From Hadesarchaea archaeon (GTDB lineage: Archaea; Hadarchaeota; Hadarchaeia; Hadarchaeales; WYZ-LMO6), in the NCBI GenBank assembly GCA_029259185.1, contig JAPDJF010000036.1, forward strand, positions 1 to 37,475: a stretch of 37,475 nucleotides of DNA. The letters run 5' to 3'. The notes under the pieces are model-generated. The model did not search any database. It was given only the letters and a program-made list of their open reading frames with translations, and was not told the DNA's origin. Within the stretch, counting starts at the first letter, position 1. Every line of letters starts with the position of its first letter. This document shows positions 1-37,475 of this stretch, one piece after another. Made by a program: the position numbers and the translations under genes.

Positions 1-168
1 CCTTCCCGTGGCCCTCGCCTGCTCCCTGAGCTGACCGCTCGTCCGGATGATGACCCCTGCGGCCACAGCTGCTACGAGGATGAGGGCTATGAATATGATC
101 AGCGTACCTATCCCGACGATACCCCGCCTCTCTCCGGCAAACCTGCTGGCCAATTTCATCTTTCTCAT
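1..168 (-). CDS. Archaellin (archaeal flagellin) N-terminus, cut by window edge
   Basis: The first 56 codons read from an ATG at 168 down to the window edge. The protein starts with a short basic leader ([16 protein letters not shown]), followed at once by [20 protein letters not shown] and then a polar stretch with [12 protein letters not shown]. This is the class III (type IV pilin-like) signal of archaellins. A FlaK/ArlK-type prepilin peptidase normally cuts after the Gly before IVGIG, and the hydrophobic helix packs in the filament core. A purine-rich stretch (AAGGATGGA) precedes the ATG. The rest lies outside the window, so the subtype and intactness are unknown. The spacer upstream, 169-291, carries copies of a palindromic motif also found near the neighbouring surface genes. 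Confidence 0.85.
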
Positions 169-224
169 TCCATCCTTATTTAACTAAAATGAGGCTTAAA
201 AAAGCTCCTATTCAATTTTAGAAT

Positions 225-286
225 CTGATAATCAGACTTTAGACAAAAAACAGTTAATTTATCTCTTTTTTTATCAAAAATGATAA
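225..286. promoter_or_regulatory. Candidate operator region upstream of the archaellin gene
   Basis: Positions 271-286 are a perfect 16-bp palindrome, TTATCA-AAAA-TGATAA. A related element, CTGATAATCAG, is at 225-235. Both lie in the AT-rich spacer between the archaellin start and the signal peptidase stop. The same 6-bp arms with a 4-bp spacer recur upstream of the surface-protein genes to the right. Repetition in spacers suggests a binding site for a dimeric regulator. The regulator is not identified. Confidence 0.5.
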
Positions 287-291
287 TTTTC

Positions 292-1410
292 TTATTCTTT
301 CTTTTTAAGCTCCCTCACCGTTTTCTCAAGCTCGGTGGTGACCATGTCCAAGTGCTGGGCGGTCTTGGCCAAACCCCTTATCGCCGCCGTGTGGGATTTA
401 AGGTGCATCGCATATTCCCTCATGGCACTTGAGAAGGAAACGAGCGCACCCTGGGTGTCCGCTGTGCTCCGGAGGGCCATTATTACCCTCTCCTCCAGCT
501 CCTTCCTCCGCTCCATCCAAGGAGGAATGGTGGCGTACAGGAGGAGGGAGGAAATTACTATAATAGCATAAGTCCTCCCGTATGCGGTCTGGAGGAAGAG
601 AAACACGTGGCCGAGTTTTGGAATTTTGAATCCGCTGTACCTCCCTATTACCTCCCCCACGCTTGTTTTGAACGGGTCTGGCCCGGTGGCATCACCTTTC
701 GTGATGAGATACTGATCCTCCACCTTCTCCACTCGGTGGATCAGCTGGGCAGGATAATTGTACCTCCGCTGGAACTCCTCGGATACCTTGAAGGCCACGA
801 CGTCCCCCGGTTTGATATCACTTGGACTTACTCCCTCCAGGTACACCACATCCCCCCTCTCAAGCGTTGGCTCCATACTGCTCGACCCAACCACCATAAA
901 GGGGATCCCCTCCACGTTGTAGATCAGGAGTGAAGCGAATACCAGAATCAACAACCCAACAGCTAGCTTGGAGGCAAGACTCCACCCTTCGAACCTCTTC
1001 CTCACGGGCGGCTCGACCCTGAGGGGAGGGACAACCTCACCCTCGATTTTCGGAACTGAGGGCTTTGGAAGTTTGAACTCCAAGAAATACCGTGGTCGTC
1101 CATCACTCCCCCTTCTCACATAAAAGCGAGGATCTCGGAGAGAACCTCCACCCCTCAGGATATCCTCAACCCGAGCACTCGGGACAACGGAGAAATGAAC
1201 CCACTTCCACTCCGAAGGGGGTCTTCCCTCCTTTGGAAACCTCAACCAAAGGTGAAGTTTCCCTTCTGCCTCATCGAACCTGAACTTAAAGGTTCCTGGG
1301 GGGAGTGTTCGATCCTTTTTCCCCAAAGCTAAGAGACTCTCGGCTATCCCCCCCATCCGTTCGGGTAGCTTGAGTCTGTAGGGGAGAAACGCAGCAGACA
1401 CCTTTACCAA
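292..1410 (-). CDS. Signal peptidase I (archaeal type) with extra N- and C-terminal regions
   Basis: A 372-aa membrane protein. Residues about 147-164 form a transmembrane helix. GSSSMEPTL follows, with the nucleophile Ser178 next to Met. A RGDVV and PGDVV box comes next, then LIHRV with His225 and KGDATGPDP with Asp240/Asp245. Archaeal and ER-type signal peptidases (S26B) use His where the bacterial enzyme has Lys, as here. A second hydrophobic helix spans about 281-296. The family core is usually 150-200 aa. This protein also has a 140-aa soluble N-terminal region, rich in Pro and basic residues, that I do not recognise, and a C-terminal charged helical tail of about 75 aa. The start is TTG at 1410 with GGCGGAG just upstream. 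It sits beside three secreted paralogues, so it may be their dedicated processing enzyme; that link is inferred from position. Confidence 0.85.
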   Translation of the reverse strand: MVKVSAAFLPYRLKLPERMGGIAESLLALGKKDRTLPPGTFKFRFDEAEGKLHLWLRFPKEGRPPSEWKWVHFSVVPSARVEDILRGGGSLRDPRFYVRRGSDGRPRYFLEFKLPKPSVPKIEGEVVPPLRVEPPVRKRFEGWSLASKLAVGLLILVFASLLIYNVEGIPFMVVGSSSMEPTLERGDVVYLEGVSPSDIKPGDVVAFKVSEEFQRRYNYPAQLIHRVEKVEDQYLITKGDATGPDPFKTSVGEVIGRYSGFKIPKLGHVFLFLQTAYGRTYAIIVISSLLLYATIPPWMERRKELEERVIMALRSTADTQGALVSFSSAMREYAMHLKSHTAAIRGLAKTAQHLDMVTTELEKTVRELKKKE

Positions 1411-1564
1411 AGAAAACTCCGCCTTTCCGATTTAAGAGATTTCTTAGAAAAATTTCAACTTTGATGAACTCAAAGCGCTGACCGACTGGCTTGGAGAGTA
1501 AAAGATCCGAGGGTGAATCAAAAGTTAGGGAGAGAGGTCGGTTTCAGAGGCTCCGCCTATCCCC

Positions 1565-2233
1565 TCAGAGGTTCGCGGCTTCCTCGATGTTACAGTAGTT
1601 GACCACGCCCGGATAGCTAGTGTATCCCTCTTTGGCGTAGTAATCACCGCTGTCCAACGCGATGACTAGTGGGTGATCGTGGCTCACGTTGTCGTAAGAG
1701 ATTATGAAAGTCGCAGGACCGCCCACCAGGGTCAACATAACGTTCTCCCCTGCGATGCGTTGCCAGTTATCGTTGTTCTGAAGTTGTTCGACGTTATCGG
1801 CATCTGTACCTATGAACTTGTAAACTGCGATGTTCTCGGTGAAGGATGTATAGTACTCGTTTAGATCCTTACGGTTAACCATTTCAACTTGGATCCACAC
1901 CCCCGTTCTCAACGCCGCATGAGGTCTGATGTAGAAGAGGTTCCCGGCACCTATCCTCCCACCAGTCCCTCCTATCACATTTTCAGGGAAGGAAGGAGCG
2001 TTATCATACGGTCCAACGGCCGAGTTTTCGGTCGTGAGATCTATGACGTCACCTATCCCGGGCGCAGAGTCGATAGGTGTGACGGTGGCTACCCCATAGG
2101 TCGCAGCGTATGCCAAGCCGAAGATCCCGCCCAACAAAATCAGGGTGAAAATGAAGATCAGGTGCTTCCTGTAAGATTTTTTTATCAGCCTAAATCTCCG
2201 ATTATCAAGGTTGAAAATCGATTTTCCACCCAT
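1565..2233 (-). CDS. Secreted surface-protein paralogue 1 (222 aa, minimal core)
   Basis: I chose the ATG at 2233 because GGAAGGTG lies just upstream and the product then begins with a basic stretch and one signal or anchor helix (about residues 24-43). A possible AYA cleavage site precedes Ala44. The open frame continues upstream to 2401, but that part reads through the AT-rich regulatory spacer. The mature part contains VGPYDNAP, FPENVIGGTGGR, GNLFYIRP, GVWIQVEMVNRKDLN, FTENIAVY, then HPLVIALDSGDYYAKEGY and a terminal IEEAA. The same landmarks occur in the genes at 2553-3641 and 4127-5959, so these are three paralogues. This one has no inserted domain and defines the core. I do not recognise a named family. 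A secreted or membrane-anchored surface protein is inferred from the leader. Confidence 0.75.
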   Translation of the reverse strand: MGGKSIFNLDNRRFRLIKKSYRKHLIFIFTLILLGGIFGLAYAATYGVATVTPIDSAPGIGDVIDLTTENSAVGPYDNAPSFPENVIGGTGGRIGAGNLFYIRPHAALRTGVWIQVEMVNRKDLNEYYTSFTENIAVYKFIGTDADNVEQLQNNDNWQRIAGENVMLTLVGGPATFIISYDNVSHDHPLVIALDSGDYYAKEGYTSYPGVVNYCNIEEAANL

Positions 2234-2283
2234 TTTTCCGCACCTTCCGAATATTGGGTTATTATGAAACTTAAAAACGGTTT

Positions 2284-2411
2284 CTATCAGATTATCATGC
2301 GTTAGAATTAAATCTGAGCATGAAAATCCGTTTAAATTGGTTTTTATCCAATTATCATCTTGTATAATTATCAAAGTCTGAAAATCTCTATTAAAAATCA
2401 AATCCGATAAT
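2284..2411. promoter_or_regulatory. Cluster of ATTATCA/TGATAAT half-sites upstream of paralogue 1
   Basis: The spacer before the gene ending at 2233 contains ATTATCA at 2291-2297, 2351-2357 and 2367-2373, and GATAAT at 2406-2411. The copies at 2351 and 2367 are 16 bp apart. They match the arms of the perfect palindromes at 271-286 and 3798-3815. The region is very AT-rich, so single half-sites could arise by chance. The clustering and the matching sites at sister genes support a regulatory role. Confidence 0.4.
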
Positions 2412-2552
2412 TAATTTTGATTAAAAATTTAGTTGACCCCACCAAAACTTTTTTTACCACACCCACTGAACCCAGAGAACCCACGATTACCTTAACCACA
2501 AACGAAACCAACACGGGTTAACGGGTGGAAAGTTGAAGAAAAGAAAAAATGC

Positions 2553-3641
2553 TCAGTACGCCGCTTCCTCGATGCTCAGGTAGTGAGTTATCCCGGGGAA
2601 GGTCCAGTACCCTTCCTTCGCCCAGAAGTCTCCCCTATCCAAAGCCACCACCATTGGGTGGTCAGCTCCCATCGTGGTTGAATGGAATATCCTCACGTAG
2701 TCGATCATCAAACTCGTTCGACCGACGGTCGAATCCGCCTGCCTGAAGCGGAGATGGACGTTTTCCGCTTGATTATCGTTGATCAGAGCTCTGAAGTTGT
2801 AGTTGTCATCCGTGAGCGTGAGAGTGTACACCGTATCGTCGCCCGAGTACGATAGGTTCTCGATGTAAACCCACTGTCCAGCGTCGAAATCCCACAGGTA
2901 GAGCTCTACCTCTTCGTTAGTGCCCTCTATGTGATACTCTATCTGGATCTCGTAGGAGTGATCCCGCGGAACTTCGGTTATGTAGTGGTAGACGTCGAAC
3001 ACATTGTCGGTGTTCTCGTATATGTTCTCATAGTTTCCGTCATCGGCCTGAGCGTTCTCGAAGTCGGTGACGGTTCCACCGATGTTCTCATAGTTATCAA
3101 CGTACGCGTAGCCGGAGTAGACCCTACTCACCTCGAACGTTGCCGGTGCACCTACGAGGGTCAGATAAGCCTCGTCGATTCGCTTCCACATGTTGTCCCA
3201 TACCCACCTCTCGGAGTTATCGCTAACGGCTAGATAAAGTCCGAGGTTCTCGGTGAAGGAGGTCCAGTGTTCATTTATCTCCTTCCGGTTTACCATCTCG
3301 ACTTGGATCCACAACCCCGTGTAAAGTTGAGGTCTGGGTTCGATGAAGAAGATATTCCCTGGAGAGAGCCTGCCTCCCGTGCCCCCTATCACGTTTTCAG
3401 GGAAGTAGGGAAATGTGTCGTACGGACCGATGGTCGTGTTCTCAACGCTCTGATCGTGCACCACTCCTATGTCCGGTGCACCTTGGGGCGGCCCGAGCAC
3501 CGCTACTCCCTGGGTCGCAGCGAAGGCTAGGGCAAAGATCCCGCCGAGTAAAGCGAGCACTAGGAATAACGCATTACGCCTCTTCAGTACCTTCCGCTTC
3601 GCAGAGGCCCAAGCCTTGAAGAATTTTCTTCGCGTTGTCAT
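2553..3641 (-). CDS. Secreted surface-protein paralogue 2 (362 aa, with inserted beta-sandwich-like domain)
   Basis: The protein starts with a basic stretch and a hydrophobic helix (residues about 23-41) ending in an AFA-Ala site much like that of paralogue 1. The core landmarks follow in order: IGPYDTFP (71-78), FPENVIGGTGGR (80-91), GNIFFIEP (95-102), GLWIQVEMVNRKEIN (109-123), FTENLGLY (129-136), HPMVVALDRGDFWAKEGY (328-345) and a terminal IEEAAY. Between APATFEVS and HPMVVALD, where paralogue 1 has about 10 residues, this protein has about 150. That insert is acidic and rich in Asn, Tyr and Asp, and it ends in a pattern like small jelly-roll domains (HLRFRQAD, then LMIDYVRIF). A carbohydrate- or ligand-binding sandwich is plausible but unproven. 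The gene lies 319 bp upstream of paralogue 1 on the same strand. Confidence 0.75.
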   Translation of the reverse strand: MTTRRKFFKAWASAKRKVLKRRNALFLVLALLGGIFALAFAATQGVAVLGPPQGAPDIGVVHDQSVENTTIGPYDTFPYFPENVIGGTGGRLSPGNIFFIEPRPQLYTGLWIQVEMVNRKEINEHWTSFTENLGLYLAVSDNSERWVWDNMWKRIDEAYLTLVGAPATFEVSRVYSGYAYVDNYENIGGTVTDFENAQADDGNYENIYENTDNVFDVYHYITEVPRDHSYEIQIEYHIEGTNEEVELYLWDFDAGQWVYIENLSYSGDDTVYTLTLTDDNYNFRALINDNQAENVHLRFRQADSTVGRTSLMIDYVRIFHSTTMGADHPMVVALDRGDFWAKEGYWTFPGITHYLSIEEAAY

Positions 3642-3688
3642 CTCCGATAACGAATCTTCAGAATCTTTTTTAAGAATGTTTCTCTCAA

Positions 3689-3727
3689 ATTATCAAAATT
3701 GTCCACCATAATTATCAAAATTGATAT
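3689..3727. promoter_or_regulatory. Candidate operator pair upstream of paralogue 2
   Basis: ATTATCA at 3689-3695 is followed by a near repeat at 3711-3727 that reads TTATCA-AAAT-TGATAT, one mismatch from the palindrome. They sit 48-86 bp upstream of the ATG at 3641. The arms and 4-bp spacing match the sites at 271-286 and 3798-3815. Confidence 0.45.
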
Positions 3728-3797
3728 GAATTAGACTCCAATTTGGATTTCAAGCTCTAATTTTGGTGTTCAGATGAAAAAATGATTCTTTTCAGTG

Positions 3798-3815
3798 ATT
3801 ATCAACTGTGATAAT
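3798..3815. promoter_or_regulatory. Perfect palindromic candidate operator between divergent genes
   Basis: ATTATCA-ACTG-TGATAAT is an 18-bp inverted repeat with 7-bp arms. It lies about 50 bp upstream of the small zinc-ribbon gene and about 160 bp upstream of paralogue 2, which is transcribed the other way. It is the longest perfect example of the motif seen in this window. Confidence 0.5.
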
Positions 3816-3864
3816 TTTATCGAAATACTTTAATGTAGTTTACTAAAGAAAAATTAACGATAAG

Positions 3865-4038
3865 ATGGAACTCGTTGAGAAAAGATGCACGTTCTGCGGG
3901 TACATAAACTACTTCCCGAACCCGCCCCTCCACCCCGAACACCGATGCTTGGAATGCGGCACTATAATCTATCCCAAAGCGATCCCAAAGGCCATGGAAA
4001 TAGCCCGCCCCACCCCCCGGCGTCCACGCAGACTCTAG
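3865..4038 (+). CDS. Small zinc-ribbon protein (57 aa)
   Basis: ATG at 3865 to TAG at 4036-4038. The protein has CTFCG near the start and CLECG about 17 residues later, so a CxxC-x16-CxxC arrangement that should bind one zinc ion. Its tail is basic and Pro/Arg-rich (ARPTPRRPRRL). No leader is present, so it should be cytoplasmic. It lies between the palindromic site at 3798 and the large surface-protein gene, on that gene's strand. It could be a small nucleic-acid-binding or regulatory protein of the surface cluster; this is an inference. The reading frame is short, but the paired cysteine knuckles make it unlikely to be random. Confidence 0.65.
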   Translation: MELVEKRCTFCGYINYFPNPPLHPEHRCLECGTIIYPKAIPKAMEIARPTPRRPRRL

Positions 4039-4048
4039 AGATTCAGCT

Positions 4049-4058
4049 CTGATAATCA
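4049..4058. promoter_or_regulatory. Half-site of the surface-cluster motif upstream of paralogue 3
   Basis: CTGATAATCA lies 69-78 bp before the ATG at 4127, in the spacer after the zinc-ribbon gene. It matches the element at 225-235 upstream of the archaellin gene. It is a single imperfect copy, so support is weaker than for the palindromes. Confidence 0.35.
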
Positions 4059-4126
4059 CTTCCCCATTTTTTTAAATTTACTTAACAAATTTTAACTAAG
4101 GGAATATTTAGGAGGATGCTAGCCCG

Positions 4127-5959
4127 ATGGAAACTCTTCGGAGGAGAAAAGGAACCGTCCTGCTCGTGCTGTTCCTCCTCACGCTCGCGGTGGCTCTCGT
4201 CTACTGCTCGACCTCCGCAGTGTTCACCACCACGCCCGAGAACTTCGCCCCGCGGGTGGCTGAAGTTAAGATGCTCGAGTGGAAGAGCAGGAAGGTGGGA
4301 CCGTACTACCACTTCCCGCCCCCGTACCAATTGTTCCCCCACGGGGTCGCGGCTTACCGCTCCGAGACGGGGAGTGGGGATGACTACCCGAAGTACAGGA
4401 CGTGGAACGGCGCCTACTGGAGTTCGGAGGAGGAACTCCCGGAGAACTTCGGCACCCCTCGCTGGGTGGTGGCCAAACACTTCCCGTTCTACTGCGAGCG
4501 CCTGGAGGAGTGGATATTCGTGGTGTGTGATGTTGAGGGGTGGCTCAGCGCGTACGTGTGGGACGGGGAGAACTGGATCATCGAAAACCGTTTCGCCCAG
4601 ACGGTGACCATCAACCGGGCATTCGACCTAGCGTATGAGCAGAAGTCCGGCGACGCCCTGCTCGTCTACTCGACAGGGGGGATTGACCCAGAGCTCAAGT
4701 ACAGGATCTGGAACGGGGAGAACTGGTCGTCCCCAGCCAGCTTGGACCTCACCACCGAGGACGAGGTGGTGAGGCTTGTCCGGATGGACTCCAACCCGCT
4801 TTCGGACGAGATATGCATGGTGGTGGTGAACGCCGCTCCCACTGCCATAGGGGTGGTCTGGGATGGGCAGAGCTGGGGAAACGAGACCATGCTCGATGTC
4901 GCTTCCGGCAGGGCTTACTCATCCACCACGTGGTCCGCGGACCTAGCTTATGAACAGACCACGGGGCACTGCGTGGTCGTGTACAATGATTTCTTGGTCG
5001 CGGCCCAGTTCGGGAGAACCCGTTCGAGGGTGTGGGACGGTACGGATTGGAGCGGATTTACCACCATAACCGATGATTACTCCACCGTGATCGAGGTGGA
5101 GCCCCAGCCTGGGTCCGAAAACATCATGCTTGTCGTGATCCTAGGAAGCACCTCCACCTACGGGAGGGACCTGTGGGACGGGGGTGCCTGGGTGGGGCTC
5201 GAGGACACGACGATCGCGAGCACCTACCCCGAGAACCGGACCTATGACCTGGCGTGGGAACCCGAGGGGGAGGAGCTACTGTGGGCATACCAGGACGACG
5301 CGAACCCGGGGACCCTCCAGTACCAGACGTGGACCCCCGCTGGAGGGTGGGGGACCCTCAGCGGTTCGATCCAGACGGGAGGGAGTCCAACCTGGGTGGA
5401 GCTCATCCCGGGATCCGAGCACCCGAGGGACACGGGGGTGCTCGGGGCATACCTGACCGACAACTTCGACCTGGGGGGTGCGTGGTGGACGGGAGACGAG
5501 CTGGTGAACCTCGGCTCCCAGCGGTTCACCGCGCTAGCGGGAGAGAGGTACACCAAGGTGTTCGACCTCACGAACCAGGGCGTGGACCACGGGAACCTCT
5601 ACCTCATAAGACCAAGCCCGCAGTACCGCCGGGGGCTGTGGATCCAAGTCGAGCTCGTGAACCGGTGGGAGATAGACAATTTCTACCTGGTGTTCGAGGA
5701 GAACGTGGGGGTGTACCGCGTGACCACCGACAACTCCGAGCTCTGGGAGAACGAGGAATACTGGGTGCCCGTGCAGCAGGAGAACATGAGCAAGTCGGGC
5801 AAACCCATCGAGTTCCAGGTTCCGGAGGTGTACGTGAGCTACGACTACCCGCTCGTGATCGCGATCGACAACATGTACTACGAGGTGAGACCTGAGAACG
5901 CCGAAAACGTGTGCGTGGGAGCGTACCACTACGTAAGCGTGGAGGAGGGAGACTATTGA
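4127..5959 (+). CDS. Secreted surface-protein paralogue 3 (610 aa, with inserted propeller-like repeats)
   Basis: ATG at 4127 follows GGAGGATG. A basic start (METLRRRKG) and a hydrophobic helix (10-26) end in LVYC, which could be a lipobox-like or signal peptidase site. The core appears as VGPYYHFPP (57-65), then GNLYLIRP (489-496), GLWIQVELVNRWEID (503-517), FEENVGVY (523-530), YPLVIAIDNMYY (574-585) and a terminal VEEGDY. Between VGPY and GNLYLIRP, where the sister proteins have about 20 residues, there are about 420. That stretch has W(N/D)GxxW-type repeats near residues 93, 145, 195, 245, 303 and 350 and weaker ones near 402 and 454, at roughly 50-residue spacing. This suggests a seven- or eight-bladed beta-propeller. 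The base composition is distinctly GC-richer than the other two paralogues. A surface adhesin or enzyme is possible; no catalytic motif was recognised. Confidence 0.75.
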   Translation: METLRRRKGTVLLVLFLLTLAVALVYCSTSAVFTTTPENFAPRVAEVKMLEWKSRKVGPYYHFPPPYQLFPHGVAAYRSETGSGDDYPKYRTWNGAYWSSEEELPENFGTPRWVVAKHFPFYCERLEEWIFVVCDVEGWLSAYVWDGENWIIENRFAQTVTINRAFDLAYEQKSGDALLVYSTGGIDPELKYRIWNGENWSSPASLDLTTEDEVVRLVRMDSNPLSDEICMVVVNAAPTAIGVVWDGQSWGNETMLDVASGRAYSSTTWSADLAYEQTTGHCVVVYNDFLVAAQFGRTRSRVWDGTDWSGFTTITDDYSTVIEVEPQPGSENIMLVVILGSTSTYGRDLWDGGAWVGLEDTTIASTYPENRTYDLAWEPEGEELLWAYQDDANPGTLQYQTWTPAGGWGTLSGSIQTGGSPTWVELIPGSEHPRDTGVLGAYLTDNFDLGGAWWTGDELVNLGSQRFTALAGERYTKVFDLTNQGVDHGNLYLIRPSPQYRRGLWIQVELVNRWEIDNFYLVFEENVGVYRVTTDNSELWENEEYWVPVQQENMSKSGKPIEFQVPEVYVSYDYPLVIAIDNMYYEVRPENAENVCVGAYHYVSVEEGDY

Positions 5960-6035
5960 TGGTCTCTGAGGTTTTCACTCTCCGACCCCAAAGGCGTTTC
6001 CACTTCGAAATGGGCTAAGAGATGGGGTTGCTGAG

Positions 6036-6584
6036 ATGGACTTCCTGATGGAGATCTTGGTGGTACTCGTGATCGCGCTCTTCGTGATAGTGCTGATCGA
6101 CATACTCAGGGGAAAGAAAACTGTCTACCCGAGAGACCTCTGGAAGCTCGTTCCCTCTGCCTCCGATCTTCCAGGATCGGGATGGGGGCTGATAGGGGAG
6201 TGGTGGCTCCCTTGGGTCGATGTGGTGTGGAAAAACGCGGTTGACAAGAACCCTTTAGAATCCGGGTACGAGGAAGGGTTCATGAACCTGTTCGAAAGGG
6301 GGGAGGAGCGAGTAGCCTTCTGCATTCTCAGATTCACGTCGAGCGAACTCGCCGCCAAAGCTTTCTCGGGGATCCGTGCAGAGTGGGGAGACAAGGAACT
6401 TTACGGGGTTTCGGTGGGGGAGGAATCGATCGGCCTATACCTCAGATCAAACGATGCGGATGGCATACTGTTCCGGGAGGGGGAGCTAGTGGCCTTCGTG
6501 TTGCTTGGTAAACCCGGGGTTCGCAGGGGGGAATCGCTAAAGTTCGCAGATCGTTTTGTGAAAATCATATGGGGGCTCGGATAG
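6036..6584 (+). CDS. Membrane-anchored hypothetical protein (182 aa)
   Basis: One N-terminal transmembrane helix (residues about 4-24, rich in Val, Ile and Leu) is followed by a short basic stretch and a soluble domain of about 150 residues. That domain contains many Trp residues and a hydrophobic strand pattern. No family is recognised. It starts at an ATG 76 bp after the large surface protein, on the same strand, and could be co-transcribed with it. The soluble part is more likely cytoplasmic than secreted if the Lys/Arg residues after the helix follow the positive-inside rule. Confidence 0.6.
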   Translation: MDFLMEILVVLVIALFVIVLIDILRGKKTVYPRDLWKLVPSASDLPGSGWGLIGEWWLPWVDVVWKNAVDKNPLESGYEEGFMNLFERGEERVAFCILRFTSSELAAKAFSGIRAEWGDKELYGVSVGEESIGLYLRSNDADGILFREGELVAFVLLGKPGVRRGESLKFADRFVKIIWGLG

Positions 6585-6643
6585 AACCACCTAATCGATC
6601 TCCGGGTAAAAATAGGGAAACGGGAAAAGATTAGTACGGAATC

Positions 6644-7024
6644 ATGTCGGGAAAGGGGACGAAGGTTTTCAAATACAAGCAAGTTCTCGTCGTTAGAGGC
6701 GACCTCGAAATGAGCGCAGGAAAGCTCGCGGCCCAGGTCGCCCACGGAGCAGTCCTAGCAGCCGAAAAGGCGAGATCCACCAAAAAAGAATGGTTTCAGG
6801 GTTGGATAGGAGAAGGTCAGAAAAAGGTTGTGGTGAAGGTTCCGGGGAAACCCGAACTGATACGTCTCCGAGACCAAGCGAAAGAACTCGGCCTCCCGGC
6901 TGAGGTGGTCGAAGATGCGGGCCTGACCGAGCTACCTCCCGGAACCCTAACCGTGCTCGGCATAGGACCTGGTCCGTCCGAACTCGTAGACAAGCTAACA
7001 GGGAGACTCCCCCTCCTGAGGTGA
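6644..7024 (+). CDS. pth2: Peptidyl-tRNA hydrolase 2
   Basis: A 126-aa protein with the Pth2 layout: KQVLVVRGDLEMSAGKLAAQVAHGAV at the N-terminus, then KVVVKVPG, LAEVVEDAG-like sequence (LPAEVVEDAGLTELPPG) and a terminal TVLGIGPGPSELVDKLTG. Pth2 recycles peptidyl-tRNAs that drop off the ribosome by cleaving the ester bond. The conserved Lys and Asp of the family are visible in the GKLAAQVAH and EDAG parts. The length is normal for archaea. A TATA-like TAAAAATA lies about 40 bp upstream. The gene ends 4 bp before thiL, so the two are likely one operon. Confidence 0.93.
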   Translation: MSGKGTKVFKYKQVLVVRGDLEMSAGKLAAQVAHGAVLAAEKARSTKKEWFQGWIGEGQKKVVVKVPGKPELIRLRDQAKELGLPAEVVEDAGLTELPPGTLTVLGIGPGPSELVDKLTGRLPLLR

Positions 7025-7028
7025 GTGG

Positions 7029-8009
7029 ATGGAAATCTCAAAGATGGGGGAAAGGAAGCTAGTGGAACTCGCCAAGCGTGTTTTCAAAACCCCCCGCTCC
7101 GTGAAAGTTGGCATAGGTGACGACGGGGCTGTTATTTCTCTGGGCAAGCATGAATTAGTGGTGACCACGGATATGCTCGCCTCTGGCACGGATTTCCCAT
7201 CAGGAACAACACCCTTCCACATGGGATGGAAGGCCGTAGTGGCAAACCTCAGCGACTTGGCCGCCATGGGAGCGAGGCCCTTGGGAATTCTCTTTTCGTT
7301 GGGCTTGCCGGGAACTCTGGAAAGGGAATTCGTTGAAGAGCTACTGAGGGGCATGAAAAGGTCCGCCGAAGAGCACGGAACCTGCGTCATAGGGGGGGAC
7401 TTCGGGGAATCTCCAGAAGTAACGATATGCGGTACGGCGGTGGGGAAGATAGAGGATGGAAAAGCTTTGAAGAGGAGTGGGGCCAAACCGGGCGATCTCC
7501 TGGCTATCACGGGGGAGCCCGGATGTGCCGCAGCCGGGTTGGAGATCCTCAACCTAAAGATGAAGGGTCACCGAAAACTCGTGGAGTCCTTCCTGAAGCC
7601 CCGTGCTAGGCTGAGGGAGGGAGTGATTCTCGCACGAAGGGGGTGGGCCACTTCTGCCATAGACGTTTCAGATGGGCTCATCAGGGACATGTGGAACCTC
7701 TCAAGGGGGAGCGGGGTAAAACTCGTGCTCGAACGTGAAAAAATTCCAGTCTCTCCGGCCCTCCTGAGGCTCACCTCCAAGCTGGGGAGATCCGCATGGG
7801 ATTTCGTGCTCTACGGAGGAGAGGACTTCGAGCTCATCTTCACGGTGTCACCAAGGCGGTGGGACGATGTCGAGAGGATGCTCGGAAAACTGGGAACGAA
7901 AGTGAGCGTGGTGGGGAGGGTAGAGAAGGGAAGGGGTGTATTCCTCCAAGAGGATGGAAAGACGATGAGAGTTCGAGATTTCGGCTACGAGCACTTCACC
8001 CATGGATAG
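7029..8009 (+). CDS. thiL: Thiamine-monophosphate kinase
   Basis: A 326-aa member of the AIR-synthase/ThiL ATP-binding superfamily. ThiL phosphorylates thiamine monophosphate to thiamine diphosphate. The signature GIGDDGAVI is at the N-terminus, followed by VTTDMLASGTDF, the WKAVVANLSDLAAMGARP helix, GGDFGES, SAIDVSDGLIRDMW and GGEDFELIFTV near the C-terminus, all typical of ThiL. The ATG follows the pth2 stop by 4 bp. The length is typical. I see no thiamine riboswitch upstream, and the gene's position behind pth2 suggests constitutive expression. Confidence 0.93.
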   Translation: MEISKMGERKLVELAKRVFKTPRSVKVGIGDDGAVISLGKHELVVTTDMLASGTDFPSGTTPFHMGWKAVVANLSDLAAMGARPLGILFSLGLPGTLEREFVEELLRGMKRSAEEHGTCVIGGDFGESPEVTICGTAVGKIEDGKALKRSGAKPGDLLAITGEPGCAAAGLEILNLKMKGHRKLVESFLKPRARLREGVILARRGWATSAIDVSDGLIRDMWNLSRGSGVKLVLEREKIPVSPALLRLTSKLGRSAWDFVLYGGEDFELIFTVSPRRWDDVERMLGKLGTKVSVVGRVEKGRGVFLQEDGKTMRVRDFGYEHFTHG

Positions 8010-8019
8010 AGAAATCTCG

Positions 8020-8910
8020 CTAAACGTAAAGTGCAGATTCCATGAGATTTCTTGGGTCAAGCATCTTCTTGATCTTCCGTTGCCATCGGTGGTAATTACT
8101 GACAAGAGGACCGAATTTGGAATGCGCTCCCGGAACCTCGAAGAGACCGAAGCCGAGTCCAAGGGGTTCTTCGACGCTCACCCTCGCACACTCCTCAAAG
8201 AAATGAGGCATCTCCTCGAGATGCTTCCGGTTGCGAGGATTGTACAACACCAACTCTTCGTGATGAAGGAGAAGACCGTCCGACTCGTAAAGTCCACCCC
8301 ATATGTTGTCAGCGAGATCATCGTACATCACGCCCTTCTCGATATATTTTTGTTTTATCTTTGCCCCGATCTCAGCTTGGCGCACCCAACATCGATCGTC
8401 TCATCACAGCCGAACGTCATCGTGAAGGTTCCCCCAAACCTGAATATGGCTGGGGGGAAGGATGCCCTGATGAGGCCCCACCACAGCGAAGCTGGATGCA
8501 GGATTTCTTTGAGTTCCGAGGGTACTTTTATTTCCCCCATCGACTCGATGAGTTCACCTATTACCTCATAGACCCCACCCGGGATCTCGCTCAAATCCAC
8601 ACACATCGAAGCCTCCGTTTCGTCCATGATCTTCGCTAGGACCTTCTGCTGGTATGCGAGCTCCCTATACGAATTGGCCGCCAAGACGAGCTGGAACATG
8701 TGCTGCATAGCCTTGAGACCCTCCCGCGTGATGGGAGCATCGGGCAATCGTCTTAGAATCTCGGGCGCGAAGCAGGCCAGTATCAATCCTATCGCGTTCT
8801 TACCGTGTACGTATCCTATTTCGGAATCCGCGATCTTATACATCGCCTCTCCGTATTTCTCAAAACTGGGGTGCTCCTCCGCGCATAAAAGCTTGTTCGG
8901 GCCGGGCGAC
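8020..8910 (-). pseudogene. FAD-linked oxidase (VAO/PCMH-like), N-terminally truncated and frameshifted
   Basis: Two minus-strand frames join into one protein. The upstream part contains EIGYVHGKNAIGLILACFAP and ends its homology at TIDVGCAKL near 8383. The match continues one frame over as AEIGAKIKQKYIEKGV through DPRNLMESALYV, stopping at 8020. The order resembles the C-terminal cap and FAD-binding part of FAD-linked oxidases of the GlcD/vanillyl-alcohol-oxidase superfamily. The N-terminal FAD-binding half is absent: upstream the frame runs only to about 8935, where pheS begins on the other strand. One missing base explains the shift. The exact subfamily and substrate cannot be read. It ends 10 bp from thiL, tail to tail. 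Confidence 0.6.
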
Positions 8911-9001
8911 TCCCTTTCATCACTTGACCCATTTGACTTTTATGAACTGGACGAACACAATAAACTATGTAACTCTATCAATCAACTCATTGGGGGAAAT
9001 G

Positions 9002-10570
9002 ATGGACATCGACCCAACAGCCCAGGATTTAGATGTGCACGAAGTCAAGACCCTACTCGCCTTGAAAGGGGGTGAACGAGCACCGGTGAAGAAGATAGAG
9101 GAGTCCACCGGACTAGACCACTCCGCCGTCATGCGAGCCGCGCTGAGACTGAGTCAGAGGGGACTGATCAAGATCGAAGAATCCGAGGCCCTGACCATCA
9201 GGCTCACTCCGGAGGGCGAGGCGGACTCCACGAAGGGACTGCCCGAACGTAGGATGCTCAGAATTCTGGCCGAGAGGGGAGAATGCTCTCTGGACGAACT
9301 TCAAAAGGTGGCTCAGATGTCACCCGGGGAGGTCAGGATCGCTCTGGGCTGGCTCAGACGCAAGGAATGGGCGGAGATCTTGAGGGAGGGAAACCGGGTT
9401 TTCTTGAAGATAACGGAGAAGGGGAAGGTGAACCTTCATGAAGAATCCGACGATGAAAAATTGCTCAAAACGGTCTCCAAATGGGGGGAGGCCGAAGTGA
9501 GGAAACTCCCCCAAGACCTCAGGTCTGAGGTAGGGACGCTCAAGCGGAGGGGACTCGTCGAAGTAGTTGAGCGGGTGGAGCGAAGCCTCATCCTCACCGA
9601 TCTAGGAAAAAGAGTACTTGAGGCGGGTGTAACACCCACGGAGGAAATCAGCGAACTCACCCACGAGCTGCTCGTTACCGGGAGGTGGAAGAACACCAAA
9701 TTCAAACGTTATGACCTCTCCCTTGGAGTTCCCCCCATCTACCCGGCTAAGATCCACCCCCACCAGAAGGTCATAGAGGAGATCCGAGACGTGCTCATCG
9801 GGATGGGTTTCGTCGAGATAAAAAGCAGGATAGTCGAATCTGAGTTCTGGAACTTTGACATCCTCTTTCAAGCCCAAGATCATCCCGCGAGAGAAGTCCA
9901 TAGCAATCTCTCCCTTTCCAAACCCGCTCGGACGAAGTTGCCCTCACCCGAACTCGTGAGACGTGTGGCCAAGGCCCATGAAAAAGGTGTGGCGGGATCC
10001 ACAGGGTGGGGATACAAGTTCAGTACCGAAATCAGCCGAAAGCCCGTTCTTTGCTCACAAACTACGGTAGCCACCGTCCGATACCTAACCTCCCGCCCGA
10101 AGCCACCCGTAAAGATATTCTGCATCGATCGGGTTTACCGTCACGAAAAGATAGACTACAAACACCTAGCGGAGTTTTATCAGTGTGAAGGGATAGTCAT
10201 GGATCGCGGGCTGACCCTCCGGAACATGCTGGGGTATCTCAGGCAAATCGTCACTAACCTCGGATTCGAAAAGATGAGATTCAGACCGGGTTTTTTCCCT
10301 TTCACCGAACCCTCGGTCGAGGCTGACGTATTCAACGAGGAAAGGAGGGAGTGGATAGAAATACTGGGGGCCGGCCTCTTCAGACCCGAGCTGCTCCGCC
10401 CCATTGGCATAAGATATCCGGTGCTAGCATGGGGCATCGGCTTATCTAGGCTTGTTATGATGCGACTCGGGCTCGATGATATCAGGGATATATTCTCAAA
10501 CGATCTCGAGTGGCTGGCGAGTTCGAGATACCCACCGACCCACGCGCCCGAGCCTCTGGGGGTGGAATGA
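9002..10570 (+). CDS. pheS: Phenylalanyl-tRNA synthetase alpha subunit
   Basis: A 522-aa archaeal/eukaryotic-type PheS. The N-terminal 200 residues hold repeated winged-helix DNA/RNA-binding domains (such as LLALKGGERAPVKKIEESTG). The class II catalytic core follows: HPHQKVIEEIRDVLIGMGFVE, then motif 2 around FCIDRVYRHEKIDYKHLAEFYQCEG and motif 3 near GAGLFRPELLRPIG and LAWGIGLSRLVMMRLG. I chose the ATG at 9002 because a GGGGG lies 5-9 bp upstream; an adjacent ATG at 8999 and earlier in-frame codons are alternatives. The stop abuts pheT with no spacer, so the two subunits are translated together. Confidence 0.93.
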   Translation: MDIDPTAQDLDVHEVKTLLALKGGERAPVKKIEESTGLDHSAVMRAALRLSQRGLIKIEESEALTIRLTPEGEADSTKGLPERRMLRILAERGECSLDELQKVAQMSPGEVRIALGWLRRKEWAEILREGNRVFLKITEKGKVNLHEESDDEKLLKTVSKWGEAEVRKLPQDLRSEVGTLKRRGLVEVVERVERSLILTDLGKRVLEAGVTPTEEISELTHELLVTGRWKNTKFKRYDLSLGVPPIYPAKIHPHQKVIEEIRDVLIGMGFVEIKSRIVESEFWNFDILFQAQDHPAREVHSNLSLSKPARTKLPSPELVRRVAKAHEKGVAGSTGWGYKFSTEISRKPVLCSQTTVATVRYLTSRPKPPVKIFCIDRVYRHEKIDYKHLAEFYQCEGIVMDRGLTLRNMLGYLRQIVTNLGFEKMRFRPGFFPFTEPSVEADVFNEERREWIEILGAGLFRPELLRPIGIRYPVLAWGIGLSRLVMMRLGLDDIRDIFSNDLEWLASSRYPPTHAPEPLGVE

Positions 10571-12214
10571 ATGCCGACCATCACCGTGAGTTATTCGGAT
10601 ATATGCAGTATGCTCGGAAGGGAGTTCGACAGCACATACCTCTGTGAGCGCTTGAACATGATGGGCATAGAAACGGAGGTTATCGGTGACGAACTCAAGC
10701 TAGAGATCCTACACAACCGACCCGACTTGCTCAGCCCGGAGGGAGTGGTGAGAGCGCTCAAAGGTTTTTTAGGTATAGAGACCGGGCTCCCCAAATACCG
10801 CGCGACTCCTTCGGGGATAACTTTGAGGGTGGATAAAAGCGTGAAATCCGTAAGACCATTCATTTCCGCCGGGGTGGTCACAGGGGTAAAACTCACGGAT
10901 GAGATAGTCGCTTCCCTCATGCAAGTTCAAGAAAAGCTCCACGCGTCGCTCTGTCGAAACAGGCGCAAAGGGTCCATAGGAGTGTATGATTTGGATACGA
11001 TCGAACCACCAATCCGGTACACCACGGTTTCTCCCGAGGAGATCTCTTTCACCCCCCTAGATTTCGGTCGGACACTCACCCCTGCACAGATCTTGCGAGA
11101 GCACCCTAAGGGCATCGAATACGGGTGGATCATGGAAGGATGGAACCGCTACCCGATACTGATGGATGAAAAGGGAAGGGTTCTATCCATGCCCCCCATC
11201 ATCAACAGCGAGGAGACAAGGGTCACGGAAAAGACCGAGCGGTTGTTCATCGATGTAACGGGGGAAGACGAGCGGTTGGTGAACTGGACGCTTGTAATCC
11301 TCATGACGAGTCTCTCGGAAAGGGGCTTCCGGTTACACACCGTTTCGGTGGAATATCCAAACAAACGCATAGAAACACCATCCCTCCGCCCCAAGCGATA
11401 CTCCTTGAATGTGAAGGTCACGAACGAACTCCTAGGTCTGAACCTGAAGCCGAGTAAAATTGCTGAGATCTTGAAAACTATGCGCTACGGAGTTGCGGGC
11501 TCTCGGAAAGATAGCTTAACTTTGCTCGCTCCGCCGTACAGGGGTGATATCCTGCATCAGGTTGACTTGATCGAGGATGTGGGAATAGGGTACGGGTATG
11601 ACAAACTCACCCCCGTGGCTGGCAAAGTTTTCACGATCGGAAAGAAAGCACCTATAGAAAGTCTCGCCGACCGGGTGCGTGAGATCATGATCGGATTGGG
11701 ATTCACGGAAGTTATGACGTACACCCTCACAAACCCACACGTCAACTTCGAGTTGATGCGAACGACCGGTGATGCTGTCGAAATATCCAATCCCGTGTCC
11801 GAGGACTACACGATCGTTCGGACATGGCTCCTCCCTTCTCTGCTCTCTGTCCTCCGATCGAACAAGCGAAATCCTTTACCCCAGCAGATATTCGAAGTCG
11901 GGGATGTGGTGCTCCTGGACGACCGAACCGAAACCGGAGCCGTGAACGTCAGAAGGGTAGCAGCTGTTGCAATAGGGAGTCGGGCAAACTGGACGTACAT
12001 CAAGGCTGTAGCGGATGCCCTCTTGAGAGAGCTCGACATCGCGGCTGAGGTCAGGGGTACGGACCATCCGAGTTTTCTGGGGGGAAGGGTGGCCGAATTC
12101 ATTTTTCGTGGACGGAGATTGGGTGTGGCCGGAGAAGTCCATCCCGAGGTGATTCTGGGCTTCGAACTTGAACATCCAGTGGTCGCTCTGGAATTCGACC
12201 TTATTTCCGGCTGA
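10571..12214 (+). CDS. pheT: Phenylalanyl-tRNA synthetase beta subunit
   Basis: A 547-aa archaeal-type PheT, shorter than the bacterial beta subunit. It has the N-terminal editing and B3/B4 region (LEILHNRPDLLSPEGVVRALKGF, and KGSIGVYDLDTIEPPIRYT), a B5-type segment (LLAPPYRGDILHQVDLIEDVGIGYGYD) and the catalytic-like C-terminal core (IGLGFTEVMTYTLTNP, then VVALEFDL). It forms the alpha2beta2 enzyme with PheS and checks mischarged Tyr-tRNA(Phe). The ATG directly follows the pheS stop. Confidence 0.93.
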   Translation: MPTITVSYSDICSMLGREFDSTYLCERLNMMGIETEVIGDELKLEILHNRPDLLSPEGVVRALKGFLGIETGLPKYRATPSGITLRVDKSVKSVRPFISAGVVTGVKLTDEIVASLMQVQEKLHASLCRNRRKGSIGVYDLDTIEPPIRYTTVSPEEISFTPLDFGRTLTPAQILREHPKGIEYGWIMEGWNRYPILMDEKGRVLSMPPIINSEETRVTEKTERLFIDVTGEDERLVNWTLVILMTSLSERGFRLHTVSVEYPNKRIETPSLRPKRYSLNVKVTNELLGLNLKPSKIAEILKTMRYGVAGSRKDSLTLLAPPYRGDILHQVDLIEDVGIGYGYDKLTPVAGKVFTIGKKAPIESLADRVREIMIGLGFTEVMTYTLTNPHVNFELMRTTGDAVEISNPVSEDYTIVRTWLLPSLLSVLRSNKRNPLPQQIFEVGDVVLLDDRTETGAVNVRRVAAVAIGSRANWTYIKAVADALLRELDIAAEVRGTDHPSFLGGRVAEFIFRGRRLGVAGEVHPEVILGFELEHPVVALEFDLISG

Positions 12215-12269
12215 GATGGGAGCGATCGGACACCACTCGCAACGCTCCCAGATAGGAAAAACTATATCG

Positions 12270-12575
12270 AGAGAATAAAATAATATCAATCGCAATGAGG
12301 GAACATCCGCGGTCGAAAGGGCTGGCGGGATACGTGAACGCCGGTGCATCGCCGCGGGCACACCGGAGCATCTGCCGGGACAATCCGTGCCACTAGGGTC
12401 CTCCTGAGAGCGACTGGCGGGAACACCTAGCGATGATCTGTGGGCCAACCCTGGTGCGGAACACCGGCAGGTGGCCTCGGGATCCCACCACGAGGGTTAG
12501 CAGGTGGAGGACGTCGAAAGACAGTCGAGGAAACCTGTGGTTAGTGTGTTGGGATCCTGGGGTCTAATTCTCTAG
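12270..12575 (+). ncRNA. Unassigned structured RNA (long irregular rod with hairpins)
   Basis: There is no convincing coding frame here, but many nested helices can be drawn. From outside in they are 12562-12564 with 12379-12381, AUCC 12383-12386 with 12552-12555, CCAC 12390-12393 with 12537-12540, AGG 12395-12397 with 12534-12536, CCUC 12400-12403 with 12527-12530, CGACU 12411-12415 with 12523-12527, CACCU 12424-12428 with 12502-12506 and GUGGG 12440-12444 with 12484-12488. The top is CUGGUG-CGGAA-CACCGG at 12451-12467. Two smaller hairpins lie 5' (12324-12342 and 12343-12364). AGAGAAU 12270-12276 could pair with AUUCUCU 12567-12573. The apical GGAA hairpin followed by CAGG recalls SRP RNA helix 8, but the UGUAA turn is absent and the hairpin order fits poorly. 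The 5' end is uncertain. Confidence 0.45.
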
Positions 12576-12610
12576 GCTAGATTTATTGGGCGGAATGAGG
12601 AGAAAAGAAG

Positions 12611-14560
12611 ATGGACATCAAAACGAGAGGTCTACGAGCCCTGTGTGAAGTGTTTTTTTCAAAATCAGGAGGTTTGAAGTCCCCGATCGAACTGGAGGGA
12701 TTCGATACCGAGATCGAGGATTTCGTCGAAAGGGTGGCTAGAGGTTTTTTTCCATTCCTGCACCACCGTTTCCTTACCGCTCTCCTCATGCTCTTTTGTA
12801 TCGCCGTGGCGAAACTCCCGCGATCCGTGATCCAGAAGCTTAACGAGCGATCATATTTGGTACGCACTTTATTCAATACGATAAAACTCGTCACCGTGTT
12901 CCCTTACGCCGCCCGTGAGGAGATAAAAGAGACACTTGAAACCAAAATCGAAACCGGAAAGCCGAAAGTTCCAACTCCTGAGATGGTGAGAGAAAACATA
13001 ATCGAATTCGAAAAGATTGCTGAGCCCAAGGTTGAGATAGAATGCGACGTGTTGGTAATCGGCTCAGGGGCAGGGGGCGCGGTAGTCGCCAAGGAACTTG
13101 CGGAGAAGGGTTTGGACGTTGTAGTGGTGGAGAGGGGGTTCGAACACACGAGCGATGAATTCAACGGAGAAATGACCGACACGATGCCACTCTTATACAG
13201 GAAGGGAACCGGGTTGATCACGCTCCCCCTCCCTACCCCGAGTTTCTCCCTCAAACCGTGGGTGATGCTACCGGTAGGGGATTGTCTGGGTGGCACCACC
13301 GTGATCAACTCAAGCACGTGCTATCGCACGCCCGACTCCGTTCTTGAGAGGTGGACAGAACAGGGGTTAGAGGGGCTCACTCCCGATGACATGAAACCGT
13401 ACTTCGAGCGTGTGGAACGGACGATCTCCGTTCACAGGGTTTCTTTGGAACTCATGGGAGAAGCACACACCCGGATAGCCGAAGGCACCGAACGATTGGG
13501 ATACTCGGGAAGACCACTCGAGAAGAATGCCCTGTACTGCGATGCAACCGGGGTTTGCCAGTACGGATGTCCGATAGACGCGAAACAAGACATGCATGTC
13601 ACCTACATCCCCCTCGCCACCCAAGCGGGAGCAAAATTCTATACGGGATTCGAGGTTCAGCAAATCGAAACGTGTGGGGGGGAGGTGGTGAAGGTTGGGG
13701 GGGCGATACGCAACCGGAGAGGGGAAAGGATCGGAAAGTTCGTGGCGAGGGCTAGGATATTCGTGCTCGCAGCGGGGGCGATTTATACCCCCACCCTCCT
13801 GCTGATGAACCGAATAGCGAATTCGAGTGGAATGGTTGGGCAAAACCTCCGGATTCATCCGTGCTTGCTCGTTTCTGGGTTCTTCCCGGAAGCCGTCTAC
13901 GGATGGAGGGGGGTATCCCAATCATACGCGATCGAGGAATTCTTCGATGAGGGATTCATCATGGAAACGACGATGGTTCCACCCCGACTGGGAGCCCTAA
14001 CCTCCCAGCTACTCGGCGAGGAGTTCTGCAGAATCATGGAAGAGTGGAAGAAAGCGGGGGCGATAGGAGTTATGATAAACGATTCTGATTCGATCGGCAG
14101 GGTTCTCCCCCTCTCTCCTTTCCCCTATGCTCTACCCAAGCTGGAGGTTGAGGCCCTAGTCCTCTACAGACTCGGAGAACGTGACAAGAGGGTCGCCGTG
14201 AAGGGGGTGGCAGAAGCATGCAGAGTCCTGCTGGCCGCGGGAGCCACGAAGGTCTGCACTGGGCTTGTGAGGAAACCATGGGTGAGAGGAGAAAAAGACA
14301 TACAAGAGATCCTAAGTGTGGAGAGGAAGATCAAAGCCAACGAATTCATATGGTCCGCTTACCATCCCCAGTGTACATGCCGGATGAGTGTGAGCCCAAA
14401 GCACGGGGTCGTTGACTCCTACGGTCAAACCCACGATTTGGAGAATCTATTCATAGCCGATGCCAGCATTTTCCCCGAATGTGTGAGAGTTAACCCCCAG
14501 ATATCGATCATGGCCTTCGCAAACAGGTGTGCGGATCACATCTGGGAAACGAGGTTTTGA
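12611..14560 (+). CDS. GMC-family FAD oxidoreductase, long-chain alcohol oxidase-like
   Basis: A 649-aa flavoprotein. Residues 1-135 form a helical N-terminal domain as in long-chain alcohol oxidases and related GMC enzymes. The FAD dinucleotide fold begins at CDVLVIGSGAGGAVVAKELA (GSGAGG 151-156) with VVERG after it. A GGTTVINSSTCYR segment fits the GMC signature. The C-terminus has YHPQCTCRMS and LFIADASIFPE followed by VNPQISIMAFANR, supplying the His and Asn of the active site. Cys-rich CDATGVCQYGCPIDAKQD is also present. Likely reaction: oxidation of an alcohol to an aldehyde, with an unknown acceptor. A TATA-like GATTTATT lies about 28 bp before the ATG. The stop is 1 bp from the next gene, an acyl-CoA-dehydrogenase-like protein, which points to a shared pathway. 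Confidence 0.82.
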   Translation: MDIKTRGLRALCEVFFSKSGGLKSPIELEGFDTEIEDFVERVARGFFPFLHHRFLTALLMLFCIAVAKLPRSVIQKLNERSYLVRTLFNTIKLVTVFPYAAREEIKETLETKIETGKPKVPTPEMVRENIIEFEKIAEPKVEIECDVLVIGSGAGGAVVAKELAEKGLDVVVVERGFEHTSDEFNGEMTDTMPLLYRKGTGLITLPLPTPSFSLKPWVMLPVGDCLGGTTVINSSTCYRTPDSVLERWTEQGLEGLTPDDMKPYFERVERTISVHRVSLELMGEAHTRIAEGTERLGYSGRPLEKNALYCDATGVCQYGCPIDAKQDMHVTYIPLATQAGAKFYTGFEVQQIETCGGEVVKVGGAIRNRRGERIGKFVARARIFVLAAGAIYTPTLLLMNRIANSSGMVGQNLRIHPCLLVSGFFPEAVYGWRGVSQSYAIEEFFDEGFIMETTMVPPRLGALTSQLLGEEFCRIMEEWKKAGAIGVMINDSDSIGRVLPLSPFPYALPKLEVEALVLYRLGERDKRVAVKGVAEACRVLLAAGATKVCTGLVRKPWVRGEKDIQEILSVERKIKANEFIWSAYHPQCTCRMSVSPKHGVVDSYGQTHDLENLFIADASIFPECVRVNPQISIMAFANRCADHIWETRF

Positions 14561-14561
14561 G

Positions 14562-15707
14562 ATGGATTTTGAGCTCACCGAAGAGCAGAAAGCCATCCAA
14601 AAGCTGGCGAGGGAATTCGCGAAAAGGGAGTTTCCGGATCTGAAAGCCGAACTGGGAGAAGGAGAATTTCCCACCAAAACTTGGAAAATGGCGTGCGAAC
14701 TCGGACTCGTGGGAGCTAGGATCCCATCCAGACACGGGGGAGCTGGAGTGGACGTGCAAACGAGTCTTCTGATCGAGGAAGAATTCTTCAGGATAAACCC
14801 AAGGCTCGCAGAAGCCATTACCTTCGCGACCTTCGGTAGTGATCTGATCCGGATGTTCGGAACCGAGGAGCAGGGGGAGAAGTACCTCCGGCCACTCGTG
14901 GAGGGGAAAGCTAGGATGAGCAGTGCGCTGGAACCCGAAGGTGGAAAACCGAAGGAGTTAAGACTGAAAGCTAGACGAGAAAGAGGGGGCTGGGTGATCG
15001 ATGGGGTGGTGGGTATTCCCGCTGGACCACTTCCCGATTTCATTATTGTCCTCTGCACCGCCGATGAACTCAAAAACAAAACATCGGTTATGGTAGTCGA
15101 GACCTCGGGCGGTGGAATAAAGCTTGTAGGGAAAGATCATGGAAAAGAGGGGTTAGCGAAACTCTCGTTCATCAACGTTGAGGTCGATGAGAGAAATTTG
15201 GTAGGGAAAGAGGGCGAAGGTACCAAACTGGCGAGTGAATTTCTGATCCTCTCAAAGATAGACAACGCCGCTCAAGCTTTGGGTATAGCTGAGGGAGCAT
15301 TCGAAAGGGCAACTAGGTACATCCATGAGAGAGAGGGAGTGGGAAAACCCACATGGGGATACTCGGGGACCTCCCGCAAATTAGCGGAGATAAAAACTGA
15401 GATCGAAACGGCTCGACTGTTAACACGAAAGGCGGCCTGGCTGGCGGACAGGGGGGAGATGAATCCCGTGCTGGCGAGCATGGCAGAGTGGAAGGCGGGA
15501 AAAGTGGCAGTCATGTCCGCAGAGGAAGCCACACTCCTCCACGAGGGAACTTGGGGATACATCCAAGACTACCGTGTCGAGCGGTTTAGAAAAAGTGCGG
15601 GCGTAACTCTGAGGTTTCCACATGCCCTATCGAGAACTCGCCTCACCGCTTTTGACCTCCTCCCAGATGGATTAGAAGATGTGGAAAAATGGGTCAGAGA
15701 GAGTTAA
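14562..15707 (+). CDS. Acyl-CoA dehydrogenase-like protein lacking the usual catalytic Glu
   Basis: A 381-aa protein. The ATG at 14562 begins MDFELTEEQKAIQKLAREFA, the standard start of the family. The helical N-terminal domain, the beta middle domain and the C-terminal helices are all present (QALGIAEGAFERATRYIHER). Near the C-terminus the family usually has a Y/V-EGT motif whose Glu abstracts the alpha proton. Here that place reads GVTLRFPHALSRTRL, so no Glu is seen. Nor is there an obvious Glu at the alternative position used by isovaleryl- and long-chain enzymes (the stretch reads FLILSKIDNAAQ). The middle domain is also short of the SSAMTEP-type consensus (MSSALEPEG). It may be an inactive partner or use a different chemistry. 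It is coupled to the alcohol-oxidase-like gene by 1 bp. Confidence 0.82.
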   Translation: MDFELTEEQKAIQKLAREFAKREFPDLKAELGEGEFPTKTWKMACELGLVGARIPSRHGGAGVDVQTSLLIEEEFFRINPRLAEAITFATFGSDLIRMFGTEEQGEKYLRPLVEGKARMSSALEPEGGKPKELRLKARRERGGWVIDGVVGIPAGPLPDFIIVLCTADELKNKTSVMVVETSGGGIKLVGKDHGKEGLAKLSFINVEVDERNLVGKEGEGTKLASEFLILSKIDNAAQALGIAEGAFERATRYIHEREGVGKPTWGYSGTSRKLAEIKTEIETARLLTRKAAWLADRGEMNPVLASMAEWKAGKVAVMSAEEATLLHEGTWGYIQDYRVERFRKSAGVTLRFPHALSRTRLTAFDLLPDGLEDVEKWVRES

Positions 15708-16087
15708 GTACCAAGAGGGGTTTTAAAGATTTTGTTTCCCACCAGGAGGCCTAACCAGAGGTAGATGGGGTAAACCACGAACATGAAAATACAAACGAAC
15801 ATAAGTTCGGGAGAAAGGGTAGAGAAGGTGGCACCAGCCTCCACCACGTTCAGAATTCCTCCGTTGAGCATCCATTCCGTACCACTTTCAGCTCCACATA
15901 CCTCCCAAGCGCTTCGTGCTATCTCCAAGTTACAGAACATACTTATCGAAACCACCCAGAACAGCACCATCACCGCTACCGATACGATGGGGATGAAACG
16001 GGTGCTGTTGAAGAACAATTTCTTTTTCACCAGAACTATCGCCATCCCGGAGAGAAACAACAACAGGGGATCCATCCAGAAAGCCAT
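15704..16087 (-). CDS. Small integral membrane protein (127 aa, hypothetical)
   Basis: Three strongly hydrophobic segments can be seen: residues about 5-20, 31-52 and 93-116. They are joined by a polar loop with three Cys or acidic residues (CNLEIARSAWEVCGAESG). No family is recognised. The gene converges on the acyl-CoA-dehydrogenase-like gene, and the stop codons overlap by 4 bp. Composition and hydrophobicity favour a real membrane protein. Confidence 0.5.
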   Translation of the reverse strand: MAFWMDPLLLFLSGMAIVLVKKKLFFNSTRFIPIVSVAVMVLFWVVSISMFCNLEIARSAWEVCGAESGTEWMLNGGILNVVEAGATFSTLSPELMFVCIFMFVVYPIYLWLGLLVGNKIFKTPLGT

Positions 16088-16234
16088 GTACGCCCCTTTA
16101 CCTTTCGTTCCACCGACTAAAAGCTTTTAGAAACCCCACTTAGATTTAGCAGCGTCTTTCCCCGCAGGCTGAATGCACACGGGAGCTTAAATCATTTATT
16201 TTCGATTGCCATTATTCCTATCGGGTTTGAATAA

Positions 16235-17494
16235 TTGAGGAGTGAAATCCTCGTCTTGGGTGGGGGTCCAGCTGGTTTGGCTGCGGCCATAGGTGCCCGT
16301 CGCAGCGGTGCTGAAGTCAGGCTGGTCGAGCGATATGGATTCTTGGGGGGCACCGCTACCTCCGGCATATACGGATCACTCTGTGGTTTCTACACATCTG
16401 GACCCCAGCAGATCCAAGTGGTAAAGGGTATCGCGGACGAAATGCTCCAGCTTCTCCGCTCGAGGGATTCCCTCCTAGGACCGGTTCGTTCCGATCCGAT
16501 GGTTGTTCTGCTGTATGATCACCAGACCCTCAAGTTGGTCCTAGATCACATGGTATTGGATGCTGGAGTCGAGCTGATGCTCCACTCCACCGTTACCGGA
16601 GTGAAAAGGGAAGGCGAGGAGATCAAATCCGTAGTAGTGAGCACCAAATCCGGACCCATTGAACTCGAAGGAGAAATCTTCGTGGATGCCACAGGAGATG
16701 CGGACGTCACTGCATTGGCCAACGTGCCCTACGAAAAGGATGTTAACACGATGCAACCGGGGTCGATGATGTTCAAGATCTCAAACGTGGAGACTGAAGA
16801 GGTGATCCCCCTCATCCTCTCAGGCGAACTTCGAGAGCTGATCAAAGAAGCGAACGACTCAAAGGAATACAAAATCCCAAGAGAGGATGGAAATTTGATC
16901 CCCCTACCTCACCAAGGGGAGTTCGTGGTGGGATTCTCGAGGGTATCTGTGGATGGAACTGACGTTTACTCCCTGACCAAGGCAGAACTCGAGGGGCGTC
17001 GCCAAGTGGAGGAGTGCCTGCGATTCTTGAAGGAACGCGTCCCAGGATTCAAAAACGCATACATCTCGGAAATCGCTCTTCAGGTAGGGATAAGAGAGAG
17101 CCGACGGGTGAGGGGGGAATACGTGCTGACTGAGAAAGACGTCCTGTCAGGGGCTAAATTCGACGATGCCGTCGCTTGTTGTGCGTGGCCGATCGAGAGA
17201 CACTTGAGGGACACCAGAAGCACGGACATCCGAACTCTTGAGGGAGACGAATGGTACCAGATACCCTACCGATGCTGTCTTCCCCTAGGAGTGAAAAATC
17301 TACTCGTAGCTGGAAGATGCATCTCAACCACACCAGAAGCACAGGCTTCGACACGGGTTATAGCTCCAAGCATGGCGGTGGGTGAAGCATGTGGAATAGC
17401 AGCGGCGATGTGTGTGAGGGAAAAGCTCTCCCCCCGCGAACTGAATGTCCAAGAACTCCAAAAGGAATTGAGGGACCGGGGAGCCTTTTTGTGA
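16235..17494 (+). CDS. FAD-dependent oxidoreductase (FAD_oxidored-like)
   Basis: A 419-aa flavoprotein that opens with ILVLGGGPAGLAAAIGARRSGAEVRLVERYGFLGGTATSG. This is the Rossmann FAD motif followed by the Gly/Thr-rich GGTAT element of PF12831-like enzymes. VDATGDADVTALANVP (central) and VKNLLVAGRCISTTPEAQASTRVIAPSMAVGEACGIAAA (C-terminal) complete the FAD-binding fold. The substrate is unknown. The start is TTG at 16235, preceded by a TATA-like TTTATTTTC about 35 bp upstream; no better in-frame codon precedes the dinucleotide fold. The stop codon abuts the end of the convergent GPN GTPase gene. Confidence 0.8.
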   Translation: MRSEILVLGGGPAGLAAAIGARRSGAEVRLVERYGFLGGTATSGIYGSLCGFYTSGPQQIQVVKGIADEMLQLLRSRDSLLGPVRSDPMVVLLYDHQTLKLVLDHMVLDAGVELMLHSTVTGVKREGEEIKSVVVSTKSGPIELEGEIFVDATGDADVTALANVPYEKDVNTMQPGSMMFKISNVETEEVIPLILSGELRELIKEANDSKEYKIPREDGNLIPLPHQGEFVVGFSRVSVDGTDVYSLTKAELEGRRQVEECLRFLKERVPGFKNAYISEIALQVGIRESRRVRGEYVLTEKDVLSGAKFDDAVACCAWPIERHLRDTRSTDIRTLEGDEWYQIPYRCCLPLGVKNLLVAGRCISTTPEAQASTRVIAPSMAVGEACGIAAAMCVREKLSPRELNVQELQKELRDRGAFL

Positions 17495-18247
17495 TCAAGT
17501 CAAGTCGCCACAAGTGCAGAATACCTCGTGAACAACATCGTAAAGTTCCCTCATCCCCGCCCCCGTTTTGGCACTCGTCCGCACCACTCTGGCCGGAGGA
17601 AGGAGTTGGACGAGTACTTCCGAGAGTTTCAACGTGAGCTCTGCGCCCACACCTCCGTCCTTCAGCTCATGCTCCGAAAGCTTGCCCGTGAGAATTTCAT
17701 CCACCTCAGGCCCCCGGTCGCCCATCAAGTCTATTTTGTTGAGAACACAGACGACGGGAGTACCCAGTCTCAGCCAAGTGGAGAGTCCCAACAGTCTCGT
17801 CAACACCATTCCGGCCGGTTCTTTCACCACTTCTGCATCCATCAAGAACAGGGAGACCGTAGTACCATCCATCGCCTCGATGAACTCAGGACCCCCATGG
17901 AAGAGGAACACCTCGAGCTGGCCAGGGGTGTCTATGAGTCTGATATCGCCTCCGGCCTCCCTCATTCTCCGGGAGAACTCCACTGCCCTCTGATGGAAGA
18001 GTTCTGCCGCGCGAACCATCGCTCCGTTGGGCCCGAGCCCATACTCATGCATGAGCTGGGAAAGCGTGAAATATTTCCGAACATCGAAATCGGGTTTGAA
18101 CGGAACCCGCTCACAGCCGGGATCGAGGTTCACATACGCTATGCCCCGGTCCGTATTTTGCTCTATCCATTCACCGAAGGTCTTGACGAGACTGCTCTTA
18201 CCAGCCCCTGCTGTACCAAGCAGAAGGATGTTGAGCGGATAGATCAT
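17495..18247 (-). CDS. GPN-loop GTPase
   Basis: A 250-aa archaeal GPN-loop GTPase. The P-loop is GTAGAGKSS (11-19), followed by YVNLDPGCERVPF, the defining Gly-Pro-Asn insert GLGPNGAMV (GPN 72-74), DTPGQLEVF (G3) and LNKIDLM (G4). Family members dimerise, and eukaryotic relatives help assemble RNA polymerase II; the archaeal role is unsettled. The length is typical. It is transcribed divergently from the TIGR04076-like gene with a spacer of about 48 bp. Confidence 0.88.
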   Translation of the reverse strand: MIYPLNILLLGTAGAGKSSLVKTFGEWIEQNTDRGIAYVNLDPGCERVPFKPDFDVRKYFTLSQLMHEYGLGPNGAMVRAAELFHQRAVEFSRRMREAGGDIRLIDTPGQLEVFLFHGGPEFIEAMDGTTVSLFLMDAEVVKEPAGMVLTRLLGLSTWLRLGTPVVCVLNKIDLMGDRGPEVDEILTGKLSEHELKDGGVGAELTLKLSEVLVQLLPPARVVRTSAKTGAGMRELYDVVHEVFCTCGDLT

Positions 18248-18295
18248 TGTTCACCCCCACTCTGGAGGATATAGCTAATCAAGTTTTTTTATCCC

Positions 18296-18595
18296 TTGTT
18301 GAGAAAAAAATCTGGTGAAACCCTGTACGAACTGGTTTTCACAGTCAAAGAGATGCAAAAGGATTGCCCAGCGGGACTCAAGGTCGGTGACAAACTCGTG
18401 TATCGGGAGCCCAACGTGATCTTGGAAGATACGGACAAAATATGTGTATTCGCTCTGGGTTCCATACTCCCGTACATTTCGGCCCTCGTGAGAGAAAGCA
18501 GGGAAGAGGGGGACTGGATTCCCAAAAAGGAAGAGATAATTTGTCCAGACCCCTCGGTCAGAGTTGTCTTCAAGATAACTAGGAGGAAAGTCTGA
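18296..18595 (+). CDS. TIGR04076-like small protein (99 aa)
   Basis: The layout matches the small TIGR04076 family: a strand-rich start (LVFTVKEMQKDCPAGLKVGDKL), a central helix (ALGSILPYISALV) and a C-terminal IICPDPSVRVVFKITR. The two Cys, in DCPAG and ICPDP, are typical positions for this family. Its function is unknown. The start is TTG at 18296 (a second TTG follows directly); no ATG is available. It is 6 bp upstream of the sixA-like gene and likely shares its transcript. Confidence 0.65.
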   Translation: MLRKKSGETLYELVFTVKEMQKDCPAGLKVGDKLVYREPNVILEDTDKICVFALGSILPYISALVRESREEGDWIPKKEEIICPDPSVRVVFKITRRKV

Positions 18596-18601
18596 CCCCC
18601 T

Positions 18602-19075
18602 ATGGCTCTATACATAGTCCAACACGCGGAAGCGAAAAGGGAGGAAGAGGATCCATCAAGACCCCTCTCACCGAAAGGCAAGAGGGATGCGGAGAAGATC
18701 GCGAGTTATCTCGGGAGGTTGGGTCTCCGTCTTGACAAAGTGGTGCACAGTCAAAAACTCCGTGCCAAACAGACCGCAGAAATTTTGGCTTCCCGATTGG
18801 GGGTGAGAGAAGTTGTTGAGGACGTGAACCTATCACCGAATGCTGATCCAAAAATTTGGGAAGACCGTATCTCGAAAGAAACCGGAGATATCATGGTAGT
18901 AGGGCATCTCCCCCATTTGGCTAGGCTCACCGGGCGTCTGCTGTGTAACGACGAAAACCGCTCACCCATAGCCTTTCAGATGGGGGGAGTGGTATGCTTG
19001 GAGAAAGACGAGAGCGGAAGATGGGTTCTGAAATGGATGCTGATTCCTCAACTCCTCACCACCACTGAGAGGTGA
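18602..19075 (+). CDS. Phosphohistidine phosphatase SixA-like (histidine phosphatase superfamily)
   Basis: A 157-aa protein that begins ALYIVQHAEAKREEEDPSRPLSPKGKRDA. This is the branch-1 histidine phosphatase motif with His8 and the following basic residues (QHAEA in place of RHG/RHA). VVHSQKLRAKQTAEIL and VVGHLPHLARL, with the second catalytic His, follow. SixA removes phosphate from His-containing phosphotransfer domains in bacteria; the archaeal substrate is unknown. The ATG is 6 bp after the previous stop. Confidence 0.82.
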   Translation: MALYIVQHAEAKREEEDPSRPLSPKGKRDAEKIASYLGRLGLRLDKVVHSQKLRAKQTAEILASRLGVREVVEDVNLSPNADPKIWEDRISKETGDIMVVGHLPHLARLTGRLLCNDENRSPIAFQMGGVVCLEKDESGRWVLKWMLIPQLLTTTER

Positions 19076-19109
19076 TGGAAAACCATGAACGAAAGACACT
19101 CACGGATTC

Positions 19110-19211
19110 TTAAATCCCTCCAAGCAATAGTTGGGGGTACTCCATGTATGGACATCTCAGCAAGCATTCCCCGCAGAAGTCACATTTAGAGCGATCCCAC
19201 AACGAAAGCAT
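19110..19211 (-). CDS. Mini ferredoxin-like protein or Fe-S protein fragment (33 aa)
   Basis: A minus-strand frame from ATG at 19211 to TAA at 19110-19112 reads through KCDFCGECLLRCPYMEYP. That is a perfect CxxCxxCxxxCP [4Fe-4S] motif. An AT-rich, TATA-like stretch (AAATATTAAT) lies upstream. Such motifs usually open longer Fe-S oxidoreductase subunits that pair with FAD-linked oxidases. Here the frame ends only about 13 residues after the motif, so it may be an N-terminal fragment. It could also be a genuine mini-ferredoxin. It sits alone in an otherwise empty spacer between the sixA-like gene and the MMP2-like gene. Confidence 0.4.
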   Translation of the reverse strand: MLSLWDRSKCDFCGECLLRCPYMEYPQLLLGGI

Positions 19212-19310
19212 TCCGCTACTCAGAATTAATATTTGGTTCCATCCATCTACCACCGGATGAAAAATATAAATTGGAAAATGATGAAACGGATTGTTTCAAA
19301 GGAGCCTCGT

Positions 19311-20255
19311 ATGAAGGAGCTTAACTTAAAAAAACTGGTAGAGGATCTGAGGAATTTCAAACCACTCATCCGAAAGTCATCTATATCGGAACTCATGCAG
19401 ATAGTCAAAACCGATTCTCTTGAAGATGCGGGCTTTATAAGAATCGGAAGAAGGGTAATCGTTCTTTCCTGTGACGGGATAATGGAATGGATAGTTAAAA
19501 AATTCCCAAGGGCAGCGGGATACTACTCGGTTCTAGCCAACGTTCAAGATGTTGTTTGTAAAGGAGGGAGACCTGTGGGATTCCTCTACGTGATCTCTTC
19601 CCCCTCGGTCGAGAAGAGAAAAAAGATAGCCGAGGGAATAAAAGAGGGATTGGAGAAATTTGACATAAAGTTCCTGAAAGCCCACACCCATCCCGATACG
19701 AGCTATCACTCGATCGACGGGATGTGCGTGGGTTTGGCCAAAAAAGTGCTCAGAAGCAATACCGCAGAGTCAGGAGACCACCTCCTCCTCGCGGTGGACC
19801 TCAAGGGAACTTTCACCAAGGGGAGGATCCTAAACGCCTTCGAATCAACCTCGCAAAGAACCAACGAGGAGATAAGAAGACAGATAGAAGGTATGGCCAA
19901 AGTGGCTGAGAGAGAACTCGCGTCGGCGGCGAAAGATGTGAGTGCTCCAGGCATAGTGGGAACTACCGCTATGCTCTGCGAGTATAGTAGGGTCGGTGCA
20001 TTAATCGACCTGAAGAAGATACCAATTCCTCCCGGAATGGATCTCCGGGAATGGCTCCTCACCTACCCCAGCACTTGCTACGTCTTAAGCACCAAAAAGC
20101 CAGAGGAATGCTCGAGAACGCTATCAAAGTACGGACTCCACACAGCCGTGATAGGGAGAATAATCCCTGAGAAGAAAGTCGTTCTCAAGTCCGGGAAAAG
20201 GTGGGAAATTTTCATGGACCTGAACAAAGAATCTATCTTCGGATTTCGAAAATAA
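19311..20255 (+). CDS. AIR synthase-related protein, methanogenesis marker protein 2-like
   Basis: A 314-aa relative of ThiL/SelD/PurM. It has an N-terminal helix, then VIVLSCDGIMEWIVKKFPRAAGYYSVLANVQDVVCKGGRPVGF in the place of the GDDAA and DLAAMGG elements of ThiL. DHLLLAVDLKG and the ATP-binding C-terminal half follow. The absence of a clear GGEDFEL motif separates it from ThiL. The closest family I can recall is methanogenesis marker protein 2. I chose the ATG at 19311 because AAGGAG lies 6 bp upstream, although the frame is open back to 19233. Its role is unknown; it may bind ATP and a small substrate. The frame ends 1 bp before the convergent TatD gene. Confidence 0.6.
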   Translation: MKELNLKKLVEDLRNFKPLIRKSSISELMQIVKTDSLEDAGFIRIGRRVIVLSCDGIMEWIVKKFPRAAGYYSVLANVQDVVCKGGRPVGFLYVISSPSVEKRKKIAEGIKEGLEKFDIKFLKAHTHPDTSYHSIDGMCVGLAKKVLRSNTAESGDHLLLAVDLKGTFTKGRILNAFESTSQRTNEEIRRQIEGMAKVAERELASAAKDVSAPGIVGTTAMLCEYSRVGALIDLKKIPIPPGMDLREWLLTYPSTCYVLSTKKPEECSRTLSKYGLHTAVIGRIIPEKKVVLKSGKRWEIFMDLNKESIFGFRK

Positions 20256-20256
20256 C

Positions 20257-20994
20257 CTATAGTTCCAACCCGAACACCTTTATCGCGTTTTCGGTGGTTC
20301 TCTCCGCTACTTCCTTTTCGTCGAGATTCTTGATCTCAGAAACTGCTTTTAGGGATCTCAGCACATCCTTGGGTCTGGACTCTACACCCCTATACTTCAC
20401 GGGAGAATCCGTCTCAAGCAACACCCGATCTAACGGACACTCCTTAATAGCCGATATGTGGGGGACACTGTATTCCGCCGCCGGAGTTGCAGAGATATAG
20501 TGTCCCTCCTCAAGCACCTCTTGGAGAATCTCCAGAGGACCCGTGTACCAGTGGAACACAGAAGGGGGAATGTTTTCCCCTTTCAAGCTCTCTAACGTTT
20601 CCATCCAAGCCCACCTAGAGTGGACGATGAGGGGCTTCTTGAATCTAGATGCTAGACTCACCACTTCCTCGAACGCTTCCAACTGGAGTCTTTTCGGCTT
20701 AGGGATCTTGAAATCCATACCCACCTCTCCAAGAGCTACGCACTCCTCCACATGCTCCCTCACGAATTCTAGGACCTCCCTGAAGTTCTCATCCAAACAC
20801 CAAGGGTGCAGACCCAATGCTGGAAAAACGAGTCCCGGATAGGTCTCACCCAAACTCAAGACCCGCTCATTGGAATCCTTATCCATACCCACCGCTATGA
20901 CACCGATCACCCCTGCCTCTCTAGCTTCATCCAGTGCTCGCTCAAGATCCGAGATCTCCTCTAAGTGGGAATGGGAATCTATCAGCCGAAACAC
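20257..20994 (-). CDS. TatD-family metal-dependent hydrolase
   Basis: A 245-aa TIM-barrel hydrolase. The metal ligands appear as DSHSHLEE near the start, ALGEVGMDF, LIVHSRWA and FHWYTG in the middle, and ETDSP near the C-terminus. TatD proteins bind two divalent metals and act as DNase or phosphoesterase; the exact substrate here is unknown. The length is typical for the archaeal branch. Confidence 0.85.
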   Translation of the reverse strand: MFRLIDSHSHLEEISDLERALDEAREAGVIGVIAVGMDKDSNERVLSLGETYPGLVFPALGLHPWCLDENFREVLEFVREHVEECVALGEVGMDFKIPKPKRLQLEAFEEVVSLASRFKKPLIVHSRWAWMETLESLKGENIPPSVFHWYTGPLEILQEVLEEGHYISATPAAEYSVPHISAIKECPLDRVLLETDSPVKYRGVESRPKDVLRSLKAVSEIKNLDEKEVAERTTENAIKVFGLEL

Positions 20995-21051
20995 GTCTGA
21001 TGTACTCGAAAAAAATTAAAAAATTGTTGGGGAAAAACGAGGTCTTTCACC

Positions 21052-22260
21052 CTAAGATGAACTCAACCCATATTTTTCAGCTATTTCGAAGAACGCATCT
21101 CTTACCTTTCTTATCTTCTCCCAGTCCAAACCATAGGTGTTGAGCTTGAAGTGTTTGGATAACCCGGGTTGGATGCCTACGATGCCTCGTTCTCGTAGCT
21201 CCTCGTAAAGAAAGTATCCCCTTCGCTTGTGGGTTTGGGATACCCTGTAAAATCCATCCGATTCGAAGTGGATCAGCGTGTGTTGCTTTGGCTTAGTACC
21301 GAGTTGTTTCATGCCTTCGATCCGCTCAAGCTCTTCAACCAAAAACCTTGCTTTTTCCACCTCTTCTTGCCACCGTTCAACTCGTTTGACCACGTAGGGA
21401 AATGATGCCATCAGCGATAAGAGAGGTGCACCCATCACCGTACATCCGAGCAAAGCGTACTCCTTAAGTCCAAATTTGCGTTTGCTCCAATCTCCCGTTA
21501 TCTTAGATCTCGCCAGCACCCGGTCGGCTAATTCCTCCTTAAGTGCCAAGATCCCAGTCGGTGCACTCGCCGCCCAACTCTTGTGTCCACTGCTCACGAG
21601 AATATCCACACCGAGTTCTTTGCAGTTTATGGGCATTATCCCCGCAGTATAAGCGGCATTCAATAGAAAGGGCACGCCGTATTCCTTACATATCTTTCCC
21701 ACAATTCGTGCATCGTTGAGATTCCCGTACAGATAGTCAACATGGGTTAGAAGCACGACTGCTGGAAGCTTGCCCGTTTCTCTTTTGACCTCTTCTATTT
21801 TTTCAGCATATGCGCTGAGATCCACCTTGAACTCCGGGTAGCCGGTGTGGGGAACCTCCTTAATCCTCAGACGGGCTAGCTCTGCGGCGAGGTAGCTCGA
21901 ATAGTGAGAAAGACCGTCTAAAACCACATAATCACCGGGCTCCCCCAGGGTTGTGAATGCTATGAACTTCGCCTCCCTGCAACGGGTCACAACTCTCGCG
22001 ACATCCATTCCCAAGAACTCTGCTAGATCTCTCATGAATTGAGCTATGGGGGGACGTTCAACCGCATCGAGTCTAGGGGTTTTGGGGGGACACCAATCAC
22101 AGGTGGAGTATCCATCGCCAAACTCGAGCAGTACCTTCCGTGCGGCGTCTGTGAGCACTCCCCCACGCTGGATGGGGTGAAGGTTGATATATTTCTCCTC
22201 TTTAAACTCGCGTCGGAGATGAAGATATCGTTCGAGTCTCTCATTCGGAATTCTTAACAT
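21052..22260 (-). CDS. Sep-tRNA:Cys-tRNA synthase (SepCysS)
   Basis: SepCysS converts O-phosphoseryl-tRNA(Cys) to Cys-tRNA(Cys) with a sulfur donor and PLP. Taking MLRIPNERLE as the start (ATG at 22260; AAGGAG about 8 bp upstream; 2 bp after the E1 stop) gives 402 aa. Cys54 and Cys57 (TCDWCPP) and Cys273 (GCTVMGAP) correspond to the essential Cys trio of the family. Lys227 (SGHKSWAASAPTG) is the PLP lysine. An in-frame ATG at 22287 would overlap the previous gene. Its presence implies that this archaeon makes cysteine on tRNA, with a SepRS elsewhere in the genome. It is in one run with the E1-like and MMP8 genes. Confidence 0.9.
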   Translation of the reverse strand: MLRIPNERLERYLHLRREFKEEKYINLHPIQRGGVLTDAARKVLLEFGDGYSTCDWCPPKTPRLDAVERPPIAQFMRDLAEFLGMDVARVVTRCREAKFIAFTTLGEPGDYVVLDGLSHYSSYLAAELARLRIKEVPHTGYPEFKVDLSAYAEKIEEVKRETGKLPAVVLLTHVDYLYGNLNDARIVGKICKEYGVPFLLNAAYTAGIMPINCKELGVDILVSSGHKSWAASAPTGILALKEELADRVLARSKITGDWSKRKFGLKEYALLGCTVMGAPLLSLMASFPYVVKRVERWQEEVEKARFLVEELERIEGMKQLGTKPKQHTLIHFESDGFYRVSQTHKRRGYFLYEELRERGIVGIQPGLSKHFKLNTYGLDWEKIRKVRDAFFEIAEKYGLSSS

Positions 22261-22262
22261 GC

Positions 22263-23039
22263 TCACATCTCCTTTCTCCTTCTGCACACAGGACAGTTAA
22301 GATTTCGTTCGAGCTTTATTTCGTCAAAGCTCATATCCTTACCATTGAAAACGAGCATCCGTCCCACCAAAGGCTTGCCTATCTTCGTAATGAGCTTGAT
22401 CGCTTCCATCGCTTGAAGACAACCCATTACCCCTGGCGTCGCACCGAGTACGGGGAAAACCGGTCGGGTGGGTGGCTCCTTGGGTATAAAACATCTGAGA
22501 CATGGGGACTTACCAGGTACAATCGTCACAAGCTGCCCCACCAATCCTTCAACCGCAGCATGAATGAAGGGTATACCGAGCCGCACGCAAGCCTCGTTCA
22601 GCAAGAACCTAGTAGGGTAGTTATCCATTCCATCGATGACGATGTCCGCCCCCCTAAGGAGTTCATCCACGTTCTCACGAGTTATCCTTTTTTGTTCACC
22701 CTCGACCTTAACGTTCGGATTGATCGCACGTAATTTTTCAACAGCCGATTCGATCTTGGAGCGATCGATATCTGCCTCCCAGTGTAGTACTTGACGATTG
22801 AGGTTCGTCAGCTCCACCAGCTGCTCATCGATTATCCTTAAGTATCCAACACCCGCTACGGTGAGATATATGGAAGATGAACTTCCCAACCCACCTACTC
22901 CCGCTACCACCACGCGAGCCCTCTTCAGCTTAAGCTGTGCTTGTTTACCAAAACTAGGAATGATCATCTGTCGGTTGTAACGTTTAAGTTCCGCTGGCTT
23001 CAGTGTGGCAACATGAAGCTTTTTTTTCATGACGGACAT
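22263..23039 (-). CDS. E1-like adenylyltransferase (ThiF/MoeB/UbaA family)
   Basis: A 258-aa HesA/MoeB/ThiF protein. RYNRQMIIPSFG opens the fold, with VVAGVGGLGSSSS (46-55) as the ATP motif and VELTNLNRQVLH and IDGMDNYPTRF as the adenylate and acceptor-binding segments. CLRC (180-183) and CPVC (249-252) give the structural zinc. Such enzymes adenylate the C-terminal Gly of a ubiquitin-like carrier (ThiS, MoaD or SAMP) so it can be thiocarboxylated. A ThiS/MoaD-like carrier is encoded 1.3 kb away (24318-24524). It overlaps the end of the MMP8 gene by 13 bp. Confidence 0.88.
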   Translation of the reverse strand: MSVMKKKLHVATLKPAELKRYNRQMIIPSFGKQAQLKLKRARVVVAGVGGLGSSSSIYLTVAGVGYLRIIDEQLVELTNLNRQVLHWEADIDRSKIESAVEKLRAINPNVKVEGEQKRITRENVDELLRGADIVIDGMDNYPTRFLLNEACVRLGIPFIHAAVEGLVGQLVTIVPGKSPCLRCFIPKEPPTRPVFPVLGATPGVMGCLQAMEAIKLITKIGKPLVGRMLVFNGKDMSFDEIKLERNLNCPVCRRRKEM

Positions 23040-23905
23040 TCACCCCCTGTTTTATTCCATTTTACGAAAGAGGGAATGGAGGTCTTTCCCCCCTCGACTG
23101 CCAACAGTTTCCCTCTCTTCAAAACAATCTTTTCTTGGATCCTTAAGATCATTTCCCCAAATCCGGTCAAAGCATAAGCTGGAATGTTCTTTCCGAAAAT
23201 CGCCCTAGCCCTGGGACCGATCGATTTCCTCACCACTCTGGATGCACATGCGTACACGATATCCGCTTTTTCGATGAATGGAATCAAATTCTCTTTCACT
23301 CCCGTGGTATGGATCACGAGTATGAGGAAAGCTGCCCCACTCTCCCCTTCGAGTCCCCTCATCGCTGGGATCAATCCAGCATCAGAACCCATAACCGTCA
23401 CACCGATTTTAGTATATCCGGCCGCCAAAGCCTCCTCAACCCCCTTGAGCTGATTTATTTCAGCGGTGGAGGGGTCCAACACCCTCGCTTCTCTCTCCAT
23501 GAGTTTTTCTATTACCGCTGGAATGGGTGTAGTCTCAATGAGTGCACTCATTACCATACCACTCCCCTGGACAACCGATGGTTCCTCTGATGATGGTACC
23601 AGCTCCATCACACATCGTTACGGCCGCTTCGATGAGCCCTTCCTTTAGAGCCGTTGCCAGACATTCAGAGGCTCCGAACCCAACGCCGAAGCTCTCCATC
23701 TCCACGAGTCTTCGAGAAGTACACAATCCAAAGAGCGCGATTCTCCGCTCCATAGACTTTCTAACACTCTCCACGGTTTGCTATCTACCCGCATGCTCGA
23801 AAAGAATATCGGGCAGAACTTAGTTTTGGGTTCCTCAACCGAGATGACTCCCCCTCCGCTGACAATGATTCTCGCTTTTGCTACCTCCCACACATGTCTA
23901 TCCAT
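23027..23905 (-). pseudogene. Methanogenesis marker protein 8 (DUF2099), split by two frameshifts
   Basis: ATG at 23905 (GGAGAGG just upstream) starts MDRHVWEVAKARIIVSGGG in frame A, up to FCPIFFSSMRVDSK. The homology then continues in frame B as TVESVRKSMERRIALFG to CDGAGTII, and returns to frame A at EEPSVVQGSGMVMSALIETTPIP through the stop at 23027. The first shift is at a three-A run (reverse-strand AAA) near 23777-23779, where a fourth A would restore the frame. The second is near 23600. MMP8 is found mainly in methanogens and close relatives and has no firm function. Whether the breaks are genuine or assembly errors cannot be told here. Confidence 0.72.
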
Positions 23906-24097
23906 GCCTCTCCACATTCGATGATACAAAAAGCTGTAGATGCTAAGAGGGAATATCCACAAGGAGCTGAGCACAATGTGCACAACGCATACCTTCTATT
24001 TCAAGAACTATTTCTTCAGCGATCTCTCCCACTTGATCTCCGCTTTCTTGATATAACAGCGTTAAAATTTAAAAGGTTTCTTTTTAACAGTTCAACG

Positions 24098-24316
24098 ATG
24101 GTCAAGGTCAGATTTTTCGCCCCTCTAGAGAACTCGCGAAGAGAATCAGAGGTGAGAAACATGTGTTCTCCCCTGAGGATTCCCCCTGAACGTGGAAGAA
24201 AACCCCGAGAGGAACCCTCCCTAATGCCTGAAAAGAAAATCAAGTGGTTTCAAAATCTGGATACAATAGATGGACGAGGATACTGTATCGATCCTTCCCC
24301 AGTTGGTGGTGGATAA
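24098..24316 (+). pseudogene. MoaD/ThiS-like carrier gene, degraded by several frameshifts
   Basis: The ATG at 24098 starts MVKVRFFAP, the usual MoaD opening. One frame over, RELAKRIRGEKHVFSPED continues it. In another frame is IKWFQNLDT, and then DEDTVSILP and finally PVGGG with a stop at 24314-24316. A MoaD-type protein would end in such a GG tail. At least three frame changes are needed; one is solved by one more C in the run before AGTTGG. This looks like a decayed gene just upstream of the intact carrier, but local sequence errors are possible. Confidence 0.55.
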
Positions 24317-24317
24317 A

Positions 24318-24524
24318 ATGAAAGTCAAGGTCCGAGTACTCGATGATCTTGAAGAGAAAGAAGTGGAATTGCCCGAGCGTTCCAAAGTTAGAACACTTCT
24401 ACTCGAACTCAAATTGAGAGAGGAAGGAATAGTCGTTATTCGAGATAGAAAGATCCTGAGGAAAGAAGAGAGCCTGCAAGATGGTGACAGGATCAGGATC
24501 TTACCTATCGCGATCGGGGGATGA
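24318..24524 (+). CDS. ThiS/SAMP-like ubiquitin-fold sulfur carrier (68 aa)
   Basis: ATG at 24318, right after the stop of the degraded MoaD-like gene. It encodes a beta-grasp protein, MKVKVRVLDDLEEKEVELPE, with RSKVRTLLLELKL in the middle and QDGDRIRILPIAIGG at the end. The C-terminal Gly-Gly is where an E1 adenylates and thiocarboxylates the carrier. It can donate sulfur for thiamine, molybdopterin or tRNA thiolation, or serve as a SAMP protein modifier. The E1-like gene is at 22263-23039 and the cysteine desulfurase at 25526. A GGTGGTGG stretch precedes the ATG. Confidence 0.8.
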   Translation: MKVKVRVLDDLEEKEVELPERSKVRTLLLELKLREEGIVVIRDRKILRKEESLQDGDRIRILPIAIGG

Positions 24525-24534
24525 AGTTGCACTT

Positions 24535-24660
24535 TCATTTTCCGGTATAAATTTTTTGTTCCTGCTCTCGAAGGAGCTTGCCGATCTCTCGGATGGGTTT
24601 AATCGTGCCGATTTCGTCGTTGACGTTGGCCAAAAGGAGAATGCTCGCGGGTAAGAAAGA
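24535..24660 (-). pseudogene. Fragment resembling a NifS/IscS-type cysteine desulfurase
   Basis: On the minus strand a frame reads SILLLANVNDEIGTIKPIRE and IGKLLREQ, then stops at 24535. This matches the NNEIGTIQPI-EIG stretch of NifS/IscS proteins. It is only about 40 residues and lacks the PLP lysine and catalytic Cys. The intact desulfurase of this window has a different version of the same stretch (NAVGSIQPVEEIGKIA), so it is not a simple copy of that gene. Confidence 0.45.
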
Positions 24661-24667
24661 CCCTCGG

Positions 24668-24811
24668 TCAAATTTGTCTGAGGGTAAAGCCGTTGAACGA
24701 GTAGCTAAACGAATTGGAATTTCTTATGGTCTTTTTCAGCAGGTGCTCTGACTCCTCGATGGCTCGCTTGTAGACGATGGCGTTGTAAACGGTTCTGGGA
24801 GAAATTTTCAT
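24668..24811 (-). CDS. Short helix-turn-helix-like reading frame (47 aa)
   Basis: The frame from ATG 24811 to TGA 24668-24670 reads MKISPRTVYNAIVYKRAIEE then SEHLLKK. The SPRTVYNAIVYKRAI part looks like a recognition helix. The frame continues upstream without an obvious start, through the palindrome at 24828-24856. It may be part of a degraded regulator or transposase, or not coding. Support is limited. Confidence 0.25.
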   Translation of the reverse strand: MKISPRTVYNAIVYKRAIEESEHLLKKTIRNSNSFSYSFNGFTLRQI

Positions 24812-24827
24812 TTCATCGGCGACATAC

Positions 24828-24856
24828 CCAATAACTGCAAAATTTGCAGTTATTGG
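24828..24856. repeat. 29-bp perfect inverted repeat
   Basis: The arms CCAATAACTGCAAA and TTTGCAGTTATTGG (14 bp each) flank one central base. It is too tight for a normal RNA hairpin, so a protein-binding site or a rearrangement junction is more likely. The stretch 24857-25042 that follows holds no recognisable gene; it is AT-rich and has a weak inverted pair TTGGTAC/GTACCAA. Confidence 0.6.
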
Positions 24857-25042
24857 TTTCAGAAAAAGGATATAATTGAAGACGTCTCAGCCGAAATCAG
24901 GGCCGTTATTTCCAAAGTGAAAGCCAAAAGTATTTTGACTTCCGTTTGGTTGGTACAAAATATTTGAATTCAGAAGCAAGGGACACCCACTCGCGATTCT
25001 CAGTAAAACCGTACCAAATAACCGTTTTAAATAAATTCTCGA

Positions 25043-25372
25043 TCACGCTCTTCCATGACTAATTTTTTCTTTTTTTATCCTAGTACAGATATGACAATAC
25101 ATCCGGAGTATCTGTTCTCCCTCAACTTTTCCACTGGCTATTGCATCTGATAGCTCTCTCAAAGGTTTTTTCACCCCCCACTTTCTGATCGTCCTAATGT
25201 ATCCTGAACCTCGCAACTCGTTCAGATATTGGCTTACCGCAGGCTGGGTAATACCAAGCTTTTTCGCAACCTCGGCCTGGGTAAGCTTGTGACGCTTAAC
25301 GAGATCCCTCACGAGCATCGCCCTAAGAGCCGGAAGGACGTGTTTAGTGACGATTTCACAAGGTGGTCTCAT
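25043..25372 (-). CDS. HTH transcriptional regulator (COG2522-like) with a C-terminal CxxC
   Basis: A 109-aa protein. It opens PPCEIVTKHVLPALRAMLVR, and the DNA-binding helices are TQAEVAKKLGITQPAVSQYL. A basic stretch follows and the C-terminus has MYCHICTRI with Cys93 and Cys96. Cys5 lies at the N-terminus. Together these could bind a metal or Fe-S cluster; that is an inference. It is divergent from the cysteine desulfurase gene, sharing a 153-bp spacer, so it may regulate sulfur or Fe-S genes. Confidence 0.75.
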   Translation of the reverse strand: MRPPCEIVTKHVLPALRAMLVRDLVKRHKLTQAEVAKKLGITQPAVSQYLNELRGSGYIRTIRKWGVKKPLRELSDAIASGKVEGEQILRMYCHICTRIKKEKISHGRA

Positions 25373-25493
25373 CCTAGTCCCATAACAATGTTAACTTTTA
25401 CTTAAAAAATCTAGGATACCCAATAGACCATCGAATCTACCTACCACAAGTTTTGAGTTCCTCTATCTCTCTCAAATCTGACTTTAGATAACC

Positions 25494-25502
25494 GATTTAT
25501 TG
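25494..25502 (+). promoter_or_regulatory. TATA-like promoter of the cysteine desulfurase gene
   Basis: GATTTATTG lies about 30 bp before the ATG at 25526, a usual spacing for an archaeal TATA box with a leaderless or short-leader transcript. The rest of the 153-bp spacer is AT-rich and must also hold the promoter of the divergent regulator. Confidence 0.4.
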
Positions 25503-25525
25503 TCTCTGGATAATATCTGGTCTGA

Positions 25526-26728
25526 ATGACGAAGGGTGTTGACGAGGTTCGCGCTGAAATCCCATTCCTGCAAACCGGAATCATTTATTTAGATAGTGCC
25601 GCAACGACGCCAACACCGCGACCGGTTATCGATGCCATGCTCGAGTATTTCCATGAGTTCAGCGCGAACGTTGGAAGGGGTCTACACTGTGCCACCAAAA
25701 TGGCAACTGAAGCATTTGAAGCTACTCGAGAGAAGATAGCCAAAATCATCCACGCAAAACCCAAAGAAATAGCTTACACCAAAAACACGACCGAAGCGAT
25801 AAACATCATCGCCCAAGGACTGAAGTGGCGGAAGAACGATAAGATAATAACCACGATCCTAGAGCACCATAGCAACCTCCTTCCTTGGCAACGTTTAAAG
25901 CAAAAGGGGATCGAACTCGAAGTGATTAAACCACTTACGAAGGAATGTTTGATAGACCCGGCTACGGTAGAGGCGACGATCGATGCTAAAACCCGTTTGA
26001 TCGCAATCCATCACGTTTCCAATGCTGTAGGGAGTATCCAACCAGTAGAAGAAATAGGAAAAATAGCAAGAGATAATGGGATAATCTTCCTAATCGATGC
26101 CGCCCAGTCGGTGGGGCACATGCCTGTTGATGTCCGAAAACTCAAATGTGACTTTCTAGCTGCACCGGGTCACAAGGGGCTGTTAGGGCCCCAGGGTACG
26201 GGTTTCCTCTACGCACGGGAGGATCGATGGAACGAACTCGAACCGTTATTGGTAGGCGGGGGAATAGTAAAGGATGTAGACATCCTCCATCACGAACTCG
26301 TTGATCCCCCCCAACTTTTCGACGCCGGAACACCAAACATCCCTGGTATAATCGGTCTCGGTCGTGCGTGTGAGTATGTGGCGGAGATAGGTATAGAGCG
26401 GATTGCCAAGCGTGAAAGGATGTTGACCAGACGGATCTTAAAAATTTTAGATATCGAGAATGTAGAAGTCTATGGCCCCCGTCATGTCAACCGGAGGGGA
26501 GGAGTCATTAGCTTTAACGTCAAAGGATTAAACCCACACGACGTAGCATCGATGTTAGACGAACTCAAGAGGATAGCCGTCCGCTCTGGCCATCATTGCG
26601 CCCAGCCCACCATGCGGTACCTCGGTGTCCAAGGAACGGTGCGAGCTTCGGTGCACTACTTCAACACAGAAGATGAAGTGGATAAATTCGTAACAACTAT
26701 CGAACAAATAGCGGGAGAATTCGGTTAG
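25526..26728 (+). CDS. Cysteine desulfurase, SufS/CsdA-type
   Basis: A 400-aa class V aminotransferase-fold protein. The PLP lysine is Lys217 in APGHKGLLGPQGTG. The catalytic Cys358 lies in RSGHHCAQP, the SufS-type context. DAAQSVGHMPVD supplies the Asp and Gln that hold PLP. It transfers sulfur from cysteine to scaffolds and carrier proteins. Its neighbours (E1, ThiS-like carrier, SepCysS, homocysteine pair, NifU-like scaffold) are all sulfur-linked. Strict methanogens that use sulfide often lack such an enzyme, so its presence beside SepCysS is worth noting. Confidence 0.9.
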   Translation: MTKGVDEVRAEIPFLQTGIIYLDSAATTPTPRPVIDAMLEYFHEFSANVGRGLHCATKMATEAFEATREKIAKIIHAKPKEIAYTKNTTEAINIIAQGLKWRKNDKIITTILEHHSNLLPWQRLKQKGIELEVIKPLTKECLIDPATVEATIDAKTRLIAIHHVSNAVGSIQPVEEIGKIARDNGIIFLIDAAQSVGHMPVDVRKLKCDFLAAPGHKGLLGPQGTGFLYAREDRWNELEPLLVGGGIVKDVDILHHELVDPPQLFDAGTPNIPGIIGLGRACEYVAEIGIERIAKRERMLTRRILKILDIENVEVYGPRHVNRRGGVISFNVKGLNPHDVASMLDELKRIAVRSGHHCAQPTMRYLGVQGTVRASVHYFNTEDEVDKFVTTIEQIAGEFG

Positions 26729-26737
26729 TAACTCTCT

Positions 26738-27142
26738 TTACAGTTTAGACGATATCCGAAGAGCGCGGACTGGGCACATAGATACACAGACCTCACAACA
26801 TATGCACTTTTCCTCATTCAACTCCAACGAGAAATCCTGATTCAACCGAAGAGCTTTAGTCGGACACACCGAGATACAAGCCCCACAGTCAAAGCACAGC
26901 TCCCTGTCCAGCTCAATAGTCCTCTCCGTTTCCCATACCTCTACCCCCTTCTCTCTAAAGAGGGTGAGAATCCTGTCCATTTCGGCCTCTGAGGCGTCGA
27001 AAGATATCAAAATCTCCCCCCCCTTCCCCGTGATATTCGCATACAAAATATTGACGAGCAAGCCACTCTCTTTGATGACCGAAGCTAGTATTGGCTCTTC
27101 GGCCTTCTGTGATGAGTACCTTATAAACACCTTTCTTTTCAC
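26738..27142 (-). CDS. NIL-domain ferredoxin, homocysteine-synthesis partner (MA1822-like)
   Basis: A 134-aa protein. Residues 1-70 form an NIL domain (FIRYSSQKAEEPILASVIKE, with LLVNILYANI). Two [4Fe-4S] motifs follow: CFDCGACISVCP and CICCEVCVSMCP. In Methanosarcina the homologue MA1822 works with the DUF39 protein MA1821 in making homocysteine from aspartate semialdehyde and sulfide. The start overlaps the DUF39 gene stop by 4 bp, so the pair is translationally coupled. Confidence 0.88.
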   Translation of the reverse strand: MKRKVFIRYSSQKAEEPILASVIKESGLLVNILYANITGKGGEILISFDASEAEMDRILTLFREKGVEVWETERTIELDRELCFDCGACISVCPTKALRLNQDFSLELNEEKCICCEVCVSMCPVRALRISSKL

Positions 27143-28653
27143 TTCTTTCTCCTCCCTAAAAGTCTTGAGATGTCTTCACTCGTGAGTATCCCTTTTACCT
27201 CCATCCCGCTATTGACCACAGGTACACCCGAGATCTTGTGCTTTTCCAGCGTCCTGGCCACGAAGTCGACCGGTTCATCTTCATGGGCTGTAATAACCCT
27301 TGTCGTCATTACTTCAGAAAGTCTGTTTTTCTTCGTCCCTATGGAAGTAGCGATGTCCCAAGATGTCACTATACCAATGAGCTTTCCTTTTTCGTCAACG
27401 ATCGGCAAATGATCGATATTTTTCTCCCTCAGGATCTTGGCTGCCTCCGCGATCGGATAGTCCGCCCTGCCCGTTATCACCTCTTTTGTCATCACGTCCC
27501 TGACCAAAGGAGTAACTTCAGCCTGCTTCATCGGCCTACAAACGCTATCGCTCGGTAATCTTTGGAGAGGTTGGGATAACAAAAATTCTCCTCTCTCTAT
27601 CCACTCCTTCAGGGTTAAGGCTATTTCTCTAGCCAACTTGAAGCTTCCTAGTGGGCTAACCGGGACCGACTTACCAGCGAGCTCGATTTCGCCCGATCTG
27701 AGTTCCGCATACGAAACCTCTCTCAGCACGGGTCTATCCCTCCTGGGGACACCGTAGTCCAGAACTTCTGTCTTTATTTGGGTCTCATCGAGCCCAGCAC
27801 TCTGGGCGATCCTTTCGTTGAGGATCGGGATGGGAACTCCGAGTCCTACATAAAGTGATGTCCCATACCGATGGATGGTGCACCCACGCAGATACCGAGG
27901 TTTCATCTGCTTCAGATCCCCCACCACCGCTATCGTTCCCAGTCCCCGCTTTGGGTCGTGCTGGGTCCCTTCCCAGAATATGTATCCCTTCCCTCCACCT
28001 AGGAATATCCGTGTACCTATTCCTATCGTCTCGTAAGTGGGATCTTTGGTGAGAGGGCTCAGCACCCCAGCTCCGGAAAAGGTGACATTTCCAAAATTCG
28101 GTAAAAGCATTCCCATATAGGTGTAGATCGTTTCATCACGTGAATTCGCGGCTGCACGGTAGCGCTGATAAGCGTTGCGTGGGCTACAGAGTATTGCCTG
28201 ATTCAGATCCTCGATCGTGATCACCGTCTCTATTTCCTTCCTAGGATAGCAGTCAGTACTATACCCCCTACCGCGGAGTACCACTTCCCTACCTCGGACC
28301 AAATCTTCGATGACATGCCCTCCACCGTACTCCATTCCCCTGCTCACAGACATAGAAGTGGCACCAATGTACGTATCCACCGCGGCGAGCCCAGCATAGG
28401 CAGGTACATCATTCAGGTATATCTCCCCCCCACCGAACTTGATCGGGGGATCCGAGTGACCAAAATTCAAGAATGCACCGGAGCTGCACATCGCCCCGAA
28501 TGTACCGGTTGTGACCACATCGACTTCTCTCGCTGCCTTGACCGAACCTTTTTCCTTAACTATCTGAACCATCTCCTCTGCCGTTACCACTACCGCATCG
28601 CCGCTCCGTATGCGCTCGTTTATGTACTCAATCGTTTTCTTTACCTCGGTCAT
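27139..28653 (-). CDS. DUF39-CBS protein, L-aspartate semialdehyde sulfurtransferase (MA1821/MJ0100-like)
   Basis: A 504-aa protein. Residues 1 to about 370 form the DUF39 (homocysteine synthesis) domain, with AMCSSGAFLNFGHSDPPIK, YIGATSMSVSRGMEYGGGHV, GYSTDCYPRKE and LGGGKGYIFWEGTQH. Two CBS domains follow (VRDVMTKEVITGRADYPIAE to the end). The Cys residues of MCSSG and TDCYPRKE are candidates for sulfur handling. The enzyme makes homocysteine from aspartate semialdehyde together with the NIL ferredoxin. The C-terminal CBS pair suggests control by an adenosyl ligand such as SAM, as in MJ0100. Confidence 0.9.
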   Translation of the reverse strand: MTEVKKTIEYINERIRSGDAVVVTAEEMVQIVKEKGSVKAAREVDVVTTGTFGAMCSSGAFLNFGHSDPPIKFGGGEIYLNDVPAYAGLAAVDTYIGATSMSVSRGMEYGGGHVIEDLVRGREVVLRGRGYSTDCYPRKEIETVITIEDLNQAILCSPRNAYQRYRAAANSRDETIYTYMGMLLPNFGNVTFSGAGVLSPLTKDPTYETIGIGTRIFLGGGKGYIFWEGTQHDPKRGLGTIAVVGDLKQMKPRYLRGCTIHRYGTSLYVGLGVPIPILNERIAQSAGLDETQIKTEVLDYGVPRRDRPVLREVSYAELRSGEIELAGKSVPVSPLGSFKLAREIALTLKEWIERGEFLLSQPLQRLPSDSVCRPMKQAEVTPLVRDVMTKEVITGRADYPIAEAAKILREKNIDHLPIVDEKGKLIGIVTSWDIATSIGTKKNRLSEVMTTRVITAHEDEPVDFVARTLEKHKISGVPVVNSGMEVKGILTSEDISRLLGRRKK

Positions 28654-28703
28654 GCCGATGTTACTTCTTGAAACTTCTCGTTTTAAAAGCTTTTTGGCAT
28701 TAA

Positions 28704-28738
28704 ATAACTCTGAGTTATAAATAATAACTCACAGTTTT
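28704..28738. promoter_or_regulatory. Tandem palindromic operator between the DUF39 and XRE-CBS genes
   Basis: ATAACTC-T-GAGTTAT at 28704-28718 is a perfect 15-bp inverted repeat. A second, imperfect copy (ATAACTC-A-CAGTTTT) lies at 28724-28738. Their centres are 20 bp apart, about two helical turns, which suits two dimers on one DNA face. The site is between divergent genes and next to the XRE-CBS regulator. Confidence 0.6.
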
Positions 28739-28785
28739 TAAAAACGGGGAAAAATTTATGATCCCTCCCCCTACGGTATTTCGAG

Positions 28786-29421
28786 ATGGAAAGATTGATT
28801 CGGCCATCCGAGATCAAGCCTCTGCGGGTGAAACTTGGCTTGACCCAAGCTCAGCTTGCCAGATTGTCGGGAGTGACCCAAGCATATATAGCGAAAATCG
28901 AAGCCGGACTCGCGGATCCAAAGATTTCGACCATTGAGAGGATTTCAAATGCCCTCGCCAGATCCGTTCCTGCTAGGAGCGGAGGGAAAAAAGGACTCAC
29001 CGCTGAACAGATGATGACCTCACCGATAATTCACGTGAAGCGGGGCGATACGATAAGGCACGCCATAAAGCTCATGCGGACTCACGATATCTCCCAATTA
29101 CCGGTACTCGAAGGTGGGATACAGGTAGGTTCAATATCCGAAGCCATTCTCATGAAAAAGATAACCGCGGGGGGGAATGTCGAAAAACTCGTTAGGAGCA
29201 CGGTAGAGAGGATGATGGAAGCACCATTCCCAACCGTGAACAGGGATACTAATGCATACATCGTGTACTCCATCCTCGAACATAGTCCAGCCGTTCTCGT
29301 GGTGGATCGGAGCCGTGCGGTGGGGATCATCACCAAGGCTGATGTGCTCCGGTTGATGGTGAAGCCAAAACATGTGGAGAGAGGTGCAACAAGGAAATAT
29401 CGAGATCTCGTTAAAGGGTGA
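28786..29421 (+). CDS. XRE-type HTH regulator with two CBS domains
   Basis: A 211-aa protein. The N-terminal HTH spans about 8-54 (LRVKLGLTQAQLARLSGVTQAYIAKIEAGLADP). Two CBS domains follow, from EQMMTSPIIHVKRG to the end at about residue 195. CBS pairs sense adenosyl ligands. It is divergent from the homocysteine-synthesis gene across a tandem palindrome, so it likely controls that operon and itself in response to SAM or AMP/ATP; this is an inference. Confidence 0.85.
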   Translation: MERLIRPSEIKPLRVKLGLTQAQLARLSGVTQAYIAKIEAGLADPKISTIERISNALARSVPARSGGKKGLTAEQMMTSPIIHVKRGDTIRHAIKLMRTHDISQLPVLEGGIQVGSISEAILMKKITAGGNVEKLVRSTVERMMEAPFPTVNRDTNAYIVYSILEHSPAVLVVDRSRAVGIITKADVLRLMVKPKHVERGATRKYRDLVKG

Positions 29422-29431
29422 AAGGGAAAAC

Positions 29432-30514
29432 ATGAATCAAGCAGGGGATCCGCAAACGATGAAGATAGAGCTCCTTTGCCGGGGGGCGCGAACCAAGGGA
29501 ATTTACAGGGGGAGGAGATGGGGAGCTGGCCCCTCGGGTGGCAGGTGTGTGATGTTCCAAGATGGTGATGTTCTTAACATCCCATTGAGGGGGAGATTCG
29601 TCAAAAAATCCCCGTTCGAACTGAAAGGGAAAGACGGAAGGTGGGAAGTGTATAGGTCTGGAAAAGCTATGACTAGTGTATCACCCATTCCCTTGCCTAG
29701 GTTTTACCAGAAGAGGACCTCGGACGGAATTCCTATGTACAAAGTAGCCAAGCTCCACGGTAAAGATTGCCTGGCCACCACCCTCCTCTCAACTTGCTGG
29801 AGATGGAGACAAGGCAAGGCATGCAAGTTCTGTGCGATAGAAATCCATGGAGAGAAAAGGCCGCTAATAAGAAAAAGCGGGAAACAGCTGGCCGAAGCAG
29901 CCAAAGTCGCGATGGAAGAGGGGGTAGCGAAACACATGACGATAACCACGGGAACCAATCCCTCCCCCGACAGGGGTGCGATGATGCTAGCGGGAGTTGT
30001 GGAGGAGATCAAGGGCTCGGTGGAAATTCCTATCGAAGTTCACCTAGAACCCCCCGAGGATCTGGAAGTTCTGGATACCCTGAGGGGGGCTGGGGTGGAT
30101 GGGGTGGGAATCCATCTGGAGTTCTTCGACGAAAAGATTCGGAAGGAGGTATGTCCCGGAAAAGCTGAGATCGGGAGGGAGGAATACATCAAATCTTGGA
30201 AAGAGGCTGTGAGAACATTCGGTAGGCTCCAAGTTAGCTCTTTCCTCATAGTCGGCCTCGGGGAATCCGAGCAAAGTGTTGTTGGCGGAATCGAAACACT
30301 CTGCAAGCTGGGGGTGGTTCCCCATGTCGTTCCCTTCAGACCGATTCCGGGTACCCCGCTCGGTGATCTGGATCCGCCCGATCCTAAACGTCTGGTAAAG
30401 ATATATGAAGAGATGGAGCGAATGTACAAACGCTATAGGATATCTCCTCGGAAAGTGAGAAGTGGTTGTGCTAGGTGTAGGGCCTGTGGGATCGACGCAC
30501 TAATTCCGTTCTAG
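29432..30514 (+). CDS. Radical SAM protein, MSMEG_0568-like family
   Basis: A 360-aa protein from ATG 29432, 10 bp after the XRE-CBS stop. The cluster-binding cysteines are C122, C131 and C134 in CWRWRQGKACKFCAIE, a Cx8CxxC arrangement rather than the usual Cx3CxxC. I recall the MSMEG_0568-like family having the same kind of spacing, but that needs a search. SAM-binding strand features (EVHLEPPEDLEVL, GVGIHLEFFD) fit the radical SAM barrel. A C-terminal CARCRACG may bind a second cluster. The substrate is unknown. Confidence 0.7.
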   Translation: MNQAGDPQTMKIELLCRGARTKGIYRGRRWGAGPSGGRCVMFQDGDVLNIPLRGRFVKKSPFELKGKDGRWEVYRSGKAMTSVSPIPLPRFYQKRTSDGIPMYKVAKLHGKDCLATTLLSTCWRWRQGKACKFCAIEIHGEKRPLIRKSGKQLAEAAKVAMEEGVAKHMTITTGTNPSPDRGAMMLAGVVEEIKGSVEIPIEVHLEPPEDLEVLDTLRGAGVDGVGIHLEFFDEKIRKEVCPGKAEIGREEYIKSWKEAVRTFGRLQVSSFLIVGLGESEQSVVGGIETLCKLGVVPHVVPFRPIPGTPLGDLDPPDPKRLVKIYEEMERMYKRYRISPRKVRSGCARCRACGIDALIPF

Positions 30515-30519
30515 AGAGA

Positions 30520-31728
30520 TCATCGAAGCCATTTTCTCCAAGCCGCAAACTCTCCACCTAACAAACTCAGTGCTACTGTTATTCGCTGAGCGTGCCTAGT
30601 CCCCTCCGCTATACCAGCTTGCCTGACCGTATTAAATGCCCGATAGACCGAGTATTCGGCCGTCGTTCCTATTCCTCCGTACCACTCGAGCACATCACTC
30701 AGAGCTTTCATACAGTCATCCGTAGCTATCGTTCTGACCAACGCACCCGCGAACAACACATCTTCGAGCTTGGCTTCCCCTTTCAGGTATCTGTCCATCA
30801 TCCAAGCTGCTCGGTAACACATCCATTTACAAGCTTGGATCCTGGAGTAGTCTTCTGCCAATTCGAACTGGATGCCTTCGAAAGCGGCTATCGGTCGCCC
30901 AAATGCCTGGCGTTGTTTTATGTACTCTATCCCTTGCTCAAGTGCTGCCTCTGTTGATGCTATCTGGCTCATGGCGGTGGCTACCCTAGCTCTGGCGAAA
31001 GATTCATAGGTGAGCGGCACTCCCTGGCCCTCCTTTCCAAGCAGACAATACTCTGGAACCCTTGTCCCATCGTACTTTATCCCACCTAGATCCACACCCA
31101 TCCCACGGTAATCCTGGAATGTCATCCCGTTAGAGTCTGCTGGGATGTAGAGCAGACTCATCCCCCTCGCCCTCTGCCTGAACTCCGGATTGGTATTCAC
31201 GGTGGTTATGAACCCCCCACCATACTTTCGAGTCTCGGGAACGCAACTCACCATGAGCTTCTCTCCGTTCACCACATACTCCCCATTTTTTCTGTCCGCC
31301 GTCGTCACTATTCTAGTGAAGTCCGTTCCACATCCTGGCTCGGTGGAATGAAGAGGAGTTATCCAACCCTTCTCTACGACATTCGGGAGAACCTCCTCCT
31401 TTAATCTCTCGGTGCCGTGGACTTCAATACTCTTGACACAACTCGCCCCATACCACGCTGCTATGGAACCGAACCCTGATCGATCGGCTTTCGCGAGTTC
31501 TTCGACCGCTATTATGTAGGTCAAGAAGTCCGCATTCCCACCACCCCAGTCTTCTGAAATGAGCAAGCCAAAGAAGCCGAATTCCGTTAAAGCCTTATGT
31601 ACATCTGGTGTCAGGCTCCTGTTCTCGATCATCTCTTTCTCCTTTGGAGTAACGTGCTTGGCACAGTACTCTTTGAACTGTCTTCTGAAGATCTCCTGCT
31701 CCTCTGTAAAAGTAAAATCTAACGCCAT
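30520..31728 (-). CDS. Acyl-CoA dehydrogenase
   Basis: A 402-aa protein that starts MALDFTFTEEQEIFRRQFKE. The FAD/substrate domain has LHSTEPGCGTDFTRIVTTA. The helical C-terminus has QAGIAEGTRHAQRITVAL, where the Glu of EGT is the catalytic base. The middle domain is larger than average, with YGGGFITTVNTNPEFRQRARG. It catalyses alpha,beta-dehydrogenation of an acyl-CoA and passes electrons to ETF. It is preceded by an SCP2-domain gene and a second acyl-CoA dehydrogenase on the same strand. It converges on the radical SAM gene with a 5-bp gap. Confidence 0.9.
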   Translation of the reverse strand: MALDFTFTEEQEIFRRQFKEYCAKHVTPKEKEMIENRSLTPDVHKALTEFGFFGLLISEDWGGGNADFLTYIIAVEELAKADRSGFGSIAAWYGASCVKSIEVHGTERLKEEVLPNVVEKGWITPLHSTEPGCGTDFTRIVTTADRKNGEYVVNGEKLMVSCVPETRKYGGGFITTVNTNPEFRQRARGMSLLYIPADSNGMTFQDYRGMGVDLGGIKYDGTRVPEYCLLGKEGQGVPLTYESFARARVATAMSQIASTEAALEQGIEYIKQRQAFGRPIAAFEGIQFELAEDYSRIQACKWMCYRAAWMMDRYLKGEAKLEDVLFAGALVRTIATDDCMKALSDVLEWYGGIGTTAEYSVYRAFNTVRQAGIAEGTRHAQRITVALSLLGGEFAAWRKWLR

Positions 31729-31747
31729 CCCTTTACTCCGAAAAAAG

Positions 31748-31757
31748 ATTATTTAAC
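31748..31757 (-). promoter_or_regulatory. TATA-like promoter of the acyl-CoA dehydrogenase gene
   Basis: On the minus strand GTTAAATAAT lies about 20-30 bp before the ATG at 31728, followed by GGAGTAAAGGG directly before the start. This means the gene is probably transcribed on its own as well as after the SCP2 gene. Confidence 0.4.
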
Positions 31758-31846
31758 TCTATCGGCTGCGAACTCAAGAACTCAGAGAGCTTTCACTCTT
31801 TGAGAAAAAATTAAAAGTTAAGACCCATCGAAAGACTGGGGTTAAA

Positions 31847-32410
31847 TCAGCTGCCCTTAATGACCCTTGTTAGGCTCGTCATTACGGGTGCCAACTTCAT
31901 CCCAATAGCCATACTGCCTTCCATCGTATACTGCTTAGCCATGAACCCTTTGATTGGATCGACGGTGCCCGCAAACATTCCTACCAGAACTTTCGTCGGT
32001 CCCCTCAGGGTCAAATCGGCTTTTGGCAGTAAATCAGTGCCACCCGAGATCTTACCTCCGCTTATCTTCAGGTGCCCCTTCAGCGGACTATCCGTAGCCT
32101 CAAAATTCACACCTATTTCCCCAGCACTCTTCAATTTGTTTTGGATATCCGCATTCTTCTCAGCGAGTATGCTTGCTCCTTCCCACAAAACATCCATGAA
32201 TTTACTCGACAACTCTGGTGCCTCACTCACAAATTTTCCGATGTCGATTTCGTTCATTTTGTTCATCAGTTTCGGTATCAGGTCGGGTACGGCTTCCATC
32301 AGCTTCCCAACATTTCCCTTCAACTGATCCATTAATGGTGGAAGGTTTGTCTTCAGTTCGTCTTCGGACATCTTCATGGCTTCTTCAACGGCTTTTTTTA
32401 GTTCCTCCAT
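31847..32410 (-). CDS. SCP2-type lipid-binding protein
   Basis: A 187-aa protein starting MEELKKAVEEAMKMSEDELK. The N-terminal 90 residues are helical and charged. The C-terminal half (INFEATDSPLKGHLKISGG-like sequence, then LTLRGPTKVLVGMFAGTVDPIKGFM) is a sterol-carrier-protein-2 fold. I chose the ATG at 32410 rather than 32452 because TTTTTATA lies about 25 bp upstream, at about 32432-32439, within the longer frame. SCP2 proteins bind acyl chains or acyl-CoA; its position between two acyl-CoA dehydrogenases fits that. Confidence 0.75.
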   Translation of the reverse strand: MEELKKAVEEAMKMSEDELKTNLPPLMDQLKGNVGKLMEAVPDLIPKLMNKMNEIDIGKFVSEAPELSSKFMDVLWEGASILAEKNADIQNKLKSAGEIGVNFEATDSPLKGHLKISGGKISGGTDLLPKADLTLRGPTKVLVGMFAGTVDPIKGFMAKQYTMEGSMAIGMKLAPVMTSLTRVIKGS

Positions 32411-32493
32411 ACCGTTTCCACTTTTCCTAAAAGTATAAAAAGTTTGGGCCATTCGATGACCAAAGCCCGTAATCTCAGCTCGGGCTCAACCGC

Positions 32494-33693
32494 TCAGAAA
32501 GTTCTAGTCAGCTCCCGACCGAGGAGGAGTCGAGCTATGACGTTTTTCTGAACCTCCTTCGTTCCCTCCACGATCTCAAGAGACTTAGCGAACCTATACC
32601 ACCTTTCGAGATCACTCTCCACGTACCCGTATCCTGCATAGATGTCTATCGCCAAATCACAAGCCTGAACTGCCGTTTTGGCCCCAAACCACTTCGCCAT
32701 CGATGCTATTTTCACCGACTCCTCCCCGTAGAGCGCAGGGTTCTCCCTCGCCTTCTGGACCATCCACGCCGCACGATAACACAGAGATTTTAGCATCTCA
32801 ATCTGGGTGGCCATCTCCACTATTCTGAAAGCCAAGGCCTGGAAACCACCTATCTTCCTCCCAAAAGCTTCCCTCTCGCTACAGTAAGATACTGCCTGCT
32901 CGAGGGCCGCCTCAGCCACCGCCGCGCTCTGCCACCCTATGGCTGTTCTAGTCGAATCCAAAAACATCATTCCTATGTAGAAACCCCTATTGAGATTCGA
33001 AGGACCACCCAAGATGTCATCATCCGTGACCCTCACATCATTGAATCTCACTTCAGCGGTTGGAGATGCAAACCAACCCATTTTGTCTTCGTATTTTCTC
33101 GCCTCTACGTTAGGAGTTTTTTCGATCACGAACTCCGTTTGCCCTCGATAAGGTCGATCCACTTTCATGTCCGTTTGAACAAGCGTCACGAACACCGAAG
33201 CCGTCGTCCCATTGGTTATGAACTGCTTCGTGCCGTTGATCACCCAATTGTCCCCTATTTTTTCGGCCCTCGTGTCCAAGAAACGAGAAATGTCGCTACC
33301 CCCTGCCGGTTCGGTGAAGCAACCTGCAGAGGTTATCTCTCCCTTGGCCAGTTTCGGTAACCATTTCGATTTCTGCTCATGGGTACCGGCTTCTGCTATC
33401 ATGTCCGCACCGAAAGTGCCAGCGAGGATCGCAGTCGCCACGGGTGGATCCGCTTTCACTAGTTCATAAACCACTAACATAGCATCAAACATGTTCAACC
33501 CCTGTCCTCCGTATTCTTCAGGCCAAGTCATCCCGATGTATCCCTGAGCGGCACACTTCCTATAGAGGTCCCACGGAAACTCCCCCTTCTCCTCGATTTC
33601 CTTGGCTTTAGGTCGGATTTCTTTTAAAGCAAATTCTCTAGCAGTTTGTTGCATTAACTTTTGTTCTTCCGTTAATTCGAAGTCTAAGGGCAC
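32494..33693 (-). CDS. Acyl-CoA dehydrogenase (start GTG)
   Basis: A 399-aa protein starting at GTG 33693 with PLDFELTEEQKLMQQTAREFA, the standard family start. GCFTEPAGGSDISRF binds FAD. The C-terminus has SLEIVEGTKEVQKNVIAR with the catalytic Glu. The frame is open upstream to 34020, but that 109-residue extension is TnpB zinc-ribbon sequence and should not be part of the enzyme. A TATA-like TTTTATTAG about 25 bp upstream and GGAGAAAAAATGAC support the GTG. It lies just upstream of SCP2 and a second acyl-CoA dehydrogenase. Confidence 0.88.
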   Translation of the reverse strand: MPLDFELTEEQKLMQQTAREFALKEIRPKAKEIEEKGEFPWDLYRKCAAQGYIGMTWPEEYGGQGLNMFDAMLVVYELVKADPPVATAILAGTFGADMIAEAGTHEQKSKWLPKLAKGEITSAGCFTEPAGGSDISRFLDTRAEKIGDNWVINGTKQFITNGTTASVFVTLVQTDMKVDRPYRGQTEFVIEKTPNVEARKYEDKMGWFASPTAEVRFNDVRVTDDDILGGPSNLNRGFYIGMMFLDSTRTAIGWQSAAVAEAALEQAVSYCSEREAFGRKIGGFQALAFRIVEMATQIEMLKSLCYRAAWMVQKARENPALYGEESVKIASMAKWFGAKTAVQACDLAIDIYAGYGYVESDLERWYRFAKSLEIVEGTKEVQKNVIARLLLGRELTRTF

Positions 33694-33699
33694 GTCATT

Positions 33700-34350
33700 T
33701 TTTCTCCAACCTTCTAATAAAATTTTTGGATGCCACGGCTTTGCGCAAATAGCCCCTGAGGCCAATTCCCGTGCTTGGAGGCTCGGAGTCCCCCTCAAGA
33801 GCCGAAAGCCCACGCCCCGTCCCTGAGCCAGTGGCCCAGGAACCCCTCTCCGAGACCGCGTGCCGTCGACGTTGTACTCGAGGCCACACGAGGGACATTT
33901 GAAGAAGCCTTGAGAGACCCTTCGTCCTTCGTTTCCGCAGCGGTGGCACGTTCGGCTGGTGTACGCCTCGCCGGCGTGCACCGCGGGGATCCCCCCCAGA
34001 GAGCCTTGTACTCGATGCACCTCGACAGCCGGTGGTGGGGCATCGGGTGCAAGATGCGCCTGAACCTCCGCCCCTTTGCCCGCTTGCGGATTCCCTTCAG
34101 ATCTCCTATCACGATAACCGAGTTCCGCTCCTTAGCCTCGTTGACGATCGCCCTCGAGATCTTGTGGCACAGGTCGTCTATTCGCCGGCGCTCGCTCTGC
34201 CTATCCGCTTGATCACCCGCAGCAGCTTGCGCTCGCCGAGTCGCTTTCGGAGCTCTCGCAGCTCGCGGATGGGCTTGGGCGGCACGTAGGCCTCGGGCAA
34301 CGAGCCGAGCTCGAGCAACCTACCTCCTCCATTTCTTGGTCTGAGGACGT
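33700..34350 (-). pseudogene. IS200/IS605-type TnpB (OrfB) remnant
   Basis: On the minus strand three frames together read as the C-terminal part of a TnpB. First is LLELGSLPEAYVPPKP with RELRELRKRLGERKLLRVIK (to about 34185). Then RRRIDDLCHKISRAIVNEAK, VIVIGDLKGIRKRAKGRRF and CIEYKAL (to about 34000). Last is AYTSRTCHRCGNEGRR with FFKCPSCGLEYNVDG, the zinc ribbon. The N-terminal half and the first RuvC motif are missing. At least two frameshifts are needed. The last part runs in frame into the acyl-CoA dehydrogenase. No transposase A (TnpA) was seen. Confidence 0.75.
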
Positions 34351-34403
34351 GGCTAAAAGCGGTCGGCCAGCATTCCAATCAAGCCGTGGCTTGGAGCTTG
34401 GGG

Positions 34404-34469
34404 TGTAAAACAAAATGCACAGGATAGAATGTTTTAAAGCCGCGGATTCATATGTAAAACAAAATGCAC
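34404..34469. repeat. 17-bp direct repeat at the start of the B12-radical SAM gene
   Basis: TGTAAAACAAAATGCAC occurs at 34404-34420 and again at 34453-34469, 49 bp apart. Each contains an ATG. It lies where the TnpB remnant begins, so it may be a trace of insertion or a duplication. The second ATG is out of frame with the gene. Confidence 0.6.
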
Positions 34470-36058
34470 GGGAGGCTGGACTTTTGGCCCCTCAAGTTGT
34501 CCTAACGGTGGATCGAACTCTCGCATCTGAATACGGCGGTTCAATCTTCCTAGGATTCGCTGCCTGTGCTCCTAGGATCATTCCGGATTTCCTTTACCGC
34601 CTTTTCCTCTGTCCTCCCGTGAAGGCTAGAGAGCATATGGCTGTAGCTGCCCCGGCAGGGACAAGAAAGATGGAAGCCGCCCTGCTGGAAGCCGGAATCG
34701 ATGTCGTGGTGGCCCATCCTGAGCATTTGGAGGAGGTCATCGACGAAGATACCGAGGTGGTCGGAATAACTTCCAACGACCCAAGAGGATTTGGACCGGC
34801 CTCATCCACCTTTAGCAGCCTCCTGGGAAGAAAAACCTTCTCTGCCCTTTTCTTCGAGCGAACCGTCCAAAGGGCGAGAGAGATTTTGGACTCAAACGGG
34901 GGAGGAAAGCTAATAGCGGGTGGACCGGGTGCATGGCAGCTGGAGGACGAAGAAGTGTTAGACGAGTATGGCATCGACTGTGTGATCATAGGGGAGGGAG
35001 AAATCACCGGCGTGGAGATCGTCAAGCGTGCGCTTAGGGGGGAATCCATCCCACGAGTGGTTCATGGGGCGATGGTTCCCTTAGAGCGAATCCCAAATAT
35101 CAGACACCGAACGATCGGCGGTCTTGTTGAAATCTCCAGAGGCTGTGGAAGGGGGTGTCGATTTTGTCTCCCAAACCTTCGGGTTCTGAGATCCAGACCT
35201 CTGCAACGGATCTTAGAGGAAGTAGAAGTTAACTTGAGAGAGGGGGCGGAGGGTGCTTGTTTGCATGCGGAGGATGTCTTCCGCTATGGAGCGAAAGGTC
35301 CGATCCCGGATGAAAACAAAGTACTTCAGCTTTTTGATGGAGTCTCAAAGCTCACCCCTAATGTAGGGGTATCCCACTTCGCTTTCGCTTCTGTGGTGTG
35401 CAAGCCCGATTTGGTCAGAAAAATCACGGAACTTCTCGATAGCCGTGGGAGCGGATCCCCATGGTATTCTGGGCAGGTGGGGATCGAAACCGCCTCACCC
35501 GAACTCGTGAGACGGCACATGCCGGGGAAGCCTCTCCCGTTTAAGCCGGAGCAGTGGAGTGAAGTGGTTATCAAGGCGCACGAGATTTTGGCTGAAAACA
35601 GGTGGGTTCCCTGCTCTACCCTTATCTCCGGGCTTCCTAGCGAAACTCCCAAAGATGTCGAGCTGACAATCGAACTCGTTGAAAGATTGCGCGAGTTCAA
35701 GTCCCTCATCGTTCCCCTCTTCTTCGTTCCCATAGGTCAACTGAGGGGAGGTCAATTTTTCCTCAAAGAGCAAATGTTGCCCGAACACTGGAAGCTGCTC
35801 GCTGCATGCATAGAACACAACTTTCAGTGGGTGCCGAAGTTGGCAGAAGAAAATCTTCGCAACCGAATTCAAAAGTTCTTCATCAAAGAAGTAGTGCTAC
35901 GGTCTTTCCAGCGTCGGTTGAGAGAACCTTTAAAACTCATGAAGGAAGGAATTGATCCAACAGATGGAGTATCCCACGCATCCGTTCCTGGGCTACCTCT
36001 GTGGAAACCTAGCACGTATCAATCACATGTACATCCTCAATGTACTCGCTGCAGGTGA
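34415..36058 (+). CDS. B12-binding radical SAM protein
   Basis: The open frame encodes 547 aa. The radical SAM motif is RGCGRGCRFCLPN (Cx3CxxC). The N-terminal third carries a cobalamin-binding-like fold (IDVVVAHPEHLEEVI, then GKLIAGGPGAWQ). VGIETASPELVRRHMPGKP and LISGLPSETPKDV are typical of the SAM barrel. It ends in HPQCTRCR. Likely a methyltransferase or other B12-radical enzyme of unknown substrate; it resembles the Ta0216-like group. The start is uncertain: the ATG at 34415 lies in the direct repeat, whereas TTG at 34484 has GGGAGGC 8 bp upstream and opens LAPQVVLTVDRTLASEYGGS. I favour the TTG. Confidence 0.75.
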   Translation: MHRIECFKAADSYVKQNAREAGLLAPQVVLTVDRTLASEYGGSIFLGFAACAPRIIPDFLYRLFLCPPVKAREHMAVAAPAGTRKMEAALLEAGIDVVVAHPEHLEEVIDEDTEVVGITSNDPRGFGPASSTFSSLLGRKTFSALFFERTVQRAREILDSNGGGKLIAGGPGAWQLEDEEVLDEYGIDCVIIGEGEITGVEIVKRALRGESIPRVVHGAMVPLERIPNIRHRTIGGLVEISRGCGRGCRFCLPNLRVLRSRPLQRILEEVEVNLREGAEGACLHAEDVFRYGAKGPIPDENKVLQLFDGVSKLTPNVGVSHFAFASVVCKPDLVRKITELLDSRGSGSPWYSGQVGIETASPELVRRHMPGKPLPFKPEQWSEVVIKAHEILAENRWVPCSTLISGLPSETPKDVELTIELVERLREFKSLIVPLFFVPIGQLRGGQFFLKEQMLPEHWKLLAACIEHNFQWVPKLAEENLRNRIQKFFIKEVVLRSFQRRLREPLKLMKEGIDPTDGVSHASVPGLPLWKPSTYQSHVHPQCTRCR

Positions 36059-36062
36059 ACCA

Positions 36063-36082
36063 CCCCAGCTTTCGGGGCTTTT
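36063..36082 (+). terminator. Hairpin and T-run after the B12-radical SAM gene
   Basis: CCCC-AGCTTTC-GGGG is followed by CTTTT, beginning 4 bp after the stop codon. The stem is short. Archaeal terminators are mainly T-runs, so its role is only likely. Confidence 0.35.
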
Positions 36083-36236
36083 CTGACCGTGCCTTCTAAG
36101 TGTCTATGGACTCCAGCACTCCTTTACGAACCTCTATCCAAGAGACCGGTTAAATGTCGAAGAGATCCACAGTTCGGAGCTGAGTCACCATAACTTGGAA
36201 CACCTGACACGGTTTTGCGTGGGAATTTCGGCCCCA

Positions 36237-36557
36237 TCACCCCACTATCCTCTTCAGCCTGGCCAGCCTTCGGTGGATTTCGGCTTCAACCGATTTCAAA
36301 AACTCCTCTTTTGATGGGAAACGATACCGGTGGGCGCGCCTCCGATTCGGCGTGACGAAGGTTTCCCTTCTCACCAAGTTGAGGTGGAGGAGCTTTTTCA
36401 GGTGCCCCTTGACGGCCCGCTCCGACCGCTTGGTTTTCTCGATGATTTCTTTGACCGAGAGGCCCCTCTTCTGGTGCCGGTGAAGTAGCATCAGGATTTC
36501 TTTTCCGGTGGCTCCTAGGTTGAGAATTCCGGCGCTCTCTCGGATGAGCCTTTTCAT
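36237..36557 (-). CDS. Winged-helix transcriptional regulator (106 aa)
   Basis: A 106-aa protein with a winged-helix layout: NLGATGKEILMLLHRHQKRG, then SVKEIIEKTKRSERAVKGHL as the recognition helix, a wing (RRETFVTPNRRRAHRYRF) and a C-terminal helix with SVEAEIHRRLARLKRIVG. It resembles MarR/ArsR-like archaeal regulators; the exact family is not clear. The TATA box TTTAAATA at 36586-36593 is 29 bp before the ATG. No Cys residue is present, so direct metal sensing is unlikely. Confidence 0.7.
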   Translation of the reverse strand: MKRLIRESAGILNLGATGKEILMLLHRHQKRGLSVKEIIEKTKRSERAVKGHLKKLLHLNLVRRETFVTPNRRRAHRYRFPSKEEFLKSVEAEIHRRLARLKRIVG

Positions 36558-36585
36558 CCAAGTCCGCCAACACTATGAGAAAGGC

Positions 36586-36593
36586 TATTTAAA
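36586..36593 (-). promoter_or_regulatory. TATA box of the winged-helix regulator
   Basis: TTTAAATA on the minus strand, 29 bp upstream of the ATG at 36557, is a good match for the archaeal TATA box. The short leader makes a leaderless transcript likely. Confidence 0.6.
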
Positions 36594-36609
36594 CCTATGG
36601 TGGCATGGG

Positions 36610-36781
36610 GCATGGGGGCTTTTGACACTCTCCACGACTGAAGCCGGGAGATTCTCGGTTTTTCAGCTTCATCATGCCGAGTTCGGGGCAGTGCCAAGAC
36701 GGCTCCTGCCTGCGAGATATACCCGCGGCCCGCTGGAACCACCTTCATCATTTCAGTCTGGAACTTGGACATCCAGACCAC
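36610..36781 (-). mobile_element. Scar resembling the 3' end of an IS200/IS605 tnpB
   Basis: The minus strand reads MSKFQTEMMKVVPAGRGYIS to about EAEKPRISRLQSWRVSK. In DNA it ends CCCGGCTTCAGTCGTGGAGAGTGTCA-like (shown here in parts: CCCGGCTTCAG, GTGGAGAGTGTC). The EAGSPR-LQPW-GVSK-like ending and the GAGAGTGTC tail recall the end of archaeal IS605 tnpB and its right end. There is no zinc ribbon or RuvC motif. The rest of the 36558-36874 spacer is empty apart from the TATA box. Confidence 0.35.
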
Positions 36782-36874
36782 ATACGAGCAACCTGCTCAA
36801 GAGAGGATGAGAGGTGAGGAAATTATAGACCTATCCGACAGGATAATTTAAGCTTTCTAGCGATTTGTAAAACT

Positions 36875-37012
36875 TCATCGTGTTGAAAATTCGTGCCCAC
36901 ATTTCGGACATTTCACACCGGGGCAGGAGGATACGGACATCGAGCAATTACGACATGAGGTTATCCTAGCATATGCTTTGCTGAATCGAAAACCACACTT
37001 CGGACACGTCAC
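36875..37012 (-). CDS. Small four-CxxC zinc-ribbon protein (45 aa)
   Basis: Minus-strand frame from GTG 37012 to TGA 36875-36877. It contains TCPKCGFRFSKAY, SCRNCSM and KCPKCGHEFSTR, so three CxxC pairs and one further Cys. This matches a small zinc-ribbon type seen in methanogens and relatives. The start is uncertain because no ATG is available in frame after the stop just upstream. It lies 48 bp after the NifU-like gene on the same strand and may be part of its operon. Confidence 0.6.
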   Translation of the reverse strand: MTCPKCGFRFSKAYARITSCRNCSMSVSSCPGVKCPKCGHEFSTR

Positions 37013-37060
37013 GATATCAGTGGACAGGGTTTTGTTCCTCCCACTCAGCTCGTCGAGTAG

Positions 37061-37294
37061 CTAGGGAATAGCTTCCACACCTTTGATCTCAGGAAGCTCC
37101 TTTTTTATGGCGCGCTCCACTCCCATGGCCAACGTTAGAGTTGACATGGGGCAGCCCGCACATGCTCCAGTTAACCTGACTTTGACTATCTTGTCTTTCG
37201 TAACATCCACGAGTTCTACATTTCCCCCATGGGCTCGGAGTTCGGGACGAATTTTTTCTAACGCTTCTTCGACCTTCTTTCTCGTAATATCCAC
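37061..37294 (-). CDS. NifU-like C-terminal domain protein (Fe-S scaffold)
   Basis: A 77-aa stand-alone NifU domain. It reads VEEALEKIRPELRAHGGNVE, with LTGACAGCPMSTLTLAMGVE. Cys45 and Cys48 bind or transfer an Fe-S cluster. Such proteins are Fe-S scaffold or carrier proteins. It fits the nearby desulfurase. AT-rich sequence upstream holds a TTTATAAAAT-like TATA box. Confidence 0.88.
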   Translation of the reverse strand: MDITRKKVEEALEKIRPELRAHGGNVELVDVTKDKIVKVRLTGACAGCPMSTLTLAMGVERAIKKELPEIKGVEAIP

Positions 37295-37354
37295 CTAGTT
37301 CTTTCCGTAATTCATCATTTATAAAATTGGGTATCAGCGGTTTACCACGGTTCT

Positions 37355-37379
37355 GTTGCGTAATCGGGAGCTACGCAAC
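37355..37379. repeat. 8-bp-arm hairpin at the 3' end of a second TnpB
   Basis: GTTGCGTA at 37355-37362 and TACGCAAC at 37372-37379 are perfect arms around a 9-nt loop. It overlaps the stop codon of the TnpB-like frame. IS200/IS605 ends and omega RNAs carry hairpins here, so it may be part of one. Confidence 0.45.
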
Positions 37380-37475
37380 TGATGGGGTCGCAATCATCCC
37401 CCACCAATCCGGGCCGAACCTCAGCCCTTCATCTTCGAGTTTGGCGATGTTCACACAAGCTATGCGATCCCTGTC
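37371..37475 (-). CDS. C-terminus of a second TnpB-like protein, cut by window edge
   Basis: The minus-strand frame from the window edge to TAG at 37371-37373 reads DRDRIACVNIAKLEDEG and ends IATPSVA. DRD-x-NIA is the RuvC-III motif typical of TnpB proteins (as in DRDVNAAINI). Only 34 residues are visible, so the whole protein cannot be judged. The sequence differs from the TnpB remnant at 33700-34350. Confidence 0.5.
   Translation of the reverse strand, partial: DRDRIACVNIAKLEDEGLRFGPDWWGMIATPSVA

Follow-up and report, generated by a model that had tools for sequence, protein, structure and literature searches.

It was found that three paralogous secreted proteins of a Hadesarchaea archaeon are probably diverged relatives of the archaeal cannula (Can) proteins, and that their locus is probably an appendage-building cluster. 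Cannulae are self-assembled hollow tubes of about 25 nm that lie outside the cell, and they have been described to date from a single family of heat-loving archaea. The window analyzed in this study is a stretch of 37,475 nucleotides (contig JAPDJF010000036.1), and the locus lies within its first 6 kb. Since a profile comparison and a fold comparison both place the shared core of the three proteins with Can proteins, which are tube subunits, the appendage reading is supported. A sequence-only reading of this DNA had guessed that the genes encode an extracellular appendage or sheath of modular build. That guess is supported, as the core groups with cannula proteins and two of the paralogues each carry an insert of their own.

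Three paralogues share one core

The three genes are referred to as A (positions 1565-2233, minus strand, 222 aa), B (2553-3641, minus strand, 362 aa), and C (4127-5959, plus strand, 610 aa). Their alignment revealed secreted proteins with a common leader and one core of about 170 aa. The core identity to A is 54% for B and 36% for C, and the invariant columns are GPY, GN, WIQVE-VNR, F-EN, P-V-A-D, and EE. A three-sequence profile, run against their own genome, recovered A, B, and C alone, with E-values between 1e-68 and 1e-109. At the sequence level, the similarity among the three is far above chance. The alignment and the profile agree with the ORFs, the shared leader and core, and the size range of 222 to 610 aa that had been read from the letters.

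The sizes differ because B and C have one large insertion each. A consists of a signal peptide and a minimal core, predicted to be a cannula-like jelly roll. B has an A-type core with an insert of about 145 aa before the DHPMVVALD strand (about residues 180-323 by alignment; positions 2673-3104, minus strand), for which no family match was found (best Pfam E 0.13). C has an A-type core with an insert of about 395 aa near the N-terminus (about residues 65-460; positions 4319-5506, plus strand), which follows the GPY segment and precedes the GNLYLIRP strand in the alignment. Thus, the two inserts occupy different loops of the core. The C insert has WDG-W repeats and a propeller-like pattern, and no Pfam match was found for it. 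Since the AlphaFold2 model of C is poor (pLDDT 43.6), just its propeller-like pattern was used. The closest folds of the insert in a Foldseek search with this low-confidence model are sialidase and fucose-lectin propellers, which suggests a sugar-binding side domain.

By sequence, the leader cleavage context is AYA/ATYG in A and AFA/ATQG in B. The predicted mature N-terminal segments are ATYGVATVTPI (A) and ATQGVAVLGP (B), and the N-terminus has a low pLDDT in the A model. Acidic residues far outnumber basic ones in mature A (22 D+E vs. 8 K+R), and such a strongly acidic protein would suit cation-dependent assembly.

Does the core belong to a known sequence family? Pfam, NCBIfam, and PDB sequence searches with the A/B/C core gave nothing significant. 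Lipocalin (E 0.012) and AFP_2 were dropped because these matches were below the cut-off. The HMM of the family found zero relatives among the 27 further genomes of its phylum (28 including its own) and zero in wider genome-contig and viral-contig collections; the family is known from one genome alone. DUF1102, the PDB label of the cannula protein Hyper2, matched nothing, and its controls were unmatched as well. A BFVD fold search returned zero matches at E ≤ 0.001.

The core resembles cannula proteins in fold and profile

The AlphaFold2 model of A, which was built from just three sequences, is all-beta (pLDDT 68.7, pTM 0.73). In a Foldseek search of this model against 350,542 PDB chains, ranks 1 to 5 were all cannula proteins with a Foldseek probability of 1.00: 9h8b CanX (E 4e-4), 9dlo, 7uii, and 9hdi (CanA), and 9bab Hyper2. 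The CanX structure (9h8b) is derived from ex vivo Pyrodictium abyssi cannulae. The TM-scores between the A model and the Can structures range from 0.43 to 0.57, with rmsd values of 6-16 Å; the TMt values of the five top-ranked matches are 0.46-0.57. Since the model confidence and the TM-scores are moderate, the fold match was treated as a lead, which was then tested by sequence. The predicted Can jelly-roll fold is that of a medium-confidence model of A alone.

For the sequence comparison, a CanA query led via a Hyperthermus MAG to Can families in three genomes, with 5, 18, and 8 matches. Residues 26-207 of the query are fully identical to PDB 7uii, and its signal peptide is based on similarity to CanX. 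When the window core was compared with 25 trimmed Can proteins by hhalign, the score was 29.2. The scores of 250 column shuffles were lower (mean 12.7, sd 2.4, maximum 22.1). Reversal of the profiles gave 12.2 and 7.9, and the scores of decoy families were 11.0-14.5. With Can sets that were smaller or aligned in another way, the scores were 20.3 (P 0.025) and 18.3 (P 0.043). In view of these weaker P values, I judge the profile-level relationship between the window core and the Can family to be real but remote, with modest significance. A Can HMM run against the window genome gave no match, even with the cut-off relaxed to E ≤ 10.

The aligned landmark pairs of the window and Can proteins include GGTGGR/GAQG and WIQVEMVNRKDLNEYY/VKLKVTLANAEQLKPYF. 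The YYAKEG/YEAKEG pair is aligned in one of two possible registers, and the alignments disagree on how the last two strands should be paired. The Ca2+ ligands of CanA at subunit contacts are reported to be Q39, Q54, N56, D114, E116, E161, and E164 (PMC12326000). With the C-terminal register ambiguous, the equivalent of E164 (in AKEG) is the sole ligand clearly kept in A and B. Thus, the subunit contacts would have to differ from those of CanA.

A signal peptidase I lies beside the paralogues

The gene next to A (292-1410, minus strand) encodes a signal peptidase I of the archaeal S26B type (372 aa, Ser178-His225-Asp240). The sequence-only reading had named it as such, and the assignment is confirmed by a match to TIGR02228 sigpep_I_arch (E 3.1e-23; 82.4 bits, cut-off 51.85) and by the Ser/His/Asp residues, whose arrangement is shared with SipW and archaeal signal peptidase I (MEROPS S26B). 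The protein has the motifs GSSSMEP, IHRV, and KGD and can be aligned to the peptidases of Can clusters. A soluble domain is added at its N-terminus, and its C-terminus forms a coiled-coil-like tail. In contrast, the Can-cluster peptidases (193-197 aa) lack both, and the SipW model has 189 positions. It is the third signal peptidase in the genome; the other two are on contigs C1 and C13. Near the end of contig C13, the minus strand has a translated tandem repeat, HVSTTCHSAGDVIVPV; a signal-peptidase-like gene lies within a few kb of it, as does a long ORF.

It had been asked whether relatives of the core family neighbor a signal peptidase. They do in three genomes. In genome G187, about 1.4 kb separate a signal peptidase I gene from a gene for a 429-aa Can-type protein, and about 2.8 kb separate it from CanX; a P-loop ATPase gene lies in between. 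In G190, the ATPase, the peptidase, and a large Can-type gene are in the same order. In G520, which belongs to the same phylum as Pyrodictium and has no further Can match in the genome, a Can-like gene, a P-loop ATPase gene, and a signal peptidase I gene are adjacent. The G520 Can-like gene (locus at 5132-7741) is cut by the contig end and matched a combined window and Can HMM with an E-value of 1.2e-6. Thus, placing the core with a known family preserves its proposed link to signal peptidases, as the Can clusters themselves carry signal peptidase I. The sizes of the Can paralogues span about 175 to about 450 aa, and their inserts, like those of B and C, sit in different loops. A giant surface protein (about 1260-1296 aa) is conserved in both Can clusters (L098 10518-14300; L099 12860-16750) and is a possible cannula anchor or cap.

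Linked peptidases were also found for TasA-like genes. In G187, an ABP/TasA-like gene with a YAQWSETL leader adjoins the gene of a 380-aa signal peptidase (5565-7591), which is separate from the Can-cluster peptidase. In G025, a genome of the window genome's own family, TasA-like 'AHWTDTL..TG' proteins are encoded next to, and fused with, a signal peptidase. There, a 633-aa signal peptidase with a fused C-terminal TasA-like domain is followed by two TasA-like genes with AHWS/T leaders (8309-12279, minus strand).

In summary, the closest known systems are CanA and CanX of P. abyssi (7uii, 9dlo, 9hdi, 9h8b) and Hyper2 (9bab). They have a comparable leader and cleavage context (GFA/TTQS in CanA, to be compared with the A and B leaders) and an all-beta jelly roll. 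They are also alike in having several insert-bearing paralogues, a signal peptidase I in the cluster, and an acidic mature protein (21 D+E vs. 12 K+R in CanA). In contrast, HMM-detectable homology to A/B/C is absent, and most of the CanA Ca2+ ligands are not clearly kept in the window proteins. The window inserts are much larger and, in C, propeller-like, and the P-loop ATPase of the G187, G190, and G520 clusters is missing from the window locus. The phylum also differs: 28 genomes represent that of the window genome, and the Hyperthermus MAG comes from a phylum for which 398 genomes were taken from a larger group. Thus, the window family belongs to a different archaeal phylum from Pyrodictium.

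A heptamer is clustered beside the paralogues and an archaellin gene

The archaellin that had been read beside the paralogues did match the archaellin family (PF01917; C16 4-123, E 1.3e-11), but what remains is a 5′ fragment of about 56 codons (1-168, minus strand) at the start of contig C16, which covers positions 1-40 of the 162 model positions before the contig end. Its leader of 127 bp recurs without a mismatch at the end of contig C35. Thus, the archaellin gene was cut at the contig edge by an assembly break of k-mer size. Two archaellin genes therefore have an identical 127-bp leader (1-127 and the C35 end), and the repeated 5′ ends may result from a recent duplication or gene conversion. 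The archaellum cluster of the genome maps to contig C6, where genes for an archaellin, the assembly ATPase, and the platform lie together.

The heptamer TGATAAT has 11 copies in the window, all within 226-4056, while 3.7 are expected in the whole window. Two copies (226 and 281; region 226-287) are between the signal peptidase and archaellin genes. Four (2201, 2291, 2351, and 2367; region 2201-2373) are at the start and upstream of A, and five (3689, 3711, 3798, 3809, and 4050; region 3689-4056) are in the divergent B/C promoter region. Ten of the 11 copies are intergenic beside archaellin, A, and B/C (0.3 expected; none of 2000 simulations reached ten), statistics that are descriptive since the heptamer was spotted by eye. 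Two further copies are upstream of the C35 archaellin gene (7351 and 7364 of the C35 piece), and zero copies were found in the archaellum cluster on C6. This distribution suggests that A, B/C, and archaellin are co-regulated via TGATAAT. Thus, the proposed tie between the archaellin and the system is retained in part: the heptamer is common to both, but the truncated neighbor makes for a weaker link. Between B and C, flanked by TGATAAT, is a small ORF (3865-4038, plus strand) for a 57-aa protein with two CxxC pairs, which resembles a zinc ribbon and is a possible candidate regulator.

Discussion

How would such proteins build an appendage? By analogy with CanA, for which donor-strand complementation has been reported (as cited in PMC12326000 and among the references of PMC11952670), A, B, and C would each be secreted through Sec. 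The hydrophobic leader would then be cut off by a signal peptidase I, most likely that of the same locus. The freed N-terminal segment would then fill the groove of a neighboring jelly roll, and the assembled product would be an extracellular filament or tube. A may be the plain subunit, while B and C may be rarer subunits that display an extra domain, which in C would be propeller-like and possibly sugar-binding. The genes of all three may be co-regulated with archaellin genes through the TGATAAT sites.

In donor-strand threads or bundling fibers of the TasA, AbpA, and Saci_0406 kind, the subunits are likewise secreted beta-sandwich proteins that signal peptidase I processes. A dedicated peptidase is often encoded next to TasA and AbpX-like genes. 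If A/B/C formed a thin thread of this kind, the window peptidase would be a SipW counterpart, and SipW is indeed its second-best model (E 4.8e-11). The archaeal bundling pili AbpA (7ueg) are at rank 13 in the fold search with A, and the peptidase-linked or peptidase-fused TasA-like genes of G025 and the ABP-like gene of G187 also fit a thread. However, the YAxWSxTL leader motif is missing from A, B, and C, and the hhalign score against an ABP/TasA-like set is 13.5, the level of its shuffles (11.9 ± 2.0), compared with 29.2 for Can. On this score, TasA/ABP membership was rejected, and I consider a thread of this kind doubtful. The propeller-like insert of C, with its resemblance to sialidases and fucose lectins, and the poorly kept Ca2+ ligands would also be expected of surface or secreted lectin-like binding proteins that have a jelly-roll core and do not polymerize. 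This seems unlikely, given that tube subunits take all of the first five ranks in the PDB search with the core and that the size variants beside a signal peptidase match Can loci. That A/B/C might be accessories of the archaellum, such as a sheath, cap, or stabilizer, is hinted at by the heptamers upstream of A/B/C and of the window and C35 archaellin genes. It is very improbable: the archaellum cluster is on another contig and has no heptamer, no sequence similarity to archaellum proteins was found, and the leaders look like signal peptidase I substrates, not class III ones.

The preferred reading, that A/B/C are diverged Can relatives, bears on a family that has been described as narrow. Cannulae have been called species-specific (PMC7613921) and exclusive to Pyrodictiaceae (PMC13140500), and CanA has been described as having no sequence relatives (PMC12326000). 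It can be speculated, tentatively, that an archaeon of a non-Pyrodictium phylum builds cannula-type hollow tubes, with minor subunits that bear large lectin-like domains on the tube and with expression coupled to that of archaellins via TGATAAT. The linked signal peptidase I recurs here, in the Pyrodictiaceae Can clusters, in the ABP-like locus, and in the TasA-like loci of relatives. Thus, a subunit-linked signal peptidase I is a practical marker for hidden archaeal filament systems. These results suggest that cannula-like tube- or filament-building proteins are more widespread than thought. If a related family does sit in another phylum, the evolution and function of cannulae would become testable by comparison.

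Follow-up and report, generated by a model that had tools for sequence, protein, structure and literature searches.

Recurrence of an E1-like enzyme gene beside SepCysS in archaeal sulfur gene clusters

In archaeal genomes the gene for Sep-tRNA:Cys-tRNA synthase (SepCysS) lies beside a gene for an E1-like adenylyltransferase far more often than chance allows, and this recurrence is real. The parts of the literature covered by our search do not describe it, in line with a preliminary description of the locus treated here, which knew of no SepCysS-E1 operon. The locus belongs to a Hadesarchaea archaeon (GCA_029259185.1 JAPDJF010000036.1:1-37475), and the whole stretch of 37,475 nucleotides is called the window below. 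As an explanation we propose, with a probability of about 45%, that the E1 and its ubiquitin-like carrier form a module supplying activated sulfur to the cysteine and homocysteine genes clustered with it. This reading draws on the gene content, the recurrent pairing, the apparent coupling of E1 to SepCysS and the finding that SepCysS is the only cysteine route detected in the genome.

Gene content of the Hadesarchaea locus

The window is contig C16 of an archaeal metagenome-assembled genome (G000; 1.27 Mb, 95% complete), whose same-order relatives are Hadesarchaea/Hadarchaeota. All of the six genes named in the preliminary description as lying within 8 kb, for SepCysS, an E1-like enzyme, a GG-ended carrier, a cysteine desulfurase, a NIL-ferredoxin and DUF39-CBS, were confirmed at 21052-28653 by profile matches (Table 1). 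The cluster is compact as described there in that the genes are present, but it is not a single operon, since the carrier and the desulfurase are encoded on the strand opposite to E1 and SepCysS. Two further genes inside the cluster, the broken DUF2099 gene and a winged-HTH gene, had been missed.

Table 1. Features of the sulfur gene cluster and its flank, in window coordinates
Feature	Position	Strand	Profile evidence
SepCysS (Sep-tRNA:Cys-tRNA synthase)	21052..22287	-	TIGR02539 523.7 bits
E1-like adenylyltransferase, MoeB/ThiF type, without thioester Cys	22263..23039	-	PF00899 241.8 bits
DUF2099/methanogenesis marker 8, three frames, probable pseudogene	23027..23920	-	PF09872
GG-ended ubiquitin-like carrier	24318..24524 (listed start 24270)	+	PF02597 40.6 bits, PF21965 22.7
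Winged-HTH regulator (cluster c19)	25043..25372	-	HTH families
SufS-like cysteine desulfurase	25526..26728	+	PF00266 434 bits; TIGR01979 425 bits
NIL-domain ferredoxin, MA1822-like subunit	26738..27142	-	PF09383 46.3, PF00037 46.8 bits
DUF39/HcyBio with two CBS, MA1821-like homocysteine synthesis enzyme	27139..28653	-	PF01837 480 bits, PF00571 x2
XRE-CBS candidate regulator, divergent from DUF39-CBS	28786..29421	+	HTH-like N-terminus, CBS-like repeats in translation

On the minus strand the genes form two tight runs, DUF39-CBS/NIL-ferredoxin, whose ORFs share a 4-base overlap, and [DUF2099]/E1/SepCysS, whose ORFs overlap as well, and between them are found the desulfurase, the winged-HTH gene, the carrier and the three-frame DUF2099. 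The window holds a broken or rearranged form of the cluster called type B below, the halves of which are separated by other genes, and the COG2122 gene of this genome sits elsewhere (contig C31). In the DUF2099 gene the PF09872 positions 1-35, 42-104 and 106-252 fall in three different frames, which means that the region underwent rearrangement or errors, and an intact copy is present in the same genome at C8:14818-15576. Such a frame-broken gene would suit a chance juxtaposition in this genome or a mis-assembly, but either is most improbable, for E1 and SepCysS are at most 300 bases apart in 13 other genomes of the same order and pairs are found in other phyla; on this same-order and cross-phylum recurrence, chance was rejected for the adjacency of E1 and SepCysS.

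The SepCysS match clearly exceeds the curated equivalog cut-off (523.7 vs 365.25 bits). Its likely start is the ATG at 22260 with AAGGAG upstream, and the E1 stop codon TGA (22265-22263) ends 2 nt before it, so that the two genes are likely to be translationally coupled. The two DUF39-CBS and NIL-ferredoxin proteins have the make-up of an L-aspartate semialdehyde sulfurtransferase (L-ASST), i.e. DUF39 with two CBS domains and a NIL plus Fer4 ferredoxin subunit, a role for the NIL-ferredoxin that is given in two papers (PMC12068725, PMC5764234). The SufS-like desulfurase stays below the TIGR01979 cut-off (425 vs 475 bits). As for regulators, homologues of the winged-HTH protein occur near SepCysS, E1 or IscS in families f1, f3 and f30, while the XRE-CBS ORF, which matches the HcyCBS profile through its CBS part, possibly encodes another one.

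Recurrence and operon types of the pair in archaea

The preliminary description had proposed a survey of SepCysS neighbourhoods in archaea, and such a survey, covering 147 loci around SepCysS matches from 394 genomes (a few of them without an ORF over the SepCysS threshold), finds the E1 pairing to be recurrent and strongly enriched, the reverse of the outcome that had been named there as refuting the idea. By unsupervised clustering of the neighbours E1 is the commonest of all; it lies within 5 kb of SepCysS in 32/147 loci from 19 genera and 12 families, and on the same strand in 27 of these 32. In a set of 101 genomes, 36 have both genes, which are at most 5 kb apart in 19 (0.5 expected) and at most 300 bases apart in 14. 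Counted by genus, the distance is 5 kb or less in 10/23 against about 0.35 expected, with a Poisson tail of about 6e-12, for which genera count as independent although they are only partly so. Among 80 named loci, divergent E1/SepCysS pairs are seen in most of those from Methanomethylicota and in one Candidatus Sifarchaeum, further linked loci come from a Thermoprotei archaeon, Methanohalophilus and Methanococcoides besides the Hadarchaeota, and several SepCysS lineages have no E1 nearby. Moreover, the linked E1s are spread over several supported clades of the E1 tree, where the label "linked" is forced to change at least 9 times over the starred branches (the tree has long branches and unsettled bootstrap values, and only the starred groups were used); the association is hence either ancient or arose repeatedly. 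Spanning Hadarchaeota, Methanomethylicota, an Asgard lineage, Methanosarcinales and several further families, the pair would bring E1/carrier chemistry into sulfide assimilation.

Two types of operon can be told apart in the relatives. In type B, the form in Hadarchaeota, the order is DUF39-CBS > NIL-ferredoxin > COG2122 (UPF0280) > carrier ending FPPVAGG > E1 > SepCysS, where the carrier and E1 are located between COG2122 and SepCysS. Several genomes encode the two as a single fusion protein of 339 aa, with the carrier at the N-terminus of the E1 (PF02597 + PF00899). A JAMM protease near SepCysS was considered for the cleavage of such fusions and rejected, its co-occurrence being weak (8/10 vs 3/12, p = 0.03, uncorrected for kinship). 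In type A, which is found in families f5, f11, f16, f26, f59, f88, f119 and some of f3, the order is, with variations, ThrC-like > carrier ending PAVSGG > (CxxCxxCC) > E1 > TusA > DUF169 > SepCysS, and the E1s mostly have the catalytic Cys.

In most linked operons, the carrier and E1 are flanked by DUF39-CBS/NIL-ferredoxin or ThrC-like genes, as would be expected if the module fed only DUF39-CBS (type B) or the ThrC-like PLP enzyme (type A) and SepCysS were a passenger of a Cys/Met regulon. Such a homocysteine route may be likened to the thiocarboxylate one of Wolinella, and one survey describes bacterial Ubl-E1-TusA operons that include sulfhydrylases (PMC1779556). However, the pairs of Methanomethylicota consist of E1 and SepCysS alone, neither a homocysteine nor a ThrC gene being detected next to them, and their scores place the ThrC-like proteins among true threonine synthases, so we regard a module confined to homocysteine as improbable.

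The E1 enzyme, its carriers and the cysteine supply

No PF00899 protein other than the window E1 is present in this genome, which is 95% complete. The ThiF-fold domain covers the full length of the enzyme, with the GxGxxG motif and both CxxC zinc pairs in an alignment to 1ZFN, and the closest solved structures are ThiF (1ZFN/1ZUD) and MoeB (1JW9); scoring below the curated equivalog cut-offs for MoeB, ThiF and UbaA, it is a general E1 that bears no specific name. The thioester Cys (ThiF Cys184, UbaA Cys188) is missing from this E1, which has no residue at that column, and from its clade. The window E1 therefore looks adenylation-only, and since the Cys is dispensable in MoeB, which works by adenylation, adenylation is still expected. 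The Cys-less form was rejected as a hallmark of SepCysS loci, for many unlinked archaeal E1s also have no such Cys.

In three genomes of the same order (G001, G007, G012) the orthologous E1, from the same clade, has MoaE and not SepCysS as its neighbour, which suggests that at least there the same E1 serves molybdopterin/tungstopterin; E1-MoaE pairs are also found in f25 and f30. A single E1 probably acts on several carriers, which has been proposed for TK2117 of Thermococcus as well. With such neighbours and such sharing, the pairing alone cannot identify SepCysS as the target. An earlier study by Makarova and Koonin, which had far fewer genomes, brought out no new strong link for the archaeal E1 (PMC2948915).

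Five PF02597 proteins are present in the genome, four of them GG-ended. Among these four, one has an NcsA/TtuA-type PP-loop ATPase as its neighbour and two belong to an AOR-type array. The window carrier, 68 aa long from the better start after GGTGGTGG, is a beta-grasp protein with the C-terminal end LPIAIGG, SAMP2/ThiS-like, and may form a thiocarboxylate. In G001, a sister genus, the orthologue stands in the middle of a MoaD-type array of three, following a MoaD-like carrier ending FPPVGGG and preceding one ending LPPAAGG; the other two are still adjacent in the window genome on contig C22, which also holds the best homologue of the operon-type carrier and whose flank reads like an aldehyde:ferredoxin oxidoreductase gene, a candidate name read from the sequence. 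A cofactor-type array thus seems to be the former place of the window carrier, whose proximity to SepCysS is not conserved. By strand, subfamily and orthologue position, its identity with the operon carrier was rejected. The preliminary description had a carrier made by the co-transcribed E1, and this stands for the relatives, where the E1 preceding SepCysS has a GG-ended carrier encoded immediately before it or joined to it in one protein, but not for the divergent window carrier; since the orthologue of the latter belongs to a MoaD array, the specific link is removed while the general one stays. In other SepCysS loci too, the nearby GG-ended carriers share the strand of SepCysS.

The same data might also be explained by shared regulation only, such that a general MoeB/ThiF E1 for W/Mo cofactor and tRNA thiolation is co-located with SepCysS and the homocysteine genes because all of them are sulfur-responsive, and SepCysS uses sulfide or a COG2122 persulfide without ever encountering a thiocarboxylate. 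This is a serious possibility, if short of an even chance: the E1 is the only one for four GG-ended carriers, three of which are those placed beside the PP-loop ATPase or in the AOR-type array, it has MoaE neighbours in relatives, the operon carrier scores as moaD_arch, the persulfide cysteines of SepCysS are conserved, and there are methanogens with SepCysS yet without a carrier. On the other hand, the pairing recurs with non-orthologous E1 clades, the type A operons have TusA and DUF169 with MoaE not in view, and two genomes (G016 and G017) have two carriers in addition to that of the operon, one of them also MoaD-like and the other shorter. Moreover, shared regulation predicts clustering with any sulfur gene, whereas E1 ranks first.

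The cysteine supply of this genome has a bearing on the module we propose. The partner SepRS is present (TIGR00470, 531 bits, contig C24), no CysRS over the cut-off was found in the 95%-complete genome, and CysK/CysM was not detected, the four PALP proteins best matching ThrC, TrpB, TrpB-like and cysteate synthase. A CysO/CysM-type thiocarboxylate pathway for cysteine was rejected for this genome because the O-phosphoserine/O-acetylserine sulfhydrylase is not among these PALP proteins. SepCysS is therefore the only cysteine route detected, at 95% completeness, from which it follows that sulfur withdrawn from cysteine by a desulfurase cannot be a net input to SepCysS, and that an entry of sulfide is required if the cell does not import cysteine.

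Under our preferred reading, the window would hold a rearranged form of a conserved archaeal sulfide-assimilation cluster, the Hadarchaeota core of which would comprise DUF39-CBS and NIL-ferredoxin (homocysteine), COG2122 (sulfide trafficking), a MoaD-type carrier, the E1 and SepCysS (cysteine on tRNA). The E1 would adenylate carrier C-termini, sulfide or persulfide would convert these into thiocarboxylates, and the ATP-activated sulfur pool would feed the synthesis of cysteine and homocysteine and also the ordinary E1 clients, W/Mo cofactor and tRNA thiolation. The carrier thiocarboxylate could then recharge the disulfide/persulfide or Fe-S site of SepCysS (Cys63, Cys66, Cys282), like TtuB for TtuA. 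Both the formation of the thiocarboxylate and its delivery, whether to SepCysS or to DUF39, are inferred here, and delivery of sulfur from the module to SepCysS is plausible.

The physiological sulfur donor of SepCysS is an unsettled question. The preliminary description had put forward the carrier thiocarboxylate, a mechanism that is partly supported; that the thiocarboxylate made with the adjoining E1 is the physiological donor in the linked archaea is, in our estimate, rather unlikely. If so, ATP-activated sulfide would be placed onto serine-derived carbon on tRNA, in a carrier-fed and desulfurase-free route to all cellular cysteine. A loss of the persulfide Cys in E1-linked SepCysS would strongly favour such a donor and was rejected: counting from the GTG start, Cys63, Cys66 and Cys282 are kept in nearly all homologues, with two exceptions and five alignment gaps in 142 sequences, and alike in E1-linked and unlinked forms. 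The PLP lysine lies in SGHKSW, within an invariant block. The carrier cannot be a universal donor, as M. jannaschii has SepCysS (a control in our search) and, together with M. kandleri, has no such carriers according to PMC2948915; for COG2122, persulfidation of DUF39 and SepCysS has been proposed (PMC5764234). The recurrent pair makes the donor question testable and provides linked genes in tractable methanogens. If the donor idea is true, thiocarboxylate chemistry would feed translation itself, and if it is false, E1 and carrier still join the archaeal sulfur-assimilation gene set.

Comparison with known sulfur-transfer systems

In Thermococcus, a single archaeal E1 is thought to charge several carriers as here (TK2117/TK2118; PMC11323500), and the passages seen concern cofactor and tRNA thiolation, with no link to SepCysS. 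In TtuB/TtuC/TtuA a thiocarboxylated carrier feeds a tRNA-acting Fe-S enzyme, the [4Fe-4S] protein TtuA (abstract of PMC7138817), but TtuA is an ATP-pyrophosphatase acting on a base whereas SepCysS, of another fold, is a PLP enzyme acting on the aminoacyl group, so the likeness is one of analogy only.

For clade VII SepCysS genes of methanogens and MSBL1/Hadesarchaea, Mukai et al. 2017 (PMC5424206) report "a few sulfur metabolism genes" as frequent neighbours, and ThiF, MoeB and ubiquitin-like carriers go unnamed in the main text. The methanogen set of MA1821/MA1822 (L-ASST), MA1715 (COG2122) and SepCysS shares all four components with the present cluster (passages of PMC5764234), while the Hadarchaeota relatives differ in having one directional operon with carrier and E1 before SepCysS; the searched passages on the methanogen set (PMC12068725, PMC5764234) make no mention of an E1 or carrier.

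The bacterial Ubl-E1-JAB-cysteine synthase and Ubl-E1-SirA/TusA operons likewise put an E1 and a GG carrier, often with JAMM and TusA, beside an amino-acid sulfur enzyme, and in the survey of these operons archaeal ThiS genes are said to have no conserved neighbourhood (PMC1779556). CysO/CysM/Mec of Mycobacterium and the HcyS pathway of Wolinella are of the same bacterial kind. Compared with these operons, the candidate acceptor here is SepCysS, whose substrate is bound to tRNA.

Genes near the E1–SepCysS pair and elsewhere in the genome

The gene for DUF2099 (methanogenesis marker 8) that adjoins E1 is broken, while a second copy, which is unbroken, is found elsewhere in the same genome (G000:C8:14818-15576); the broken gene is probably a paralogue in decay, or else reflects errors of assembly. 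As for the wHTH protein, its homologues are found repeatedly close to SepCysS, E1 and desulfurase genes in three families of archaeal genomes (f1, f3 and f30), and it is a candidate for a sulfur-responsive regulator. On another contig of this Hadarchaeota genome, a cysteate synthase (G000:C18:19417-20292, L308) scores 454 bits against a curated cut-off of 324.9, that is, coenzyme M synthesis would be partly encoded here.

Features in the window and in related loci
Feature	Location	Strand	Remark
DUF2099/methanogenesis marker 8	window 23027-23920	-	broken across three frames; adjoins E1
wHTH regulator	window 25043-25372	-	CHIC motif at C-terminus
MSMEG_0568-family radical SAM protein	window 29372-30514	+	330.7 bits, cut-off 303.7
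Ubl-E1 fusion	L053:8333-9352		Hadarchaeota; carrier GG internal to chain
Ubl-E1 fusion	L054:1832-2842		as L053
Ubl-E1 fusion	L055:3336-4355		as L053
Ubl-E1 fusion	L059:1096-2115		as L053

Fused carriers and type A operons

In the Hadarchaeota genomes that encode these four Ubl-E1 fusions, SepCysS has a JAMM protease gene as a neighbour at a distance of 3 bases, and the fusion protein could conceivably be a precursor that gets cleaved. In type A loci (L065, L102, L164, L127 and L156), SepCysS shares an operon with a threonine-synthase-like (ThrC-like) protein, which is a PLP enzyme, together with the carrier, E1, TusA and DUF169; across 16 genera in the survey of SepCysS neighbours, the median gap from DUF169 to SepCysS is -4.
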